From the NCBI RefSeq assembly GCF_026627255.1, contig NZ_JAPNLM010000013.1, forward strand, positions 1 through 64,000: 64,000 nucleotides of DNA, written 5' to 3'. A program made the position numbers and the translations under genes. Numbering within the stretch: the stretch's first letter is position 1; the number at the start of each line of letters is the position of its first letter. This stretch comes from Streptomyces antarcticus (GTDB lineage: Bacteria; Actinomycetota; Actinomycetes; Streptomycetales; Streptomycetaceae). Below the pieces are notes generated by a model, which was not told the origin of the DNA, did not search any database, and saw only the letters and a program-made list of their open reading frames with translations. Of this stretch, positions 1 to 64,000 are shown piece by piece.

Positions 1-782
1 CCCACAACCACCGCCTCCCGAAGCCAGTCCGGCAGCGCCTCCGGCCCCGCCGCGAACGTCACCTCCACCGCGTACGTCCCCCCGCCCCGCAGCCCCCGCC
101 GCACGAACTCCTCCGCATCCATCGGCAGCTCCCGCGGAGCGAACCGGGCCCCCGTCGCGAACGGCTCCGCCACCCGGTCCACCCGGAAGGTCCGCCAGTC
201 CTCCCGCTCCAGGTCGTAGGCGATCAGGTACCACCGGCTCCCCGTGCTGACCAGCCGGTACGGCTCCACCACCCGCCGCGTCCTCGCCCCGTCCCTCGCC
301 CGGTACGCGAACCGCAGCCGCTCCGGCCCCGCCACCGCCGACGCCATCGTCGTCAGCGTCCGCGGGTCCACGCTCGCCCCGTCCCCCCGCGTCAGCGCGG
401 TCGTGGCCGACTGCAGCGCGCTCACCCGGCGCCGCAGCCGCGAGGGCAGCACCTGCTCCAGCTTCGCCAGGGCCCGTACGGAGGCCTCCTCGACCCCCTC
501 GATCGCGTGCCCGGCCCCCGCCCGCAGCCCCACCGCGATGGCCACCGCCTCCTCGTCGTCGAGCAGCAGCGGCGGCATCGCCGCCCCCGCCACCAGCCGG
601 TAGCCGCCCTCCGCGCCGAGCGTGGCCTCCACCGGGTAGCCGAGGTCCCGCAGCCGCTCGATGTCGCGGCGGATCGTCCGGGAGCTCACACGGAGCCGTT
701 CCGCCAGCTCGCTGCCGGGCCATTCGCGCGGGGTCTGGAGCAGGGACAGCAGGGACAACAGCCGTGCCGGGGTGTCGGTCAT
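1..782 (-). CDS. WYL-domain HTH transcriptional regulator (3' end outside window)
   Basis: Read from an ATG at 782-780 towards position 1, where the frame is still open, so the C-terminus is missing. The protein begins MTDTPARLLSLLSLLQ and has an N-terminal winged helix-turn-helix of the HTH_11/DeoR type (SELAERLRVSSRTIRRDIERL, residues about 24-43). The middle part contains the WYL signature RWYLIAYDLEREDWRTFRVD. Family members bind DNA as regulators that sense small ligands or nucleic acid through the WYL fold. It is divergent from the MFS efflux gene at 846 with about 60 bp between the starts, so it probably controls that transporter; this is inference from position. Confidence 0.85.
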   Translation of the reverse strand, partial: MTDTPARLLSLLSLLQTPREWPGSELAERLRVSSRTIRRDIERLRDLGYPVEATLGAEGGYRLVAGAAMPPLLLDDEEAVAIAVGLRAGAGHAIEGVEEASVRALAKLEQVLPSRLRRRVSALQSATTALTRGDGASVDPRTLTTMASAVAGPERLRFAYRARDGARTRRVVEPYRLVSTGSRWYLIAYDLEREDWRTFRVDRVAEPFATGARFAPRELPMDAEEFVRRGLRGGGTYAVEVTFAAGPEALPDWLREAVVV

Positions 783-845
783 GGGATCAAGGCTGCCAGC
801 GAAATAGGACACTCACTGACCTACATGCCGTCTAGGTTTCTCTCC

Positions 846-2462
846 ATGAGCACCGAGACGTCCAAGACATCGCCCGAAAGAAAGAACGGGCCCGCACGAG
901 AAGAGCGGACCACAGCCGCGGTACCAGCACAGGCCCCGGGCCCGGACCAAAGCCCGGGCCCGGACCAGGGCGCCACCCCCATCGACGCCTCCGCGGCCGA
1001 CCGCCGCCGCTGGCTGGCGCTCGCCATCGTGATGACCGCGGCCTTCATGGACCTGGTCGACGTCACGATCGTCAACATCGCCATACCCAGCATGCGCCAG
1101 GACCTCGGCGCCTCCACGAGCGCGATCCAGTGGATCACCGCCGGATACGCCCTCGCCTTCGCCGCGGGCCTGATCACCGGCGGCCGTCTCGGTGACATCT
1201 ACGGCCGCCGGCGCCTCTTCCTCGTCGGCATCGCCGGCTTCACCGTCGCCTCGCTGCTCTGCGGCATCGCCGCCAACCCCGCCATGCTGGTCTCCTCCCG
1301 CCTGCTCCAGGGCGCGATGGCGGCCCTGATGGTCCCGCAGGTCCTGGCGATCATCCACGTCACCTTCCCGCCCCACGAGCGCGGCAAGGTCTTCGGCCTG
1401 TTCGGCGCGATCGTGGGCCTCGGCGCCGTCTCGGGCCCGATGCTCGGCGCGCTGCTGACCCAGTGGAACCTCTTCGGCCTCGAATGGCGCCCGATCTTCC
1501 TGATCAACCTGCCCGTCGGCATCGCGGGCGTGATCCTCGGACGCAAGTTCATCACCGAGTCCAAGGCCCCCCAGGCGCTGCGCCTGGACCTCGTCGGCGT
1601 CGTCCTCGCCACCCTCGCGCTGGTCATGCTGATCTTCCCGCTCACCCAGGGCCGCGAGAACGACTGGCCGTTGTGGGGGTTCGTCTGCATGGGCCTGGCC
1701 CCGTTCGTCTTCGCGGGCTTCATCGCCTACGAGAAATACAAGATCAAGAAGGACGGCTCGCCGCTCGTCGAGCTCTCCCTCTTCAAGGTCAAGAGCTTCG
1801 CGGGCGGCATCGCCGTCCAGCTGACCTTCGGCATCGCGACCGGCATCTTCTTCCTGGTCTGGACGCTGTACATGCAGATGGGCCTCGGCTGGAGCGCCCT
1901 GCGCGCCGGTACCACCGGCATCCCGTTCTCCATCGCCGTCTCGGCCGCGGCGGGCATCTCGGTGCAGAAGCTCGTCCCGCGCTTCGGCCGCAAGGTGCTC
2001 CAGGCCGGTGCGCTGGCCATGGCCGCGGGCCTGCTCCTCTACATCTGGGAGTCGCAGCACTACGGCATGGAGATCACCTCCTGGCAGATGGCACTGCCGC
2101 TGGTCGTCATGGGCATCGGCATGGGCCTGATCGTGGCCCCGCTGACCGACACCGTGCTGTCCGAGGTGCCGCGCGAGCACGCCGGCTCGGCCTCCGGCCT
2201 GATCAACACCACCGGCCAGATGGGCAACGCGCTGGGCCTCGGCCTGACCTCCGTGGTCTTCTTCGGCCTGATCGACGACGACCTGGTCTTCGGGCCGCCC
2301 TACGTGGAGGCCTTCCGCGGGGCGCTGTGGTGGGTCGTGGCCGTCCTGGTCGTGATCTTCGCGGTGATGTTCATGCTGCCCCGCAAGGCGGTGCCTATGC
2401 AGGAGCGCGAAGGCGGCGCCGAGCACGGGGCCCCGGAACCGGACAAGGTCCCGGTCGCCTGA
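846..2462 (+). CDS. MFS drug-efflux transporter, DHA2 (14-TMS) family
   Basis: 538 residues from the ATG at 846. The open frame extends far upstream, but the sequence before this ATG overlaps the divergent regulator and does not look like protein. A hydrophilic Pro-rich N-terminus of about 55 residues precedes many hydrophobic segments. The MFS loop motif GGRLGDIYGRRRLF is present after TM2, and a motif-C-like LGAVSGPMLGALL in TM5. The length and helix number fit the EmrB/QacA-type proton antiporters that export drugs and toxic compounds. It ends in a good rho-independent terminator and faces the WYL regulator. The substrate cannot be told from sequence. Confidence 0.9.
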   Translation: MSTETSKTSPERKNGPAREERTTAAVPAQAPGPDQSPGPDQGATPIDASAADRRRWLALAIVMTAAFMDLVDVTIVNIAIPSMRQDLGASTSAIQWITAGYALAFAAGLITGGRLGDIYGRRRLFLVGIAGFTVASLLCGIAANPAMLVSSRLLQGAMAALMVPQVLAIIHVTFPPHERGKVFGLFGAIVGLGAVSGPMLGALLTQWNLFGLEWRPIFLINLPVGIAGVILGRKFITESKAPQALRLDLVGVVLATLALVMLIFPLTQGRENDWPLWGFVCMGLAPFVFAGFIAYEKYKIKKDGSPLVELSLFKVKSFAGGIAVQLTFGIATGIFFLVWTLYMQMGLGWSALRAGTTGIPFSIAVSAAAGISVQKLVPRFGRKVLQAGALAMAAGLLLYIWESQHYGMEITSWQMALPLVVMGIGMGLIVAPLTDTVLSEVPREHAGSASGLINTTGQMGNALGLGLTSVVFFGLIDDDLVFGPPYVEAFRGALWWVVAVLVVIFAVMFMLPRKAVPMQEREGGAEHGAPEPDKVPVA

Positions 2463-2486
2463 CCCCTCCACCCGCCCACCCCGTCC

Positions 2487-2522
2487 ACGGACATGCCCGC
2501 CTCTGTTGGCAGGCATGTCCGT
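2487..2522 (+). terminator. Rho-independent terminator after the MFS gene
   Basis: Perfect 11-bp inverted repeat (ACGGACATGCC at 2487-2497, GGCATGTCCGT at 2512-2522) followed by a T-rich stretch, 25 bp after the MFS stop codon. Confidence 0.75.
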
Positions 2523-2600
2523 TTCCTTTGTCTTCAGCCCTATTTGGCCGTACGGTAGGGAGAAGTCACAGATTCGGGCATGGAACGGACGTAAAACCAC

Positions 2601-3362
2601 ATGTACGCACCGGAGCGCCATCAGGAGATCCTCCGCCTCGCCAGTGAGGCCGGACGGGTCGACGTGCTCTCCCTCGCCGACCTGTTCCAGGTCACGGCCG
2701 AGACCGTGCGCCGTGACCTGAAGGCCCTCGACCGGGCCGGACTGGTCCGCCGGGTGCACGGCGGCGCCATCCCGGCCGGCCGCCTTGACTTCGAGCCCGA
2801 CCTCACCGAGCGCGAGGCCACCGCCGCCGAGGAGAAGGACCGCATCGCGGCCGCGGCCCTCGCCGAGCTGCCCGACGGCGGCAGCGTCGTCCTGGACGCC
2901 GGCAGCACCGTCGCCCGCCTCGCCGCCGGGATCCCGGGGGACATCGGGCTCACCGTCGTCACCCACGCCCTGCCCGTCGCCGCCCGGCTCGCCGACCACA
3001 CCGGCATCGACCTCCACCTCGTCGGCGGCCGCGTCCGGCACCGCACCCGCGCCGCCGTCGACGCGTGGGCGCTGCGCGCGTACGCGGAGATCCGCGCCGA
3101 CGTCCTCTTCCTCGCGGCGAACGGCTTCTGCGCCGACGCCGGCCTGACCACCCCCGACCTCGCCGAGGCGGCCGTCAAGCGCGCCGCGATCTCCGCCGCG
3201 CGCCGCGTCGTCCTCCTCGCCGACTCCGCGAAGGCCGGACAGGAGCACTTCGCGCGCTTCGGCTCCTTCGCGGACGTCGACCTGCTCATCACGGACACGG
3301 GGCTCACCCCCGTCCACCAGGCCGCGATCGAGGCGGCCGGTACGGAAGTTGTGCTCGTATGA
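2601..3362 (+). CDS. fruR: DeoR-family transcriptional repressor, FruR-like
   Basis: 253 residues with an N-terminal HTH (MYAPERHQEILRLASEAGR, then VDVLSLADLFQVTAETVRRD, the DeoR recognition helix) and a C-terminal DeoR sensor domain containing VLDAGSTVARLA and FLAANGFCADAGLTTPD. Such sensors bind phosphorylated sugars. The stop codon overlaps the fruK start (ATGA at 3359-3362), so both are translated from one transcript. A DeoR repressor coupled to 1-phosphofructokinase is the usual fru operon arrangement in Streptomyces, where fructose-1-phosphate relieves repression. The gene symbol rests on this linkage. Confidence 0.85.
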   Translation: MYAPERHQEILRLASEAGRVDVLSLADLFQVTAETVRRDLKALDRAGLVRRVHGGAIPAGRLDFEPDLTEREATAAEEKDRIAAAALAELPDGGSVVLDAGSTVARLAAGIPGDIGLTVVTHALPVAARLADHTGIDLHLVGGRVRHRTRAAVDAWALRAYAEIRADVLFLAANGFCADAGLTTPDLAEAAVKRAAISAARRVVLLADSAKAGQEHFARFGSFADVDLLITDTGLTPVHQAAIEAAGTEVVLV

Positions 3363-4297
3363 TCCTCACCGTCACCCCCAACCCCTCCCTCGACCGGACC
3401 TACGAGGTCCCCTCGCTGGACCGCGGCGAGGTGCTCCGCGCCACCGGTGACCGGGTCGACCCCGGGGGCAAGGGCGTCAACGTCTCCCGCGCGGCGGCCG
3501 CGGCGGGCGTCCGTACGACGGCGGTGCTCCCGCTCGGCGGCGCCCCCGGCACCCTGCTGGCCGAACTCCTCGTGGCCCAGGGCGTGGACGTCACGGCCGT
3601 CTCGATCGCCGGGGAGACCCGCTCGAACATCGCGGTCGCCGAACCCGACGGCACCCTCACCAAGATCAACACGCCGGGCCCGGAACTCTCCCCGGAGGAG
3701 TCCGCGCTCCTCCTGGACACCGTCCGCACCGGCTCCGGCGGCGCCGCCTGGATCGCCTGCTGCGGCAGCCTCCCGCGCGGCCTCGCCCCCGGGTGGTACG
3801 CCGACCTGGTCGCCCGCGCCCACGAGGCCGGAGCCCGGGTCGCCCTCGACACCTCCGGCCGGGCCCTGCGGGCGGCCCTCCCCGCCCGCCCGGACGTGAT
3901 CAAGCCGAACGCGCAGGAGCTCGCGGAGGCCGTCGGCAGGCCCCTGTCCACCCTCGGCGACGTCGTCAAGGCGGCCGAGGAGCTCCGCTCGCTGGGCGCG
4001 GGCGCGGTCCTCGCCTCCCTCGGCGCGGACGGCCAGCTGCTGGCCTGCGCGGAAGGCACGTACTACGGCACGGCGCCGGCCGCCGCGGTCCGCAGCAACG
4101 TCGGGGCGGGCGACGCCTCCCTGGCCGGCTTCCTGATCGCGGGCGGCAGCGGCCCGGCCGCCCTCGCCTCGGCCCTGGCCCACGGCGCCGCCGCGGTACA
4201 GCTCCCCGGCAGCGCCATGCCCGCCCCCGCGGACCTCCGCCCCGACGCGGTCCACCTCACCCGGGACCTCCCCCTGGACCTCACCCTGGTGCTCTGA
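3359..4297 (+). CDS. fruK: 1-phosphofructokinase (PfkB family)
   Basis: 312 residues starting at the ATG that overlaps the fruR stop. PfkB signatures are clear: the substrate-binding N-terminus TVTPNPSLDRTYEV, the glycine loop DPGGKGVNVSRAAAAAG, and near the C-terminus NVGAGDASLAGFL, with the catalytic Asp in GAGD. The enzyme phosphorylates fructose-1-phosphate (or tagatose-6-phosphate in relatives) to a bisphosphate. In Streptomyces the fructose PTS permease fruA normally lies next in this operon, but here a convergent unrelated gene follows after about 100 bp. Uptake must therefore be encoded elsewhere or be lost. Confidence 0.93.
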   Translation: MILTVTPNPSLDRTYEVPSLDRGEVLRATGDRVDPGGKGVNVSRAAAAAGVRTTAVLPLGGAPGTLLAELLVAQGVDVTAVSIAGETRSNIAVAEPDGTLTKINTPGPELSPEESALLLDTVRTGSGGAAWIACCGSLPRGLAPGWYADLVARAHEAGARVALDTSGRALRAALPARPDVIKPNAQELAEAVGRPLSTLGDVVKAAEELRSLGAGAVLASLGADGQLLACAEGTYYGTAPAAAVRSNVGAGDASLAGFLIAGGSGPAALASALAHGAAAVQLPGSAMPAPADLRPDAVHLTRDLPLDLTLVL

Positions 4298-4335
4298 CGC
4301 CCGCGGCGCGGGCGCCGGCCGGCGCTGACCGCCCC

Positions 4336-4380
4336 GGAAGCGACCGGCCCGGAAGCGACCGGCCCGGAAGCGACCGGCCC
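4336..4380 (+). repeat. Three perfect 15-bp tandem copies
   Basis: The unit GGAAGCGACCGGCCC occurs at 4336-4350, 4351-4365 and 4366-4380 in the gap between two convergent genes, about 40 bp after the fruK stop. Confidence 0.9.
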
Positions 4381-4393
4381 GGCGTCCCCGGCG

Positions 4394-5164
4394 TCAGCGC
4401 ACGCGCGCGCGGAGTTCCATGGCTCCGCGGGCGACCGCCTCCGTCTCGTACACCTCGCACATGTGCCGGCCGTCCGGCGTCGCCGTGTGCTCGACCTCCC
4501 ACAGGCTGACCTCGGTCCCGTCGAGCAGCACGAAGGCGTGCTCGTACAGGCTGAAGCCCGCGTGCCGCCCGTCGGCCAGGCACTGGCGGGTGCCGAACGC
4601 CTGGGTGATCCGGTGCGCGTACGCCGAGCGCAGCAGGGCCGCGACCTCCTCGCCGGGCCGGTCCGCGTTCTCCGCGCGGCGCAGCACGCGCCGGGCGTGG
4701 TCGGCGGACTCCTCCGGCGCGTAGTCCCGGGGGCGCCGCATCGCCGACGAGGCCGCGAACAGCGCGCTCAGCACCGCGATGTCGTCGTCCGGCTCCTCGT
4801 CGCCGGGCAGTAGCGCGGGATCCAGCACCGCCTCGGCGGGGGCCTCCCCGAACAGCCGGGACACGGCGAGGCCGGTCTCCGCCTTGCTCGCGAACACCTC
4901 GTGCCGGACCGTCCGGTCACCCTCCTGCCGGTACACCAGCTCCCACAGTGAGGCCGCCCCGCCGTCGGCCAGCAGGTAGGTGTGCCGGTGGCTCTCCCGC
5001 CAGAGTCCCGTTGCGGGGCTGCGGTGGGTGGTGTAGAGCGAGGAGCTGTGGGCGAGCGCCGTCCCGAGACGCTCGACCAGCCTGTCGGGAAGGTCGAAGG
5101 AGTTGAGGGCGCGGCCCAGGAGTCGGTCGAGGTGGGCCTCGGTTGTCTCGTACGGATCGCTCAA
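4394..5164 (-). CDS. Conserved Streptomyces protein of unknown function (DUF6227-like)
   Basis: 256 residues starting MSDPYETTEAHLDRLLGRAL. No signal peptide or membrane segment. The protein contains two similar halves that each carry a stretch ending in a SLWE motif: the first near residues 50-75 (HTYLLADGGAASLWELVYRQ) and the second near residues 205-225 (HAFVLLDGTEVSLWEVEHTA). This suggests an internal duplication of a small beta-rich unit. I recognise the general sequence as a family confined to Streptomyces, probably DUF6227, from memory only. It is convergent with fruK and divergent from the VKOR gene. No role can be assigned. Confidence 0.7.
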   Translation of the reverse strand: MSDPYETTEAHLDRLLGRALNSFDLPDRLVERLGTALAHSSSLYTTHRSPATGLWRESHRHTYLLADGGAASLWELVYRQEGDRTVRHEVFASKAETGLAVSRLFGEAPAEAVLDPALLPGDEEPDDDIAVLSALFAASSAMRRPRDYAPEESADHARRVLRRAENADRPGEEVAALLRSAYAHRITQAFGTRQCLADGRHAGFSLYEHAFVLLDGTEVSLWEVEHTATPDGRHMCEVYETEAVARGAMELRARVR

Positions 5165-5355
5165 GGTGGGTCTCCAGGCCGTCGCAGCTTGTGACTTCGC
5201 GGAAGCTCAACGTAGCCCCTGGCTCTGACATCCCGTCCGGGGTTCGGCAAAACGTCCGGGAAGCATCAGGGGTTACCGCCACACCTTCAGGGCAACTTGC
5301 GTACGAATGCGCATGGTTGGCCCCGCTCTGGTACGGAGCGGGGGACTATGGCCGC

Positions 5356-5997
5356 ATGGCAACGAATACAGTGGGCGTCCCCCGCCAGCAGGGACAGCCC
5401 CGCACAGGGCCCGAAGACGGACAGGAAGCCGTGTCACGGGGGTTGGCCTGGCTGCTGGTCCTCACCGGGGCCGCCGGGCTGCTGGCCTCCTGGGTGATCA
5501 CCCTCGACAAGTTCCTCCTGCTGGAGGACCCGAACTTCAAGCCCGCCTGCAGCCTCAACCCGGTCGTCTCCTGCGGCAGCGTGATGAAGAGCGACCAGGC
5601 GGCCGCCTTCGGCTTCCCCAACCCGATGCTGGGCCTCGCCACTTACGCCGTCGTGGTGTGCGTCGGCGCCGGCTTGCTGGCGGGCGCCCGCTACCGCGGC
5701 TGGTTCTGGCTGGGACTGAACGCCGGCACGTTCTTCGGCGTCGGCTTCTGCACCTGGCTGATGGTCCAGTCGCTCTACGAGATCAACGCGCTCTGCCTGT
5801 GGTGCTGCCTGGCTTGGGTGGCGACCCTGCTGATGTTCTGGGCCGTCACCGCGCACACCGTCCGCACCGGGGTGCTCCGTGCCCCCGGTTCGCTGCGGGA
5901 GTTCTTCACCGAGTTCGGCTGGGCACCGCCCGCGCTGCACACCGGCGTGATCGGCATGCTGATCCTCACCCGGTGGTGGGACTTCTGGACCTCCTGA
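5356..5997 (+). CDS. Vitamin K epoxide reductase (VKOR) family membrane oxidoreductase
   Basis: 213 residues from the ATG at 5356. Four or five membrane helices surround the four functional cysteines of VKOR proteins: the loop pair Cys65/Cys73 (CSLNPVVSCGS) and the active-site pair Cys147/Cys150 (CLWC). Bacterial VKOR proteins re-oxidise a DsbA-like partner and pass electrons to quinone, supporting disulfide formation outside the membrane. The neighbouring surface-coat locus encodes several secreted proteins with paired cysteines (rodlins, chaplins), so this enzyme could serve them; that link is only inferred from proximity. An in-frame extension upstream of 5356 lacks a good start. Confidence 0.88.
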   Translation: MATNTVGVPRQQGQPRTGPEDGQEAVSRGLAWLLVLTGAAGLLASWVITLDKFLLLEDPNFKPACSLNPVVSCGSVMKSDQAAAFGFPNPMLGLATYAVVVCVGAGLLAGARYRGWFWLGLNAGTFFGVGFCTWLMVQSLYEINALCLWCCLAWVATLLMFWAVTAHTVRTGVLRAPGSLREFFTEFGWAPPALHTGVIGMLILTRWWDFWTS

Positions 5998-6021
5998 ACG
6001 GCCGGACGCGCCCACCGCACG

Positions 6022-6074
6022 GACGCGCACGAGGGCCCCGGCAGCTGGACGCTGCCGGGGCCCTCGTGCGCGTC
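6022..6074. terminator. Bidirectional terminator with a perfect 24-bp stem
   Basis: Positions 6022-6045 and 6051-6074 are exact reverse complements with a 5-nt loop (TGGAC). The hairpin sits between the convergent VKOR and rodlin genes and can terminate both. Confidence 0.85.
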
Positions 6075-6092
6075 ACGCGGAGGCGGCGGAGA

Positions 6093-6503
6093 TCAGCTGC
6101 CGACCGAGGCGTTGCCCGAGAGGACCGGGATGTTGCTGAGGATGTGCGAGAGCGGCTCGTCGCCCTTGGCCTGGGTGGAGTTCTCGGTGCACTGCTGGTT
6201 CTGCGGGTTGGACAGGACGTTGACGTCCTGGACGCCGATGTTGAGGGCGCCGATCAGCGACTGGGCGTTGACCTTCGCCGGCAGGCCGATGCAGGGCTTG
6301 TTCAGGGTGCCCTGGACCAGGCTGAGCTGCGGGCTCATGTCGCCGGTGGTCTTCTGGTTGCCGTAGATCTGCTGGGCACCGTTGCCGTTGACCGTGTTGA
6401 CGCCGTTGTCGTTGCCGATGGCCATGGCCGGGGCCGCGGCAGCGGCGCCCGCGCCGACCGCAACGGCGGTGACCGCGGCGGCGGTCATGAACTTCTTGAA
6501 CAT
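6093..6503 (-). CDS. rdl: Rodlin (rodlet-layer protein), RdlA/RdlB family
   Basis: 136 residues with an N-terminal signal peptide (MFKKFMTAAAVTAVAVGAGA, cleavage likely after APAMA) and a mature part containing the rodlin hallmarks IGNDNGVNTVNGNGAQQIYG, two cysteines, and the C-terminal block QQCTENSTQAKGDEPLSHIL. Rodlins are exported and organise chaplin amyloid fibrils into the rodlet layer of aerial hyphae and spores. A good ribosome site (AGAAGGA) precedes the start. A second rodlin lies at 10029, with chaplins between. Expression is expected late, in the chaplin-dependent developmental programme, as in S. coelicolor. Identification is strong. Confidence 0.95.
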   Translation of the reverse strand: MFKKFMTAAAVTAVAVGAGAAAAAPAMAIGNDNGVNTVNGNGAQQIYGNQKTTGDMSPQLSLVQGTLNKPCIGLPAKVNAQSLIGALNIGVQDVNVLSNPQNQQCTENSTQAKGDEPLSHILSNIPVLSGNASVGS

Positions 6504-6772
6504 CTTGATCCTTCTGTCGCACGAGTGCCCGCTGATGGAGCGCCCTGGTCAACTGCTCCGCCGGGGGGTTGGTTCCGTTGCTTCACTCAAACGGCCTGTC
6601 CCCGCCGAAGTTTTCCCCGGCCCGGGTGAGCCGCCTCCGGACGCCTGCGCGAAGCCCGTACGCAGCCGCCAGCGGACGCGTTCCTGTTGCGCTCCGTACG
6701 GGGTGTTCGCACGGTGGGTAAGGAAGCGGATCGCTCGGGTCCGCTTCTGTGCCACCAGGAGAAGGAACACCC
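6504..6772. promoter_or_regulatory. Divergent promoter region between rodlin and secreted-protein genes
   Basis: This 269-bp gap separates two divergently transcribed secreted-protein genes and must hold both promoters. I see the ribosome sites at each end (AGAAGGA before the rodlin start; AGGAGAAGG before 6773). No promoter box can be assigned with confidence. Confidence 0.5.
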
Positions 6773-7273
6773 ATGCACCGCACGAAGCCGTCCCGCGCCC
6801 GCCTCCTCGTCCCGTCGGCCCTCGCCGTCCTCATACTGTCCGGCGCGGCCGCCCCTGCGGTCGCGGCGGACGGTGCCGGCTCCGCCGAACTGACGAAGCG
6901 GGTCGCGGCCGTCCAGCAGAAGATCGAGACGATCGAGGGGCGGGCCGCGGCCGGTCCGATCGACGACCTCCTCGCGGGCCTTTCGAAGACCATCGCGGAC
7001 CTCCTCAAGTCCCTGGAGGGCCTGCTGCCCGCCGGGGTGAAGATCCCGCCGATCGTGCTGCCGAAGCTCCCGGAGCTGCCGGCCGTCCCCGGCCTGCCCA
7101 GCATCCCGGTCCCCCCGGTGGAGGTGCCCGCGCTCCCGCCGGTCGGCGGGGTGCCCGCGCTGCCGCCCGTGGGCGGGGTGCCCGCGCTGCCGCCCGTCGG
7201 AGGGGCGCCCGCGCTGCCGACCGACCTGGTGCCCGACCTCCCCGCCATCCCCGGGATCCCCGACCTCCCGTAG
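6773..7273 (+). CDS. Secreted Pro/Val-rich repeat protein, unknown function
   Basis: 166 residues from the ATG at 6773, which has a strong ribosome site (AGGAGAAGG) 9 bp upstream. Signal peptide MHRTKPSRARLLVPSALAVL ends near residue 32 (AVAA). The first half of the mature protein is helical and amphipathic (LTKRVAAVQQKIETIEGR, DLLAGLSKTIADLLKSLEGL). The second half is a low-complexity stalk with repeats of ALPPVGGVP spanning about residues 100-150, and ends PAIPGIPDLP. There are no cysteines and no sorting motif. It is embedded between a rodlin and a chaplin gene, so a role in the aerial surface layer is plausible but unproven. Confidence 0.75.
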   Translation: MHRTKPSRARLLVPSALAVLILSGAAAPAVAADGAGSAELTKRVAAVQQKIETIEGRAAAGPIDDLLAGLSKTIADLLKSLEGLLPAGVKIPPIVLPKLPELPAVPGLPSIPVPPVEVPALPPVGGVPALPPVGGVPALPPVGGAPALPTDLVPDLPAIPGIPDLP

Positions 7274-7431
7274 GGCACGGGCGTACGACCCGGAACTTCG
7301 CACGCGGTTGCGGCTATTGGGCTGAACAGGTCTGATCGCGTGCGGAGCCGTGTCGTCTGGGACGCTGGAGCGTTTCGCTCGGTGTGAGCCCCGGGATCGG
7401 GGCAGAACATCGAACAGAAGGTGCACTTCCC

Positions 7432-7671
7432 ATGAACTCTGCCAAGAAGGCCGCCCTGGTCATGGCCACCGCTGGTCTCGCCGTGGCCGGTGCCGCCGGT
7501 GCCGCCTCCGCCGACTCCTCGGCCGAGGGCGCGGCCGTGGGTTCCCCCGGCGTTCTGTCCGGCAACCTGGCCCAGGTCCCGGTCCACATCCCGGTCAACG
7601 TCTGCGGCAACTCCGTGAACGTCATCGGCCTGCTGAACCCCGCGTTCGGCAATGTCTGCGTCAACGACTGA
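7432..7671 (+). CDS. chp: Short chaplin
   Basis: 79 residues: signal peptide (MNSAKKAALVMATAGLAVAG, cleaved near ASA) followed by a single chaplin domain with GSPGVLSGNLAQVPVHIPVN and the paired cysteines in CGNSVNVIGLLNPAFGNVC. Short chaplins (ChpD-H type) are secreted, self-assemble into amyloid at the air-water interface and lower surface tension so that aerial hyphae can emerge. The ribosome site AGAAGG lies about 10 bp before the ATG at 7432. A matching hairpin terminator follows. Which numbered chaplin it corresponds to cannot be told from the sequence alone. Confidence 0.95.
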   Translation: MNSAKKAALVMATAGLAVAGAAGAASADSSAEGAAVGSPGVLSGNLAQVPVHIPVNVCGNSVNVIGLLNPAFGNVCVND

Positions 7672-7689
7672 CGTCAGCCGCACCACCGC

Positions 7690-7725
7690 CTGTGGGCGCC
7701 CCGGCCTTGCCGGTGGCGCCCACAG
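7690..7725. terminator. Hairpin terminator between convergent chaplin and secreted-protein genes
   Basis: CTGTGGGCGCC (7690-7700) pairs with GGCGCCCACAG (7715-7725), and the interior CCGGC/GCCGG (7701-7713) extends the stem. It lies between genes ending at 7671 and 7756. Confidence 0.75.
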
Positions 7726-7755
7726 TCATGTCGGCAGGTGTTCAGCCGGAACGCG

Positions 7756-8103
7756 TCAGCTGTTGCCGCCGTTGAGCGTCACGCCGCCGAGCATCGGGTT
7801 CGACTTGGTGGCGCCGTTCGCCAGGCCGAGGACCTCGCCGGGAAGGTCGTTGCGGGCCTTGTTGACCTTCTGGACCGTGCCCACGACCTTGTTGACGTGG
7901 TCGCCTTGCTCGGCCAGCCCGTTGCCCACGGTCTGGGGGAGGGACTCGGAGACCGGGCCCACGGCGTTCAGGGTCTCCGTCACCCCGCCCGTCAGGCTCA
8001 TGGGGGGCATCGCGGCGGGAGCCTCGGCCGCGAAGGCGGGAGCGGAGGCGCCGAGGGCGGCGACGGAGCCGACGACGACAGCGGCGATCTTCGTGAGCTT
8101 CAT
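7756..8103 (-). CDS. Small secreted protein of the rodlin-chaplin locus, unknown function
   Basis: 115 residues. Signal peptide MKLTKIAAVVVGSVAALGAS, cleavage probably after PAFA, then a mature chain of about 90 residues with no cysteines, rich in Gly, Val and Asn (LTGGVTETLNAVGPVSESLP, VNKVVGTVQKVNKARNDLPG). The ribosome site AGAGGA is about 10 bp before the ATG. It is neither chaplin nor rodlin by sequence. Its position between a short chaplin and the long chaplin-like protein suggests a secreted accessory of the hydrophobic sheath, which is inference only. Confidence 0.75.
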   Translation of the reverse strand: MKLTKIAAVVVGSVAALGASAPAFAAEAPAAMPPMSLTGGVTETLNAVGPVSESLPQTVGNGLAEQGDHVNKVVGTVQKVNKARNDLPGEVLGLANGATKSNPMLGGVTLNGGNS

Positions 8104-8220
8104 TATCGAAATCCTCTTCTTTCATGGACAGAGGTGTCAGCGGCGACCGTCGCGCCGCTTTCGCTCTGGCTAACGATTCCCCGTCGCTCCGGAAACGCGG
8201 TCGCGCGGGTCCACGGCAAC

Positions 8221-8252
8221 GGCCGGAGAATCCGACAAGGGATTCTCCGGCC
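8221..8252 (-). terminator. Hairpin terminator after the long chaplin-like gene
   Basis: Perfect 12-bp inverted repeat (GGCCGGAGAATC at 8221-8232, GATTCTCCGGCC at 8241-8252), about 30 bp beyond the stop of the minus-strand gene ending at 8284. Confidence 0.7.
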
Positions 8253-8283
8253 GAGGTTTCTTCTGATTACCGGTATTGCCGAC

Positions 8284-9435
8284 TCAGGAGAGCCGGGACC
8301 GCCGGTACAGAATGGCGCCGCCCAGGATCAGGGCCGAGGCGAGCGCGGCCGCCGCCGCGGGCTGACCCGCGCCGGTCTCCGCCAGAACGGAAGCGGTGAC
8401 CCCCGTCGGCGCGGGCGCCGGTACGGGAGCCGGGACCGGAGCGGGGGCCGGGACGGGCGCCGGAGCCGGGGTCAGGTGGACCGGCGCGTCACCGCCGGGG
8501 GCGGCCGGCGGCTGGTCGACGGTCGGCCGTACGGTCTCCGGAGCCGGAGCCGGGTGCTCCACGGGCTGGCTTCCGCGCGGCGGTCCCACGGGCCCCTCCT
8601 CCGGAACCGGTGCGGGCTCCGGCGCGGGCAGCGGTACGGGTGCCTCCGGGGCCGGGGCCGGGGCCGGCAGCGGGGCGGGCGCCTCGTGGACCGGCGGCGG
8701 CTGGGGGGCCGGGTACTCCCCGACGGGCCCCGGCTCCGGCTGCTCGGGCGCCGGCGGGGCGTGGTGCGCGGGCGGGGCGTGGTGTGGGGGAGGCGCGGAC
8801 CCGGGGTGGTCGTCGCACTCCTCCTCGGCCTGCTCCTCGCCGGGACCGCCGTAGCCGCCCCGGTGCTCCGGCTCCTGCTCCTCGTGGCGCGGGGCCGCGT
8901 GCCGGGGGCCGGTCCGGGCCGGCTCCGCGTGGCCCGGGACCTCGTGCGGGGCTTCGTACCGCGGGGTCTCGTGCGGGGCTTCGTACCGAGGGGCCGCGTG
9001 CCGGGGGCCCTCGTGCCGCGGGGCCGCGTGCCGGGGGCCCTCGTGCCGCGGCTCCTCGTGGCGCTGCTCCGGCATCGCGTGCCGGGCGTCGCGCTCGTCG
9101 AGGTAGCGCTCGAGTGCCTCGGCGTTCTCGGGGCTCAGGTAGCGCGCGTAGTCGTGGTCGTGTCCGGAGTCCGCGCCGGTGGTGGTGGCGCACCGGTTCC
9201 CCATCGCGGGGTTGAGCGCCGCACCGCCGTCCACGCTGTTGCCGCAGACGTTCGGGGCGAAGGTGATCGGTACCGAGACGCTGTTGCCGGACAGCACGCC
9301 CGGCGAATGCGAGGCCTCGGCGGCCGCTCCGGGGTGTGCGTAGGCCGCGCCGGTCGCGATCGACAGCAGGCTCGACGCGGCTGCCGCCGTGAGCATCCCC
9401 TTGCCCAGTACCTGTCGGCTCAGTACCTGTCGCAT
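8284..9435 (-). CDS. Long, sortase-anchored chaplin-like protein with one chaplin domain
   Basis: 383 residues from the ATG at 9435 (ribosome site AGGGAAGGA); the open frame runs further upstream but without a better start. Signal peptide 1-33 (cleaved after AYA). One chaplin domain at about 42-82 (SPGVLSGNSVSVPITFAPNV, Cys64 and Cys82). Then about 260 residues of low-complexity stalk: His/Pro/Glu/Arg repeats (RHEGPRHAAP units) followed by Pro/Ala/Val repeats. At 351-355 is the sorting signal LAETG, then a hydrophobic helix and a basic tail RRSR, typical of class E sortase substrates. Classical long chaplins ChpA-C carry two chaplin domains and a much shorter spacer, so this architecture is unusual. 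It should be covalently linked to peptidoglycan and nucleate chaplin fibres. Confidence 0.88.
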   Translation of the reverse strand: MRQVLSRQVLGKGMLTAAAASSLLSIATGAAYAHPGAAAEASHSPGVLSGNSVSVPITFAPNVCGNSVDGGAALNPAMGNRCATTTGADSGHDHDYARYLSPENAEALERYLDERDARHAMPEQRHEEPRHEGPRHAAPRHEGPRHAAPRYEAPHETPRYEAPHEVPGHAEPARTGPRHAAPRHEEQEPEHRGGYGGPGEEQAEEECDDHPGSAPPPHHAPPAHHAPPAPEQPEPGPVGEYPAPQPPPVHEAPAPLPAPAPAPEAPVPLPAPEPAPVPEEGPVGPPRGSQPVEHPAPAPETVRPTVDQPPAAPGGDAPVHLTPAPAPVPAPAPVPAPVPAPAPTGVTASVLAETGAGQPAAAAALASALILGGAILYRRSRLS

Positions 9436-9556
9436 GGGTCCTTCCCTGTCTACCGGCGCTGCTGCCGGTGCTGAATCGGAGGTGGCCCCGGAGTGCACCG
9501 CCGTGCACTCCGAGGCCACCCCGAGGAGGTCCGCCCTCGCGGGCGCAGGCGCTTCG

Positions 9557-9790
9557 TCAGGCGTTGACGCAGGTGTTGCCGAACGCGGGGTTCAGCAGCG
9601 CGATCACGTTGACGGTGTTGCCGCAGACGTTGACCGGGATGTGCACCGGGACCTGGAGCAGGTTGCCGGACAGCACGCCGGGGGAACCCACGGCCGCGCC
9701 CTTGGCACCGGCGTCGGCCATGGCGGGGGAGGCGGCACCGGCGGCCATCAGAACGCCGGCGGTCAGCACGAGTGCCTTCTTGTACGTCAT
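9557..9790 (-). CDS. chp: Short chaplin
   Basis: 77 residues with signal peptide MTYKKALVLTAGVLMAAGAA (cleavage near AMA) and one chaplin domain (GSPGVLSGNLLQVPVHIPVN, cysteine pair in CGNTVNVIALLNPAFGNTC). The start ATG at 9790 has the ribosome site GGAAAGGA; the open frame continues upstream but there it is non-coding in character. Nearly identical to the chaplin at 7432 in the mature part, so the two are probably duplicates. It lies just upstream of the long chaplin-like gene on the same strand (121 bp apart). Confidence 0.95.
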   Translation of the reverse strand: MTYKKALVLTAGVLMAAGAASPAMADAGAKGAAVGSPGVLSGNLLQVPVHIPVNVCGNTVNVIALLNPAFGNTCVNA

Positions 9791-9976
9791 TTGATTTCGA
9801 TCCTTTCCCGCAGAGGCGTATCCACTGCAGAAATAACAACGAGCGGGTTCCGGAAAAGAAACCGGATGTTTTCGGCGATGGTGCGGCAATTCACCCCGAT
9901 GCCCGGCTGGAAATAGGGGCCGCCGATTGATAGGCGTCGCTATTCGTCCGGGCGGCCGGGCCGGGCCCTGCACGCG

Positions 9977-10013
9977 GCGAGGCCGCCGCGACCCGAAGGT
10001 GCGGCGGCCTCGC
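9977..10013 (-). terminator. Hairpin terminator after the second rodlin gene
   Basis: GCGAGGCCGCCGC (9977-9989) pairs perfectly with GCGGCGGCCTCGC (10001-10013), starting 16 bp beyond the rodlin stop. Confidence 0.7.
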
Positions 10014-10028
10014 TGGCGCGGACCTCGG

Positions 10029-10439
10029 TCAGCTGCCGGAGGAGACGTTGCCCGAGAGGACCGGGATGTTGCTGAGGATGTGCGAGAGAGCCTCGTCGCC
10101 CTTGGCCTGGGTGGAGTTCTCGGTGCACTGCTGGTTCTGCGGGCTGGACAGGACGGGGATGTCCTGGACGCCGACGTTGACCAGGGCCAGCACGGACTGC
10201 ACGTTGGCCTTCGCGGGGAGGGCGATGCAGGGCTTGTTGAACGAGCCCTGGATCAGCGCCATCTGCGGGCTCATGTTGCCGTAGGTGGCCTGGTTGCCGT
10301 AGATCTGCGCGGCGTTGTTGCCGTTCGAGGTGTTGACGCCGTTGTCGTTACCGATGGCCATCGCCTGCGGCGCCATGGCGGCACCCATGCCCACGACCGA
10401 GGCCGCAACCGCTGCCGTGGCCATCATCTTCTTGATCAT
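10029..10439 (-). CDS. rdl: Rodlin (rodlet-layer protein), RdlA/RdlB family
   Basis: 136 residues, the same length as the rodlin at 6093 and clearly its paralogue: signal peptide MIKKMMATAAVAASVVGMGA, then IGNDNGVNTSNGNNAAQIYG and QQCTENSTQAKGDEALSHIL. The N-terminal half of the mature protein is more diverged than the C-terminal half. In S. coelicolor both rodlins are needed for rodlets. There the two genes are adjacent and divergent; here they face the same way and flank the chaplin genes. Ribosome site AAGGGA before the ATG. Confidence 0.95.
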   Translation of the reverse strand: MIKKMMATAAVAASVVGMGAAMAPQAMAIGNDNGVNTSNGNNAAQIYGNQATYGNMSPQMALIQGSFNKPCIALPAKANVQSVLALVNVGVQDIPVLSSPQNQQCTENSTQAKGDEALSHILSNIPVLSGNVSSGS

Positions 10440-10902
10440 TGTCGTCCCTTTTTTGCAGGATTGCCCGGTACCGGAGCACTCGGATCAACGGCCCGGACCC
10501 TGTTTGGGTTGCGTGGCTTCACCCGGATGCCGACGTTTCGGACGGCGCGGTTGACGTTCCGGTGCCTGGGCGTTGACGCGGGAGCCGCCGAACGGGGGTT
10601 TTCCGCGAGGCGATCGGGTGCTCGGATCCGCTGCGCGCGTTCGCCGTGCGGCGGCGGGGCTCCGGGGTGGACCGCCTCCCGGGAGGCCGGGAAGGCGCCG
10701 GGGGGAGCCGTCCGCCGGCTTGCCCTTCTCCCGTTTTTCTTTTCGTTCGAACAATGGTGCATGCGATAACGACCCGTCCGCTATGAGGGTGCGTGCCATC
10801 GCCCAAAAGGCCGTACAGGCGAGTCCGACGTGATTTCCGGCCTGATTTCTGACAAAGTTCACTCCTGTTTTGTTCCCCCTGATCGAAAATGGAGACAGGG
10901 TC
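10440..10902. other. 463-bp divergent intergenic region without a gene
   Basis: This region separates the minus-strand rodlin from the plus-strand secreted protein that heads the sugar cluster. Several open frames cross it on both strands, but none has a ribosome site or plausible protein sequence. The right-hand 150 bp is noticeably AT-richer, with T-runs (10734-10746) and A/T-rich patches near 10830-10890, as expected for promoters. No operator or riboswitch could be recognised. Confidence 0.6.
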
Positions 10903-11997
10903 ATGGGTTCCTCCCGCAGAATCCTCGGCGCGCTCGGTCTGCTGTCCTGCCTCGCACTTTCCGCACACGTTCCCGCGGCGCTGGCCGCGGAGGCTCCCGC
11001 CCCCAGGGAGCTGGCCCGGGTCCCGTTCACCGAGCGTTACCAGGCCGTCCTCCACGGCGGGCTGGTGCGGGCCTCCAACTCCGGCATCAGCTGCCGCCGG
11101 GAGGCGTCCCCGGACGCCGAGCCGTGCGCCGAGGTCAAGCGGGGCGCGGCCGGGGTCAACGGCGACTTCGAGATGTTCTACAGCGAGGTCGACAAGGACC
11201 CCGACACCTACAACTCCACCCGCGCCGAGCTCAAGGTGCCGCAGGGCGCGAAGGTCGCGTACGCCCGCCTCTACTGGGGCGGCAACCTGCGCGTCGGCGA
11301 GCAGAAGCCGCCGCAGGACAACGGCCGGGTGCTGGTCGCCGAGCCGGGCGGCGCCTACAAGGAGGTCCTCGCCGACACGGTGATGGGCCACCGCGTGGAC
11401 GCCGGCAGTGACGCCTACCAGGCCAGCGCGGACGTGACCCCGCTGGTCCGCAAGGGCGGCGCGGGGATGTGGACGGTGGCGCAGCTCAACATCGCCATGG
11501 GGCACTCCGAGGTGGGTGCCTGGGGCGGCTGGACGCTGGTCGTCGCCTACGAGCACCCGCGGGAGCCGGTGCGCCGGGTCTCGCTGTGGGACGGCTTCGA
11601 GGGGCTGGCGGCCCGGGCCGCCGACGGGATCGTCGAGGTCGAGGGCCTGGACGCGCCGCCCGGCTCCGCGGGGCGGGTCGGGGTGGTCGGGTACGACGGG
11701 GACCGCGGGGTCCTCGGAGACTCGCTCAGCGTGACGTCGGACAGTGGGCGGAGGGTCAATCTCAGCGATTCAGAAAATCCTTTTAATGATGTTATGAATT
11801 CCACGATCACGGAATTCGGGCATCACTCGTTCGTGCGACAGCCCGAACATATGAATAATCTCGGATATGACGCGGACGTGTTCGATTTGAGTCCCGCACT
11901 GTCCGGTGGTGCCCGCAGTCTGAGCTTCAGGTTCACGGGCGAAAGTCAGGGTCATTTCCTCGGTGTGCTCTTCGTACAGACAGACGCGCGCCGCTGA
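10903..11997 (+). CDS. Large secreted beta-rich protein heading the exopolysaccharide cluster, unknown function
   Basis: 364 residues from the ATG at 10903 (GGAGACAGGG ribosome site just upstream); an earlier GTG/ATG at 10870 is possible but would bury the signal peptide. Signal peptide MGSSRRILGALGLLSCLALS, cleaved near ALAA. The mature protein contains VAYARLYWGGNLRVGE, GGWTLVVAYEHP and RVSLWDGFEGL. I associate this motif set with the N-terminal beta-sandwich of large DUF11/adhesin-type surface proteins, but no named family is certain. The last quarter (about 11755-11950) uses AT-rich codons unlike the rest. Only 19 bp separate it from the first glycosyltransferase, suggesting one transcript. 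Confidence 0.75.
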   Translation: MGSSRRILGALGLLSCLALSAHVPAALAAEAPAPRELARVPFTERYQAVLHGGLVRASNSGISCRREASPDAEPCAEVKRGAAGVNGDFEMFYSEVDKDPDTYNSTRAELKVPQGAKVAYARLYWGGNLRVGEQKPPQDNGRVLVAEPGGAYKEVLADTVMGHRVDAGSDAYQASADVTPLVRKGGAGMWTVAQLNIAMGHSEVGAWGGWTLVVAYEHPREPVRRVSLWDGFEGLAARAADGIVEVEGLDAPPGSAGRVGVVGYDGDRGVLGDSLSVTSDSGRRVNLSDSENPFNDVMNSTITEFGHHSFVRQPEHMNNLGYDADVFDLSPALSGGARSLSFRFTGESQGHFLGVLFVQTDARR

Positions 11998-12016
11998 ACC
12001 CAGGGGACCACTCCAC

Positions 12017-13204
12017 GTGCCCACACAGCCTTTGGCAGGACAACTGCCGACCGTCCTCCACCTCGTCCAGCCCGTCGACGGCGGGGTCGCCCGCGTCGTC
12101 GTCGACCTCGTCCGCGCGCAGAGCGCCGCGGGCCTGCGCGCCGTCGTCGGCTGCCCGCCCGGCGGGTTCCTCGCCGACGCGGCCCGGGAAGCCGGTGCGC
12201 GGGTGCTCACCTGGCGCGCCGGGCGGGCCCCCGGGCCCGGACTGCCCGCCGAGGTGACCGGCGCCCGGCGGCTGCTCCGCCGCGTCCGCCCCGACCTGCT
12301 GCACGCGCACAGCGCCAAGGCCGGACTGGCCGGCCGGCTCGCCGCACGCGGATCCGTACCCACCGTCTTCCAGCCCCACGCCTGGTCCTTCGACGCCGTC
12401 TCCGGGGCCACCGGAGCGCTCGCCCTGCGCTGGGAGCGGTACGGGGCCCGCTGGGCCGACCGGGTGCTCTGCGTCAGCGAGGCCGAACGCCGTGCCGGGG
12501 AGTCCGAGGGGATCACCGCCCACTGGTCGGTGATCCGCAACGGCGTCGACCTCGACCACTTCGGTCCCGGCGGTCCCGACCCCGGCCCCGTCCGTGCGGG
12601 AGCGCGCGCCGAACTGCCGCTGCCCGCCGCCTTCCAGGGTGACGGGCCGCTCGTCGTGTGCGTCGGCCGGATCTGCCCGCAGAAGGGGCAGGACGTCCTG
12701 CTGAGGGCCTGGCCGGAGGTGCTGGGCACGGTCCCCGGCGCCCGGCTCGCGCTCGTCGGGGACGGCCCCGACGTCGAGCGGCTGCGCCGCGCCGCACCGC
12801 CCGGAGTCCTCTTCGCGGGCCCCGCCCCCGACATCCGGCCGTGGCTTCGGGCCGCCGATCTCGTTGTACTGCCGTCGCGGTGGGAAGGCATGGCGCTCGC
12901 CCCGCTCGAAGCCATGGCCTGCGGCCGCCCGGTCCTGGTCTCGGACGTCAGCGGAGCCCGGGAGAGCCTGCCGCCCGGCCAGGGACGGCTGTGCCTGGTG
13001 CCGCCGGAGGACCCGACGGCCCTGGCCAAGGCCCTGGGGCGGCTCCTCGCCGAACCGCGGCTCCTCGCCGAACTCGGCGAGCAGGCCCGGCAGCACGCCC
13101 GGACCGAATTCGACGTGCGGCGGACCACGGACGCGGTCACCGGTCTGTACCACGAACTGCTGGGCAGGCCCCGGCCCTTGAACCAGGAGCGCATCAGCCG
13201 ATGA
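12017..13204 (+). CDS. Glycosyltransferase, GT4 family
   Basis: 395 residues from a GTG at 12017, chosen because AGGGGA lies 9 bp upstream and because N-terminal homology begins at LPTVLHLVQPVDGGVARVVV. GT-B fold: acceptor half with VRPDLLHAHSAKAGLAGRLA, donor half with PLVVCVGRICPQKGQDVLLR and the EX7E motif in RWEGMALAPLEAMACGRP. Such retaining enzymes add sugars from nucleotide donors to a lipid-linked acceptor at the cytoplasmic face. The stop overlaps the start of the sugar transferase gene (ATGA), so they are translationally coupled. Donor sugar unknown. Confidence 0.9.
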   Translation: MPTQPLAGQLPTVLHLVQPVDGGVARVVVDLVRAQSAAGLRAVVGCPPGGFLADAAREAGARVLTWRAGRAPGPGLPAEVTGARRLLRRVRPDLLHAHSAKAGLAGRLAARGSVPTVFQPHAWSFDAVSGATGALALRWERYGARWADRVLCVSEAERRAGESEGITAHWSVIRNGVDLDHFGPGGPDPGPVRAGARAELPLPAAFQGDGPLVVCVGRICPQKGQDVLLRAWPEVLGTVPGARLALVGDGPDVERLRRAAPPGVLFAGPAPDIRPWLRAADLVVLPSRWEGMALAPLEAMACGRPVLVSDVSGARESLPPGQGRLCLVPPEDPTALAKALGRLLAEPRLLAELGEQARQHARTEFDVRRTTDAVTGLYHELLGRPRPLNQERISR

Positions 13205-14733
13205 CGATGGACAGCGCACCCGCCCGGCACACCGGGCAGGGCGGCACGGGGCACGGCGGCGCGGCCGCCGGAACCACCGCCGTCCGCCGTTCCCGGGCCG
13301 CCATCCACCCCCCGCGCGGGCCCAAGGCCGGCCAGGCGCGGCCCGCCCTGCGGCCGCAGCGGGTCCGCCGCCGTGACGGGGTGCTCCCGCTGCTCACCGC
13401 CGACGCCCTCGCCGCCGTCCTCACCGCGGCGGCCCTGCCCGCCGCCGCCCCGCCGGGTACGGCGGCGCTGCCCGCCGCGGCGGCCGTACCCGCCGCCGTG
13501 CTGCTGGCCGCGCTGCACGCGCAGGCCGGGCTGTACCGGCCGCGCCTCGCACCCTCCGCCCTCCTCGAACTCCCCGCGCTCGCCGGGCGCTCCGCCGTCC
13601 TGTGGGCCGGTACCGCCGCCGTCGTCGCCGCCGTGGCCCCGGGCCGGGCCCTGGGCTGGGCCGCCCTGCTGACCGCCGTCTGCCTCCAGGTCGTCCTGGC
13701 GTGCGCGGGCCGCGGGCTCGTCAACCAGCTCCGGCGCCGCACCGCCGTCCGCAGGCCCGACTCCGCGCTCGTCGTCGGCCCCGGCGCCGGGGCCGGGGCG
13801 GTGGCCGCCGCCCTGCACGGCCGCCCCGAGTACGGGCTGCGGCCCGTCGGCCTCGCCGACACCGCCCCCGGGGACGCGGCGGACGCCGGGCCGCTGCCCG
13901 TCCTCGCCACCCACGAGGACGTCCGCCGCGCGGTCATCCAGAACTCGGTGCGGCACGCGGTGTTCACCCGCCCGCCGGAGGCCGACGAGCGGACCGCCTC
14001 GCTGGTCCGCCTCTTCCACGACCACGGCTGCCGGCTCTGGCTCGCCGACCCGGCCGGGACCGCCAAGGCCACCGGCATGCGGCTGGCGCACCCGGGCGAC
14101 CAGCTGTGGGGGTACGCCGTCCAGCCGCTGCTGCCCCGCCCCGCGCGGCCGCTGGAGCGCTGGGCCAAGCGGGGCATCGACGCCGCGCTCGCCCTGCTCG
14201 CGCTGGTCGCCGCCGCACCCGTGATGGCGCTGTGTGCGCTCGCCGTACGGACCTGCGACGGCCCCGGGGTGATCTTCCGGCAGGAGCGGGTCGGCCTGTA
14301 CGGGCGCCCGTTCACCCTGCTGAAGTTCCGCACCCTGCGCGCCGACGCGCACGAGTCCGCCACCCGCTGGACGGTCGCCGGGGACCGCAGGATGAGCCCG
14401 GTCGGCTCCTTCCTGCGCAAGTCCTCGCTGGACGAGCTGCCGCAACTGTGGAACGTCGTACGCGGTGACATGAGCCTGGTCGGCCCGCGGCCCGAACGGC
14501 CCTTCTTCGTCGCGAAGTTCTCCACCGTCCACCCCGGCTACGAGGCCCGCCACCGGATGCCCGTCGGCATCACCGGGCTCGCCCAGATCAACGGCCTGCG
14601 CGGGGACACCTCCATCGAGGACCGGGCCCGCTTCGACAACCACTACATCGACACCTGGTCGCTGTGGCAGGACCTGTGGATCCTCGCCCGCACCGCGGCC
14701 TCCTTCTTCCGGTTCCGGCTGGGGGGCAGCTGA
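13201..14733 (+). CDS. Polyprenyl-phosphate sugar-1-phosphate transferase (WcaJ/CpsE type)
   Basis: 510 residues. About 70 residues of hydrophilic N-terminus, a block of hydrophobic segments (about 75-180), a Rossmann-like middle part (SALVVGPGAGAGAVAAALHG), one more membrane helix, then the bacterial sugar-transferase domain: FRQERVGLYGRPFTLLKFRT, LRKSSLDELPQLWNVVRGDM, SLVGPRPERP. This enzyme starts a repeat unit by transferring a sugar-1-phosphate to undecaprenyl phosphate. Overlaps the genes on both sides by 4 bp or less. It defines the cluster as a lipid-linked (Wzx/Wzy) polysaccharide pathway. Confidence 0.93.
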   Translation: MTMDSAPARHTGQGGTGHGGAAAGTTAVRRSRAAIHPPRGPKAGQARPALRPQRVRRRDGVLPLLTADALAAVLTAAALPAAAPPGTAALPAAAAVPAAVLLAALHAQAGLYRPRLAPSALLELPALAGRSAVLWAGTAAVVAAVAPGRALGWAALLTAVCLQVVLACAGRGLVNQLRRRTAVRRPDSALVVGPGAGAGAVAAALHGRPEYGLRPVGLADTAPGDAADAGPLPVLATHEDVRRAVIQNSVRHAVFTRPPEADERTASLVRLFHDHGCRLWLADPAGTAKATGMRLAHPGDQLWGYAVQPLLPRPARPLERWAKRGIDAALALLALVAAAPVMALCALAVRTCDGPGVIFRQERVGLYGRPFTLLKFRTLRADAHESATRWTVAGDRRMSPVGSFLRKSSLDELPQLWNVVRGDMSLVGPRPERPFFVAKFSTVHPGYEARHRMPVGITGLAQINGLRGDTSIEDRARFDNHYIDTWSLWQDLWILARTAASFFRFRLGGS

Positions 14734-16109
14734 TGAGCCTGGCCGTGTCCCCGCACCGCGTACGGTCCGAGGTGCCGGGCCTGTTGCGCCGGCACTGGCC
14801 GCTGCTGCCGCTCGCCGCGACCGTGCTGTTCCTGCTCGCCCCGCTCCCGGCGGGCGACGCGACCGCATCCGGCAAGGTGGGCCCGGCCGACGCCGCCTCG
14901 CTGCTGCTGGTGTTCGTCTGCGCGGTGCAGGCACTGCGCGGGCGGGTCCGCGAGCTGAGCCCGCTGGGCGTCCTGATCCTCGGGACGCCCGCCGTGGGGC
15001 TCGCGGTGGCGACGGTGACGGCGGGCGACCCGTACGCCGCCCTGCCGGGCTTCGTGCGCTACCTCCAGGTCTTCGTCCTGGTCCCGGCGGCCGTGGTGCT
15101 GCTGGTGCGCGACGCCGGGGAGTTCCGGATCGCCGCCGGGTGCTTCGTGGTGCTGGCGCTGGTCCAGGGAGCGGTCGGGGTCGTGCAGTTCGCGACCCAC
15201 ACCGGAGCCTCGTACCAGGGCGAGGACATCCGCGCGGTGGGCACCTTCGGCCCCGGCGACGTCATGGGCATGGCCACCGTCGTGGCGTACGGGCTGATCG
15301 TGGCCACCGCCGCCGCGCTGGCGCCGGGACTGCCCCGTACGGTCCGCCGGGCGGCCGCGGGCGCGGCGCTCGCGCTCGCCCTGCCGCTGGTGCTGTCGTT
15401 CAGCCGGGGCGCCTGGATCGCCACCCTGGGAGCAGCCGTGCTGGTGATGGTGCTGGCCGGGATCCGGCGGGCGCTGAAGGTGCTCCTCGCGCTCGCCGCG
15501 GCCGGTGTGGTGCTGGTGGGCGGGCTCGGTGTCGGCTCCGAGATGGTCGCGGAGCGGCTGACTTCCATCACGCAGGTCTCCAGCGCCCCCGACCAGTCGG
15601 TGACCGACCGCTACACGATGTGGGCCGCCGCCGAGTCGATGTGGCGCGAGCGGCCGGCGGCGGGGGTGGGCCTCAAGGGGTTCCCCGCCCACCGGGACGG
15701 GCACTCCTCGCTGGGGCTGTCCTCCGGCAGCGACACCGCCGGGGCCGGGCAGGCGTACGTCCGCCAGCCGCTGCTGTCCCCGCACAACATGTACCTCCTG
15801 ATCCTCAGCGAGCAGGGCCTGATCGGGCTGACCGCCCTGGCGGGCGGCTGGGCGGCGCTGCTGGTCGCGGGCCTGAGACGGCTCGCGGGCGGCGGGCCGG
15901 TGCGGGACTGCGGGCTGATCGCGGTCGGCCTGCTCGCCTGGCAGCTGACCGACTTCCTCTACGCGGACATCGGCGGGCCGTCCACCGTCCTGACCGGGGT
16001 GATCATCGGTCTGGCCGCCTGGTGGGCCCTTCCCCCGCAGGACGCCGCGGCCGGGCGCACCCGCCCTCCGGCCGGCACGCGCACCGCTCCGGCCGCGGCC
16101 GGCCGGTGA
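14733..16109 (+). CDS. O-antigen ligase/polymerase-like membrane protein (Wzy_C)
   Basis: 458 residues, almost entirely hydrophobic with about 12 predicted membrane helices. The O-antigen ligase family region includes LVLSFSRGAWIATLGAAVLV and, after a large outside loop (about residues 275-355, RYTMWAAAESMWRERPAAGV), PHNMYLLILSEQGLIGL, the conserved H-N-x-Y/F-L motif. Enzymes of this type polymerise lipid-linked repeat units or attach chains to a carrier on the outer face. The ATG overlaps the previous stop (TGATG). In this cluster it is the best candidate for the Wzy polymerase. Confidence 0.88.
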   Translation: MSLAVSPHRVRSEVPGLLRRHWPLLPLAATVLFLLAPLPAGDATASGKVGPADAASLLLVFVCAVQALRGRVRELSPLGVLILGTPAVGLAVATVTAGDPYAALPGFVRYLQVFVLVPAAVVLLVRDAGEFRIAAGCFVVLALVQGAVGVVQFATHTGASYQGEDIRAVGTFGPGDVMGMATVVAYGLIVATAAALAPGLPRTVRRAAAGAALALALPLVLSFSRGAWIATLGAAVLVMVLAGIRRALKVLLALAAAGVVLVGGLGVGSEMVAERLTSITQVSSAPDQSVTDRYTMWAAAESMWRERPAAGVGLKGFPAHRDGHSSLGLSSGSDTAGAGQAYVRQPLLSPHNMYLLILSEQGLIGLTALAGGWAALLVAGLRRLAGGGPVRDCGLIAVGLLAWQLTDFLYADIGGPSTVLTGVIIGLAAWWALPPQDAAAGRTRPPAGTRTAPAAAGR

Positions 16110-18130
16110 CGGACACCACGCCTTGGCGGCCCGCCTCCGGCCCTCCGGCCGGGGCGGGCCCCACCCGTGTGCCGGGGACCCCGGACTTCGCCGCCGGCCC
16201 GGCGGGCGGTCCGGACCCGGGCCGGCCGCCGGGGGAGCCCGCCGGGCCCGCCGCGCGGGACCGCGTCCGCCGCCAGGGCCCCCCGGGCCGTACCGGTGAC
16301 CCCGAGGCCGCTGCGGAACCCCGCAGCGTGCGCGTCGCGGCCAGGGGCGCGGCGGAGCCCGCCGTTGGGCCGGCCGCCGGGCCGTCCGGACCCGCCGCCG
16401 GGCCCGCCGGGCCCGCCCGGTACGCGGGCGGCGCCGCCCGCGGGGTCCGCACCGCCACCCGCCGGGCCGCCGCGGCCGCGCCCCCGCGGACACCCTCCTC
16501 GCCGGGCGGGAACGCGCCCGCGCCGCTGGGGCGGTTCCTCGCCAAGGCCGCCGCCGTCACCGCCGGGCTCACCGCCGCCGGGGCGGTGTTCGGGCTCGTA
16601 CGCGACCAGACCATCGCGCACCTCTTCGGCGCCGGGCCCGACAGCGACGCCTTCCTCATCGCGTGGACCCTGCCGGAGATGGCCTCGACGCTCCTCATCG
16701 AGGACGCCATGGCGCTGCTGATGGTCCCCGCCTTCAGCCACGCCCTGGCCCGGCGGGCCGCCGGCCGGGCCGGGCTCACCCGCAAGGAGGCCCGCGCGCA
16801 GGACCCCGTACGGATGCTGGTGGCGGCGACCCTGCCGCGGCTGGCGGTGCTGCTCGCCGCCGTCGCCTCCGTGCTCATCGTCGCCGCGCCGCTCGTCGTC
16901 GCCGTGCTCGCGCCGGGCCTGCCCGACCCCGGGCTGGCCGTGCAGTGCACCCGGCTGACCGCGCTGACCGTGCTCTCCTTCGGGATCGCCGGGTACTTCA
17001 GCGCCGCGCTGCGGGCGCACCGGTCGTTCGTACCGCCGGCCGCGATCTACGTCTCGTACAACGTCGGCATCATCGGCACCATGCTCGCCCTGCACGCCCT
17101 GTGGGGGGTGCGGGCGGCGGCTGCCGGGGTCGCCGTCGGCGGGCTGCTGATGGTCCTCGTCCAACTGCCCGCCTTCATCCGCAACGTGGGCTTCGGGCCG
17201 GCCCGGGCCAAGCGCGCCCCCCGCAGCCGGCGCGACCGCGACCGGCCCACCCTCATCGCCTTCGGCCTCATCGCCCCCGTGATCTTCTTCGCGGTCTTCC
17301 GGCAGTCCCAGGTCCTGGTGGAGCGGTTCCTCGCCGCCTCCCTGCCCTCCGGCGCCATCTCGCACCTGAACTACGCCCAGAAGGTGGCGCAGATGCCGAT
17401 GGTGCTGTCGCTGATGATCTGCACCGTCACCTTCCCGGTGGTGGCCCAGGCCATGGCCGCCGGAGAGCGCGAGAAGGCCCGCCGCCGCGTGGAGCAGGAC
17501 CTCGCGCTGGCCTCCCTCGCCGTCCTGATGGGGACCGCGCTGGTCATCGGCTACGCCCCGCAGATCATCCAGGTCCTCTTCGAACGCGGCGCCTTCACCC
17601 ACGAGGACACCCTCGCCACCGCCTCCGTCATGCGGGTCTACGGATTCGGACTCCTCGGCCACTGCCTCGTCGGCGCGTTGTCCCGGCCCTTCTTCTCGAC
17701 CGCCCGGCCCACATGGTTCCCGGCGCTCGCGATGGGCGCCGGACTCCTCGTCAACATCGTGGCCGGAGCCTTCGCCGTCGGCTGGTGGGGCACCTACGGC
17801 ATCGCCGCCGCCAACGCCGCCGGCATCAGCACCACCGCCGTCCTCCTCCTCACCGGCCTCGGCTCCCGGATGGTCGCCATCCAGGTCCGCCGGGTCGCCG
17901 TCAGCATCGGCCGGCTCGCCGTCGCCGCCGTCGCAGCGGGCGGCACCGGCTGGATCGCCGGCCCGATGATCCCCGACCCGACGGTCAGCGCCGCCCTCGG
18001 CTGCCTGCTCGTCCCCGCCATGTTCGGGGCCACCGGCATGGCCATACGCGCACTCGAAGTCACCGCCCTGCCCGGTCAGATCGCCCAGTTCTCCTCCCAG
18101 CTCACGCAGAGGTTCCGCAATGTCCGCTGA
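16106..18130 (+). CDS. MviN/MurJ-like lipid-linked oligosaccharide flippase (putative Wzx)
   Basis: 674 residues from the GTG at 16106, which overlaps the preceding stop (GTGA). The first ~140 residues are a Gly/Pro/Ala/Arg-rich disordered extension. The rest is a 13-14-helix MOP-family transporter: LGRFLAKAAAVTAGLTAAGA, VRDQTIAHLFGAGPDSDAFL, LNYAQKVAQMPMVLSLMICT and FERGAFTHEDTLATASVMRV are typical of MurJ/MviN. Because it sits between a Wzy-like gene and a deacetylase, it probably flips the exopolysaccharide repeat unit rather than lipid II; that is inference. The 3' end overlaps the deacetylase gene by 11 bp. Confidence 0.88.
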   Translation: MTDTTPWRPASGPPAGAGPTRVPGTPDFAAGPAGGPDPGRPPGEPAGPAARDRVRRQGPPGRTGDPEAAAEPRSVRVAARGAAEPAVGPAAGPSGPAAGPAGPARYAGGAARGVRTATRRAAAAAPPRTPSSPGGNAPAPLGRFLAKAAAVTAGLTAAGAVFGLVRDQTIAHLFGAGPDSDAFLIAWTLPEMASTLLIEDAMALLMVPAFSHALARRAAGRAGLTRKEARAQDPVRMLVAATLPRLAVLLAAVASVLIVAAPLVVAVLAPGLPDPGLAVQCTRLTALTVLSFGIAGYFSAALRAHRSFVPPAAIYVSYNVGIIGTMLALHALWGVRAAAAGVAVGGLLMVLVQLPAFIRNVGFGPARAKRAPRSRRDRDRPTLIAFGLIAPVIFFAVFRQSQVLVERFLAASLPSGAISHLNYAQKVAQMPMVLSLMICTVTFPVVAQAMAAGEREKARRRVEQDLALASLAVLMGTALVIGYAPQIIQVLFERGAFTHEDTLATASVMRVYGFGLLGHCLVGALSRPFFSTARPTWFPALAMGAGLLVNIVAGAFAVGWWGTYGIAAANAAGISTTAVLLLTGLGSRMVAIQVRRVAVSIGRLAVAAVAAGGTGWIAGPMIPDPTVSAALGCLLVPAMFGATGMAIRALEVTALPGQIAQFSSQLTQRFRNVR

Positions 18131-18896
18131 CACCGACACGGCTCCCGACGCCGTGATGGTCCCCGCCCGACGGGCCGCATCGCCGTGGGTCCTGATGTAC
18201 CACTCGGTCGCCGAGTTCACCGACCCCGCCGAGGACCCGTACGGGATCACCGTCACCCCGCGCGCCCTGGAGGCCCAGCTGCTGTGGCTGCGCTCCCGGG
18301 GCCTGCGCGGCGTGTCCGTCGGTGAGCTGCTCCGGGCCCGGGCGGCCGGGCGCGGTGACGGGCTCGTCGGCCTCACCTTCGACGACGGGTACACCGACTT
18401 CCTGACCCGGGCCCTGCCGCTGCTGCTCCGCCACGACTGCACCTCCACCCTCTTCGTGCTGCCCGGCCGGCTCGGCGTCGACAACGTGTGGGACCCGCTG
18501 GGCCCGCGCAAGGGCCTCCTCACCGCCGAGGGCGTCCGCGAAGTCGCCGCCTCCGGACAGGAGATCGGCTCGCACGGGCTGCTCCACCAGGACCTCACCG
18601 CCGCCGACGACGACGTGCTCGCGCAGGAGCTGCGGGGCAGCCGCGACCTGCTGCGCGAGCTGACCGGGACCCTGCCGGAGGGCTTCTGCTACCCGTACGG
18701 GCACCTCGACGCCCGGGTCGTCGACGCGACGCGGGCCGCCGGCTACGGCTACGCCTGCGCCATCGACCCGGGCCCGCTCGCCGGACGGCACGCGCTGCCC
18801 CGCACGCACGTCAGCCAGGCCGACGGCGGGGCGCGGCTGCGCGTCAAGCAGCTGCGCCACCAGGTGCGGCAGCTCAGGCGGGGGGTGCGCCGGTGA
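18120..18896 (+). CDS. Polysaccharide deacetylase (CE4 family)
   Basis: 258 residues, no signal peptide. NodB-type motifs: LTFDDGYTDFLTRALPLLLR (catalytic base and metal Asp pair), EIGSHGLLHQDLTAADDD (metal-binding HxxxH), and FCYPYGHLDARVVDATRAAG. These metal-dependent enzymes remove N- or O-acetyl groups from sugars. The lack of an export signal suggests action on a cytoplasmic lipid-linked precursor, unless it leaves by another route. It overlaps the flippase gene upstream by 11 bp and the glycosyltransferase downstream by 4 bp (GTGA). Confidence 0.9.
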   Translation: MSADTDTAPDAVMVPARRAASPWVLMYHSVAEFTDPAEDPYGITVTPRALEAQLLWLRSRGLRGVSVGELLRARAAGRGDGLVGLTFDDGYTDFLTRALPLLLRHDCTSTLFVLPGRLGVDNVWDPLGPRKGLLTAEGVREVAASGQEIGSHGLLHQDLTAADDDVLAQELRGSRDLLRELTGTLPEGFCYPYGHLDARVVDATRAAGYGYACAIDPGPLAGRHALPRTHVSQADGGARLRVKQLRHQVRQLRRGVRR

Positions 18897-20185
18897 AGGA
18901 CGTACGGGAGGACGTACGGGAGGCCCGGACGCTCCACATCATCACCGGGCTCGGAGTGGGCGGCGCCGAGCAGCAGCTGCGGCTGCTGCTGCGGCACATG
19001 CCCATGCCGTGCGACGTACTGACGCTGACCAACCCCGGGCCGGTCGCCGAGGGGCTGCGCGCCGACGGGGTCCGCGTCGTCCACCTGGGGATGAACGGGA
19101 ACCGGGACCTGGGCGCGCTGCCGAGGATGGTGAAGTTCATCCGCCGCGGCCGGTACGACCTCGTGCACACGCACCTGTACCGGGCCTGCGTGTACGGGCG
19201 GCTCGCGGCCCGCCTCGCCGGCGTCGGGGCGACCGTGGCCACCGAGCACTCCCTCGGCGAGGGCGAGATCGAGGGCCGGCCGCTGTCGGGCGGCGTACGG
19301 GCGCTGTACCTGGCAAGCGAGCGCCTCGGCGCCGCGACCGTGGCCGTCTCGGACACCGTGGCGGCCCGGCTGGAGGGCTGGGGGGTGCCGGCCGCGCGGG
19401 TGCACGTCGTGCCCAACGGCATCGAGGCCGTCCGCTTCCGCTTCGACGAGGGCGTACGGCGCTCCACCCGCGCCCGCACCGGGCTGCCGGAGCGGGCCTT
19501 CGTCGTCGGCGGCGTCGGCAGGCTGGTGCCGGGCAAGCGGTTCGACGTCCTCGTCCGGGCCGTCGCGGCGCTGCCCGGGGCGCACCTGCTGCTGGCCGGC
19601 GACGGGCCGGAGCGGGCCGCGCTGCGGCTGCTGGCCGCCGAACTGGGCGCGCAGAGCCGCATCCACCTGCTGGGGGAGCGGGACCCGCTCGGCGACAGCG
19701 CCGACGGCCGCACCCCGGGGATCCCGGCGCTGCTGGCCGCCATGGACGTGTTCGTCTCCCCGTCCCGGGAGGAGGCCTTCGGCCTGGCGGTGGTCGAGGC
19801 GCTGGCCGCCGGCCTGCCGGTGCTGCACGTGACCTGCCCCGCCATCGACGACCTGCCGGCCGCCCAGGCACCCGGCGCCCGCCGCATCGGCACCGGCACG
19901 GAGGAACTGGTCGCCGCCCTGCGCGGCCACATGGAGGCGGGGGCCCGCAGGCTGCCGCCGCCGCCGGTGGTCCGCCGCTACGACATCGCCCGCAGCGCGC
20001 AGCGGCTCCTGGACGTCTACGCCCTCGCGCTGGCCGCGCCGGCGGCCCGGACCCGGACGGCCCCGGCCGCCGCGTCCCCGCTGCCGGAACAGACTCCGGG
20101 GCCCGCGCCGGCGCCCCCGGCGGGGCCGGACCCGGCCCGCCCCCGCTCCGGACGGAACGGGGCCGGCGCGCCCGGGCCCGGCTGA
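18893..20185 (+). CDS. Glycosyltransferase, GT4 family
   Basis: 430 residues from the GTG at 18893. The N-terminus ARTLHIITGLGVGGAEQQLR and the donor half GGVGRLVPGKRFDVLVRAVA with the EX7E motif in PSREEAFGLAVVEALAAGLP identify a retaining GT-B enzyme. A Pro/Ala-rich tail of about 55 residues follows the catalytic domain and is probably disordered. Translationally coupled to the deacetylase gene. Together with the GT at 12017, only two glycosyltransferases plus the initiating sugar transferase are present, which would suit a short (about three-sugar) repeat unit if no others act. Confidence 0.9.
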   Translation: MKDVREDVREARTLHIITGLGVGGAEQQLRLLLRHMPMPCDVLTLTNPGPVAEGLRADGVRVVHLGMNGNRDLGALPRMVKFIRRGRYDLVHTHLYRACVYGRLAARLAGVGATVATEHSLGEGEIEGRPLSGGVRALYLASERLGAATVAVSDTVAARLEGWGVPAARVHVVPNGIEAVRFRFDEGVRRSTRARTGLPERAFVVGGVGRLVPGKRFDVLVRAVAALPGAHLLLAGDGPERAALRLLAAELGAQSRIHLLGERDPLGDSADGRTPGIPALLAAMDVFVSPSREEAFGLAVVEALAAGLPVLHVTCPAIDDLPAAQAPGARRIGTGTEELVAALRGHMEAGARRLPPPPVVRRYDIARSAQRLLDVYALALAAPAARTRTAPAAASPLPEQTPGPAPAPPAGPDPARPRSGRNGAGAPGPG

Positions 20186-20259
20186 TCCGCACACCCCCGG
20201 CCACGGGAACGGCCGGGACCCCGAGAACTCCCCTCCACTCCCAGGAAGCGAGCACGCCC

Positions 20260-20982
20260 ATGGCCGACACCGCTGACCAGAAGAAGTCCGACCACCGCTC
20301 GGAGAAGAAGAAGGCCGCCCGGCGCAGGCCCGGGCCGCCGCCCGCGTGGTGGCCGCTGCCCGCCTGCGCCCTGCTCGGGCTGGCCGCGGGCGGTGCGTAC
20401 GGGGTGCTCAAGGCCCCCGAGTACGCCGCCACCAGCTACGTCGTCGCCGTCCCCGACGACACCACCGAGCCGGCCACCGCGCTGGGCTTCGCCCAGGCGT
20501 ACGCCCGCATCGCCACCAGCAGTTCCACCCTCGCGTACGCCCAGCCGCGCGCGGGCATCACCGTGCAGCGGCTGCGGACCCAGGTCCGGGCGGAGACCTC
20601 CCCCGAGTCCCCGATGATCGCCATCACCGGCACCTCCAAGAGCCCCGCCGAGGCCGCCGACATCGCCAACGCCGTCGCGGACGCGCTGTCCCTGAGCAGC
20701 AATCAGGCCGCGAAGAACACGGGCGTCCAGCTGCTGCTGTTCAACCAGGCCGTCGCCCCCACCGACCCGGCCTCCCCGTCCGCGCCGATCAGCGGCGCCG
20801 TCGGGATGTGCGCGGGCGGTCTGCTGGGCGGGCTGTGGCTGCTGGCCCGCCCGGCGCGCGGACAGCGCCGGGACCAGGCCGGCGGGGCCGTGGCCGCGGG
20901 CGCGCCCCCGGTCGAGGAGTACGCCACGCTTCCGGCGCAGGGCGACCACGCCGAGACCAAGGAGAAGGAGTCCGTGCGATGA
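20260..20982 (+). CDS. Wzz-like chain-length/co-polymerase membrane protein
   Basis: 240 residues from the ATG at 20260. A charged Lys-rich N-terminus is followed by a membrane helix (PLPACALLGLAAGGAYGVL), then about 130 residues outside the membrane (YAATSYVVAVPDD, MIAITGTSKSPAEAADIANA) and a second helix (GAVGMCAGGLLGGLWLLARP). The two-helix layout with an external domain is that of Wzz/CapA-type chain-length regulators, which control how many repeat units the Wzy polymerase joins. The cytoplasmic kinase half (Walker motifs) is absent. The stop overlaps the next start (ATGA). Confidence 0.8.
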   Translation: MADTADQKKSDHRSEKKKAARRRPGPPPAWWPLPACALLGLAAGGAYGVLKAPEYAATSYVVAVPDDTTEPATALGFAQAYARIATSSSTLAYAQPRAGITVQRLRTQVRAETSPESPMIAITGTSKSPAEAADIANAVADALSLSSNQAAKNTGVQLLLFNQAVAPTDPASPSAPISGAVGMCAGGLLGGLWLLARPARGQRRDQAGGAVAAGAPPVEEYATLPAQGDHAETKEKESVR

Positions 20983-22121
20983 GTCCGGGCTCCGCCGGGG
21001 CCCTGGCGGTGACACTGTGCCGCGATCCCCGGCAGTTCGCCGCGCTGGAGGAGCCGTGGAACCGGCTCGTCCGCGGCTGTCCCACCGCCACCCCCTTCCA
21101 GAGCCACGCATGGCTGCACTCCTGGTGGCTGTCGTACGGGAAGGAGGGCCGCCTGCGGATCGTCCTCGTGCGGCGCGACGGGGAGCTGGTCGGCGCGGCC
21201 GCGCTGATGCTCGTCCACCGGCCGCTGCCGCTGCTGGTGCCGCTCGGCGGCAACATCACCGACTACTTCGACGTGCTGGTGGCCGCCGAACACGCCGGCC
21301 AGGTCGTCCCGGCGCTGGCCCGCGGGCTGCACCGGGCCGCCCGGCGCGCGGTCGTCGACCTGAGGGAGGTGCGCCCGGGGGCCGCCGCGGAAGGCGTGTA
21401 CGAGCACTGGACCGGGGCCCGCAGCAAGCTCACCGACTCCACCTGCATGGAGCTGCCGACGCTTCCCTTCGAGGAGCTGGTCAAGCGGATGCCGGCCTCC
21501 GGGGGCCAGCGGGTGCGGGCCAAGCTCCGCAAGACCGACGCGGCCGGGATCGAGGAGCACGAGGTCACCGAGCAGGAGGTGCCGCGCGCCGTACGGACCC
21601 TGCTGCGGCTGCACGAGAAGCAGTGGCGCGGCCGCGGGGTGACCCCCGAGCACCTGAGGCCCCGGTTCGCCGAGCACCTGACCCGGGCCACCCGGCGGAT
21701 GGTGCGGGCCGGGGAGGGGCGACTGACGGAGTTCCGCCTCGACGGCGAGGTGGTGGCGGCGAACGTGACGCTGCTGTCGGCCGGGCTGAGCGGCGGCTAC
21801 CTGTACGGCGCCGACCCGGACCTGCGCACGCGCAAGGTGGACGTGGCGACGCTGCTGCTGCGCCACGAGACGGGCCGGGCGCTGGCCGACGGCCGCCCGG
21901 TGGTCAGCTTCCTGCGCGGCAATGAGCCGTACAAGAACCACTGGCGGCCCGAGACGGTCGTCAACCAGCGGTTCCTGCTGGCCACGACCGCGCTCGCGCC
22001 CCTGCTGCGGCTGCACGAGTCGCAGCTGGCGGGGCGCGGGCGGGCGGTGGACGCGCTGAGGGAGGCGCTGCCGGCCGCCAGGGACTGGCGGGCGCGGCTC
22101 AACGAACTGCGGGTGCGGTGA
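20979..22121 (+). CDS. GNAT-fold acyltransferase, CelD/BcsL-like (Acetyltransf_6)
   Basis: 380 residues. The layout of two GNAT-like halves matches proteins annotated as acetyltransferases of cellulose/exopolysaccharide synthesis: N-terminal FQSHAWLHSWWLSYGKEGRL, central RVRAKLRKTDAAGIEEHEV, and C-terminal GGYLYGADPDLRTRKVDVAT and FLRGNEPYKNHWRPETVVNQ. It could acetylate the polymer or transfer aminoacyl groups (FemAB-like members share this fold). The deacetylase in the same operon suggests the acetyl pattern of the sugar is tuned. Coupled to the Wzz-like gene by a 4-bp overlap, and last gene of the tight operon. Confidence 0.85.
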   Translation: MSPGSAGALAVTLCRDPRQFAALEEPWNRLVRGCPTATPFQSHAWLHSWWLSYGKEGRLRIVLVRRDGELVGAAALMLVHRPLPLLVPLGGNITDYFDVLVAAEHAGQVVPALARGLHRAARRAVVDLREVRPGAAAEGVYEHWTGARSKLTDSTCMELPTLPFEELVKRMPASGGQRVRAKLRKTDAAGIEEHEVTEQEVPRAVRTLLRLHEKQWRGRGVTPEHLRPRFAEHLTRATRRMVRAGEGRLTEFRLDGEVVAANVTLLSAGLSGGYLYGADPDLRTRKVDVATLLLRHETGRALADGRPVVSFLRGNEPYKNHWRPETVVNQRFLLATTALAPLLRLHESQLAGRGRAVDALREALPAARDWRARLNELRVR

Positions 22122-22153
22122 CCCGGCCGGTCGGGCCGGCCGGGCCGGTCGGG

Positions 22154-23764
22154 CTAGAAGGGCCAGAAACCGAAGTTGTCCTTCCAGTCGACCTGGACGC
22201 AGACCGACTGTTTGCCGACCAGCTTGGAGAGCCACTCGCCGAAGTTGAGCGGCACGCACCACTGCTTGCTGTTGGTCGGAGGCTTCGGCGGCTGGGGCTG
22301 GGGCTGGGGCTTGGGCGGCACGGGCGTCGGGACGAGCGGGCTCGGCGCCGCGGGCGAGGGCGCCGGGCTCTCGGGCGCCGGGCCCACCGGGCTCGGGGCG
22401 ACCGGGCTCGGGGCGACCGGGCTGGAGGCGACCGGGCTCGGGGCGACCGGGCTCGGGGCGACCGGGCTCGGCGCGACCGGCGTGGGGACCTCGGGCGTGG
22501 GGACTTGCGGCGTGGGGATCTCCGGGGTCGGGACCTGCGGGGTCGGGACCACGGGCGCGGGGACGAGCGGGCTGGGCACGAGCGGGCTCGGGGCGACCGG
22601 GCTCGGGGCGACCGGGCTCGGGATCTCCGGAGTGGGGACCTGCGGAGTGGGGACCTGGGGGGTCGGGACCTGCGGGGTCGGGATCTGCGGTGTCGGGACG
22701 ACCGGGGTGGGAACCACGGGAGTGGGAACCACGGGGGTCGGGATCACGGGCGTCGGGATCACCGGGGTCGGGATCACCGGGCCGGGCTTCTCGGGCGTCA
22801 GAGCGTCTCGGAAGACCTTCGCCGAGTCCGGGTTCTGCTTGCACTGCCACACGCCGTGCGGGCAGTAGTCGGTGATGGTGTGGTAGAGCGGCTTGTGCTG
22901 CTCGATCCACTTCAGCATGCGGCGCACGTACTCCGGATTGTCCCCGCGCCGGAACAGCCCCCACTCCGGGTAGGAGATCCGCTTGCCGTGTGCTTTCGCG
23001 AAGTCGACGTGCTGCTGGAGTCCGTACGGCTGGGTGATCTGGTCGTCGAAGGTCCGGCCGGGAGCCTGGTCGTACGAATCCATCCCGATGATGTCGACCA
23101 CGTCGTCGCCGGGGTAGCACTTGGTCCAGCCGATCGCGTCCGTGCCCCGGTTCGGGGCGAAATCGAACTTGAACTTCTGACCCGGCACCGACCGCATCGC
23201 GTTGACGGCGCGCTTCCAGTACGTCTTCCAGCCCTCCGGGTCCGGCCCGCAGCGGTGGGTGTAGGTGGTGCCGTTCATCTCCCAGCCGAGCACGATCACC
23301 GTGTCCGGGACGCCCAGCGCCACCAGCTTCTCGGCGAGCCTGCGGAAGTGCCGGTCGTACTGGCCCTCCGCGCCCGCCCGGATCAGCTGGGCCACCTGGT
23401 AGTCGGGCACCCGCTCCTCGTTCCGTGCCTGCATGGGCACGTTGAGGACGAACATCCGGTCGTCGTCGGCCCGCCGCCAGGCGGCCCAGTCCGCGAGGAA
23501 CGACACGTTCCCCTCGATGCCCGCCCACTGGTCGCCGGGGAGATAGGTGTGCCCCACCCGGATCTCCTTGCCGCCCAGCCAGCGCGACAGGAGCGGGATG
23601 CGGGCCACTCCGGGCGGCCCGTAGTCGAGATAGGCGCCCATGGCGATGTCGGAGCCCTTGGGCCGGTCCTCCTCGGGTGCCGCGAGCGCGGCCCCGGTCG
23701 CAAGCAGTCCGGCCGTGACCGTACCGATGCAGGTGCTCGCCAGTCGGCGGCGTGGTCTGGGCAT
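22154..23764 (-). CDS. Secreted GH26-like glycoside hydrolase with Pro-rich repeat stalk
   Basis: 536 residues. Signal peptide MPRPRRRLASTCIGTVTAGL (cleaved near ALA, residue 29). A catalytic (beta/alpha)8 domain of about residues 35-325 shows two likely glutamates: Glu162 in VIVLGWEMNGTTYTH (acid/base) and Glu267 in KRISYPEWGLFRRGDN (nucleophile), as in GH26 and related clan A enzymes. From residue 330 follow about 28 pentapeptides of the type V-x-P-T/S-P, then a conserved-looking 38-residue end with two cysteines (WCVPLNFGEWL, KQSVCVQVDW). It is convergent with the polysaccharide operon, so it may trim or release the polymer. Substrate unknown; GH26 members mostly cut beta-mannans. Confidence 0.82.
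   Translation of the reverse strand: MPRPRRRLASTCIGTVTAGLLATGAALAAPEEDRPKGSDIAMGAYLDYGPPGVARIPLLSRWLGGKEIRVGHTYLPGDQWAGIEGNVSFLADWAAWRRADDDRMFVLNVPMQARNEERVPDYQVAQLIRAGAEGQYDRHFRRLAEKLVALGVPDTVIVLGWEMNGTTYTHRCGPDPEGWKTYWKRAVNAMRSVPGQKFKFDFAPNRGTDAIGWTKCYPGDDVVDIIGMDSYDQAPGRTFDDQITQPYGLQQHVDFAKAHGKRISYPEWGLFRRGDNPEYVRRMLKWIEQHKPLYHTITDYCPHGVWQCKQNPDSAKVFRDALTPEKPGPVIPTPVIPTPVIPTPVVPTPVVPTPVVPTPQIPTPQVPTPQVPTPQVPTPEIPSPVAPSPVAPSPLVPSPLVPAPVVPTPQVPTPEIPTPQVPTPEVPTPVAPSPVAPSPVAPSPVASSPVAPSPVAPSPVGPAPESPAPSPAAPSPLVPTPVPPKPQPQPQPPKPPTNSKQWCVPLNFGEWLSKLVGKQSVCVQVDWKDNFGFWPF
22357..22777 (-). repeat. 15-bp coding repeat (about 28 Pro-Thr/Ser-Pro pentapeptides)
   Basis: Degenerate 15-bp units encode VIPTP, VVPTP, QVPTP, EIPTP and VAPSP pentapeptides of the stalk in the GH26-like protein. 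Neighbouring copies are nearly identical, a sign of repeat expansion. Boundaries are approximate. Confidence 0.85.
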
Positions 23765-23896
23765 GGCGTCTCCCGAGCTTTCCTGAATCGGTGTGCTTAC
23801 CAGAGACGTTAGACATCAGATCTGACGAATGGCCTGTTCGGTCACCGCCGCGTAGGCCATTCGCAGCTGCGCACCATCCCTGCTTGGTCCGACTAG

Positions 23897-25531
23897 GTGA
23901 AAGACACCGTTCCCATGCACGCGTTCACCAACCATGTGCCCGCCGTCCTGCTCCGGCTCGATCGCAATCCGTTCCACCACGGGACCCTTGGCGCCGTCAG
24001 ATCCCTTGGCCGCAAGGGCGTGGAGGTCCATGCCGTCGTCGAGGACGGGGGAGGTCCCGTGGGGCGTTCGCGGTACCTGCGCACCGTGCACGCGGGACCT
24101 GACGGAGGGTTGGACCCGCAGGCGCCCGAGGCGCTGCTGGAGTGCCTGGCCGGGGTGTCCGAGCGGATCGGGCGGCCCGCCGTCCTCATCGCCATGGATG
24201 ATCTGAGCGCCATCGCCGTGTCCCGGATCGCGACCGGTCTGACGGACCGTTTCCGGATCCCCCATCAGCCCGACAACCTGCCCGCCCGGGTGGCCGACAA
24301 GGGAGAGCTGTCCCGGCTCTGCGCGCGGTGGGACGTCCCGCACCCGGAGACCGTGATCCCGGCGAGCGGGGCGGAGGCGGCGGAGGCCGCGTGGAGCCTC
24401 GGACTGCCGGTGATCGCCAAGTGGACCCGGCCGTGGCTGCTGCCCGCCGGGGCCGAGGGCTTGCGGAGCACCCTGCTCGTGCACACCGTCGCCGAGGCGC
24501 GCCGCCTCCACGAACGCTCCGCCGAGGCCGGGAGCAGGCTGCTGCTCCAGCGGTTCCTGCCGGCCGGGCCGGACACCGACTGGTTCTTCCACGGGGCCTT
24601 CGCGCGCGGCGGACGCCCGCTGCTGGCCGGTTCGGGCCGCAAGGAGATGTCCTGGCCGGTGCGGACGGGGCTGACGGCCGTGGGCCGCTGGCTGCCGGAC
24701 CCGGCGGTGGAGGAGGCGGGGCTGAAGCTCGCCGAACGCCTCGGCTACCAGGGGATCCTGGACCTGGACTTCCGCCGCGACGAGCGCGGCACCTTCCGGC
24801 TGGTGGACTTCAACCCCCGGCCGGGGGCGCAGTTCCGGCTGTTCACGGACGCGTCCGGGCTGGACGTCGTCCAGGCGATGTACCTGGACCTGACGGGGCA
24901 GCGGGTCCCGGAGCCGTCGGGCGGACCGGGCCGGTTGTTCGTCGCCGAGAACTACGCGCTGCTGTCGGTGCTGCGGGGCGGGTCGCTGCCGCGCCGCCTC
25001 CCGGCGGGCCCGAAGCCCTCCGCGGCCGAGGCGGCTCCGAGGGTGCCCCCCGTCCGGCCCGCCCCTCCCGTCCGGCCCGCCGTGGGCGCCCGGGTGGTCC
25101 CCGGCCGGCGGAGCGGGCCGGCGGTCGCCGGACAGCGGTCCGCGCCAGGGGCCGCGCCGGCGGTCCCTGCCCCCGCCCCTGCCCCCGCCCCTGCCCCGGC
25201 TCCCGCCGAGCCGACGGCGGGTACCGCGGGGCGGGGGCCCTCGCGGGTGCTGCCGCGGGGCGAGCGGGGGAGGGTCGAGGCGGCCTGGTTCGCGTCCGAC
25301 GACCCGCTGCCGTTCCTGGCGATGCTGGCCGCCTTCCTCGGCCGGGGCGCCGGCAAGGGCGTGCGCGCCCTGCGCGGGGTACCCGCCCACGGCCGCCGGA
25401 CCGCCCGCGCGGTGGTCCGCGCCCCCCGCCAGCGCGGCCGCGACCGGCCGGACACCGCGGGCGGTGGTACGGCCTCCCGTCCGGCCCCGCCGGAGGCCCC
25501 GGCGGAGCCCGACGAGCTGGTGACCCGTTGA
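23897..25531 (+). CDS. ATP-grasp enzyme (carboxylate-amine/thiol ligase type) with disordered tail
   Basis: 544 residues from a GTG at 23897; the ATG at 23915 is an equally good start. Residues 1-360 form an ATP-grasp ligase: N-terminal PAVLLRLDRNPFHHGTLGAV, the ATP-binding lysine region LGLPVIAKWTRPWLL, and the metal-binding DLDFRRDERGTFRLVDFNPR. Such enzymes make an acyl-phosphate from a carboxylate and join it to an amine. The remaining 180 residues are Pro/Ala/Arg-rich with a 12-bp coding repeat (PAPAPAPAP). Its partner 25 bp downstream is an FAD oxidoreductase. Position suggests amidation or aminoacylation of the polymer or a small metabolite; substrate unknown. Confidence 0.78.
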   Translation: MKDTVPMHAFTNHVPAVLLRLDRNPFHHGTLGAVRSLGRKGVEVHAVVEDGGGPVGRSRYLRTVHAGPDGGLDPQAPEALLECLAGVSERIGRPAVLIAMDDLSAIAVSRIATGLTDRFRIPHQPDNLPARVADKGELSRLCARWDVPHPETVIPASGAEAAEAAWSLGLPVIAKWTRPWLLPAGAEGLRSTLLVHTVAEARRLHERSAEAGSRLLLQRFLPAGPDTDWFFHGAFARGGRPLLAGSGRKEMSWPVRTGLTAVGRWLPDPAVEEAGLKLAERLGYQGILDLDFRRDERGTFRLVDFNPRPGAQFRLFTDASGLDVVQAMYLDLTGQRVPEPSGGPGRLFVAENYALLSVLRGGSLPRRLPAGPKPSAAEAAPRVPPVRPAPPVRPAVGARVVPGRRSGPAVAGQRSAPGAAPAVPAPAPAPAPAPAPAEPTAGTAGRGPSRVLPRGERGRVEAAWFASDDPLPFLAMLAAFLGRGAGKGVRALRGVPAHGRRTARAVVRAPRQRGRDRPDTAGGGTASRPAPPEAPAEPDELVTR

Positions 25532-25556
25532 CCGTGGAGAGGGAAGGACGGCGGCC

Positions 25557-26840
25557 GTGACGCGGACGGACGATCTCGTGGTGATCGGCGCGGGCCCGTA
25601 CGGGCTGTCGATCGCCGCGCACGCGGCGGGCGCCGGGCTCGGCGTGCGCGTGCTGGGGCGGCCCATGGCCTCCTGGCGCGACCACATGCCCGACGGCATG
25701 TACCTGAAGTCGGAGCCCTGGTCCTCCAGCCTGTCCGCACCGGACGGGCGGCACACCCTCGCCGACTACTGCGCCACGCGCGGAACGGCGGCGGAGCACG
25801 GCACTCCGCTGCCGATCGGCACGTTCAGCGCGTACGGGATGTGGTTCGCCCGCCACGCCGTGCCCGAGGTGGAGGAGGTGACCGTCACGGAAGTGACCCC
25901 GCACGGCGGCGGCTTCCGCGTCCACACCGCCGAGGGACCGCCGCTCCTCGCCCGTACGGTCGCCCTCGCGGTCGGGGTGATGCCCTTCGTCCACCACCCC
26001 CGGGCGCTGCGGGACCTGCCTCCCGCGCACTACTCGCACAGCAGCGGCCACCGCGGCCTGGCCCGCTTCGCGGGGAGCGAGGTCGCCGTGCTCGGCGCCG
26101 GACAGGCGGCCCTGGAGACCGCCGCCCTGCTGGCCGAGCAGGGCGCCCGGCCCTGCCTGGTGGCCCGGCGCGCCCGGCTGAACTGGAACACGCTGCCGCA
26201 GCCCCTGAGCCGGCCCCCGCTGCGCGCCCTGCGCGAACCGCACAGCGGGCTCGGCACCGGCTGGCGCAGCTGGGTGTGGTCGGAGCTGCCCTGGGCGGTG
26301 CACCGGCTGCCCGCCGCCACCCGGGAGCGGATCGCGGCGACCGCGCTGGGCCCGGCGGGCGCCTGGTGGCTGCGGGACCGCTTCGAGCGGCGCGTACCGG
26401 CCCTGCTCGGGCACCGGCTGCACCGGGCGACGGCGGTGGGCGACCGCACCCGGCTGGAGCTGACCTCCCGGTCCGGGGAGCCGCTGGTGCTGGACGCCTC
26501 GCACGTCATCGCGGCGACCGGCTTCACCCCTGACCTGGACCGGCTGGAGCTCCTCGACGCGGGGCTGCGGGCCGCGCTGGAGACCGTAGGGCAGAGCCGG
26601 ACGCCGGAGCTGAGCGCCGGTTTCGAGTCCTCGTGGCCCGGACTGTTCTTCGCGGGGCTGCTGACGGCTCCCTCATTCGGCCCTTCCATGCGATTCGTGC
26701 ACGGTGCGGGCTTCACGGCGGGGAGACTGGTGGGTGGAGTCCGCAGGCGCCTCGGCGCCCGGGGTCCGCTGCCGGGCTCCACCGGCGCCGCACGGACCGA
26801 CCGCGCCACGGCCGGGCATCCGAAGACGTACCTGCGGTGA
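25557..26840 (+). CDS. FAD-dependent oxidoreductase/monooxygenase (FMO-like, two dinucleotide folds)
   Basis: 427 residues from the GTG at 25557. An N-terminal FAD site (DDLVVIGAGPYGLSIAAHAA) and a second Rossmann motif (SEVAVLGAGQAALETAALLA) for NAD(P)H; near the end IAATGFTPDLDRLELL, the ATG motif of class B flavoprotein monooxygenases and their relatives. The ATP-grasp gene ends 25 bp upstream, so the two are probably co-transcribed. Lysine/ornithine N-hydroxylase-like proteins have this layout, and an N-hydroxylase plus an ATP-grasp would fit modification of an amine. The substrate is not determinable. Confidence 0.82.
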   Translation: MTRTDDLVVIGAGPYGLSIAAHAAGAGLGVRVLGRPMASWRDHMPDGMYLKSEPWSSSLSAPDGRHTLADYCATRGTAAEHGTPLPIGTFSAYGMWFARHAVPEVEEVTVTEVTPHGGGFRVHTAEGPPLLARTVALAVGVMPFVHHPRALRDLPPAHYSHSSGHRGLARFAGSEVAVLGAGQAALETAALLAEQGARPCLVARRARLNWNTLPQPLSRPPLRALREPHSGLGTGWRSWVWSELPWAVHRLPAATRERIAATALGPAGAWWLRDRFERRVPALLGHRLHRATAVGDRTRLELTSRSGEPLVLDASHVIAATGFTPDLDRLELLDAGLRAALETVGQSRTPELSAGFESSWPGLFFAGLLTAPSFGPSMRFVHGAGFTAGRLVGGVRRRLGARGPLPGSTGAARTDRATAGHPKTYLR

Positions 26841-26864
26841 GAGCCGCGGTGAGAGGGGTCCGCG

Positions 26865-27146
26865 ATGAGCGGGGAGCGAGCACAGGGCAGAGGCTGGGTA
26901 CGGATCCCCGCCAGCCGGGGGGAACAGCCACCGTCGTCGGGCAGGACCGCAGGGTATGACCGTCCGTCCTACGCGACGAACGCCGGATACGACCGCGCCC
27001 CGTACGCGGCGCCCGCCCACCCCGCCCAGCCGCCGATCTACCTGTCCCTGGTCACGCGCTGGCGGGAGGCCGGGCGCACCCTTCCGGGGCATCCTGACGA
27101 GGAGTGGGAGCGGCTGATCTCGCAGCCGTGCTGGCCCGGCCGTTAG
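26865..27146 (+). CDS. Small conserved protein of unknown function
   Basis: 93 residues beginning MSGERAQGRGWVRIPASRGE. The N-terminal half is low-complexity with Tyr-Asp and Tyr-Ala repeats (AGYDRPSYATNAGYDRAPYA). The C-terminal half (PIYLSLVTRWREAGRTLPGH, then DEEWERLI) looks like a short folded helical unit. No signal peptide. It lies 24 bp after the FAD oxidoreductase and just before the PAS-GAF-phosphatase gene on the same strand. Function unknown. Confidence 0.65.
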   Translation: MSGERAQGRGWVRIPASRGEQPPSSGRTAGYDRPSYATNAGYDRAPYAAPAHPAQPPIYLSLVTRWREAGRTLPGHPDEEWERLISQPCWPGR

Positions 27147-27160
27147 GTGGTGTGAGTCTC

Positions 27161-29248
27161 ATGGCAGCGGCGGAGCGCGACAGCCCCGAGCAGCGCCGGC
27201 GGTCCCCCCTGACCGGACCGGGCGAGCGGCTCGCGCTGAACGGCATGGGCAGCTTCGAATGGGACCTCGGCGACGGGACCCTGGTCCTGGACGAGGCCGG
27301 GATGACCGTCTTCGACCTGGAGCCGGACGGGTTCGACGGCACGCCGGAGGGCCTCGGCGTACGGATCCCGCCCGAGGACGGCGTCCGGCTGGGCGAGACG
27401 GTGGTGGCCGTCCTGGACAGCGGCGGCGAGACGTACGGCGCGTACTTCACGGTGCACCGCCGGGACGGCCGCGACCAGTGGACGCACACCCAGGGCCGGG
27501 TGCTCCGGGACGCGGACGGGCGGGCCTACCGGATCGTGGGGATCGTCCGGGACGCCACGGCCGAGCTGGCCCAGGCGACGCAGTTGCGCAAGCTGGAGTC
27601 GGCGCGCGCCCAGCAGTCGACGATCGTGCAGCGGACCACGGACGCCCTGTCGCGGGCGGTGACGGTCGACGACGTCACGGCCGCGCTGACCGGGGCCGGC
27701 GCGCTGGAGCGGCTCGGCGCGGACGGCCTGGCCCTCGGCCTCGTCGAGGGCGGCACGATGAAGATGATCGCGATGAGCGGGGAGTCCCTGGAGATCCTCG
27801 GCGAGCGCAGCACGACCCGGATGGACGGCTCACTGCCGCTGTCGCAGACGGTCCTGACCCGCAAGGCGCGCTTCGTCACCTCCCTCGCCGCGCTCGGCGA
27901 GGAGTTCCCCCTGCTGCGGGACTACCTCGGCCGCATCCGGTACGACGCCGCCGCCTACCTGCCGCTGATCGCGCAGGCCCGGGCCATCGGCGGGCTGGTG
28001 CTCTTCTACCGGCGGCGCACCGATTTCAGCCCGGAGGAACGCAACCTGTGCCTGGGCCTCGCGGGCATCGTGGCGCAGTCGCTCCAGCGGGCGCTCCTGT
28101 TCGACCAGGAGCGGGAGTTCGCCACCGGCCTCCAGGCGGCGATGCTGCCGCGCCGGATCCCCGAGATCACGGGCGGGGAGATCGCCGTCCGCTACCACGC
28201 CGCGTGGAGCGGGCGGGAGGTCGGCGGCGACTGGTACGACGTGATCTCCCTGCCCCGCGACCGGGTCGGCATCGTGGTCGGCGACGTACAGGGCCACGAC
28301 ACGCACGCGGCCGCCATCATGGGCCAGCTCCGGATCGCGCTGCGGGCGTACGCGGGGGAGGGCCATTCGCCGTCCACCGTGCTGGCGCGGGCCTCGCGGT
28401 TCCTCGCCGAACTGGACACCGAGCGCTTCGCGACCTGCATGTACGCGCAGGTGGACCTGGAGTCGGGGAGCGTACGGGCGGTCCGCGCGGGCCACCTCGG
28501 CCCGCTGATCCGGCACACGGACGGGCGTACGGGCTGGCCCAACGTACGCGGCGGGCTGCCGTTGGGCGTGGCCACCCTCTTCGCGCAGGAGGAGTTCCCC
28601 GAGACCCGTCTCGACCTCGTCCCCGGGGAGACGCTGGTGCTCTGCACGGACGGCCTGGTGGAGGAGCCCGGCACCGCCATCACCCAGGGCATGGAGGCCC
28701 TCGCGCAGGCCGTGCGCAGCGGCCCGCAGGGGGCCGGGGCGCTCGCCGACCACCTCCTGGACCGGCTGTGGGAGCGCTGGGGCTCCGGTGATGACGTGGC
28801 CCTTCTGGTGCTGCGCCGGGCCCCCGACCCGGGCACCCACCGGGCGCCGCGCATCCACCAGTACGTCCACCAGGCCGACCCCGAGGGGCTTTCCGAGGCC
28901 CGCCACGCCCTGCGGCAGGCGCTGCGCGACTGGGGCATGCCCGAGATCGCCGACGACGTGGAGCTGGCGGCCGGGGAACTGCTGGTCAACGCCCTGCTGC
29001 ACACGGACGGCGGAGCGGTGCTGACCATGGAGGTGCTGCCGGAGCCGGTCCGGCGGATCCGGCTGTGGGTCAAGGACCGCTCCAGCGTGTGGCCGCGCCG
29101 CCGCACCCCGGGCGAGGCCGCCACGACGGGGCGCGGCCTGCTGCTTGTGGACGCGCTGGCGACGCACTGGGGCGTGGAGTCCCGGGGCGACGGCAAGGCG
29201 GTGTGGTGCGAGTTCGACGCCGGGGGAAGCCCCCGGAGCGCGGGGTGA
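27161..29248 (+). CDS. PAS-GAF-SpoIIE (PP2C) phosphatase with C-terminal anti-sigma-type ATPase
   Basis: 695 residues; the ATG at 27161 is preferred over the GTG at 27152 because AGGTGG lies 11 bp upstream. Domains in order: PAS-like sensor (about 20-130, MGSFEWDLGDGTLVLDEAG), GAF (about 150-310), SpoIIE-type PP2C phosphatase (about 335-560, with REVGGDWYDVISLPRDRVGI and SGDDVALLVL), and an HATPase_c domain (about 600-690, ELAAGELLVNALLHTDGGA, TTGRGLLLVDALA). Such proteins dephosphorylate an anti-anti-sigma factor while the HATPase part can act as its kinase/anti-sigma, integrating redox or light cues. It is soluble (no membrane helix). The target sigma system is not adjacent. Confidence 0.92.
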   Translation: MAAAERDSPEQRRRSPLTGPGERLALNGMGSFEWDLGDGTLVLDEAGMTVFDLEPDGFDGTPEGLGVRIPPEDGVRLGETVVAVLDSGGETYGAYFTVHRRDGRDQWTHTQGRVLRDADGRAYRIVGIVRDATAELAQATQLRKLESARAQQSTIVQRTTDALSRAVTVDDVTAALTGAGALERLGADGLALGLVEGGTMKMIAMSGESLEILGERSTTRMDGSLPLSQTVLTRKARFVTSLAALGEEFPLLRDYLGRIRYDAAAYLPLIAQARAIGGLVLFYRRRTDFSPEERNLCLGLAGIVAQSLQRALLFDQEREFATGLQAAMLPRRIPEITGGEIAVRYHAAWSGREVGGDWYDVISLPRDRVGIVVGDVQGHDTHAAAIMGQLRIALRAYAGEGHSPSTVLARASRFLAELDTERFATCMYAQVDLESGSVRAVRAGHLGPLIRHTDGRTGWPNVRGGLPLGVATLFAQEEFPETRLDLVPGETLVLCTDGLVEEPGTAITQGMEALAQAVRSGPQGAGALADHLLDRLWERWGSGDDVALLVLRRAPDPGTHRAPRIHQYVHQADPEGLSEARHALRQALRDWGMPEIADDVELAAGELLVNALLHTDGGAVLTMEVLPEPVRRIRLWVKDRSSVWPRRRTPGEAATTGRGLLLVDALATHWGVESRGDGKAVWCEFDAGGSPRSAG

Positions 29249-29301
29249 CCGTCTGGTGACGCCGAGTTGTGGGGCGCCGGGGGCGGGGTGATGATGCGGC
29301 T

Positions 29302-29502
29302 ATGGAACGGAAGTCTTCGGGTCGGACCGCGCCCGTACGCAGGCTCGGCAAGGGCGCCACGACGGGCATCCTCGCGCTGCTCCTGCTGGCGGCCGGGGTG
29401 CCGACGGTCGTGGACTGGACGACGGGGCGCCCGCACGCGGACCCCGGGTGCCAGTCGACGGCGTTCATGTCGATGACGGGCGTCGCGCCCGAGTGCCGGT
29501 AG
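29302..29502 (+). CDS. Small single-pass membrane or secreted protein, unknown
   Basis: 66 residues: basic N-terminus (MERKSSGRTAPVRRLGKGAT), one hydrophobic helix (TGILALLLLAAGVPTVVDW), then a short outside part with two cysteines (DPGCQSTAFMSMTGVAPECR) that may pair. The ATG at 29302 was chosen over a GTG at 29269 because the basic-hydrophobic pattern begins there. The stop codon is the first base of a tandem repeat. Function unknown. Confidence 0.6.
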   Translation: MERKSSGRTAPVRRLGKGATTGILALLLLAAGVPTVVDWTTGRPHADPGCQSTAFMSMTGVAPECR

Positions 29503-29564
29503 CGGCGGCTACCGGAACGGTGGCGGCGGCTACCGGAACGGTGGCGGCGGCTACCGGAACGGTG
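29502..29564 (+). repeat. Three perfect 21-bp tandem copies
   Basis: A 21-bp unit beginning GCGGCGGCTACCGGAACGGT occurs at 29502-29522, 29523-29543 and 29544-29564. It begins at the last base of the preceding stop codon and ends 15 bp before the stop of the convergent gene. Confidence 0.9.
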
Positions 29565-29579
29565 GCGTACCCGGGCCGC

Positions 29580-30026
29580 TCAGCGGGACGGGTGCAGCTC
29601 GATGTCCCGGCGGTCCTCCGCGACGGTGCGCAGCGAGGTCGGGAGCAGGCCGCCCGAGCGGCGGATCTCCTGGAGGCGGACCTCGGCGGCGGCGGCGCCC
29701 GGGTGGACGTCGGGCGTCAGGCGCAGGGTGCCCGTGGCCTCCCAGCGGTGCACCTCGCCGTCGCAGTCGGCCTCGCCGCCGCCGAAGCCCAGCCTGGTGC
29801 CCTCCTGGAGGACGGTCGCGGCGATCTGAACCGTCCCCACGGGTGACGGCGGGGCGCAGCGGTAGGTCCCGGAAAGAGTGACGGTGCCGTCCCCGCCGAT
29901 CCGCGCGTCCTCCTGTACGGAAATCTCATTACCGCCGTGGGCGGCGCTCGCGGTGGCGGTGAGAACGGTGGCGGCGGCCAGTGCGGAAAGGGCCGCCAGG
30001 GCCAGGCGGGGTCGGGAAACGCGCAT
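29580..30026 (-). CDS. Secreted protein of unknown function (DUF6299-like)
   Basis: 148 residues from the ATG at 30026 with a textbook ribosome site (GGAGGAATC). Signal peptide MRVSRPRLALAALSALAAAT, cleaved near ASA. The mature part is beta-rich with a Cys pair (Cys57 in TYRCAPPSP and a second in GGEADCDGEVHRW) and the phrase GTVTLSGTYRC. I recall similar actinobacterial secreted proteins filed as DUF6299, from memory. No catalytic motif is visible. It is convergent with the small membrane protein at 29302 and divergent from a lipoprotein gene. Confidence 0.75.
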   Translation of the reverse strand: MRVSRPRLALAALSALAAATVLTATASAAHGGNEISVQEDARIGGDGTVTLSGTYRCAPPSPVGTVQIAATVLQEGTRLGFGGGEADCDGEVHRWEATGTLRLTPDVHPGAAAAEVRLQEIRRSGGLLPTSLRTVAEDRRDIELHPSR

Positions 30027-30203
30027 GATTCCTCCAGGTGGACGCGGCTGTTGACGTGATGCGGATTCTGTCGGCGGGAATCCGCCGGAACGCATTGTGC
30101 TGGCATATGGGCGCCAACCCGCTCCGCACACTCGTGTCGGTGTGTGCAATTGCCCGCTCGGGCGCGTGAGACTGACCGGAATACATCCCCGAAGGGATTC
30201 CGC

Positions 30204-30815
30204 ATGCGCCAGTCCGCCGTCCCCGCCCCGCTCGTTGCCGCCGCCCTGCTCCCGCTCCTCCTGTTCGGTGCCACGGCCTGCCAGAGCGCTCCCGAGGGCG
30301 CCGCGCTCGCGCCCGCCGCGGCGCCCGCCGTGCCGGTGGACGACGGGGCCCCGGGCGCGGAGGGGGAGCCGGGGGCCGGGGGGCCCGCGCGGCCCGCCGT
30401 GAAGGACGCCCGGGTGGGTGACTCCGTACGGGTGCGCGGACAGCAGGTCGGACGGCACCTCCAGGCGGTGCTGAACGCGTACGTGGACCCCGCGGTCAGC
30501 GTCGAGAAGAACTTCGCCCCGGCCGCGGGCAAGCGCTGGGTGGCCGCCTCGATGTCGTTCGTCAACGTCGGCGGGGACTCGTACGGGGCGCTCGGACGCA
30601 TGTGGGCGCACGACAGCGCGGGGCAGCGCCACGCGGTGGTGCCCACCGGCGAGCTGACGACCGGCAAACCACTCGTCTTCGATTCCCTCGCGGTGGGTGA
30701 GCGGGCCGAGGGATGGGTGGTGTTCGAAATTCCGGAAAACGTCTCCATCGCGCGGCTCCAGTACCAGGACGCGAACACGCAGACGAATTCCGGAGGGGGT
30801 TTCTGGGCCGTATAG
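30204..30815 (+). CDS. Lipoprotein with DUF4352-like beta domain
   Basis: 203 residues from the ATG at 30204. Signal peptide ends in the lipobox LFGATAC, so the protein should be lipid-anchored at Cys28 on the outer face of the membrane. After a Pro/Ala linker, the C-terminal 130 residues resemble the DUF4352 immunoglobulin-like fold (RWVAASMSFVNVGGDSYGAL, RAEGWVVFEIPENVSIARLQ). The usual role of such domains, often in telomere-like or stress lipoproteins, is unclear. Divergent from the DUF6299-like gene, with about 180 bp between starts containing AT-rich promoter-like sequence. Confidence 0.8.
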   Translation: MRQSAVPAPLVAAALLPLLLFGATACQSAPEGAALAPAAAPAVPVDDGAPGAEGEPGAGGPARPAVKDARVGDSVRVRGQQVGRHLQAVLNAYVDPAVSVEKNFAPAAGKRWVAASMSFVNVGGDSYGALGRMWAHDSAGQRHAVVPTGELTTGKPLVFDSLAVGERAEGWVVFEIPENVSIARLQYQDANTQTNSGGGFWAV

Positions 30816-30872
30816 CCCGCCCGGGTGAAAGGCCGTGAAAGGGCCGGGCGCCGGACCACTAGGGTGCGGCGC

Positions 30873-31370
30873 ATGACTTCTACTCAAGCCGAGATCGACC
30901 GGTCCCACCTCGGCACTCTTTCGGTGCTCGCCTGGATCGGCGACCCCTCCGACGGGCACGACATCCCCTACCTCCTCGCCTACACGCTCGGCGACGGCCC
31001 CGAGGGCCAGGAGGCCGGCGAGACGGCCGCGCGCGGGCTGCTCGAGGAGATCGGCCTGCCCATCGGCGACGTGGTCATGGACGGCACCCGCAACCCGCGC
31101 ACCTTCGCGGTCCAGATCGTGCTGATGGCCGGCAACCAGGTCACGCTGACCCTTCCCGGGCTGAACGCCACCTGCACCGCTCCCGACGAGTGGGTCGCGG
31201 CGGCCAACGAGAGCGGCCAGGCCTACTTCCTCTTCGCCACGCGCGCCTGGCCCGAGGCGGTTCCGGGACGCCCGGTGACGGCGGAGGTCCTCCAGGCCTT
31301 CGCGGGCGACGAGGAAGTCCTCACCAGCAGCGCCCACTGCGTCCTCGCGGTGCAGACCCTCCAGGCCTGA
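30873..31370 (+). CDS. Conserved Streptomyces protein of unknown function (DUF5949-like)
   Basis: 165 residues from the ATG at 30873. Soluble protein with LGTLSVLAWIGDPSDGHDIP and YLLAYTLGDGPEGQEAGETA at the N-terminus; I recognise this pattern as the DUF5949 group seen in streptomycetes, from memory only. No catalytic motif. An upstream in-frame start at 30825 would add a basic extension that does not look native. The stop codon lies inside the first copy of a 13-bp tandem repeat. Confidence 0.75.
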   Translation: MTSTQAEIDRSHLGTLSVLAWIGDPSDGHDIPYLLAYTLGDGPEGQEAGETAARGLLEEIGLPIGDVVMDGTRNPRTFAVQIVLMAGNQVTLTLPGLNATCTAPDEWVAAANESGQAYFLFATRAWPEAVPGRPVTAEVLQAFAGDEEVLTSSAHCVLAVQTLQA

Positions 31371-31496
31371 CGCCCGCGCCTGACGCCCGCGCCTGACGCC
31401 CGCGCCTGACGCCCGCGCCTGACGCCCGCGCCTGACGCCCGCGCCTGACGCCCGCGCCTGACGCCCGCGCCTGAAGTCCGCGCCTGAAGTCCGCGC
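31367..31496 (+). repeat. 13-bp minisatellite, ten tandem copies
   Basis: Eight exact copies of CTGACGCCCGCGC (31367-31470) are followed by two copies of the variant CTGAAGTCCGCGC (31471-31496). The first copy contains the stop codon of the preceding gene. Each copy carries TGA in one frame. Confidence 0.97.
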
Positions 31497-31613
31497 CCGA
31501 CTCCGGTGACGGGCCGCCGACCGCCGGGCCCCCAGCCTGCCCGGTGGCCGGTCCGGTTGCGGTCCCGGCCCCGGCCCCGGCCCCGGTCCCGGTCCCGGTC
31601 GGGGCCGTCGGGC

Positions 31614-32897
31614 TCAGGGCCGTTCGAAGGCGAACCTGAGCGAGCGGACCCGGTTGTCGAAGTTCGACCCCGCCAGGTCCGGCAGGCCCACCGCGCGCAG
31701 CCCGACCGGCCGGGTCAGCAGCTCGCGGAAGAGCGCCCGCATCTCCACCCGGGCCAGGTGCGCACCCAGGCAGAAGTGCGGGCCGCCGCCGCCGAAGCCC
31801 AGGTGCGGATTGGGCGAGCGGGTGATGTCGAAGGCGTCCGGGTCCGTGAAGACGCCCTCGTCGCGGTTGGCGGAGGCGTAGTACAGCACCACCTTGTCGC
31901 CCGGGCGGAACAGGTGCCCGTCCATGGTGTGTTCGGCGACGACCGTCCGGCGGAACTGGATGATCGGCGTCGAGTGGCGGATCATCTCGTCGACCGCGCC
32001 GTCCCCGTACGCCTCGAAGTCGGAGAGCAGCAGGTCCCGTTGCGCGGGGTGGTCGGTCAGCAGGGTCAGCCCGTGGGTGATCGCGTTGCGGGTGGTCTCC
32101 ACCCCGGCGACCATCAAGAGGGAGAAGAAGGCGCCGAGTTGGCGGGCGCCGAGCGCCTGGCCGTCGACGTTCGCGCGGACCAGGGCCGAGATCAGGTCGT
32201 CGGTGGGGTTCTTGCGCCGCTCGCGGCCGATGCCCGCCACCATCCGCTGCATCCGGGCCAGCGCCCGCAGGCCGCGTCCGGGCATCCGCAACCGGGCGGC
32301 CAGGCCCCGTTCCACGCCGATGTGCTCGGAGGCGTGGTTGACGCGGTCGGCGATCTCCGCCCGGTAGCGCTCCGGGATGCCCATCATGTTGCAGATGACC
32401 TCCAGGGGCAGCCGGGAGGCCACCGCCGAGACGAACTCGTCCGGCCGCTCCTCCAGTACGTCGTCCACGATCCGGGCCGCCACCGCGTGGACATCCTCCT
32501 CGGCGGCCGCCAGCAGGCGGGGCGTGAAGGCCCGTTGGACGATCTTGCGGAGCTGGGCGTGGTCGGGGCCGTCCAGGTTGACCATCGAGTCCCCGAACAA
32601 CGCGCGCACCCAGCGGGCCGGTTCCGGGGTGGTCACGCCGGGGGCGCTCGCGAACACCTTGGGCAGGCGGCTGGCCTCCTGCACCTGGGAGTGCCGTACG
32701 AGGGCCCAGTGCCCGCGCCCGGCCCCCTCGGGGACGAACACGGGGGCGCCGAGGGCGCGGAGGCGGGCGAAGGCCGCCAGGCGGTGCTCCGGGGGGAGCT
32801 GCCAGAAGCCGGGCTCGGCCAGTTCCCCTCCGGGGCCGGGGCCGGGGCCGGGGCCGGGGTCCGTTCCGGTGCCGTGTCGCTGAGCCGGGAGTGTCAT
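31614..32897 (-). CDS. Cytochrome P450 (CYP124/125/142-like)
   Basis: 427 residues. Heme-binding loop FGGGGPHFCLGAHLAR with the thiolate ligand Cys376, K-helix ExxR in VDEMIRHSTPI, and I-helix oxygen-activation motif LMVAGVETTRNAITHG. The FGGGGPHFCLGAHLAR wording is characteristic of the actinobacterial CYP124/CYP125/CYP142 group, which hydroxylate sterol or branched-lipid side chains; substrate here unproven. A Pro-Gly repeat (PGPGPGPGPG) from a short DNA repeat lies near the N-terminus. No ferredoxin gene is adjacent. Downstream of the ltrA fragment on the same strand with 120 bp between. Confidence 0.93.
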   Translation of the reverse strand: MTLPAQRHGTGTDPGPGPGPGPGGELAEPGFWQLPPEHRLAAFARLRALGAPVFVPEGAGRGHWALVRHSQVQEASRLPKVFASAPGVTTPEPARWVRALFGDSMVNLDGPDHAQLRKIVQRAFTPRLLAAAEEDVHAVAARIVDDVLEERPDEFVSAVASRLPLEVICNMMGIPERYRAEIADRVNHASEHIGVERGLAARLRMPGRGLRALARMQRMVAGIGRERRKNPTDDLISALVRANVDGQALGARQLGAFFSLLMVAGVETTRNAITHGLTLLTDHPAQRDLLLSDFEAYGDGAVDEMIRHSTPIIQFRRTVVAEHTMDGHLFRPGDKVVLYYASANRDEGVFTDPDAFDITRSPNPHLGFGGGGPHFCLGAHLARVEMRALFRELLTRPVGLRAVGLPDLAGSNFDNRVRSLRFAFERP

Positions 32898-33017
32898 GGC
32901 CGTGCCTCTTCCTGTCGCGCCGTTCCGCTGCGCTGGAGAACGCTCGCGGCGGCGCGGGGTGACGGCCCGGCCCGGTGCCGTTGCCGGGGCGGCGGACCCG
33001 GGGCCCGCAGGGCGGCC

Positions 33018-33731
33018 TCAGAGCACGACGTGGTCCGGGCGGCCGCCCCGGGTGGCCAGGGTCAGGCCGACGGCGATCGTGGCCGTCGCGGCGAGGCCCG
33101 CGTACAGGACGGCGTACGGGCCCGCCCAGGTGCAGGCCAGGATCACGAGGGCGGCGAGCGGCAGGGTCAGCTGCTGGGCGACGCCGCGCTTGAAGTAGCG
33201 GGAGTGCAGCAGCCACACCATCAGCAGGAAGAGCGCGGACGGGATGGTGACGGCGGCGTTCGCCGCGGCCTGGGAGATGTGCGCCTTGCCGACCGCGTGC
33301 TCGACGGCGACCTCGATGCCCGCCCCGATCGCCGCGCCCGAAGCGAAGATCAGCAGGTGGCCGTAGCCCCACGGGATGGCCTCGCGGTTGGAGGTCAGCC
33401 GCTGGTGCATCGGGACCGCGAAGTAGATCCACCAGGCGGCGAAGACGATCAGCAGGCCGCCCGCTGCGATGGGCAGCAGCTCGCCCAGGGCCTCGTGCTC
33501 GTCGAGCGCCGACTTCACCGCCACCGTGCTCGCGGCGATCGTCTCGCCCAGCACGATGATGGTGAACAGGCCGTACCGCTCCACGATGTGGTGCGCGTGC
33601 CACGGCGTCTGGTGGCCGCGCTCGGCCACCACCGGCACCAGCAGCTCGGCCGCGGCCACCACCAGGAACAGCCACCGCTTCAGGTCGCCGGGGGCGAACA
33701 GCAGCGCCACCCACCCCGCCTGGCAGACCAT
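33018..33731 (-). pseudogene. ltrA: ltrA (low temperature requirement A) C-terminal fragment
   Basis: 237 codons from an ATG at 33731 to the stop at 33018. The sequence is the C-terminal two-thirds of the LtrA membrane protein family: VCQAGWVALLFAPGDLKRWL, HAHHIVERYGLFTIIVLGET, WWIYFAVPMHQRLTSNREAI. In intact homologues VCQAGW lies about 75-80 residues after the segment that ends the other fragment at 37204-37425. The intervening residues are missing here and 3.5 kb of unrelated DNA is present instead. The fragment keeps about six membrane helices and could in principle still be made, but it lacks the N-terminal signature and is most likely dead. Confidence 0.85.
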
Positions 33732-33860
33732 ATCTTTCGGCTCTTCTCGGAAACGCCCACGTTTCGACCCCTCAAGTAGATGATCAGGCCCTCGGCCCCG
33801 TACTCGCTGCCTTCCTGGTGGCTTGCACGGGGCTTATTCATTTCTGGCGATTCGTCAGTT

Positions 33861-35201
33861 CTAGCGAGGCAGCAAGCTTGGTGGCGTCACAAGTCGGGCC
33901 CGCTCAGACAGGTCTCGCGCTGTGTGGTTCTTCAGGTAGGGGCGAATCCGGCTGTGCATGGCGGCAATGCTTCGGTCACACTGCCCGGACTGCACTAGCG
34001 GATATATGTCCAGGACCCTGCCCCACGTTTCACAAGCCGCTTCCAAGTGCCCGACTTCCAATTGCCGTTCGGCCAGCATGGACAGATAGCGGATGCTGGT
34101 CCGCCGGAATGCGCTCGGCCGTAGCCTGTCCGATTCCTTGAGCGAGGCAATGGAGCCAGCCACGTCGCCCAGTTCGTAGCGCACCTGTCCCACGTGATAG
34201 GCCAGTGAAGAAGGGTTGTAGGACCCGAATGTCTTGGACTGCGACTCGGCTTTCTCCATTGCCACTTCGGCCTCACCAATGTAACGCAGTGCCGTTCGGC
34301 TTTCGCCTTCTTGGGCTGCTGCATGCGCCTGCTGTCCGGCGAGGAATGCGCGCATCCTGGGGCCAGCCTGAGGGGAAGCGGCGGCAGCAGCGTCAGCAAG
34401 CCTTAGCGCTTCCGCACCGTGCCCCACGTCGACCGCCTGCACACTCATTCCCCGAAGGGTGGTGCAGAACGTCAGGTGATCCTCTGAGGCTCCGGCCAGT
34501 TCCAGTGCCCTGAGATAATAACCCTGGGCCGTTCCATGTACGCCCTCATCAACGGCCATGTAGCCCGTCAGGTAGCAAAGGTCAGACGCTGCCGCCATCA
34601 TCGCTTTCCGAACACTCTCCGGAGCGTCAGCGCGCAGATAAGGGGCCACGGTGTTGACCATGTATGCGGCAGCCATGGGACGTGCTGTCCGGCCGCCGAA
34701 TTGATCGTCAATGTCTGACAGTCGTTCCGTCATGGCGATGACCGACTGGACATCGGGCAGCCCTATGCGCTGAGTCTCGCCGCTTTGGGCGGCTTCCATT
34801 CGGCCGACCACGTCCGGCCAATTGGGCACGGTTAGGGCGACAGAGAACAGACCGACTCCGAGCACGCTCCGGCGCGACGGGTCCATATCTTGCCTCCCCA
34901 GGTCCAGCAGCCCTTCCACGGTACTGGGGAGCGCGCTGGACTCTTCGGCGGGAGGGGGCGGGAATCCCGCTTCGCTGTGCGTGATGGGGCGGCCGAGCTT
35001 TCGGGCCAGAGCTTCCAGGATCAGCGGGCGGACGGTCTCTTTGGGCATGTGCCCCTTGAGCCACTGGTGCACTGAGGGTTCGCGGTATTTGAGGGGTGTT
35101 CCCCGCTCGGTGCCCAGCTTGTTGACCTCTTGGGCGAACTGGCGCAGCGTCCAGCCGGTTTGCCGGTGCAGTCGGGCAAGCGATTCGTTGGGACTGGTCA
35201 C
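33861..35201 (-). CDS. XRE-type regulator with TPR-like sensor region
   Basis: 446 residues. Residues about 12-75 form a helix-turn-helix (LARLHRQTGWTLRQFAQEVN, PSVHQWLKGHMPKETVRPLI). The remaining 350 residues are all-helical with TPR-like repeats (AVDEGVHGTAQGYYLRALEL, SSLAYHVGQVRYELGDVAGS). The layout resembles the NsdA-like and peptide-sensing HTH-TPR regulators of Streptomyces. It is divergent from the four-gene kinase operon at 35355, with a palindrome (35232-35246) in the 153-bp gap, so it probably controls that operon. Codon use is less GC-biased than in the surrounding chromosome, consistent with transfer. Confidence 0.85.
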   Translation of the reverse strand: MTSPNESLARLHRQTGWTLRQFAQEVNKLGTERGTPLKYREPSVHQWLKGHMPKETVRPLILEALARKLGRPITHSEAGFPPPPAEESSALPSTVEGLLDLGRQDMDPSRRSVLGVGLFSVALTVPNWPDVVGRMEAAQSGETQRIGLPDVQSVIAMTERLSDIDDQFGGRTARPMAAAYMVNTVAPYLRADAPESVRKAMMAAASDLCYLTGYMAVDEGVHGTAQGYYLRALELAGASEDHLTFCTTLRGMSVQAVDVGHGAEALRLADAAAAASPQAGPRMRAFLAGQQAHAAAQEGESRTALRYIGEAEVAMEKAESQSKTFGSYNPSSLAYHVGQVRYELGDVAGSIASLKESDRLRPSAFRRTSIRYLSMLAERQLEVGHLEAACETWGRVLDIYPLVQSGQCDRSIAAMHSRIRPYLKNHTARDLSERARLVTPPSLLPR

Positions 35202-35231
35202 CAGTCATCAACTCCCCACGTCTTCAAGCCG

Positions 35232-35246
35232 CTTAAAGCTCTTAAG
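35232..35246. promoter_or_regulatory. Candidate operator palindrome of the cassette
   Basis: CTTAA-AGCTC-TTAAG, an inverted repeat with 5-bp arms, lies 31 bp upstream of the regulator start in the gap shared with the divergent operon. A role as regulator binding site is inferred. Confidence 0.45.
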
Positions 35247-35354
35247 TCCTGGCGCTGTTGCAACGGTACCCCTCTGCCGTGGTCACGCGGTTGCCTTCTG
35301 TGAGCAGCCGAACGAGCACGAGAGGTGCAGCCATGAGCAGCCCTGAGAGCGCAC

Positions 35355-35585
35355 GTGAGCACCCCCGGGACTGGGAGGCGGGGGAAAACGGCGCTGGACG
35401 TCTCCACGGGCCGTGTGGGCCGCGTCATGGGCCACGTGGGACCCCGCTACCAACTTCGCCCGCTGAATGGTGGCCGGGAGTGGGAGGCCGACCCGGAGAG
35501 CCTGAAGGCCGCCTACCAGTCGGACGCCCTGAGTGCTGCTGTGGTCACCGCCAACACGAGCCAGCGGATAAGGGAGCGGATGTGA
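35355..35585 (+). CDS. Small cassette protein 1 (unknown; VGRVMGHVGPRYQL type)
   Basis: 76 residues from a GTG at 35355. The core VGRVMGHVGPRYQLRPLNGG followed by REWEADPESLKAA resembles a small protein often found beside XRE/TPR regulators and kinases in Streptomyces; I know no function. It looks like a compact beta-barrel. The start is uncertain: an ATG at 35333 has a better ribosome site (GAGAGG) but reads into another frame, so either the GTG is used or a frameshift is present near 35350. The stop overlaps the next start (GTGA). Confidence 0.65.
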   Translation: MSTPGTGRRGKTALDVSTGRVGRVMGHVGPRYQLRPLNGGREWEADPESLKAAYQSDALSAAVVTANTSQRIRERM

Positions 35586-35758
35586 GAAGGCTCCTCAGGT
35601 TCACCCCGGAACAGCGCGCGGAGATCGACGCCGGATTGGTGCGGATCTTCGCGGAGCGGGAGGCCCAGGAGTGGGAGGCGGCCATATGGCGTGCGGCTCC
35701 CGTCCTTGTTCGACGTGCTGCGGAACAGCTCATCCAACACAAGGAGGCACAGCCATGA
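35582..35758 (+). CDS. Small cassette protein 2 (helical, unknown)
   Basis: 58 residues from a GTG at 35582 that overlaps the previous stop. Sequence MRRLLRFTPEQRAEIDAGLV continues as a charged amphipathic helix (AEREAQEWEAAIWRAAPVLV) ending QLIQHKEAQP. No membrane helix, cysteines or leader motif. Its stop overlaps the next start by 4 bp (ATGA at 35755), so translation is tightly coupled with both neighbours. This supports it being real despite its size. Confidence 0.6.
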   Translation: MRRLLRFTPEQRAEIDAGLVRIFAEREAQEWEAAIWRAAPVLVRRAAEQLIQHKEAQP

Positions 35759-36198
35759 CGGCAACCGCGAACGACCTTCGGACCGGCCGCGCGCTGGTCA
35801 GCTCGGATCTGTTCGACAGCATCGCCGAGTTCACCGTGACCCACTTCGGCTACGCCCCGACGGAGGCGGAGCAGGCAACGGATCAGGCCCTCGCGTTCCT
35901 CGCCACGGTCGGCACGGCCACGGTGAAGATGGTCCCGAGCGACGACGTGGACGGCGCGCTGCACTCGTTCATCCTGCACACCGCCGACTATCGCGAGTTC
36001 TGCGAGACGTACGCGGGCCGGTTCCTGGAACACAACCCGCGCCCGGGTGGTGGTGGCCGGGTCCTGGCCGAGGTGCAGGCGACGGCGCACGCGATCAAGA
36101 ACAGCGGGTTCATGGTGCTGGATGCGCTGTGGACCGTGAACGGTGAGAACGCTGCGCAGTGCGACTCTGACTGTGGGCGCGATTACCGGGCCGCCTGA
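35755..36198 (+). CDS. GRDP-like (glycine-rich-domain-protein-like) small protein
   Basis: 147 residues with the ribosome site AAGGAGG 8 bp upstream of the ATG. The central part (EQATDQALAFLATVGTATVK, VDGALHSFILHTADYREFCE, then RFLEHNP) resembles the helical GRDP-like domain found in plant GRDP and bacterial proteins. The C-terminal 40 residues carry VMVLDALWTVN-like text and a Cys pair in AAQCDSDCGRDYRAA. Function of the bacterial proteins is unknown. Being followed by a kinase gene, it might be its substrate or a scaffold; that is a guess. Confidence 0.65.
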   Translation: MTATANDLRTGRALVSSDLFDSIAEFTVTHFGYAPTEAEQATDQALAFLATVGTATVKMVPSDDVDGALHSFILHTADYREFCETYAGRFLEHNPRPGGGGRVLAEVQATAHAIKNSGFMVLDALWTVNGENAAQCDSDCGRDYRAA

Positions 36199-36276
36199 CT
36201 GCCGGCCGAACCAGACAGGTGAAGAGGGGGCCGGTCGCCAACTACGGTGACCGGCCTCGCTGTTGGAAGGTGAAGC

Positions 36277-37104
36277 ATGATTTTCGATGGCCCGTACAGC
36301 CCGCCGGACGGTGCGCTGCAACTCCTCAATCCGGGCCCCGCCGAACTGGTCCTCAACCGGCGCGGGTCGTCTGTCTGGAAGATGAAGACGGAGGTTGGTC
36401 CGTACGCGGTGAAGGTCGGCTACCCGAGTCGGACGCACGCATGGACCGCGCTTGCCCCTGCCCGTGAAGCCGCCGTTCTGCGACAGCTCACCCATGAGCG
36501 GATCTTCAGCGGGGAGTGGGAGCACGGGACGTGGGGCGCTCAGCCGTGGCGGCGTGGCGAGAGCCTCTATGACCGGTGGGCACCCTGCCGGGACGGGAAG
36601 GCTCAGCCGAACATCGGAGAGGCCCTGTCGTGCGCCGTGGCGCTGTCGGGACTGCACGGAATGGGATGGGTGCACGGGGATGTGCAGCCCGCGCATTTCC
36701 TCCTGGGTGAGGTGGGCGGCGCGTTCCTGATCGATCTTGCGCTGTCCAGCGGAGGGCGAATTCCCCGCGCCTATGACTTCCCGTACCGGGGCTGTCTCGT
36801 CCACTACGAAGCGCCGGAAGTCTCGGGCAGCGTGTTGGAGTCGGGCACAGCGACGCCGACACAGGAAGCTGACGTGTACGCACTGGGAGCGGCACTGTTC
36901 ATCAGCGCGACGGGATGGCGGCACGTCGCCTACCCGGACGATGCTTCCCGGGAGGTTCAGCGGCAAGCCATCGTGGCGGGCCCTCACCGCCCCGTGAACG
37001 TCCCCGGAGCGCTGGGTGGTCTCATCCCTCACATGCTGACCCGTTCGCCCGCTGACCGGCCTACAAGTGCCGAGGTCTGCGAGAGGCTGAGCGCGGCTCT
37101 GTAG
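36277..37104 (+). CDS. Atypical protein-kinase-like enzyme
   Basis: 275 residues covering a whole compact kinase fold. Lys46 in GPYAVKVGYP is the ATP-binding lysine. The catalytic loop is HGDVQPAHFLL: Asp135 is kept but the usual HRD is HGD and the metal-binding Asn is replaced by His140. DFG is replaced by DLA (Asp153, LIDLALSS). An APE motif (HYEAPEVSG) and the helix EADVYALGAALFISATGW are present. Without a membrane anchor or sensor domain it should be cytoplasmic. The HGD loop recalls small-molecule phosphotransferases and LanKC-type kinases, so the substrate may not be Ser/Thr of a protein. Last gene of the cassette operon. Confidence 0.82.
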   Translation: MIFDGPYSPPDGALQLLNPGPAELVLNRRGSSVWKMKTEVGPYAVKVGYPSRTHAWTALAPAREAAVLRQLTHERIFSGEWEHGTWGAQPWRRGESLYDRWAPCRDGKAQPNIGEALSCAVALSGLHGMGWVHGDVQPAHFLLGEVGGAFLIDLALSSGGRIPRAYDFPYRGCLVHYEAPEVSGSVLESGTATPTQEADVYALGAALFISATGWRHVAYPDDASREVQRQAIVAGPHRPVNVPGALGGLIPHMLTRSPADRPTSAEVCERLSAAL

Positions 37105-37203
37105 GGCTCAGCCTGGCCCCGTTTGTGTGCTTCCTCATGGCGCATGGGCGGGGCTTCCTGCTGTGCCGATGGTCCCCGGACCAGGGGAGACGCTAGGCTC
37201 AGA

Positions 37204-37425
37204 TCAACCTGTTGCACCGTTAGGCCACGCCCACCACACGCCGAAGAAGACGAAGAAGTAGCCGATCACCCCGGTCAGGGGGTGACCCTCGGCCACCGCG
37301 TGCACCAGCCGGGCACCGCACTGGGCGATCGCGACGACGAAGCAGAGGTCGAAGAACAGCTCCAGCGGGGTCGCCGTGCGGTGCCCCTCGTCGGGACTGC
37401 GGGCGATCATGGGTGAGTAGGCCAT
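37204..37425 (-). pseudogene. ltrA: ltrA N-terminal fragment
   Basis: 73 codons from the ATG at 37425 (or 37410) to a TGA at 37204. The text HRTATPLELFFDLCFVVAIA and VIGYFFVFFGVWWAW is the conserved N-terminus and first helices of LtrA. After WWAW the frame enters foreign sequence (PNGATG, stop), whereas intact homologues continue with a residue string of the type MNFTWFASAYD. The rest of the gene is at 33018-33731. The start lies 28 bp after the stop of the CbiX-like remnant, so both were once one operon. Confidence 0.85.
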
Positions 37426-37453
37426 GCCGGCCAGCAGACCAGGAGGGCCGCCG

Positions 37454-37799
37454 TCAGCAGGCCAGGCGCGCTGCCTGGACCGCCGCGGTGCCCCGCGCGG
37501 AGGCCTCGTACCGTTCCAGCACCAGCCGGGCCACGCGCGGGTGGTCGGCCGGCGGCTCCGACACCGTCCACGCGCCGCAGCCCGCCAGCGCCTGCGTGAA
37601 CCGGCCCGGGGCCGGCAGGTGCGCCGCCACCGCGATCCGGCGGTGCCCGGCCGCCCGGAGCGCGGCCGGCGCCTCGGGTACGGCCGCCCCGCCGACGTCA
37701 GGTACGCCGGGACCACCGGCACCGGAGCCGGGCCGCCGTCGTCCGCGAGCAGCCCCGCGAGCCGCGCCGCGCACAGGGCTGTACCGGAGGTGCCGCGGA
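37454..37799 (-). pseudogene. Sirohydrochlorin chelatase (CbiX-like) remnant with frameshift
   Basis: C-terminal part of a CbiX-family chelatase read on the minus strand. The segment ALCAARLAGLLADDGG ... VVPAYLTSAG is in one frame down to about 37695. From there AAVPEAPAALRAAGHRRIAV, LPAPGRFTQALAGCGAW and DHPRVARLVLERYEAS continue in another frame to the stop at 37454. One missing base in the G-run near 37690 would restore a single frame. The N-terminal half of the enzyme (first metal-binding His region) is absent: sequence before 37799 belongs to the narK 5' region. CbiX inserts metal into sirohydrochlorin to make siroheme for nitrite/sulfite reductases, which fits the NarK neighbour. Confidence 0.7.
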
Positions 37800-37803
37800 T
37801 GCG

Positions 37804-39129
37804 GTGGGTCCTTTTGACTTCAGGAAGTGCAATGAGTACCGCCACCAAGGAAGGGCAGAGGTCGCTCGCCGATCCGGCGCAGTACTCGTGGCCTTCGTGG
37901 TCTGGCAGGTCTGGAGCATCACGGCGACCAGCCTCAAGGACGTCGGCTTCGGCTTCTCGCAGTCCCAGCTGTTCTGGCTGACGGCGGTGCCCGGCATCAC
38001 CGGCGGCACCGCGCGGATCCTCTACACGTTCATCGGCCCGATGATCGGCCAGCGGCGCTTCACCGCGGTTTCGACGCTCGTGCTGATCGTCCCGCTGCTG
38101 TGGCTGGGCTTCGCGGTGCAGAACCCGGACACCCCGTACAGCACCATGATCGCGATCGCCGCCCTGTGCGGCATCGGCGGCGCCAACTTCTCCTCCTCGC
38201 TGGCGAACATCGGCTTCTTCTACCCGAAGCAGGAGAAGGGCAACGCGACCGGCATCAACGGCGGCCTGGGCAACCTCGGCGTCTCGGTCGTCCAGCTCCT
38301 CACCCCGATCCTGATCACGTCCTCGGTCCTCGCGATCGGCGCGGGCCAGAAGAAGGCGGACGGCTCGGAGATCTACCTCCAGAACGCCGCCTTCGTGTGG
38401 GTGCCGGTCCTGATCGTGCTGGCGGCCGTCGCGTGGTTCGGGCAGAACGACCTGAAGGTGGCCTCCACGCCCTTCAGCCAGCAGAAGATCATCTTCAAGC
38501 GCAAGCACAACTGGGTGATGACCTGGCTCTACGTCGGCACCTTCGGCTCCTTCATCGGCTTCGCGGCGGCGCTCCCGCTGCTGATCAAGACCACCTTCCC
38601 GGCGTACCCGGTGGCCACCTACGCCTGGATGGGCCCGGCGCTGGGCGCGCTGGCCCGCTGGGCGGGCGGCTGGATCGCCGACAAGCTGGGCGGCGCCCTG
38701 GTGACGATCCTGTCCTTCGTGGGCATGGCCGCGTCGATCATCGGCGTGATCACCTTCCTGCCGGCCGGCTCGGACCAGGGCTCGTTCTACGGCTTCTTCT
38801 TCTGTTTCCTGTCGGCCTTCTTCTTCTCGGGCATCGGCAACGGCTCGACCTTCCGGCAGATCCCCGTCATCTTCCGCGGCCAGCACCTGAAGGGCCTGAC
38901 GGAGGGCACCCCGGAGTACGCCTCCGCGCTGAAGCAGGCGGAGATCGAGTCGGGCGCGGTGACCGGTTTCACGGCCGCCATCGCCGCCTACGGCTTCTTC
39001 TTCATCCCGGCGATGTTCGCGAACTTCGCCGTGACGAGCGCGATGTGGGGCTTCGTGGCCTTCTACGCCTCGTGCGTGGTGGTGGCCTGGTGGTTCTACG
39101 CCCGCAAGGGCGCGGAAGCCCCCAGCTGA
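37804..39129 (+). CDS. narK: NarK-type nitrate/nitrite MFS transporter, 5' end damaged
   Basis: Open frame of 441 codons; from residue about 25 it is a clear NarK-family protein (AVLVAFVVWQVWSITATSLK, AALCGIGGANFSSSLANIGF, the nitrate signature GINGGLGNLGVSVVQLLTP, SFIGFAAALPLLI). Members exchange nitrate and nitrite. The normal N-terminus is lacking. A good start (AGGAAG then ATG at 37832, reading MSTATKEGQRSLADPAQ) is in a different frame from the body, and the in-frame GTG at 37804 gives implausible residues. Either a frameshift or small deletion inactivated the gene near 37850-37880, or the assembly has an error. Treat as probable pseudogene. Confidence 0.75.
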   Translation: MGPFDFRKCNEYRHQGRAEVARRSGAVLVAFVVWQVWSITATSLKDVGFGFSQSQLFWLTAVPGITGGTARILYTFIGPMIGQRRFTAVSTLVLIVPLLWLGFAVQNPDTPYSTMIAIAALCGIGGANFSSSLANIGFFYPKQEKGNATGINGGLGNLGVSVVQLLTPILITSSVLAIGAGQKKADGSEIYLQNAAFVWVPVLIVLAAVAWFGQNDLKVASTPFSQQKIIFKRKHNWVMTWLYVGTFGSFIGFAAALPLLIKTTFPAYPVATYAWMGPALGALARWAGGWIADKLGGALVTILSFVGMAASIIGVITFLPAGSDQGSFYGFFFCFLSAFFFSGIGNGSTFRQIPVIFRGQHLKGLTEGTPEYASALKQAEIESGAVTGFTAAIAAYGFFFIPAMFANFAVTSAMWGFVAFYASCVVVAWWFYARKGAEAPS

Positions 39130-39166
39130 CCGGGACCGGGGGAGGGTGCGGCCGTACCCTGGAGGC

Positions 39167-39412
39167 ATGAGCCCCGCCCCCGCCTCCGACCCGCCGTCCC
39201 CGCAGCCGTCCCCGCAGCCGTCTCCGCGGTCGGCCGAGCCGTCGCCGACCGGAGGGAAGCCCCGGCCGAAGCCCCGGCTGGTCTTCGACGATCCGCTGGA
39301 CCAGCAGTCCTCGGACGACACCGACCGCGGCTGGGGCGAGCGGCCGCCCGCCGGCGGAAGCACGGCCGACCTGGCCCGCTTCCTCGACGAGAAGCCCCCG
39401 CACCACGTCTGA
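39167..39412 (+). CDS. Small conserved protein of unknown function
   Basis: 81 residues from the ATG at 39167 with ribosome site GGAGG 5 bp upstream. The N-terminal 40 residues are Pro/Ser-rich (SPQPSPQPSP). The C-terminal part KPRLVFDDPLDQQSSDDTDR and STADLARFLDEKPPHH looks conserved and acidic. Similar short proteins occur beside mscL in other streptomycetes, as far as I recall. Convergent with mscL. No function known. Confidence 0.65.
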   Translation: MSPAPASDPPSPQPSPQPSPRSAEPSPTGGKPRPKPRLVFDDPLDQQSSDDTDRGWGERPPAGGSTADLARFLDEKPPHHV

Positions 39413-39434
39413 GCCGCCGGACCGGCCCGTACGC

Positions 39435-39965
39435 CTAGAACGCGTCGCGCGACCCCGTGGGACCCGTACCCGTCGGACCTGACCCCGTCGTCCCCGCGCC
39501 GTCGCCGTTGGCGCCGCGCTGGGCGACCAGGGTGTCCCGGATCTCCTTGAGGACCTCCAGCTCGGTGATCTCCATGGTCTCCTTGACGCCTTCCTTGGCC
39601 TTGCGGCGCGCCTCCACCTTGGCGAGGTACTTCGCCATCGGCAGCACCATCAGGAAGTAGACGACGGCCGCGGTGATCACGAAGGTGAGCGCCGCGTTGA
39701 GGACCGAGCCCCAGAGGATCTCGACACCCGTGGGCTGCCCCTTCCCGTCGATGCCGCACGGGTCCTTGATGCACGACTTGTAGACATCGAGGTTCTTGGT
39801 CCCGATGGCGCCCACCAGCGGTCCGATGATCCCCTTGACGATGGAGTTCACGATGTTCGTGAACGCCGCGCCGATGACCACGGCGACCGCCAGGTCGACC
39901 ACGTTGCCGCGCATCAGGAAGGCCTTGAAGCCCGCCAGGACGCTCTCCTTCTTCTTCTCGCTCAC
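39435..39965 (-). CDS. mscL: Large-conductance mechanosensitive channel
   Basis: The GTG at 39965 (VSEKKKESVLAGFKAFLMRG) is chosen because AAGAAGGGC precedes it and homologues start at this point; the ATG at 39983 would add six residues. TM1 is LMRGNVVDLAVAVVIGAAFT, the pore helix region with the conserved N-x-D-L-A pattern; TM2 is FVITAAVVYFLMVLPMAKYL. A loop with two cysteines (CIKDPCGIDG) lies between. The channel opens under membrane tension to release solutes during osmotic downshock. A Gly/Thr-rich tail follows the C-terminal helix bundle. Confidence 0.95.
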   Translation of the reverse strand: MSEKKKESVLAGFKAFLMRGNVVDLAVAVVIGAAFTNIVNSIVKGIIGPLVGAIGTKNLDVYKSCIKDPCGIDGKGQPTGVEILWGSVLNAALTFVITAAVVYFLMVLPMAKYLAKVEARRKAKEGVKETMEITELEVLKEIRDTLVAQRGANGDGAGTTGSGPTGTGPTGSRDAF

Positions 39966-40088
39966 CACTGAGCCCTTCTTCATATGTGCCGATTTCGGAG
40001 CCAACGGTTCCGAAAACTACGGCAGTCCGGGCCCGGCGTGTCCAATCGGGGCGCAGCTCGAGGTGACTTGACTGTGCGCGTGTGCGAT

Positions 40089-40709
40089 TCAGCACAACGT
40101 CACCGCCAGCCGCGCCGTCGTGCCCGCACCCACGAGTACCCGCGCCGTGTCCCGGGGCACGGCCAGGACCACCAGCGCACCGCCGTCCCCAACACCTTCC
40201 TCAGGACGCGGGACTTCGGCGACCCGTGCCCCCGCGGCCACCACCCTCGGCGGTCCCGCGCGCTCCGCCGCGACCACGTCGACCCGGTCTCCGGGCCGCA
40301 ACAGCCGTACGGTCGCGGCGTCCGCGATGCGCACCGGCGCCGACACCAGCCGGACAGCGGCCGGGGGCGGCTTTACCACCGGTGGCGCGGCCCCGCGCGA
40401 GGCCCGCGCCTCCGTGCCGCCCACCGCCAGGGCCGCCGCGAGGACGGCCATCCCGGCCGCGGCCGCCCGCCGCCGGCGCCGCACGGCCCGGCGCAGCCGG
40501 TACCCGCCCCGCCCCACCCGGAGCGGTGGGAAGGCCGGAACCCGGCGCGCGGGGGGACACGTGGAGGGACAGGCCGGCGCCACGACGAGCCCCGGAGGGG
40601 CGGGCAGCGCCGCGTGCGTCGCGAAGGCCGAAGCGGCCGGCGGAACGTAAGACGCCGACGAAACGAGAGGCGCCGGCGAAACAGAAGAAGCAGAAGACGT
40701 ACGGGACAT
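40089..40709 (-). CDS. SAF-domain protein (CpaB/RcpC-like), membrane anchored
   Basis: 206 residues from the ATG at 40709. A Ser/Ala/Pro-rich start, a strongly basic stretch (GYRLRRAVRRRRRAAAAG) and one hydrophobic helix (MAVLAAALAVGG) precede an external domain with VRIADAATVRLLRPGDRVDV, typical of the SAF fold of Flp-pilus CpaB/RcpC proteins. No other pilus gene is nearby, so a pilus role is doubtful; orphan SAF proteins sit next to mscL in streptomycetes. The exact role is unknown. Confidence 0.75.
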   Translation of the reverse strand: MSRTSSASSVSPAPLVSSASYVPPAASAFATHAALPAPPGLVVAPACPSTCPPARRVPAFPPLRVGRGGYRLRRAVRRRRRAAAAGMAVLAAALAVGGTEARASRGAAPPVVKPPPAAVRLVSAPVRIADAATVRLLRPGDRVDVVAAERAGPPRVVAAGARVAEVPRPEEGVGDGGALVVLAVPRDTARVLVGAGTTARLAVTLC

Positions 40710-40889
40710 GACGACCACCGCCGAGCTGAGTGGGTTGCGGGGTCCGGACACGACGTCCGGACCACCCCCACGATCCGGCCTCCCGCCGCCTCCCGCTCCG
40801 GCCTGTGGACGACCCCCAGCCTGTGGACAACCCAGTCACCCCCACGGATTACCCCGCCTCTGCGCCCGCACCACCCGCCGCGGGCGGCG

Positions 40890-41447
40890 TCACCGCCCGC
40901 CCGGGATCCGGCAGTCCTCCGCGAAGCCCTGGCTGGTCAGGCCGAAGGCGCTGTTGACGCGCGAGCGCCAGTTCTCCAGGGCGACCATCGCCGTGAGCTC
41001 GACGAACGCGGGCTCCCCGAGCCGTGCGATCAGGTCCGCGGCCAGCTCGTCGGTGACCGTCGGCCCGGTCTCCGTGACGGCCTCGGCGTACTCCATGACC
41101 AGCAGCTCCAGCCCGGTGAACACCTCCGGGGCCTCCCGCCACCGCGGCACGCCCTCGATCTTCTCCCGCGACAGCCCCAGCTTCCGGCCTTCCCAGTAGC
41201 CGAAGTCCACGCACCACGAGCAGTTGATCAGGGCCGCGGCCGCCATCACCGCGAGGTGCTTGAGCCCGGAGTCGAGGGCGTTCCACTTCGCCGCCCGCCG
41301 TTCCAGGCCGACGTACGTCGACAGCACGCGCGCGTGGTGCCCGTACGCCAGGCCCGGGTCGAGGACCTTGCCGTAGGTGCGGCGGGAGTACCAGGCGCCG
41401 AGGCGCGTGAGGAGGGAGTCGGGCGGGGTGAGCGAGATACGGGGCAT
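40890..41447 (-). CDS. Carboxymuconolactone decarboxylase (AhpD-like) family protein
   Basis: 185 residues. The AhpD-type redox motif CSWC lies in LINCSWCVDFGYWEGRKLGL, followed by the helical core (VFTGLELLVMEYAEAVTET, ELTAMVALENWRSRVNSAFG). Family members use the cysteine pair as a peroxidase or thiol reductase, or are remote decarboxylases. In many actinomycetes such genes are paired with an ECF sigma factor (SigJ type); none is adjacent here. Stands alone with about 180-215 bp on either side. Confidence 0.85.
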   Translation of the reverse strand: MPRISLTPPDSLLTRLGAWYSRRTYGKVLDPGLAYGHHARVLSTYVGLERRAAKWNALDSGLKHLAVMAAAALINCSWCVDFGYWEGRKLGLSREKIEGVPRWREAPEVFTGLELLVMEYAEAVTETGPTVTDELAADLIARLGEPAFVELTAMVALENWRSRVNSAFGLTSQGFAEDCRIPGGR

Positions 41448-41663
41448 GGCGGTCGCCTCCTGAGCGGACGGACGGACGGTCCCGATGGGCCTTCACCCAC
41501 TGGGACCGGACGGCCCCGCGGAATGTGACACCCTCCGCGAAAACGTTTCCGCACGCCCCGCCCGCCGGCACGTCCGCCGCCCGCGCCCGACCGTCCCCCG
41601 CCCCGCACCGCCCCCTCTCAGGGCTACGGCGCTGCGGGCTACGGCGCTACGGGGGCCACGGCG

Positions 41664-42497
41664 CTACGGCAGCTCGATCCCCAGATCCCAGCCGTCGTGC
41701 GCGTGCGTGCACAGGCAGTCCCTCGACTCCGTCGCCGGCAGGGCCGCCACCGCGTCGAAGAGGACCTCGCGCAGTCGCCCGACGTTCGCGCCGAACACCT
41801 TCAGGACCTCGGTGTGGGACACGCCCTCACCCGTCTCGGCTCCCGCGTCCAGGTCCGTGACCAGTGCCATGGAGGTGTAGCAGAGTCCCAGCTCCCGGGC
41901 GAGGACCGCCTCCGGGTGCCCCGTCATGCCGACCACCGACCAGCCGGCCGCCGCGTGCCACCGGGACTCGGCGCGGGTGGAGAAGCGGGGCCCCTCGACG
42001 ACGACCATGGTGCCGCCGTCCACCGGCTCCCAGTCGCGCCCCCGGGCGGCCGCGAGGGCGACCGAGCGGCCGACCGGACAGTACGGGTCGGCGAAGGTGG
42101 TGTGGACGACGTTCGGCACGCTGCCGTCGGGCAGCGGCTCCCCGTCGAAGAAGGTCTGCGCCCGGGCCTTCGTACGGTCGACCAGCTGGTCGGGAACGAG
42201 CAGCGTGCCGGGGCCGTACTCGGCCCGCAGGCCGCCGACCGCGCACGGGCCGAGCACCTGGCGCACACCGACCGAGCGCAGCGCCCACAGGTTGGCCCGG
42301 TAGTTGATCCTGTGCGGCGGAACGGTGTGACCGCTGCCGTGCCGGGGGAGGAAGGCCACCTGGCGGCCGGCCAGCTCACCGACGTACAGGGAGTCGCTGG
42401 GGGGACCGTACGGGGTCTCCACCCGGACCTCGGAGACGTCCTCCAGGAAGGAGTAGAAGCCCGAGCCGCCGATGACACCGATCTCTGCGTTCACCAT
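41664..42497 (-). CDS. mtnP: S-methyl-5'-thioadenosine phosphorylase (MTAP/PNP family)
   Basis: 277 residues. Nucleoside phosphorylase family 2: phosphate-binding IGVIGGSGFYSFLEDVSEVR and LPRHGSGHTVPPHRINYRAN; the ribose/base site VVVEGPRFSTRAESRWHAAA and GMTGHPEAVLARELGLCYTS. The enzyme cleaves methylthioadenosine, a by-product of polyamine and quorum-signal synthesis, to adenine and methylthioribose-1-phosphate. Upstream (on the same strand) lies the FmdB gene. In related streptomycetes the same order mtnP-fmdB-mscL is seen, as I recall. Confidence 0.95.
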   Translation of the reverse strand: MVNAEIGVIGGSGFYSFLEDVSEVRVETPYGPPSDSLYVGELAGRQVAFLPRHGSGHTVPPHRINYRANLWALRSVGVRQVLGPCAVGGLRAEYGPGTLLVPDQLVDRTKARAQTFFDGEPLPDGSVPNVVHTTFADPYCPVGRSVALAAARGRDWEPVDGGTMVVVEGPRFSTRAESRWHAAAGWSVVGMTGHPEAVLARELGLCYTSMALVTDLDAGAETGEGVSHTEVLKVFGANVGRLREVLFDAVAALPATESRDCLCTHAHDGWDLGIELP

Positions 42498-42523
42498 GGA
42501 GTCACCCTAACCGGGCATGCGGA

Positions 42524-42555
42524 AGACCCCGCTGCCCGGTGGGGCGGCGGGGTCT
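42524..42555 (-). terminator. Hairpin terminator after the FmdB gene
   Basis: AGACCCCGCTGCCC (42524-42537) pairs with GGGCGGCGGGGTCT (42542-42555) with one G-U in the stem, directly after the FmdB stop. Confidence 0.65.
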
Positions 42556-42566
42556 CGCGACAGCGG

Positions 42567-42881
42567 TCAGGCAGCCGAGGTGGAGCTGCTGCTCGAGCTC
42601 GACGACGTCGTGGAGGACGAAGCGGCGGGAGCGGGCGCGGCGGTCGACGTCGTGGACGACGAGGTCGAGGCCGGCTTCGAGGCGGGTGTGCTGCTCGACG
42701 AAGAGCCGCGACTGTCGTTCCGGTAGAAACCGGAGCCCTTGAAGACGATGCCGACCGCGGAGAACACCTTCTTCAGGCGTCCGTCACAGCTCGGGCACAC
42801 GGTCAGCGCGTCATCGGTGAACTTCTGCACGGCCTCAAGGCCCTCACCGCACTCGGTGCACTGGTACTGGTAGGTCGGCAC
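42567..42881 (-). CDS. FmdB-family zinc-ribbon protein
   Basis: 104 residues from a GTG at 42881, chosen because AGGAGG lies 6 bp upstream and homologues begin PTYQYQCTECG. Two Cys pairs (CTEC and CPSC in TVCPSCDGRLKKVFSAVG) form a rubredoxin-like zinc ribbon. The remaining 50 residues are almost all Ser, Thr, Ala and Pro. The mycobacterial homologue (Rv0991c) has been described as a redox-sensitive chaperone-like protein assisting DnaK; that function could apply here. Located next to the 5-FTHF ligase/galU block, as in mycobacteria, but separated by inserted genes. Confidence 0.85.
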   Translation of the reverse strand: MPTYQYQCTECGEGLEAVQKFTDDALTVCPSCDGRLKKVFSAVGIVFKGSGFYRNDSRGSSSSSTPASKPASTSSSTTSTAAPAPAASSSTTSSSSSSSSTSAA

Positions 42882-42948
42882 GAATTTCCTCCTGGCACTC
42901 TGACTCAATGAGTGCTAACGACGCTCCATGGTGACGTATTCCGGCCGA

Positions 42949-44358
42949 TCAGTCCACCGTCACCGGCACGCGGTGACCGATCCCACGCTCGTTCACCCGG
43001 TTCCGGGCGGCCGGCGGGCGCGTGGACGACGCCGTGTTCGACGACGCCGTGTGTGACGGCGCCGCGCTCGGTGACCCCGCGCTCGGTGACCCCGCGCTCG
43101 GTGACCCCGCGTCCGAGGACGAGCTCACGATCCGGCTCGGCGCCTTGGGTGCCAGCTTGCCCCGCAGGGACAGCAGGACGACCAGCGCGAGCGCGGTGGC
43201 GGCCATCGGCACCAGGAACCCGGCGGTCGAGCCGTAGGCGTCGGTCAGCCGGCCCGCGACGGTGACCGCTGCGGCCTGGCCCAGGGCGACCGCACCGGTC
43301 AGCGCGGTGAACGCCTCGGTCCGGGAGGAGGCCGGGACCAGCTGCTCGATCATGGTGTAGCCGGTGATCAGGGCGGGGGCGATGCACAGGCCGACGACCA
43401 GGCCGAGCGCGCCCAGCAGGATCACGGAGTTCGCGGCCCACAGGACGGACGCGGCGGCGGTGAGGCCGACGTAGCCGAGGATCAGCCGGCGGCGCGGGCC
43501 GATCTTCCAGGCGATCGTGCCGCAGGCGATGCCCGCGATCATGTTGCCGCCGGCGAAGACGCCGTACAGCAGGCCGTTGGCGCCCGGGTTGCCCATCTCG
43601 TTGGAGAACGCGGCGAGCGAGATCAGCATGCCGCCGAAGACGGCGCCGATCCCCACGAAGGCGATGACCAGGACGCGCAGACCGGGGATGGACAGGGCGG
43701 AAGCGTGCTTCTCGCCGCCCGCGAGCCGCGGTGCGGGCTTGGGCTGGGTGCCGCGCTGGGCGGCGAACAGCAGGCCGCCGAGCAGCGTCAGGGACGCCTC
43801 GGCGATCAGGCCGGCGGAGGGGTGGATCGTGGTGCACAGGAAGGTCGCGAGCACCGGGCCGACGACGAAGGTCAGCTCGTCGGTGACGGACTCGAACGCG
43901 GCCGCGGTCGGCACCAGCGGCGAGCCCTCCAGCTTGGCGGCCCAGCGGGCCCGGACCATCGGCCCGACCTGCGGTACGGAGGCACCGGCCGGTACGGCGG
44001 CCAGCGCGAGCGCCCACATAGGCGCGCCCAGCAGCGCGAGCGCGGTCAGGGCGCCGATGGCGGCGGCGTGCGCGAAGACGACGGGGACCAGGACGGCGCT
44101 CTGGCCTCGGCGGTCGACGAGCTTGCCCATCTGGGGGGCGAAGAGGGCCATGGACACACCGGTGACGGTGGCGACGATGCCGGCGTCCCCGTACGAGCCG
44201 GTGGTGTGCTGGACCAGCAGGACGATGCCGATGATCAGCATGGCGAAGGGCTGGCGGGCTGCGAAGCCGGGGAGCAGGAAGCCGAGGGCGCCGGGTGTGC
44301 GCAGGAGCTGTCCGTAACCGGGGCGGGCGGACGTGTCGGTCGTGACCGCGGATGTCAC
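42949..44358 (-). CDS. MFS transporter (12 TMS, unknown substrate)
   Basis: 469 residues from the GTG at 44358 with AAAGG about 9 bp upstream; the longer open frame upstream reads as non-coding. Twelve hydrophobic segments, MFS loop motif GKLVDRRGQSAVLVPVVFAH after TM2 and GIACGTIAWKIGPRRRLILG in the second half. A tail of about 60 residues has the repeat SPSAGSPSAGSPSA, encoded by a short DNA repeat (43068-43110). Resembles uncharacterised actinobacterial exporters. Confidence 0.88.
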   Translation of the reverse strand: MTSAVTTDTSARPGYGQLLRTPGALGFLLPGFAARQPFAMLIIGIVLLVQHTTGSYGDAGIVATVTGVSMALFAPQMGKLVDRRGQSAVLVPVVFAHAAAIGALTALALLGAPMWALALAAVPAGASVPQVGPMVRARWAAKLEGSPLVPTAAAFESVTDELTFVVGPVLATFLCTTIHPSAGLIAEASLTLLGGLLFAAQRGTQPKPAPRLAGGEKHASALSIPGLRVLVIAFVGIGAVFGGMLISLAAFSNEMGNPGANGLLYGVFAGGNMIAGIACGTIAWKIGPRRRLILGYVGLTAAASVLWAANSVILLGALGLVVGLCIAPALITGYTMIEQLVPASSRTEAFTALTGAVALGQAAAVTVAGRLTDAYGSTAGFLVPMAATALALVVLLSLRGKLAPKAPSRIVSSSSDAGSPSAGSPSAGSPSAAPSHTASSNTASSTRPPAARNRVNERGIGHRVPVTVD

Positions 44359-44793
44359 GGCCTGGCCTTTCCGCTGCCTGGTAGAACTCCCCGTCTGCGG
44401 ACGATGCGCCGCCTCGTGAGCGACCGCACCCGTACATGTGGGAGCCCCGAGAGCTGTCCTCTTGCGCAATACCGAGTGATACCTGGGCGCCCACTGCGGG
44501 GGGTGCCACGGCCGCTTTGCGGTCGCGCCAGCTCTGCGTCAGGCAGAGTTGGTTCGATGTGGTGTGCCTTCATCGTACAGGGAATGTAACTACCCCGCCC
44601 TGTGATTCCGGCGACAGGGCAGGTCTTCACCTGCGATTAACGGAAACTTCGCCCGTGGGAGCCCCTGAAACACGGGCAAAACAGCCCACACACCCCCGGA
44701 ATTGGCGAATTAGAACGCCGCTCTAATTCAAACTCGTACGAAGATCCATCGGATTCCGGACACCGAACGCCGTCTTCCGGACACCGTCCGCCT
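44359..44793. other. 435-bp intergenic region with a 23-bp palindrome
   Basis: No convincing gene. It holds the upstream region of the minus-strand MFS gene and the 3' flank of the antiporter gene. GC content drops clearly at 44625-44740. At 44707-44729 is GAATTAGA-ACGCCGC-TCTAATTC, a perfect 8-bp inverted repeat, which could be an operator or a weak terminator for the antiporter. A 96-codon plus-strand frame (44436-44726) has no ribosome site. Confidence 0.55.
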
Positions 44794-46254
44794 TCAGGAC
44801 CGCGCCCCGCCGTTCGTCCCGAGCCAGCCCGCCAGCTTGCCGCCCTTGGCCACCGCCCGCAGCCGCGCCTCGGCCGCGTCCCGTACCGGATCCGTGGCCA
44901 CCACCAGCAGCTCGTCCCCGCGCCGCAGCACCGTGGACGGCGCCGGTACGAAGCTCTTCGCGTCCCGGACCACCAGCGTCACCGACGCCCCGGGCGGCAG
45001 CCGCAGCTCGCTCACCTCGACGCCGTGCATCCGCGAGGCCGGCGGGATCGCGAAGGAGAGCAGGTGCCCGCGCAGCTTCTCCAGCGGCGCCGACTCGATG
45101 CCGAGGTCGGAGGCGGCCTCGTCGCTGTCGCCGAGCTCCAGCTTGCGCGCCAGCCACGGCAGGGTCGGCCCCTGCACCAGGGTGTAGACGACGACCAGCA
45201 CGAAGACGATGTTGAAGACGCGGTCGCTGCCCTCGATCCCGGACACCATGGGGATGGTCGCCAGGATGATGGGGACCGCGCCGCGCAGGCCGGCCCACGA
45301 CATCAGGGCCTGCTCCTGCCAGGGCACCCGGAAGGGCAGCAGGCTGACGAAGACCTCCAGCGGCCGCGCCACCATCGTGAGCACCAACCCGATGATCACG
45401 GCGGGCCAGAAGTCGTGGACCAGCTCGTGCGGGGTGACCAGCAGGCCCAGCAGGACGAACATGCCGATCTGGGCGATCCAGCCGAGCCCGTCCGCGAAAC
45501 CGCGGGTGGCCGGCCAGTGCGGGAGCTTCGCGTTGCCCAGCACCATGGCCGCCAGGTAGACGGCGAGGAAGCCGGAGCCGTGCGCCATCGCGCCGGCCGC
45601 GTACGCCGCGACCGCGATGGCCATCACGGCGATCGGGTACAGGCCGGAGGCGGGCAGGGCCACGTGCCGCAGTCCGTACGCGCCCATGAAGCCGACCGCC
45701 AGGCCGATGGCCGCGCCGATCGTCAGCTCCAGCGCGATCTTGCCGATGAGGACGTACCAGTCGTCCACGGGGCCGACGGTCGCGAACGCCACCACCAGGA
45801 TCACCACGGGGGCGTCGTTGAAGCCGGACTCGGCCTCCAGGACGCCGGTGATCCGCGACGGCAGCGGGACCTTGCGCAGGACCGAGAAGACGGCCGCCGC
45901 GTCGGTCGAGGAGACGACCGCGCCGATCAGCAGGGCCTGGCGCCATTCGAGCCCGACGAGGTAGTGCGCCGCGGCCGCGGTCACGCCCACGCTGACCGCG
46001 ACACCCACCAGCGACAACACGATCGCTGCCGGCAGGGCGGGTTTGATCTCTTTCCACTTGGTGCCCAGACCGCCCTCGGCGAGGATCACGACCAGCGCGG
46101 CATAGCCGATGACCTGGGTCAGCTCGGCGTTGTCGAAGACGACGTTGCCGATGCCGTCCTGGCCTATCGCGATGCCTATGCCGAGGTAGATGAGCAGGCT
46201 GGGAAGGCCGCTCCGCGAGGAGACGCGCACCGCCGCGACGGCGATGAGCAGCAC
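44794..46254 (-). CDS. K+/H+ (CPA-type) antiporter with C-terminal TrkA_C domain
   Basis: 486 residues from the GTG at 46254. Thirteen or so helices with Na+/H+ exchanger motifs (VLEAESGFNDAPVVILVV, MSWAGLRGAVPIILATIP) followed by a RCK_C/TrkA_C domain (HGVEVSELRLPPGASVTLVV, RRGDELLVVATD) that senses ligands such as nucleotides. NhaP2/CvrA-type exporters expel potassium under hyperosmotic or alkaline stress. The true start may be a CTG at 46299, which would give LTVHDLNELLLVCSLVLL and has GAGGAAAGG upstream. Divergent from the penicillin-acylase gene. Confidence 0.9.
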   Translation of the reverse strand: MLLIAVAAVRVSSRSGLPSLLIYLGIGIAIGQDGIGNVVFDNAELTQVIGYAALVVILAEGGLGTKWKEIKPALPAAIVLSLVGVAVSVGVTAAAAHYLVGLEWRQALLIGAVVSSTDAAAVFSVLRKVPLPSRITGVLEAESGFNDAPVVILVVAFATVGPVDDWYVLIGKIALELTIGAAIGLAVGFMGAYGLRHVALPASGLYPIAVMAIAVAAYAAGAMAHGSGFLAVYLAAMVLGNAKLPHWPATRGFADGLGWIAQIGMFVLLGLLVTPHELVHDFWPAVIIGLVLTMVARPLEVFVSLLPFRVPWQEQALMSWAGLRGAVPIILATIPMVSGIEGSDRVFNIVFVLVVVYTLVQGPTLPWLARKLELGDSDEAASDLGIESAPLEKLRGHLLSFAIPPASRMHGVEVSELRLPPGASVTLVVRDAKSFVPAPSTVLRRGDELLVVATDPVRDAAEARLRAVAKGGKLAGWLGTNGGARS

Positions 46255-46532
46255 GAGCGAGCAGACCAGCAGCAGCTCATTGAGATCGTGGACAGTCAGC
46301 GGGCGGCCCTTTCCTCGAAGCGCGCGGCGGATGGATACTCCCGAGGCGCGTCGGCAAGTACTTCGTTACCTTACCTAATCTTTGACACTCTCTTGACGTG
46401 ATACCCACATTGTGAAACGCCCGTCCGCCCCTGTCCTCGGCAGCCCGACCCCTGGCGGATCAACGAGTCGGGTCCTGCGCCTATGGTTGCTCCCAGCACT
46501 CCCAGGACCACCCTGCCCCTCTAAGGACAGCG

Positions 46533-49409
46533 ATGCCCGCCAACGAATCCGCTCCTCCCGCCAAGAAGAAGGGGCGACGCGCCCGTCTGATCGTGCTCGT
46601 TCTGGTCCTGGCTCTCTTCGCGGGCCTCGGCTACGGGGCGTACTGGGGCGTGGACAGCGTGCGCGCCTCCTTCCCCCAGACCACCGGCTCCCTAGACGTG
46701 CCCGGCCTGTCCGGGACCGTGGACGTCAAACGCGATGCCCACGGCATTCCCCAGCTCTACGCGGACAGCGACTCGGACCTCTTCCGCGCGCAGGGCTTCG
46801 TCCACGCGCAGGACCGGTTCTGGGAGATGGACGTACGCCGTCACATGACCTCCGGCCGGCTGTCGGAGATGTTCGGCTCCGGCCAGGTCGAGACCGACGC
46901 CTTCCTGCGCACGCTCGGCTGGCGCCAGGTCGCGCAGGCCGAGTACGACAGCAAGCTCTCGGAAGAGGCGAAGAAGAACCTCCAGGCCTACGCCGACGGG
47001 GTCAACGCTTATCTGAAGGGGAAGTCCGGCAAGGACCTCTCCGTCGAGCACGCGGCCCTGCGGCTCAGCGGCGACTACCAGCCCGAGCAGTGGACGCCGG
47101 TCGACTCGGTGGCCTGGCTCAAGGCGATGGCCTGGGACCTGCGCGGCAACATGCAGGACGAGATCGACCGCGCGCTGATGTCCGGCAAGCTCACGCAGGC
47201 GCAGATCGACGAGCTCTACCCGCCGTACCCCTTCGGCCGGAACAAGCCGATCGTCGAGGGCGGCAAGACCGACAATGGCAAGTACACCCCCCAGGGCTCC
47301 GGCGGCTCCGGCTCCGGCGGCGGTTCCGGTTCCAGCGGCTCGGGCTCCGGCTCCGGCAGCGCCAACGGCTCGCAGGCCTCCACGGCCCCGGCCGCCGGTA
47401 CGGGCACGGGTACGGCCACGGGCACGGCCACCGGCCTCGCCGGCAACGCCGCCGCCCAGGGCGCGACCGTCGGCCTGAACACCCAGCTGACCGCCCTCGC
47501 CAAGACCCTGGACGAGATCCCCGCGATCCTCGGCCCCAACGGCAGCGGCATCGGCTCGAACTCCTGGGTCATCTCGGGCGCGCACACGACCACCGGCAAG
47601 CCGCTGCTCGCGAACGACCCGCACCTGTCCCCGCAGCTGCCCTCGGTCTGGTACCAGATGGGCCTGCACTGCCGTACGGCCTCGGCCCAGTGCCAGTACG
47701 ACGTGGCCGGCTACACCTTCTCGGGCATGCCCGGCGTGGTCATCGGCCACAACGGGGACATCGCCTGGGGCATGACCAACCTCGGCGCGGACGTCACCGA
47801 CCTCTACCTGGAGCAGGTCAGGCCCGAGGGCTACGTCTACGACAACAAGGTGCTCCCCTTCACCACCCGCGAAGAGGTCATCAAGGTTGCCGGCGGCGCC
47901 AGCAAGAAGATCACCGTCCGCACCACCAACAACGGACCGCTGATCTCCGACCGCAGCGACGAGCTCGGCACGGTCGGCGCCCGCGCCCCAGTCGCCAGCT
48001 CCGCCCCGGACCGCGGCAACGGCTACGCCGTCGCCCTGCGCTGGACCGCGCTGGATCCGGGCAAGTCGATGGACGCCGTCTTCAAGCTGAACAAGGCCAA
48101 GGACTTCGCGGCCTTCCGGCAGGCGGCCGCCGACTTCGAGGTCCCCTCGCAGAACCTGATCTACGCGGACAACAAGGGCAACATCGGCTACCAGGCCCCG
48201 GGCCGGATCCCGGTCCGCGGCCAGGGAGACGGCCGCATGCCCGCCCCCGGCTGGGACTCCAAGTACGCCTGGAAGGGCGGCAAGGACGGCGGCACCGGCT
48301 ACATCCCGCAGGGCGAGCTGCCCTGGGACTACAACCCGTCCCGCGGCTACATCGTCACCGCCAACCAGGCCGTCGTGGAGTCCGGCACCGGCGCGGGCAA
48401 GTACCCGAACCTGCTGACCACCGACTGGGGCTACGGCGCCCGCAGCCAGCGGATCAACGACCTCATCGAGGCGAAGATCAAGGACAGCGGGAAGATCTCC
48501 ACCGATGACATGCGCACCATGCAGATGGACAACAGCAGCGAGATCGCCGCGCTGCTGACCCCGATGCTCGCCAAGATCGAGGTGTCCGACCCGGACGTGC
48601 GCTCCGCGCAGAAGCTCCTGGAAGGCTGGAACTACACCCAGGAGCCCGACTCGGCGGCCGCCGCCTACTTCAACGCGGTCTGGCGCAACATCCTCAAGCT
48701 GTCCTTCGGCGACAAGATGCCGAAGGAGCTGCGCATCGAGGGCAGCTGCATGAACGTGCGCGGCAACGGCACCGGCCCGGCCGACGACCTGGCCGAGACG
48801 GTCCGCGAGTGCGGCGCCCGGGACGCCGACTCGGCGCAGCCCGACGGCGGCGACCGCTGGTTCGAGGTGGTCCGCCGCCTGGTGAAGGAGGAGAAGTCGC
48901 CGTGGTGGACGGCGCCCGCGACCCGCAGGGAGCCGGCGGCCACCAACCGTGACGAGATCTTCGCGCGCGCCATGGAGGACGCCCGCTGGGAGCTGACCGC
49001 CAAGCTCGGCAAGGACCAGTCCACCTGGACCTGGGGCCGGCTGCACCAGCTGACGCTGAAGAACCAGACGATCGGCACCGAGGGCCCCGGCTTCATGCAG
49101 TGGCTCCTCAACCGCGGCCCGTGGAACCTGGGCGGCGGCGAGGCCACGGTCAACGCGACCGGCTGGAACGCCTCCGGAGGCTACGGGGTCACCTGGGTGC
49201 CGTCGATGCGGATGGTCGTGAACCTCAACGACCTGGACAAGTCCCGCTGGATCAACCTGACCGGCGCCTCGGGACACGCGTACAGCGGCAACTACACCGA
49301 CCAGACGACGATGTGGGCCAAGGGCGAGCTGCTGGAGTGGCCCTTCGGCAAGGACGCCGTCGACAAGGCGACGGTGGACACCCTGACCCTGAAGCCCGCG
49401 GGCTCCTAG
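46533..49409 (+). CDS. Penicillin-acylase-family (Ntn) hydrolase, membrane anchored
   Basis: 958 residues. A single N-terminal membrane helix (LIVLVLVLALFAGLGYGAYW, residues 19-38) instead of a cleaved signal. The alpha part starts DVPGLSGTVDVKRDAHGIPQ. Autocatalytic cleavage is expected before Ser342 in SGIGSNSWVISGAHTT, the Ntn nucleophile (S-N-x-W-V). Upstream of it is a Ser/Gly/Thr-rich linker (residues 256-310), unusually long. Relatives hydrolyse amide bonds in penicillins, acyl-homoserine lactones or cyclic lipopeptides; many streptomycete versions act in N-acyl-homoserine-lactone or self-resistance roles. Substrate not predictable. Confidence 0.92.
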   Translation: MPANESAPPAKKKGRRARLIVLVLVLALFAGLGYGAYWGVDSVRASFPQTTGSLDVPGLSGTVDVKRDAHGIPQLYADSDSDLFRAQGFVHAQDRFWEMDVRRHMTSGRLSEMFGSGQVETDAFLRTLGWRQVAQAEYDSKLSEEAKKNLQAYADGVNAYLKGKSGKDLSVEHAALRLSGDYQPEQWTPVDSVAWLKAMAWDLRGNMQDEIDRALMSGKLTQAQIDELYPPYPFGRNKPIVEGGKTDNGKYTPQGSGGSGSGGGSGSSGSGSGSGSANGSQASTAPAAGTGTGTATGTATGLAGNAAAQGATVGLNTQLTALAKTLDEIPAILGPNGSGIGSNSWVISGAHTTTGKPLLANDPHLSPQLPSVWYQMGLHCRTASAQCQYDVAGYTFSGMPGVVIGHNGDIAWGMTNLGADVTDLYLEQVRPEGYVYDNKVLPFTTREEVIKVAGGASKKITVRTTNNGPLISDRSDELGTVGARAPVASSAPDRGNGYAVALRWTALDPGKSMDAVFKLNKAKDFAAFRQAAADFEVPSQNLIYADNKGNIGYQAPGRIPVRGQGDGRMPAPGWDSKYAWKGGKDGGTGYIPQGELPWDYNPSRGYIVTANQAVVESGTGAGKYPNLLTTDWGYGARSQRINDLIEAKIKDSGKISTDDMRTMQMDNSSEIAALLTPMLAKIEVSDPDVRSAQKLLEGWNYTQEPDSAAAAYFNAVWRNILKLSFGDKMPKELRIEGSCMNVRGNGTGPADDLAETVRECGARDADSAQPDGGDRWFEVVRRLVKEEKSPWWTAPATRREPAATNRDEIFARAMEDARWELTAKLGKDQSTWTWGRLHQLTLKNQTIGTEGPGFMQWLLNRGPWNLGGGEATVNATGWNASGGYGVTWVPSMRMVVNLNDLDKSRWINLTGASGHAYSGNYTDQTTMWAKGELLEWPFGKDAVDKATVDTLTLKPAGS

Positions 49410-49421
49410 GGGGTCCGGCGG

Positions 49422-50036
49422 TCACGAGCCGAAACGGCGCACCCCCGACGGGGTGGCGACCGCCTGTACGGGGTGGTCGTGCGGTTCCTCCGGGACCCGC
49501 GCGACCACCTCGTCGTCGTAGAGGAGCACGACCAGCGCAGGGTCGGCCCCGGCGCGCTCCAGCCGCTCCAGCACCCGGTCGTACGAGCCCCCGCCGCGGC
49601 CGAGCCGCATGCCGCGCCGGTCCACCGCCAGTCCGGGGAGCAGCACGGCGTCCGCCCCGGTGACGGCCTGCGGCCCGAGCCGCGGCCCGGTCGGCTCCAG
49701 CAGCCGCATCTTCCCGGGGTGCGCGGCCCCGGCGAGGGTGCCGGGGCCCCCGTACGCGCCCCAGTCGAGGTCGTTGTCGGCCAGCAGGACGGGCAGCAGC
49801 ACCCGCTTGCCGGCCGCGCGCAGGGCGTCGAGCAGCTCGCGGGTCCCGGGCTCGGCGCCGACGGAGACGTACGCCGCGACCGTGCGGGCACCGGCCAGTT
49901 CGGGCAGGGCGAGGGCGGAGCGGGCGAGCGCGCGGGCCGCGGCGGCGCGGTCGTCGGGGGACAAGGCCCGGCGGGCGGCGAGGAGTTCTCGGCGCAGCTC
50001 CGCCTTCGCGGTGGGGGAGGGCGGGTTCTCGGTCAC
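49422..50036 (-). CDS. 5-formyltetrahydrofolate cyclo-ligase
   Basis: 204 residues from the GTG at 50036. The 5-FTHF cyclo-ligase motif MRLGRGGGSYDRVLERLERA and the N-terminal LRRELLAARRALSPDDRAAA are clear. The ATP-dependent enzyme converts 5-formyl-THF to 5,10-methenyl-THF, recycling folate. It is divergent from galU with a 94-bp AT-rich gap. This pairing (FTHF ligase divergent from galU-moeA) is the conserved actinobacterial arrangement. Confidence 0.93.
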   Translation of the reverse strand: MTENPPSPTAKAELRRELLAARRALSPDDRAAAARALARSALALPELAGARTVAAYVSVGAEPGTRELLDALRAAGKRVLLPVLLADNDLDWGAYGGPGTLAGAAHPGKMRLLEPTGPRLGPQAVTGADAVLLPGLAVDRRGMRLGRGGGSYDRVLERLERAGADPALVVLLYDDEVVARVPEEPHDHPVQAVATPSGVRRFGS

Positions 50037-50130
50037 TACTGACTCAAATATCCTTGTGAAGATGGACATATGTAATGATATTGGGCGCGATCCGGCCGCA
50101 CGTTCGGCTGGACCCACTATCGTTCCGTCC

Positions 50131-51033
50131 ATGACTATGTTGCACCCCGTGATCAAAAAGGCCGTCATCCCGGCTGCGGGCCTGGGTACTCGGTTCCTCC
50201 CGGCGACCAAGGCCACTCCGAAGGAAATGCTCCCGGTCGTGGACAAGCCGGCCATCCAGTACGTGGTCGAGGAGGCAGTCTCGGCCGGGCTGGACGACGT
50301 ACTCATGATCACAGGGCGTAACAAGCGCGCGCTGGAAGACCACTTCGACCGGAACTACGAGCTGGAATCGGCCCTCATCGCCAAGGGCGACGACGACCGG
50401 CTCAAGAAGGTCCAGGAGTCCAGCGACCTGGCCACGATGCACTACGTCCGCCAGGGCGACCCGCGCGGCCTCGGCCACGCCGTCCTCTGCGCCGAGCCGC
50501 ACGTCGGCCGCGAGCCCTTCGCGGTCCTGCTCGGCGACGACCTCATCGACCCGCGCGACCCGCTCCTGCGTCAGATGGCCGACATTTACGCCCGCACCGG
50601 CGGCACCGTCGTCGCGCTCATGGAGGTCGACCCGGCCAGCGTCCACCTCTACGGCTGCGCCGCCGTCGAGGCCACCGACGAGGAGGACGTGGTCCGCATC
50701 ACCGGTCTCGTCGAGAAGCCGGACGCGGCGGACGCGCCCAGCAACTACGCGGTCATCGGACGCTATGTCCTCAACCCCGCGATCTTCGACATACTGCGGG
50801 AGACCGAGCCGGGCCGCGGTGGGGAGATCCAGCTCACCGACGCCCTGCAGAAGCTGGCCGCCGACGAGACCATCGGCGGCCCGGTGCACGGCGTGGTCTT
50901 CCGGGGCCGCCGCTACGACACCGGGGACCGCGGGGACTACCTGCGGGCCATCGTCCGCCTCGCGTGCGAGCGTGAGGACCTGGGCCCGGAGTTCCGCACC
51001 TGGCTTCACCGTTACGTCACGGAGGAGATGTAG
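50131..51033 (+). CDS. galU: UTP-glucose-1-phosphate uridylyltransferase
   Basis: 300 residues from the ATG at 50131 (MTMLHPVIKKAVIPAAGLGT). Nucleotidyltransferase signatures: AAGLGTRFLPATKATPKEML, VDKPAIQYVVEEAVSAG, LGDDLIDPRDPLLRQMADIY and NYAVIGRYVLNPAIFDIL. The enzyme makes UDP-glucose for glycogen/trehalose, cell wall and exopolysaccharide, so it could feed the sugar cluster at 12-22 kb. Only 4 bp separate it from moeA. Confidence 0.97.
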   Translation: MTMLHPVIKKAVIPAAGLGTRFLPATKATPKEMLPVVDKPAIQYVVEEAVSAGLDDVLMITGRNKRALEDHFDRNYELESALIAKGDDDRLKKVQESSDLATMHYVRQGDPRGLGHAVLCAEPHVGREPFAVLLGDDLIDPRDPLLRQMADIYARTGGTVVALMEVDPASVHLYGCAAVEATDEEDVVRITGLVEKPDAADAPSNYAVIGRYVLNPAIFDILRETEPGRGGEIQLTDALQKLAADETIGGPVHGVVFRGRRYDTGDRGDYLRAIVRLACEREDLGPEFRTWLHRYVTEEM

Positions 51034-51037
51034 CACC

Positions 51038-52390
51038 TTGAGCAGTTCCGCACCGCAGGACACCGGACAGGCCCGGCGCGAGCAGCGCCTCTGGTCGGTG
51101 GACGAGCACCTCGCGGACGTCCTCGCCACCGTCCGGCCGCTGGAGCCCATCGAGCTCCAGCTGCTGGACGCCCAGGGCTGTGTCCTGGTCGAGGACGTCA
51201 CCGTGCCCGTCGCCCTCCCGCCCTTCGACAACAGCTCCATGGACGGCTACGCCGTCCGCACGGCCGACGTCCAGGGTGCGAGCGAGGAGTTCCCCGCGGT
51301 GCTGACGGTCATCGGGGACGTCGCGGCGGGCAGCGGTGAGCTGCCCACCGTCGGCCCCGGCCAGGCCGCGCGGATCATGACCGGTGCCCCGCTGCCGCCC
51401 GGCGCGGAAGCCGTCGTCCCGGTCGAGTGGACCGACGGCGGCACGGGCGGCGGCGCCGCCTCCGGGATGACCCCGGCCAGCTCCGCCCCCGAGGGCGCGG
51501 GCGGCGAGGTACGGGTCCACCGGGCCGCCGAGGCGCGGGCGCACGTCCGCGCCCGGGGCAGCGACGTACAGGCCGGTGACCTGGCCCTGGCGTCCGGCAC
51601 GGTCCTGGGGCCGCCGCAGATCGCCCTGCTGGCCGCGATCGGGCGGGGCACCGTCCGGGTCCGGCCGCGCCCGCGCGTGGTCGTCCTGTCCACCGGCAGC
51701 GAGCTGGTCCAGCCCGGTGAGGCGCTGACCGCCGGGACGATCTACGACTCCAACAGCTTCGCGCTCGCGGCCGCCGCCCGGGACGCGGGCGCCATCGCCT
51801 ACCGGGTGGGCGCCGTCGCGGACGACGCCGACACCCTGCGTTCCACCATCGAGGACCAGCTGATCCGCGCCGACCTGCTGGTCACCACCGGCGGCGTCAG
51901 CGTGGGCGCGTACGACGTGGTGAAGGAGGCGCTGACCTCTGTCGCCACCGGCGAGGACGGTGTCGACGGCGCCGGGATCGACTTCCGCAAGCTCGCCATG
52001 CAGCCCGGCAAGCCGCAGGGCTTCGGCGTCATCGGCCCGGACCACACGCCGCTGCTGGCGCTGCCCGGCAACCCGGTCTCCAGTTACGTCTCCTTCGAGC
52101 TGTTCGTGCGCCCCGCGATCCGCACGCTCATGGGCCTGCCGGAGTCCGAGGTCAGCCGCCCGAGCGTGCGCGCGGTGCTCACCGCGGACAAGGCGATCGG
52201 CTCGCCGGCCGGCCGCCGCCAGTTCCTGCGCGGCACGTACGACGCCGGGAGCGGAACGGTCAGCCCGGTCGGCGGAGCGGGCTCGCACCTGATCGCCGCT
52301 CTGGCGCACGCCGACTCGCTGATCGTCGTACCGGAGGACGTCACCTCGGTGGAGCCCGGGGCCGAGCTGGAAGTGGTCCTGCTCGGCTGA
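51038..52390 (+). CDS. moeA: MoeA/Glp (gephyrin-like molybdopterin molybdenumtransferase)
   Basis: 450 residues from a TTG at 51038, 11 bp after GGAGGAG and 4 bp after galU. MoeA signatures: PFDNSSMDGYAVRTADV, VVLSTGSELVQPGEALTAGT and LLVTTGGVSVGAYDVVKEAL. The enzyme inserts molybdate into adenylated molybdopterin. In corynebacteria the homologue at this conserved locus, Glp, binds FtsZ and the membrane receptor GlpR in cell division; the gene order here (next moaC, mogA, rimJ and the SepX/GlpR-like gene) suggests it may be this divisome version. The sequence shows an insertion rich in Gly/Ser (residues about 130-165). Confidence 0.93.
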   Translation: MSSSAPQDTGQARREQRLWSVDEHLADVLATVRPLEPIELQLLDAQGCVLVEDVTVPVALPPFDNSSMDGYAVRTADVQGASEEFPAVLTVIGDVAAGSGELPTVGPGQAARIMTGAPLPPGAEAVVPVEWTDGGTGGGAASGMTPASSAPEGAGGEVRVHRAAEARAHVRARGSDVQAGDLALASGTVLGPPQIALLAAIGRGTVRVRPRPRVVVLSTGSELVQPGEALTAGTIYDSNSFALAAAARDAGAIAYRVGAVADDADTLRSTIEDQLIRADLLVTTGGVSVGAYDVVKEALTSVATGEDGVDGAGIDFRKLAMQPGKPQGFGVIGPDHTPLLALPGNPVSSYVSFELFVRPAIRTLMGLPESEVSRPSVRAVLTADKAIGSPAGRRQFLRGTYDAGSGTVSPVGGAGSHLIAALAHADSLIVVPEDVTSVEPGAELEVVLLG

Positions 52391-52464
52391 AGTGAGGCCG
52401 GTGCGGGTAGCGTGTTGCATCACACAGGCCCCCGGGGGCCCGGACGGAAGCGGCGCGCAGAGCT

Positions 52465-52944
52465 ATGAGTACGCAGAGCAGGCTGACCCACCTCGACGAG
52501 GCCGGGGCGGCCCGGATGGTCGACGTATCCGAGAAGGACGTCACCGGCCGGACGGCCCGGGCCAGCGGACGGGTGCTCGTGTCCCCCCGGGTGATCGAGC
52601 TGTTGCGCGGCGAGGGCGTCCCCAAGGGCGACGCCCTCGCCACCGCGCGGATCGCCGGGATCATGGGCGCGAAGAAGACCCCCGACCTGATCCCGCTCTG
52701 CCACCCGCTGGCCGTGTCCGGGGTGAAGGTGGACCTGAAGGTCGCCGACGACGCCGTGGAGATCCTGGCCACCGTGAAGACGACCGACCGCACGGGCGTC
52801 GAGATGGAGGCGCTCACCGCCGTCGCGGTCGCCGGGCTGACCGTCATCGACATGGTCAAGGCCGTCGACAAGGGCGCCGTCATCACGGACGTCCGGGTGG
52901 AGGAGAAGACCGGCGGCAAGTCCGGCGACTGGACGCGCGCGTGA
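52465..52944 (+). CDS. moaC: Cyclic pyranopterin monophosphate synthase
   Basis: 159 residues. MoaC motifs: ARIAGIMGAKKTPDLIPLCH and VKTTDRTGVEMEALTAVAVA, then DKGAVITDVRVEEKTGGKSG. Acts with MoaA in the first step of molybdenum cofactor synthesis, rearranging GTP. The stop overlaps the mogA start (GTGA at 52941), and 74 bp separate it from moeA. No moaA is in the window. Confidence 0.97.
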   Translation: MSTQSRLTHLDEAGAARMVDVSEKDVTGRTARASGRVLVSPRVIELLRGEGVPKGDALATARIAGIMGAKKTPDLIPLCHPLAVSGVKVDLKVADDAVEILATVKTTDRTGVEMEALTAVAVAGLTVIDMVKAVDKGAVITDVRVEEKTGGKSGDWTRA

Positions 52945-53540
52945 ACGCCCCGCGCGGCGGCGAGGTCCACAGCCACCTGCACGCGGTGCCCGCGGCGCCC
53001 GCGGAGCCCGAGACCGAGCCCGAGACCGCCCCGGCTCCGCTGCGGGCCCTGGTGGTCACGGCCTCGAACCGGGCCTCGCAGGGCGTCTACCCCGACCGGG
53101 GCGGGCCGCTGCTCGCCGAGGCGCTGGAGCAGCTCGGCTTCACGGTCGACGGCCCCCGGGTCGTCCCGGACGGCGACCCCGTCGGCCACGCGCTCCGCGA
53201 GGGCGTGGCCGCCGGGTACGACGTCATCCTCACCACCGGCGGCACCGGCATCTCGCCGACCGACCGCACCCCGGACGCCACCGCGCGGGTGCTGGACTAC
53301 GAGATTCCGGGCATCCCGCAGGCCATCCGCGCCGAGGGCCTGGCGAAGGTCGCCACCGCGGCCCTGTCGCGGGGCCTGGCCGGCGTGGCCGGACACACCC
53401 TGATCGTCAACCTCCCGGGCTCGACGGGCGGGGTGAAGGACGGCCTCGCCGTCCTGTCCCGGATCCTTCCGCACGCCGTGGACCAGATCCGCGGCGGCGA
53501 CCACCCCAGACCGGCGGGACCCTCCGGGAGCACGAGCTGA
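52941..53540 (+). CDS. mogA: MogA/MoaB-family molybdopterin adenylyltransferase
   Basis: 199 residues from the GTG at 52941. After about 35 variable residues comes the MogA core: LVVTASNRASQGVYPDRGGP, DVILTTGGTGISPTDRTPDA and GHTLIVNLPGSTGGVKDGLA. It activates molybdopterin with ATP before molybdate insertion by MoeA; the two act in sequence in this operon. The C-terminal end overlaps the next gene if its CTG start is real. Confidence 0.93.
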   Translation: MNAPRGGEVHSHLHAVPAAPAEPETEPETAPAPLRALVVTASNRASQGVYPDRGGPLLAEALEQLGFTVDGPRVVPDGDPVGHALREGVAAGYDVILTTGGTGISPTDRTPDATARVLDYEIPGIPQAIRAEGLAKVATAALSRGLAGVAGHTLIVNLPGSTGGVKDGLAVLSRILPHAVDQIRGGDHPRPAGPSGSTS

Positions 53541-53557
53541 ACGGCCCGACCTGGCCG

Positions 53558-54166
53558 GTGGTCCTGGCGGACGGCGACGTCACGCTCCGGCCGATAAGGC
53601 TGCGGGACCAGAAGGCCTGGCGCGAGGTCAACCGGCGCAACCGCGAATGGCTCCGCCCGTGGGAGGCGACGATCCCGCCGCCCGCCCCGTGGGGGCCGGT
53701 GGTCCAGCGGCCGACGTACCGCCAGATGGTGCGCCACCTGCGGGCCGAGGCGAACGCGGGCCGGATGCTGCCCTTCGTCATCGAGTACCAGGGCCGGCTC
53801 GTCGGGCAGCTGACGGTCGCCGGGATCACCTGGGGCTCGATGTGCGCGGGCCACATCGGCTACTGGGTGGACCGCGAGGTGGCGGGCCGCGGCGTGATGC
53901 CGACGGCGGTCGCGCTCGCGGTCGACCACTGCTTCGGCCGGGTCGGGCTGCACCGGATCGAGGTGTGCATCCGCCCGGAGAACGGGCCGAGCCGCCGGGT
54001 CGTGGAGAAGCTCGGCCTGCGCGAGGAGGGGCTGCGCCCGCGCTACCTGCACATCGACGGGGCCTGGCGCGACCACCTCGTGTACGCGGTCACGGTGGAG
54101 GAACTCCCGGAGGGGCTGCTGCGCCGCTGGCACCGGGCCCGCCATCCGGAGAGACCGACGAAATAG
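53558..54166 (+). CDS. rimJ: RimJ-like GNAT N-acetyltransferase
   Basis: 202 residues from the GTG at 53558. GNAT motif in EVAGRGVMPTAVALAVDHCF and VGLHRIEVCIRPENGPSRRV, N-terminal VTLRPIRLRDQKAWREVNRR. Acts as protein N-terminal (ribosomal) acetyltransferase in the RimJ subgroup. A CTG at 53537 that overlaps the mogA stop (CTGA) would give the N-terminus LNGPTWPVVLADGDV, which matches the usual pattern of homologues better; the coordinates given are the conservative choice. Sits in the conserved slot between moeA and sepX, as in mycobacteria. Confidence 0.88.
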   Translation: MVLADGDVTLRPIRLRDQKAWREVNRRNREWLRPWEATIPPPAPWGPVVQRPTYRQMVRHLRAEANAGRMLPFVIEYQGRLVGQLTVAGITWGSMCAGHIGYWVDREVAGRGVMPTAVALAVDHCFGRVGLHRIEVCIRPENGPSRRVVEKLGLREEGLRPRYLHIDGAWRDHLVYAVTVEELPEGLLRRWHRARHPERPTK

Positions 54167-54328
54167 AAACCAAAACCGAGTATCTGTTCGAATTAAAGGT
54201 CACGGAACCGATTCGCCCATAACTTGATCCGAAGAATCACAAAAAAAGTCCGTGATATCAGCGAGATCGTGCGACACACCGGCCCAATTGGCCGATCCCG
54301 TCGGCCCCGCCCCTCTACGGTGTGAGGT

Positions 54329-55363
54329 GTGAGCAGCAGCGGCCTCATCTACGCAGTCATTGTCGGGGCCTGGGCCGCCTACTTGGTGCCCATGTGGCTC
54401 CGGAGGCAGGACGAGCTGAACGAAGCCCGTCCGACGGAACGCTTCTCCACTGCCATTCGGCTGCTTTCCGGCCGGGCGGGAATGGAGCGCCGTTACGCCA
54501 AGGGACTGCGTGAGCGCGGTGACGAGGAGGCGGAGCCCCAGCCCCGCACGGACCCGGACGCCGCCACGGAAAAGGTCGAATCCGTGGACGCCGACGCCCG
54601 GGCCTTCGTCGTGCCCCCGACCAGGTCGGAGCCGAGACGCGCCGAGGCCGATCGCGAGCAGCGCGCGGAGCGGGCCCGGCGCGAACAGCGCCTCCAGGTC
54701 CTCGCCCGCCGCCGGCGCACCACCGCGCTCCTGTTCCTGGTCTTCACCCTGGGCGCGGTCGTCGCCGCGGTGGGCGGCCTGCGCCTGCTGTGGGCTCCCG
54801 CCGTACCGGCCTTCCTGCTGAGCGCGTACATCGTGCACCTGCGGGTCCAGGAGCGCCGCCGCTACGAGTTCACGATGGACCGGCGCCGCGCCGAGGCCGC
54901 CGCCCGGCACCTGCGCGAGAACCGCCCGCGCCGCCGCGAGCCCGAGGCCGCCGCGGGCGGCGATCCGGACCCCGCGCCACCGGTCTCCCCGCAGGAAGCC
55001 GGCCGCAGGGCGCTCGTGGAGCAGACCGACCACGCCGAGTGGGTGGACCAGCAGCGCGAGCGCGAGCGCGGCCCCGCCCGCGGTGACAGCTGGGAGCCGG
55101 TCCCGGTCCCGCTGCCGACGTACGTGACGGCGCCGGTCGCCCCGCGCGCCACCGGACCCGCCACCCCGGACGCCTGGAGCTCGACCCGCTCCAGCACCGC
55201 CGAGCCGACGGAGCCGCGCCTGCGCGCCCAGCCCGCGGTTCCCGCGCCCGCGCCGGAGCCCACACCCCAGACCGCGCCGCGCCCCCGGGGCCGTGAGCGG
55301 GGCCGTACGCCGCTGTTCGACCAGTACGAGAGCGACGAGCGCCCGCGAGCCGCGAACGAGTGA
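54329..55363 (+). CDS. sepX: SepX/GlpR-like division-associated membrane protein
   Basis: 344 residues from a GTG at 54329. N-terminal membrane helix (SGLIYAVIVGAWAAYLVPMW) followed directly by RRQDELNEARPTERFSTAIR, a cytoplasmic charged/coiled-coil region, two more close helices (TTALLFLVFTLGAVVAAVGG, AVPAFLLSAYIVHLRVQERR) and a Pro/Ala-rich tail. This layout and the position after galU-moeA-rimJ match the actinobacterial membrane protein called SepX in Streptomyces and GlpR in corynebacteria, which link Glp/MoeA and polarity or division proteins. Identity is inferred mainly from gene order and topology. Preceded by a 160-bp AT-rich promoter-like gap. Confidence 0.75.
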   Translation: MSSSGLIYAVIVGAWAAYLVPMWLRRQDELNEARPTERFSTAIRLLSGRAGMERRYAKGLRERGDEEAEPQPRTDPDAATEKVESVDADARAFVVPPTRSEPRRAEADREQRAERARREQRLQVLARRRRTTALLFLVFTLGAVVAAVGGLRLLWAPAVPAFLLSAYIVHLRVQERRRYEFTMDRRRAEAAARHLRENRPRRREPEAAAGGDPDPAPPVSPQEAGRRALVEQTDHAEWVDQQRERERGPARGDSWEPVPVPLPTYVTAPVAPRATGPATPDAWSSTRSSTAEPTEPRLRAQPAVPAPAPEPTPQTAPRPRGRERGRTPLFDQYESDERPRAANE

Positions 55364-55439
55364 GCGGACCTGCGCGGACGCTCCCGGAATCCGGTTTTGG
55401 AGCACCCGCGAGGGGGTGCTAATGTTTCACACGTCGCAA

Positions 55440-55513
55440 GGGCCTGTGGCGCAGTCTGGTAGCGCACCTCGTTCGCATCGAGGGGGTCTGGGGTTCAAAT
55501 CCCCACAGGTCCA
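55440..55513 (+). tRNA. tRNA-Ala (anticodon CGC)
   Basis: Complete cloverleaf of 74 nt: acceptor GGGCCTG/CAGGTCC, D arm GCGC...GCGC, anticodon arm CCTCG-TTCGCAT-CGAGG with anticodon CGC at the centre, T arm TGGGG-TTCAAAT-CCCCA, discriminator A. CCA is not encoded. CGC reads the GCG alanine codon, abundant in GC-rich actinomycetes. Confidence 0.95.
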
Positions 55514-55550
55514 CAAACGACAGTTCTTGAGTAGCTCTCGGGAACGTCAT

Positions 55551-55586
55551 GAGATCCCGTCCGGTCGAAAGACCGGGCGGGATCTC
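55551..55586. terminator. Hairpin terminator after tRNA-Ala
   Basis: A 16-bp stem (GAGATCCCGTCCGGTC with GACCGGGCGGGATCTC, one G-U pair) closed by a GAAA tetraloop lies 37 bp after the tRNA. The 200 bp beyond it, up to the start at 55784, hold no gene and presumably the promoter of the next one. Confidence 0.75.
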
Positions 55587-55783
55587 GGCGTTTCCAGGGG
55601 TGTTCCTTCCGGTGGCACGTCAAGAACTCCTGTGCGAACGGGTGATCGCCGTTGTTATGATCCGACACGATCGGAGGGGGACCGATCGCGAAGAGCCAGA
55701 CCGGCATCCGCCCGCGAGAGCGGCCGGACGCGTTCGCTCCGCGGCAATTCCCCTCTCCTGTGCTCGCCCAAGAGAGGGTGGTT

Positions 55784-58700
55784 GTGGATCCGACCGTACG
55801 ACGATCGTCGAGGCTTCGCCGAGGGCTGGGAGCCGTCACGCTGGCCCTGGTCACCGGCGCCGCGTCACTGACCGCGGCCCTGCCCGAGGCGGTCGCCGCC
55901 CCGGCCGCGGGCGCCGCCGCCGGCGAACTGGTGCTTCCCGCGGCCCCGCGCGGCCTCCCGGCCCGGGACCGGCTGTTCGTGGCCGGCGCCACCGGCCTGC
56001 TGCACGCCCGCGAGGGCAGCGACCGCTTGCTGTGGACCCTGTACGACACCGGCGCCACCACCGACACGGGGCTGCGTCTGCCCGCCCCGCTCAGTGCGGA
56101 CCTGGACGCCGGCCGGCCCTCGCGCGGCTACAACGGAGCCCCCGACCACCGCTACGGAACCTCCTCCGACACGGTGGCGGTCCACACGGCGGCCAAGGCG
56201 AAGGCACCCGCCAAGGTCGACCTGTACGACCTGGCGACCGGCCGGCCGGTCGCGCTGGGCACGGTCACGATCCCCGCCGGGCAGACCTACTACGGGACGT
56301 ACGGGCGCACCGTACTGACCGTCGAGGGCGGCGACTCCGCCGTCACCGGCTGGTTCCTGAACCGGCTGGACGCGGGCTCCACCGTCCGCACCAAGGTGGC
56401 GCTTCCCGCCGGCGCGGTGCCGGCCACCTCGGTGCACGACGGTGACCAGAACTCGCTGATCCTGCGTCACCGCCTGGACGACCTCACGCACTCCGTCCTG
56501 GTGGACGTCGTGACGGGGCAGACCACCGCGCTGCCGGACGAGGGCCCGTACGACTTCACGCACGGCTTCCGGCTGGCCAAGGGCAAGGTGCTGCGCACCG
56601 ACCAGCAGAACATGGTCGACGTGCTGGACCGGGCGCAGCCGCAGACCGTGCTCAGTTCCACCTACTTCAACCCGGTCGACGGCGAACTGCGGCTGCTCGG
56701 CGACTGGTTGCTCGGCAGCCAGTCCGTCGCGGGGACCTCGGGCGACAACCGCGGCCGTCCGCTGCACCTGGCGGAGGTCGGCTCGACCTCCGGCGTCGTC
56801 GAGTTCTTGCTGGAGTTCGCCGACTCCCAGTTGCTGCCCGCGCCGGACGGGTCGCTCATCGCGATCGGCAGTGCGAAGGCCCCCGAGTACGGCACCCAGC
56901 CGCAGACCGCCGTCCACCGGATCACCGCGGCCGGCGCCGCCAAGCCGCAGGCCGTCAAGCTGGTCGACGTGCCCCACGCGCCCGCCACCGTCTTCGGGCT
57001 GACGATCGGCGGCGGCGTGGTCACCGCCGCCTCGGACACCGTCCAGTTCCAGCCGGGCGACATCACGGGCGCCTACCGCAGCTACCGCGTCTCGAACGAC
57101 GCGACCCCGGTCAAGACCGCCGAATACCTCGACGGCCGGCACGGCATCAGCGACTGCTTCAGCTTCAACGCGGGCTGCGTCGGTCTCCGGTCCACCGGAG
57201 ACGGCCGCTACCTGGAGCACGAGCCGGTGGAGCAGGACCGGTACGTCGTCGTCCGCGAGGCGGGGAACAAGGAGTGGGCCGGCACGATCCCCATGAACGG
57301 CGAGAGCGGCATGCAGACCGCGGACGTCTCGGGCCGCTACATGGCGCTCGCCCAGACCGCGTACGGCAACTGGACCGCCAACCACCAGGTGATCGTCAAC
57401 GACCTCGACACCCGTACCCGGGTGTTCACGACGCAGGCGACCGGCGTCGCCCTGCAGGGTGACACGCTCTGGACCTCGAAGGAGGGCAGCACCAGCGTCT
57501 CCGCCACCGACGTGCGGGGCGGGCAGGCCCGCGGCAGCTTCACCACGCCGTGCCCGGCCACGCTGCTCGAGGCCGTCGGGCGCTACGTCGCCTGGAACTG
57601 CCAGGACGACCACGGCACCGTGCGCACCAGCGGTGTGTACGACACGGTGACCCGCCAGACCCTCTCGGTGCCGGTGCAGACCGTCGGCTGGCTCAACGTG
57701 ACCTGGGGCCGCGAGTCGCTGCTCGGCGACGGCTACCTGGTACGCCAGGACCTGGCCACCGGCCGGCTGCTGCTGCTCGACTTCCACGAGGGCATCAAGA
57801 CCTCCGGCGGCGAGAACACCGTGCAGGTGCGCACGCTCGCCCAGGGCGACGAGTGGAAGTCGCTGCGCCAGCCGAACCGGTCCTGGGCAGTCGACCGTAC
57901 CGGCGCGAACATCGTCTGGACCGACGCCGACGGGCAGCGTGTCCACGTCGCCAACAACGGCATCCCGGCCGTTCCGGCCGTGCCGGCAGGCGACCGCTTC
58001 ACCGCGCTCTCCCCGGCACGCCTGCTGGACACCCGGGAGGCCCTCGGCCGTCCCGGGACCCAGCCGGTGGCGGCGGGCGGCGAGGTGTCGCTCCAGGTCG
58101 CGGGTCGGGCGGGGGTGCCCCAGTCCGGGGTGAAGGCCGTCGTGCTGAACGTGACGGTGACCGACCCGAAGGCCGACGGTCACCTGACCGCCTGGCCGTC
58201 GGGCACCACCCGGCCGGATTCCTCCAACCTCAACTGGGCGGCCGGGCGGACCGTACCCAACCAGGTCGTGGTGCCGGTGGGCGCGGACGGCAAGGTGAAC
58301 CTGCGCGTCGCCAGCCCGGGCACGGCGCACGTGATCGCCGACGTCTTCGGCTACTACTCCGCGGACGCCGGCGGCAGCACCTTCGCCTCGGCGGGACCGG
58401 CGCGGCTGCTGGACTCGCGGGCGGCCGTGGGCAGGCCGGGCACCGACCCGGTGCCGGCCCGCGGCGAGGTGTCGCTGACCGTGGCGGGCCGCGGCGGTGT
58501 CCCGCAGAGCGGGGTCAAGGCCGTCGTGCTGAACGTCACGCTGACGGACGCCAAGGACGCCGGGCACCTGACGGTGTGGCCGTCGGGCACCACCCGGCCG
58601 AACTCGTCCAGCCTCAACTGGACGGCCGGCCAGACCGTGCCCAACCACGTGGTGGTCCCGGTCGGCGCGGACGGCAAGGTGAAGCTCTACAACGCGAGCG

Positions 58701-59107
58701 GGGGCTCCGCCCACCTGATCGCCGACGTCTTCGGCTACTACTCCGACGACCCGGCCGGCGCCACCTTCCGCACCGCCGGTCCCAAGCGCATGTTCGACAC
58801 CCGCACCACCAGCCCGGTGGCCGCGCGGGGGAGCACCGTGCTCGACCTGTCCGGCAGCAGTGAGCTCGCCCGTGCCAAGGCGGTCGTGCTGAACGTGACG
58901 GTCACCGACCCGAAGTCCGACGGTCACCTGACCGCCTGGCCCTCGGGCACGACCCGCCCCGACTCGTCCAACCTCAACTGGACGGCCGGCAGCACCGTGG
59001 CCAACCTGGTGACGGTGCCGGTGGGCGCCGACGGCAAGGTGGAGTTCGCCAACATCGGCTGGGGCTCCGCCCACGTCATCGTCGACCTCTTCGGCTACCT
59101 CGGCTGA
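55784..59107 (+). CDS. Very large secreted protein with beta-propeller-like body and three C-terminal repeats
   Basis: 1107 residues from the GTG at 55784 (AGAGAGG 6 bp upstream; earlier GTGs lack this). Signal peptide with twin basic residues (RRSSRLRRGLGAVTLALVTG), cleaved near AVAA. Residues about 45-730 are a repetitive beta-rich body with WD/propeller-like strands (TLYDTGATTDTGLRLP, VILVDVVTGQTT-like blocks). The C-terminal 360 residues are three ~120-residue repeats beginning FTALSPARLLDTRE, each ending HVIADVFGYYS. Such RLLDTR repeats are common at the end of actinobacterial exported hydrolases and bind wall or surface. No catalytic motif was found. Confidence 0.85.
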   Translation: MDPTVRRSSRLRRGLGAVTLALVTGAASLTAALPEAVAAPAAGAAAGELVLPAAPRGLPARDRLFVAGATGLLHAREGSDRLLWTLYDTGATTDTGLRLPAPLSADLDAGRPSRGYNGAPDHRYGTSSDTVAVHTAAKAKAPAKVDLYDLATGRPVALGTVTIPAGQTYYGTYGRTVLTVEGGDSAVTGWFLNRLDAGSTVRTKVALPAGAVPATSVHDGDQNSLILRHRLDDLTHSVLVDVVTGQTTALPDEGPYDFTHGFRLAKGKVLRTDQQNMVDVLDRAQPQTVLSSTYFNPVDGELRLLGDWLLGSQSVAGTSGDNRGRPLHLAEVGSTSGVVEFLLEFADSQLLPAPDGSLIAIGSAKAPEYGTQPQTAVHRITAAGAAKPQAVKLVDVPHAPATVFGLTIGGGVVTAASDTVQFQPGDITGAYRSYRVSNDATPVKTAEYLDGRHGISDCFSFNAGCVGLRSTGDGRYLEHEPVEQDRYVVVREAGNKEWAGTIPMNGESGMQTADVSGRYMALAQTAYGNWTANHQVIVNDLDTRTRVFTTQATGVALQGDTLWTSKEGSTSVSATDVRGGQARGSFTTPCPATLLEAVGRYVAWNCQDDHGTVRTSGVYDTVTRQTLSVPVQTVGWLNVTWGRESLLGDGYLVRQDLATGRLLLLDFHEGIKTSGGENTVQVRTLAQGDEWKSLRQPNRSWAVDRTGANIVWTDADGQRVHVANNGIPAVPAVPAGDRFTALSPARLLDTREALGRPGTQPVAAGGEVSLQVAGRAGVPQSGVKAVVLNVTVTDPKADGHLTAWPSGTTRPDSSNLNWAAGRTVPNQVVVPVGADGKVNLRVASPGTAHVIADVFGYYSADAGGSTFASAGPARLLDSRAAVGRPGTDPVPARGEVSLTVAGRGGVPQSGVKAVVLNVTLTDAKDAGHLTVWPSGTTRPNSSSLNWTAGQTVPNHVVVPVGADGKVKLYNASGGSAHLIADVFGYYSDDPAGATFRTAGPKRMFDTRTTSPVAARGSTVLDLSGSSELARAKAVVLNVTVTDPKSDGHLTAWPSGTTRPDSSNLNWTAGSTVANLVTVPVGADGKVEFANIGWGSAHVIVDLFGYLG

Positions 59108-59111
59108 GACC

Positions 59112-59160
59112 CGGAGCCGCGGTACGGCCCGGCCCCAGGCCGGCGCCGTCCGCGGCTCCG
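59112..59160 (+). terminator. Hairpin terminator after the large secreted protein
   Basis: CGGAGCCGCGG (59112-59122) pairs with CCGCGGCTCCG (59150-59160), and the inner part contains further GC-rich pairing. Confidence 0.7.
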
Positions 59161-59193
59161 TCGTTTCCGGCGCGGGGCCGTGCCCGGTCCGGG

Positions 59194-59697
59194 TCAGGAC
59201 GGGGTGTGGAGCGCCTTGGCCATGCAGCGGCTGGAGTCGTGGAAGCGGTAGTGGCCGAACTTGGCGGCCGGGGCGTAGCCCGAGGAGAAGTACAGGGCTA
59301 TCGCCTCCGGCTGCTGGTCGCCCGTTTCCAGGACCATCCGGGTACGGCCCGCCGCGCGGGCGTCGTCTTCCAGGACGGCCAGGATGCGCCGGGCGAGGCC
59401 CAGGCCGCGGGCCTCGGGGACGACGTACATGCGCTTCAGTTCCGCGTCGCCGTCCGCGTACCCCTCGTCGTTCTCGTCCTGGCGGCGCCAGCCGCCGCTC
59501 GCGACGGGAGCGTCCTTGAGGTCGTAGGCGATGAGGTAGAGGCCCCGGGGCGGGGCGAACATCGCCGGGTCGAGGTACGTGACGTCGCCCTCACCCTGGT
59601 ACCGCTCCTGATACTCGAGCTGGACCTGGTCGTCGAGTTTGACCGCGTCAGAGTGGTCGTAGGGTACGGCGCGGAGCTGGATCATCCCGTGAGACAT
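59194..59697 (-). CDS. GNAT-family N-acetyltransferase
   Basis: 167 residues from the ATG at 59697 (MSHGMIQLRAVPYDHSDAVK). Acetyl-CoA motif A in LKRMYVVPEARGLGLARRIL (R-G-x-G-x-A), and C-terminal DQQPEAIALYFSSGYAPAAK as in many GNAT proteins. Substrate unknown. Divergent from the exonuclease III gene with only 38 bp between starts. Confidence 0.85.
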   Translation of the reverse strand: MSHGMIQLRAVPYDHSDAVKLDDQVQLEYQERYQGEGDVTYLDPAMFAPPRGLYLIAYDLKDAPVASGGWRRQDENDEGYADGDAELKRMYVVPEARGLGLARRILAVLEDDARAAGRTRMVLETGDQQPEAIALYFSSGYAPAAKFGHYRFHDSSRCMAKALHTPS

Positions 59698-59735
59698 TCG
59701 AATATCGTACGGAAGCATCCCGCTATCGTGCAGGG

Positions 59736-60539
59736 ATGCTCACTGTGACCTCCGTGAATGTGAATGGGATCCGCGCCGCCGCGAAGAAGGGCTTCGTGGA
59801 GTGGCTCGCCGGGTCCGACGCCGATGTCGTCTGCCTCCAGGAGGTGCGGGCCGAGGAGGGGCAGATCCCGGCCGGGGCCAGGGAGCCCGAGGGCTGGCAC
59901 ACCGTCTTCGCGCCCGCCGCGGTCAAGGGCCGGGCCGGGGTCGCGCTCTACAGCCGGCGCGAGCCCGAGCGGGTGCGGGTCGGCTTCGGCAGCGAGGAGT
60001 TCGACGCCTCCGGCCGGTACGTCGAGGCGGACTTCCCCGGTGTGACCGTCGCCAGCCTCTACCTGCCCTCGGGCGAGGCGGGGACCGGGAAGCAGGACGA
60101 GAAGTACCGGTTCATGGGCGAGTTCCTCGCCTACCTCCGGGAGCTCAAGGTGCGGGCCGCCGCCGACGGGCGCGAGGTCGTCGTCTGCGGCGACTGGAAC
60201 ATCTGCCACCGGGAAGCCGACCTCAAGAACTGGAAGACGAACCGGAAGAACGCCGGCTTCCTCCCCGAGGAGCGGGAGTGGCTGGGGAAGGTCTACGGGG
60301 AGGCCGGCTACGTCGACGTCGTGCGCGGCCTGCACCCCGACACCGAGGGGCCGTACTCCTGGTGGTCCTACCGGGGCCGGGCCTTCGACAACGACGCCGG
60401 CTGGCGCATCGACCTCCAGGTCGCGACCGCGGGGCTGGCCGCGAAGGCCGTCAAGGCCTTCGTCGAGCGGGCCGAGACGCACCCGGAGCGGTGGTCCGAC
60501 CACGCGCCGGTGACCGTGGTCTATCAGCTCGGGGTCTGA
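59736..60539 (+). CDS. xth: Exodeoxyribonuclease III
   Basis: 267 residues. Exo III/APE fold signatures: SVNVNGIRAAAKKGFVEWLA, VVCLQEVRAEEGQIP (metal Glu), VVVCGDWNICHREADLKNWK (Asp-x-Asn) and WSDHAPVTVVYQL (catalytic Asp-His). Repairs abasic sites and 3' blocked ends. Convergent with the MerR gene, their 3' ends overlapping by 16 bp. Confidence 0.97.
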   Translation: MLTVTSVNVNGIRAAAKKGFVEWLAGSDADVVCLQEVRAEEGQIPAGAREPEGWHTVFAPAAVKGRAGVALYSRREPERVRVGFGSEEFDASGRYVEADFPGVTVASLYLPSGEAGTGKQDEKYRFMGEFLAYLRELKVRAAADGREVVVCGDWNICHREADLKNWKTNRKNAGFLPEEREWLGKVYGEAGYVDVVRGLHPDTEGPYSWWSYRGRAFDNDAGWRIDLQVATAGLAAKAVKAFVERAETHPERWSDHAPVTVVYQLGV

Positions 60540-61234
60540 TCCCGGTGCGGGGATGACGGTGGCGCCGGTGACGCTGCCAGGAGGCGGTCCATCGCCATCG
60601 TCAGCTCCGCCTCCACCACGCTCTTCGCCAGCGGGCGCAGGCGCGGGAGGGCATCCTGCGAGGTGTGGGTCGAAATCAGCTCGGTGAACAGGGCGGCCAG
60701 CGCGTCCGCGTGCTCGCGGACCCGGCGGCCGGTCTCCAGGACGGCCGAGAGCGGGATCCCCTCGCGGACCAGGGCCGAGGAGACGTCCAGCAGCCGCCGG
60801 CTGACGTGCACGATCTCCTCGCCGTCGGTCGCGAGGTAGCCGAGGTCGAGCGAGGCCGCCAGGTTCTCCGGGGTGACCTCGCCCTCGAAGTAGTCGGCGA
60901 GGGCCTCGGGAGTCAGGCGTACGGGGGTCTCCTCGGACCAGCCGATGCCGAGGAGCTCACCCAGCTGGCCCACGTCGCGGCCGCTCTCGAAGGCGGCGGT
61001 CAGCTCGGCGATCCCGCCGAGGGTGTGGCCGCGCTCCAGCAGGGCGGCCACGGTGCGCAGCCGGGCCAGGTGGTGTTCGTCGTACCAGGCGATGCGGCCC
61101 TCGCGGCGGGGCGGTGGGAGCAGTTTGCGCTCGCGGTAGAAGCGCAGGGTGCGGACCGGGATGCCGGCCGCCTCGGCCAGTTCCTCCGTGCGGTACTCGC
61201 GCACTGTCTTCGCTTCCGTCTCGTCCTTCGCCAC
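60524..61234 (-). CDS. MerR-family transcriptional regulator
   Basis: 236 residues from a GTG at 61234. N-terminal winged HTH of MerR type (YRTEELAEAAGIPVRTLRFY, RIAWYDEHHLARLRTVAALL). The C-terminal 150 residues form an all-helical ligand domain with no conserved cysteines, so metals are unlikely ligands. It is divergent from the monooxygenase-hydrolase operon with an 83-bp gap, the usual MerR arrangement, and probably regulates it. Confidence 0.9.
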   Translation of the reverse strand: MAKDETEAKTVREYRTEELAEAAGIPVRTLRFYRERKLLPPPRREGRIAWYDEHHLARLRTVAALLERGHTLGGIAELTAAFESGRDVGQLGELLGIGWSEETPVRLTPEALADYFEGEVTPENLAASLDLGYLATDGEEIVHVSRRLLDVSSALVREGIPLSAVLETGRRVREHADALAALFTELISTHTSQDALPRLRPLAKSVVEAELTMAMDRLLAASPAPPSSPHRDQTPS

Positions 61235-61317
61235 AGGCGCAGCCTATGGCGTACCGGGGGTAACTTTCCGGGCGCGACCCCTACCCATGAGTACGGGGCT
61301 GCTCTACCCTCCCGATT

Positions 61318-63075
61318 GTGCCAGTGATTGCTGGCAGTGTTGCGATGGTCTGGCAAGGCACTGCGGATGAAGCGGAGGCGGCGGGCATGGGCGAGCGCGA
61401 GCACGGGCGGCGTGAGCACGTACGGGTGGCGGTGATCGGAACGGGCTTCGGCGGTCTCGGGGCCGCCGTACGGCTGCGGCGCGAGGGGATCACGGACTTC
61501 GTCGTCCTGGAACGGGCGGGGTCGGTCGGCGGGACGTGGCGCGACAACAGCTATCCGGGGTGCGCGTGCGACGTCCCGTCGCACCTGTACTCCTTCTCCT
61601 TCGCGCCCAACCCGGACTGGCCCCGGACCTTCTCGGGGCAGCCCGCCATCCGGGAGTACCTGGAGCACGTCGCCGACACCTTCGGGCTGCGCCGGCACAT
61701 CCGCCTCGACTCCGAGGTGCGGATGATGCGCTGGGACGCCGAGGAGCTGCACTGGGAGATCGAGACCGACACCGGGGAGCTGACCGCCGACGTGGTGGTG
61801 TCGGCCACCGGACCGCTGTCCGACCCGAAGATGCCGGAGATACCGGGACTCGCGGAGTTCCCCGGCAAGGTCTTCCACTCGGCCCGCTGGGACCACGACT
61901 ACGACCTCGCGGGCAAGCGCGTCGCCATGATCGGCACCGGCGCCTCCGCCATCCAGATCGTGCCCGCCATCGCCCCCGACGTGGAGCGGCTCACGCTCTT
62001 CCAGCGGACCCCGCCGTGGGTGATGCCGCGCACCGACCGGGCCATCTCCACCGCGGAGCGCTGGCTCCACCGCCAGCTGCCCTTCACCCGCGCGGCGCGG
62101 CGCGGGCTGCTGTGGGGGATCCGGGAGCTCCAGGTCAGCGCCTTCACCAAGCGGCCGAACCAGCTCGGGCTCGTCGAGGCGCTGGCCAAGGCCAACATGG
62201 CCCGCTCCATCAAGGACCCGGCGCTGCGGGCCAGGCTGACGCCCTCGTACCGGATCGGCTGCAAGCGGATCCTGCTGTCCAGCGAGTACTACCCGGCACT
62301 GGCCCGGCCCAACGTGGACCTCGTCGCCTCCGGCCTCAAGGAGATCCGCGGCTCGGTGCTGGTCGCCGCCGACGGGACGGAGACCGAGGTCGACGCGATC
62401 GTCTTCGGTACCGGCTTCCACGTCACGGACATGCCGATCGCCGACCGGGTGGTCGGCGCGGAGGGCAAGACCCTCGCGGACGAGTGGAAGGACGGGATGC
62501 GGTCGCTGCGCGGCGCGACGGCGGCGGGCTTCCCCAACTGGATGACGATCATCGGTCCGAACACCGGGCTGGGGAACAGCTCGATGATCCTGATGATCGA
62601 GTCCCAGCTGAACTACATGGCGGACTACCTGCGCCAGCTCGCCCTCCTCGACGGAAGCAGCCTGGGCGGGAAGGTCGCGCTGGCCGCCCGGCCCTCCGCC
62701 GTGAACACGTGGAACCGGCACGTCCAGGCGCGGATGGAGCGGACGGTCTGGAACACCGGCGGCTGCACCAGCTGGTACCTGGACGCCCAGGGCCGCAACA
62801 CCACCGTCTGGCCGGGCACGACCGGGGAGTTCCGCAAGGAGACGCGGACCGTGGACCTCGCCGAGTACGAGGTCATCCGCGCCCAGGACCGCGACCGGGG
62901 ACGGGAGCGGATACCGGTGCCGGTGGGCGCGACGGCGGGCCCGGCCGCGGCCGCCGCCCGGCCCGGCCGGGCGGCCAAGGCCGTCGCCGGGGCGCCCGCG
63001 GCGGCTCCCGCCGCCGCGCCCACGACGGGGCCCGCCGGGGCGCCCGCCGCCGCCGCCGGGGAGGGGGCCGCGTGA
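61318..63075 (+). CDS. Baeyer-Villiger-type flavin monooxygenase
   Basis: 585 residues from the GTG at 61318; the ATG at 61387 (MGEREHGRREHVRVAVIGTG) is a shorter alternative start. FAD site VAVIGTGFGGLGAAVRLRRE, the BVMO fingerprint FPGKVFHSARWDHD (F-x-G-x-x-x-H-x-x-x-W), and NADPH site KRVAMIGTGASAIQIVPAIA. Such enzymes insert oxygen into ketones to give esters or lactones. A Pro/Ala-rich tail of about 60 residues follows the fold. The downstream alpha/beta hydrolase, coupled by a 4-bp overlap, could open the ester product. Confidence 0.93.
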   Translation: MPVIAGSVAMVWQGTADEAEAAGMGEREHGRREHVRVAVIGTGFGGLGAAVRLRREGITDFVVLERAGSVGGTWRDNSYPGCACDVPSHLYSFSFAPNPDWPRTFSGQPAIREYLEHVADTFGLRRHIRLDSEVRMMRWDAEELHWEIETDTGELTADVVVSATGPLSDPKMPEIPGLAEFPGKVFHSARWDHDYDLAGKRVAMIGTGASAIQIVPAIAPDVERLTLFQRTPPWVMPRTDRAISTAERWLHRQLPFTRAARRGLLWGIRELQVSAFTKRPNQLGLVEALAKANMARSIKDPALRARLTPSYRIGCKRILLSSEYYPALARPNVDLVASGLKEIRGSVLVAADGTETEVDAIVFGTGFHVTDMPIADRVVGAEGKTLADEWKDGMRSLRGATAAGFPNWMTIIGPNTGLGNSSMILMIESQLNYMADYLRQLALLDGSSLGGKVALAARPSAVNTWNRHVQARMERTVWNTGGCTSWYLDAQGRNTTVWPGTTGEFRKETRTVDLAEYEVIRAQDRDRGRERIPVPVGATAGPAAAAARPGRAAKAVAGAPAAAPAAAPTTGPAGAPAAAAGEGAA

Positions 63076-63998
63076 GCCGCGCGGCGCACGTTACGACCGG
63101 TCGCTACGCCCCGCCCGCCGCGCGGCGGGAGCTGGAGGCCGTCTCCGCCGACGGGGCCCGGCTCCACGTCGAGGTGCACGGGGAGGACGGGGCGCCGGCC
63201 GTGGTGCTGGCGCACGGCTGGACCTGCTCCACGGCCTTCTGGGCCGCGCAGGTCCGCGAGCTGGCCACGGACCACCGGGTCATCGCCTACGACCAGCGCG
63301 GGCACGGGCGCAGCCCCGCCTCCCGCGCGTGCACCACCACCGCCCTCGCCGACGACCTCGTGGCCGTACTGAAGGCCACCCTGGCCGCCGGTGAGCGGGC
63401 CGTCGTCGCCGGGCACTCCATGGGCGGGATGACCGTCATGGCGGCCGCCCGGCGGCCCGAGTTCACCGAGCACGCCGCGGCCGCCCTGCTGTGCAGCACC
63501 GGCAGCGGACGCCTGGTCGCCGAGTCGCGGGTCCTGCCGTTCGGCCCGGGGCGCGCGCGGACCCGTATCACCGGCGCGGTGCTGGGCTCGCGCGCCCCGC
63601 TCGGGCCCGTCACGCCGGTCGCCCGCGCGATCCTCAAGTACGCCACCATGGCCCCCGGCTCCGCCCCCGACGCCGTCGAGGCCTGCGCCCGCATCGTGCA
63701 CGCCTGTCCCGCGGGGGTCCGCCGGGACTGGTCGCAGGTGCTGGCCGGGCTCGACCTCGACGCGGACCTCGCCCGGCTCACCGTGCCCACCGCCGTCATC
63801 GCCGGCACGAGCGACCGGCTCACCCCCGTGGTGCACGCCCGGGGGCTCGCCGCCGCGCTCCCGAACTGCGTGGGGCTGACCGAGCTCACGGGGATCGGGC
63901 ACATGACCCCGATCGAGGCCCCGGAAGCCGTCACCCGCGTCCTGCGCGAACTGACCGCCCTGTACCTCCCCACCGAAGAGAAGGAGAAGACCCCGTGA
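63072..63998 (+). CDS. Alpha/beta hydrolase
   Basis: 308 residues from a GTG at 63072 overlapping the monooxygenase stop (GTGA). Catalytic triad visible: nucleophile elbow VVAGHSMGGMTVMAAARRPE (Ser in GHSMGG), acid AGTSDRLTPVV, and His in LTGIGHMTPIEAPEA; oxyanion region LAHGWTCSTAFWAAQ. The next gene starts at its stop (GTGA at 63995). Together with the MerR regulator these form a ketone-to-ester-to-acid catabolic unit by analogy with BVMO operons. Confidence 0.92.
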   Translation: MSRAAHVTTGRYAPPAARRELEAVSADGARLHVEVHGEDGAPAVVLAHGWTCSTAFWAAQVRELATDHRVIAYDQRGHGRSPASRACTTTALADDLVAVLKATLAAGERAVVAGHSMGGMTVMAAARRPEFTEHAAAALLCSTGSGRLVAESRVLPFGPGRARTRITGAVLGSRAPLGPVTPVARAILKYATMAPGSAPDAVEACARIVHACPAGVRRDWSQVLAGLDLDADLARLTVPTAVIAGTSDRLTPVVHARGLAAALPNCVGLTELTGIGHMTPIEAPEAVTRVLRELTALYLPTEEKEKTP

Positions 63999-64000
63999 GC
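63995..64000 (+). CDS. Next gene of the BVMO operon (start only)
   Basis: GTGAGC at 63995 follows the hydrolase stop by a 4-bp overlap and has AAGGAGAAG upstream (63981-63989). Everything else lies beyond the window, so no product can be named. Confidence 0.4.

What the first reader, a model, noticed from the sequence alone, without database searches (positions are those of the whole stretch)
33018..37425. ltrA is split in two by a 3.5-kb lower-GC insert
Residue strings typical of LtrA end at VWWAW on the minus strand at 37215 and resume at VCQAGW near 33730. Between them is 3.5 kb with five genes and weaker third-position GC bias, while about 75-80 codons of ltrA are gone. No recombinase or terminal repeats are visible, so the entry mechanism is open.
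Basis: partly seen in the sequence, partly recalled or inferred. Interest (0 to 1): 0.8.

Follow-up and report, generated by a model that had tools for sequence, protein, structure and literature searches.

The report
Foreign gene cassette interrupting ltrA
In this Streptomyces-like genome a 3.5-kb piece of DNA from another lineage, carrying a small regulator-and-kinase gene set, sits in the middle of a dispensable membrane-protein gene and replaces 85 of its codons, most likely through error-prone break repair rather than a jumping element.

Summary
ltrA (PF06772) is split: 5' part 37225-37425(-), 3' part 33018-33731(-). Between them lie 3,493 bp (33732-37224; GC 65.2%, window 72.8%) in place of 85 codons kept by relative G012. 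The insert is an accessory cassette: an NsdA-family regulator facing S1, S2, an uncharacterised 147-aa protein and a kinase-like protein. Streptomyces chryseus has the block at 89% elsewhere. Cassette parts occur in at least 115 of 392 genus genomes, own included; 59 right flanks form 34 clusters. The edges are not element ends: the left one carries the upstream region and nine codons of an HNH-nuclease gene cut by the junction. No recombinase was found in the insert; no terminal repeats or target duplication. Best mechanism: illegitimate end joining that captured foreign DNA and deleted target DNA, as seen with endogenous DNA in S. ambofaciens (PMC5869714); Ku is present. ltrA looks dispensable: 81 of 392 genomes gave no match, and of six weak-hit loci read, three carry a damaged ltrA beside mscL. 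A well-resolved but ordinary capture event; the cassette's function is the more interesting open point.

The parts
37225..37425 (-). ltrA 5' fragment (67 codons); its frame runs on into the insert and stops at 37204
   Evidence: Pfam PF06772 profile 2-49; 84% to G012 ltrA up to 37225
33018..33731 (-). ltrA 3' fragment; an ATG at 33731 sits at the junction
   Evidence: PF06772 profile 131-353; 87% to G012 from V155
33732..37224 (.). insert, 3,493 bp, replacing 255 bp of ltrA
33732..33760 (-). stub of an HNH_2 endonuclease gene: GTG start at 33760, nine codons plus 2 nt, cut by the ltrA junction
   Evidence: alignment to HNH genes of G006, G216 and G372; PF13391 in the G006 protein
33761..33860 (-). 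region upstream of the HNH start, carried over from the donor
   Evidence: 78% to G006 (to 33858) and to G372 (to 33835); not found beside the S. chryseus cassette
33861..35201 (-). REG: NsdA-family TPR regulator, 446 aa
   Evidence: NF053720 E 3.8e-131; S. chryseus 90% aa, dN 0.06, dS 0.68
35333..35585 (+). S1: small protein, frameshifted by one extra A in the run 35385-35388
   Evidence: S. chryseus homologue in one frame; family alignment
35582..35758 (+). S2: 58-aa protein
   Evidence: S. chryseus 96% nt; hit also in S. purpureus L088
35755..36198 (+). 147-aa protein (GRDP in scripts, a working label from recall only) with conserved HSFILHT-like core and C-terminal CDSDCGR
   Evidence: 25-member alignment, 77% mean column identity; no Pfam family over its cut-off
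36277..37104 (+). KIN: protein-kinase-like, 275 aa; K46, E64, D135 (HGDVQPxH) and D153 invariant in 15 aligned sequences
   Evidence: PF00069 E 4.6e-8; alignment
37105..37224 (.). tail after the kinase: terminator-like stretch (by eye) to about 37160 shared with S. chryseus and G081, then 64 bp of unknown origin
   Evidence: the 64-bp tail had no full-length match in 391 other genomes, two candidates scored in each
37457..37774 (-). cbiX-like remnant (named by eye; 5' end missing, frame broken) beside ltrA
   Evidence: homology to G012 ends at 37773
37804..39129 (+). narK-like MFS gene damaged at its 5' end; the nirBD-like stretch between it and cbiX in G012 is missing
   Evidence: MFS_1

Best explanation
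A double-strand break or similar accident in a dispensable ltrA was repaired by illegitimate end joining. During repair a fragment of foreign Streptomyces DNA was ligated in and 255 bp of ltrA were lost. The fragment came from a donor in which the cassette (REG divergent from S1-S2-147-aa protein-KIN) lay next to an HNH-nuclease gene; the donor end fell nine codons into that gene. Shown: the split gene, the missing 85 codons, the relatedness of the insert to cassettes elsewhere, the truncated HNH gene at one edge, little shared sequence at the junctions, and Ku in the genome. Inferred: that a break came first, that Ku/LigD end joining did it, and that ltrA was intact until then. Inside the cassette, REG most likely represses the divergent operon, and KIN most likely phosphorylates a target, perhaps the 147-aa protein; both steps are inference.
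For: Empty-site relative G012 and 85-codon loss. The cassette in another place in S. chryseus at 89%, with a different neighbourhood. Donor edge cut inside an HNH gene whose orthologues read on. Insert edges extend 129 bp and about 64 bp beyond the segment shared with S. chryseus and G081, so the ends are not fixed. No recombinase among the insert proteins or in the 10 neighbouring proteins scanned; end repeats at chance size. Ku PF02735 at G000:C11. Precedent: in S. ambofaciens five insertions of 30 bp to 18.8 kb at break-healing sites, microhomology of 1-6 nt in half of the scars at the central site, and mutagenic repair nearly lost without kuA and lost without ligCD (PMC5869714, abstract and passages read). 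Next-door losses (cbiX-nirBD-narK) fit a region that has suffered other deletions.
Against: The published insertions were of the strain's own DNA; capture of foreign DNA was only proposed there. LigD was not searched for. Ku is common in the genus (recalled), so its presence discriminates weakly. Two homology-assisted crossovers in an unsampled relative, followed by spread through ordinary recombination of ltrA flanks, would leave the same picture. The 9-bp CAGGCGGGG common to ltrA and the G216 HNH gene lies a few nt from the left junction, so short homology may have helped. Misassembly cannot be excluded without reads.
Confidence: 0.7

Rival explanations
1. The insert is a mobile element (site-specific islet, transposon or AICE cargo) that moves by an enzyme supplied in trans.
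For: The cassette is nomadic: 34 clusters among 59 right flanks. The shared segment stops at nearly the same points in S. chryseus and G081 (33873/33861 and 37159/37160).
Against: Those stops are simply the regulator's stop codon and the kinase's terminator-like end. In the window the insert runs past both into donor DNA and cuts an HNH gene. No inverted or direct repeats beyond 4-7 nt at the ends; target DNA was deleted, not duplicated; the only tRNA in the window is 18 kb away.
Confidence: 0.12
2. Homologous recombination brought in a donor ltrA region that already carried the insert; the illegitimate event happened in another lineage.
For: Whole-locus exchange is common in Streptomyces (general knowledge). 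The flanks are 85% to G012, with no same-species genome to compare.
Against: The cassette is not at ltrA in the 7 genomes compared. This moves the event but does not change its mechanism.
Confidence: 0.12
3. The truncated HNH gene was the entry tool: an HNH nuclease cut ltrA and carried its neighbours in, like a homing event.
For: An HNH gene lies exactly at the left edge.
Against: Only nine codons remain; homing leaves the nuclease gene whole and follows flank homology (recalled). The family (HNH_2, PF13391) is restriction-like (recalled), and tblastn of the G006 HNH protein found nothing at 1e-3 in the 66 cassette loci held, window included.
Confidence: 0.03
4. Assembly artefact.
For: Draft of 89 contigs; broken frames in S1 and cbiX could reflect imperfect sequence.
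Against: Both ltrA halves flank the insert in order and orientation, no second ltrA or insert was found in the genome, and no N is present. A chimera would need two matching misjoins.
Confidence: 0.03

Closest known systems
NHEJ-linked DNA insertion at break sites in Streptomyces ambofaciens (Hoff et al. 2018, PMC5869714; abstract and passages read)
   Same: Insertion of DNA at a repair point with deletion of target bases and little or no microhomology; the sizes, 30 bp to 18.8 kb, include 3.5 kb
   Different: There the DNA was endogenous and the break was induced; here the DNA is from another lineage and the break is inferred
NsdA-family TPR regulators (NF053720) of Streptomyces
   Same: REG matches over 7-434 of 446 residues
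   Different: Far below the cut-offs for NsdA and NsdB themselves (72.9 of 830, 75.3 of 700 bits)
whiJ-bldB-abaA paralogue clusters (PMC10294661; abstract and passages read)
   Same: Multi-copy, scattered Streptomyces cassettes with a DNA-binding regulator beside small partner proteins
   Different: No DUF397/BldB or HATPase domain was recognised in this cassette by Pfam; it has a kinase-like protein instead
Kinase-like proteins of anti-phage system PD-T4-6 and of class IV lanthipeptide synthetases
   Same: KIN's kinase domain gives weak hits to both
   Different: The best hits cover about 150 residues of the domain and lie far under the lanthipeptide cut-off (46.5 of 650 bits); no cyclase domain and no PADLOC hit in the other four cassette proteins

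Membership tests
LtrA (PF06772) | Profile match over the gathering score | tested here: met
   Both fragments over 31.9 bits: 63 and 169
LtrA (PF06772) | One continuous reading frame over the 356 positions | tested here: not met
   Profile 50-130 missing, two frames 3.5 kb apart
Transposon or integrative element | Own recombinase in the insert | tested here: not met
   Pfam, NCBIfam and PADLOC on all five insert proteins and PHROGs on four (not S1) show none
Transposon or integrative element | Terminal inverted repeats or target duplication | tested here: not met
   Outer 30 bp: inverted match 4 nt, flank match 6 nt; target shorter by 255 bp
NHEJ capture | Ku in the host | tested here: met
   PF02735, E 3.5e-47
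NHEJ capture | LigD/LigC in the host | not tested
   No search made
NHEJ capture | Junctions with none to a few nt of shared sequence | tested here: inconclusive
   Right edge switches cleanly, left edge at most about 3 nt, judged from 75-85% relatives, not from the true parents
NHEJ capture | Dependence on ku/ligD | not testable with these tools
   Needs an experiment
NsdA-family regulators (NF053720) | Score over the curated cut-off (75 bits) | tested here: met
   438.6 bits
Protein kinase (PF00069) | Gathering score and catalytic residues | tested here: met
   33.2 of 31.7 bits; K46, E64, D135, D153 invariant in 15, but the catalytic-loop Asn position is His (residue roles recalled); activity not tested
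PD-T4-6 anti-phage kinase | Function in defence | not testable with these tools
   Only kinase-domain similarity, E 1.5e-10
RiPP (lanthipeptide-like) pathway | Modifying enzyme with lyase or cyclase and a precursor with a processed core | tested here: inconclusive
   No lyase or cyclase domain seen in the cassette; Ser138 of CDSDC is Ala in L086 and L075

The most novel reading that the evidence does not exclude
The nomadic cassette is an undescribed signalling or peptide-modifying module of Streptomyces: an NsdA-type repressor controls an atypical kinase (HGDVQPxH loop) whose dedicated partner is the 147-aa protein ending in the near-invariant CDSDCGRxY tail. Such modules would spread by end-joining capture of bare gene cassettes, without any mobile element.
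Probability: 0.3. Interest if true: 0.6.

Novelty: new member of a known kind. Interest (0 to 1): 0.4.

Why it matters
End joining has been proposed, but in the passages I read not shown, to bring foreign genes into Streptomyces without flanking homology. This locus is a natural candidate with a defined empty site, a near relative of the donor (S. chryseus, 89%) and a donor gene cut at the edge. It also draws attention to a widespread, apparently unnamed regulator-kinase cassette.

Tried and rejected
Rfam on 33-38 kb: nothing at E 0.1. Phages with the 147-aa protein: no match. Plasmids with the whole insert: 17 records, of which 14 match the regulator, 2 match about 110 bp at the regulator's 5' end and 1 matches about 95 bp of the 147-aa gene; none holds 80% of the insert. 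PDB by sequence for the 147-aa family: one hit at E 0.5. The AlphaFold model of the 147-aa protein (pLDDT 83) had no Foldseek match better than E 2.8 and VIA-align Z at most 2.6, residues 1-95 only; this does not show a new fold. The kinase model was poor (pLDDT 63) but gave kinase matches.

The rows labelled HNH are an artefact: the HNH query had no hit and the script reused the kinase profile; I disregarded them and checked by tblastn. The narK row of the GC3 table was read in the wrong frame and is not used. An earlier count gave about 54 flank contexts; the recount is 34 clusters among 59 right flanks and 45 among 52 left flanks. The left flanks were cut at a fixed distance, so they are less exact. 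Idea that S. purpureus shows a second gene interrupted by the cassette: left open, because its flanks are patchy and hold N runs. Higher dN/dS in the ltrA parts (0.092/0.273 and 0.122/0.501 against G012) than in the P450 gene (0.041/0.368) would fit relaxed constraint, but I had no control for ltrA's normal rate, so I do not rely on it. Literature: eight full-text searches listed no paper that by title or abstract treats this cassette; only the listed top results were seen, and subscription papers are not held.
Full report
Observation. The window is contig C4, 1-64000, of an 8.50-Mb genome in 89 contigs; all 38 named loci with relatives of the kinase come from Streptomyces or, in one case, an unclassified actinobacterium, so I take it to be a streptomycete. 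Pfam LtrA matches the genome twice, at 37219-37374(-) for profile 2-49 and 33075-33731(-) for profile 131-353. In G012 an intact 403-aa LtrA lies in the same neighbourhood: P450, ltrA, then genes I recognise by eye as cbiX, nirBD and narK. Window DNA matches it at 84% over the 200 bp up to W69 and at 87% over the 179 bp compared from V155. So 85 codons are gone and 3,493 bp stand in their place. Composition agrees: insert GC 0.652, window 0.728; GC3 0.705-0.885 in the insert genes against 0.928-0.987 in the P450 gene and the ltrA parts.

Is it real? Both halves are in order and orientation; no second ltrA (all 13 candidates scored) or second insert (best two candidates scored) was found in the genome; no N occurs. 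Reads were not available.

What the insert is. REG (33861-35201, minus) is an NsdA-family TPR regulator (NF053720, E 3.8e-131). Divergent from it run S1, S2, a 147-aa protein without a Pfam family and KIN, a kinase-like protein. S. chryseus JCM 4737 (L085) has 33873-37159 in one block at 89% in another setting. There S1 is in one frame; the window has one extra A at 35385-35388. Against S. chryseus, dN and dS are 0.061 and 0.681 for REG, 0.048 and 0.191 for the 147-aa protein, 0.034 and 0.223 for KIN, which indicates purifying selection; S2 (58 codons) has 0.039 and 0.048, too few changes to judge. The unequal dS values suggest a mosaic cassette. Parts of the cassette occur in 115 of 392 genus genomes at E 1e-40 or better, the window's own counted; the search scored two candidates per genome, so this is a lower bound. 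Of 62 kinase loci read (window included; chosen by similarity to the insert or the kinase, so not a random sample), 53 have the 147-aa gene just upstream, 37 a divergent regulator and 35 both; without three loci fetched twice the figures are 59, 50, 35 and 33. Some of the misses are contig ends or short stretches. Fifty-nine right flanks fall into 34 clusters, the largest of 18; singletons may include flanks too diverged to cluster.

The edges. From 33732 the window matches G006 (to 33858) and G372 (to 33835) at 78%; G098 has a 29-bp match; no other of the 392 genomes had a hit at 1e-4 with two candidates scored. In G006 this is the start and upstream region of a 256-aa HNH_2 protein; G216 and G372 have orthologues beginning GVSEKxRKILWVQAGG. 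The window has GVSEKSRK and then passes into ltrA. So the donor piece ended inside an HNH gene. HNH relatives of this kind are rare (8 of 295 genus genomes at 1e-15) and none was found in 66 cassette loci, so the donor itself has not been found. On the right, the segment shared with S. chryseus and G081 ends at 37159-37160; the last 64 bp have no full-length match in 391 other genomes, only one 25-bp match. ltrA switches to the insert cleanly at 37225/37224. At the left junction at most about 3 nt can be shared, though a 9-bp stretch common to ltrA and the G216 HNH gene lies a few nt away. The parents at hand are only 75-85% alike, so these figures are approximate.

Mechanism. No recombinase was found in the insert or among ten neighbouring proteins scanned, one of which had no Pfam hit; the rest of the window was not scanned. 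End repeats are at chance size. Target DNA was lost. Ku is present; LigD was not searched. In S. ambofaciens induced breaks healed with insertions of 30 bp to 18.8 kb, and mutagenic repair at the central site gave one clone without kuA and none without ligCD; the authors propose that foreign DNA could enter so (PMC5869714, abstract and passages). I therefore favour end-joining capture, at 0.7.

Why it was tolerated. Of 392 genus genomes, own included, 311 have an LtrA match and 81 do not; the search scored at most five candidates per genome, so some of the 81 may be misses. I then looked at 12 genomes picked for weak best hits: two (G225, G080) have diverged but nearly full-length copies, the others partial, split or very weak ones. 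I read six of these loci: beside mscL, ltrA has an in-frame internal deletion in G288, only a 5' stub in G305, and in G405 no recognisable 5' third and a broken frame. G190 and G208 have partial, diverged copies away from mscL; in G311 tblastn with the G012 protein found nothing. The gene is expendable and sometimes damaged. The window's copy may have been decaying anyway; next to it the cbiX-like gene lost its 5' part, the nirBD-like stretch (about 3.6 kb in G012) is gone, and the narK-like gene lost about 125 bp of 5' coding region. A gene matching the G012 nirB-like protein at 64% remains elsewhere in the genome.

Function of the cassette. The 147-aa family is strongly conserved (25 members, mean column identity 77%), with invariant H70, H75, C83, H93 and C136 and near-invariant C140; C140 is Asp in L120. 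A metal site is possible but untested. The kinase keeps K46, E64, D135 and D153 in 15 of 15 aligned sequences, with His for the usual Asn of the catalytic loop. Weak hits to lanthipeptide and PD-T4-6 kinases show a kinase domain, not membership. A regulatory module is my best guess; a peptide-modifying or defence role is not excluded.

Noticed in passing
window 37457-39129: cbiX-nirBD-narK remnant (names by eye): cbiX truncated and frame broken, nirBD lost and narK 5' end damaged relative to G012, within 1 kb of the ltrA insert.
   Followed up: partly
window 35385-35388: One extra A relative to S. chryseus breaks the frame of S1; could be a real mutation or a sequencing error.
   Followed up: partly
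L154, L155 and window 37225: Three damaged ltrA genes beside or near mscL lose homology within about 11 codons of one another (about residues 58, 65 and 69 in G012 numbering); a possible breakage hotspot, or chance with three cases.
   Followed up: no
L088 (Streptomyces purpureus) 1900-2360 and 6830-7260: The cassette there is flanked by rearranged pieces that look like acyl-CoA ligase and enoyl-CoA hydratase genes (recognised by eye), with N runs; possibly another patchwork insertion.
   Followed up: partly
L152, L154, L155 and window 39435-40004: mscL lies beside ltrA in these relatives as in the window, where cbiX and narK remnants stand between them; in G025, G014 and G030 the two regions are also close.
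   Followed up: no
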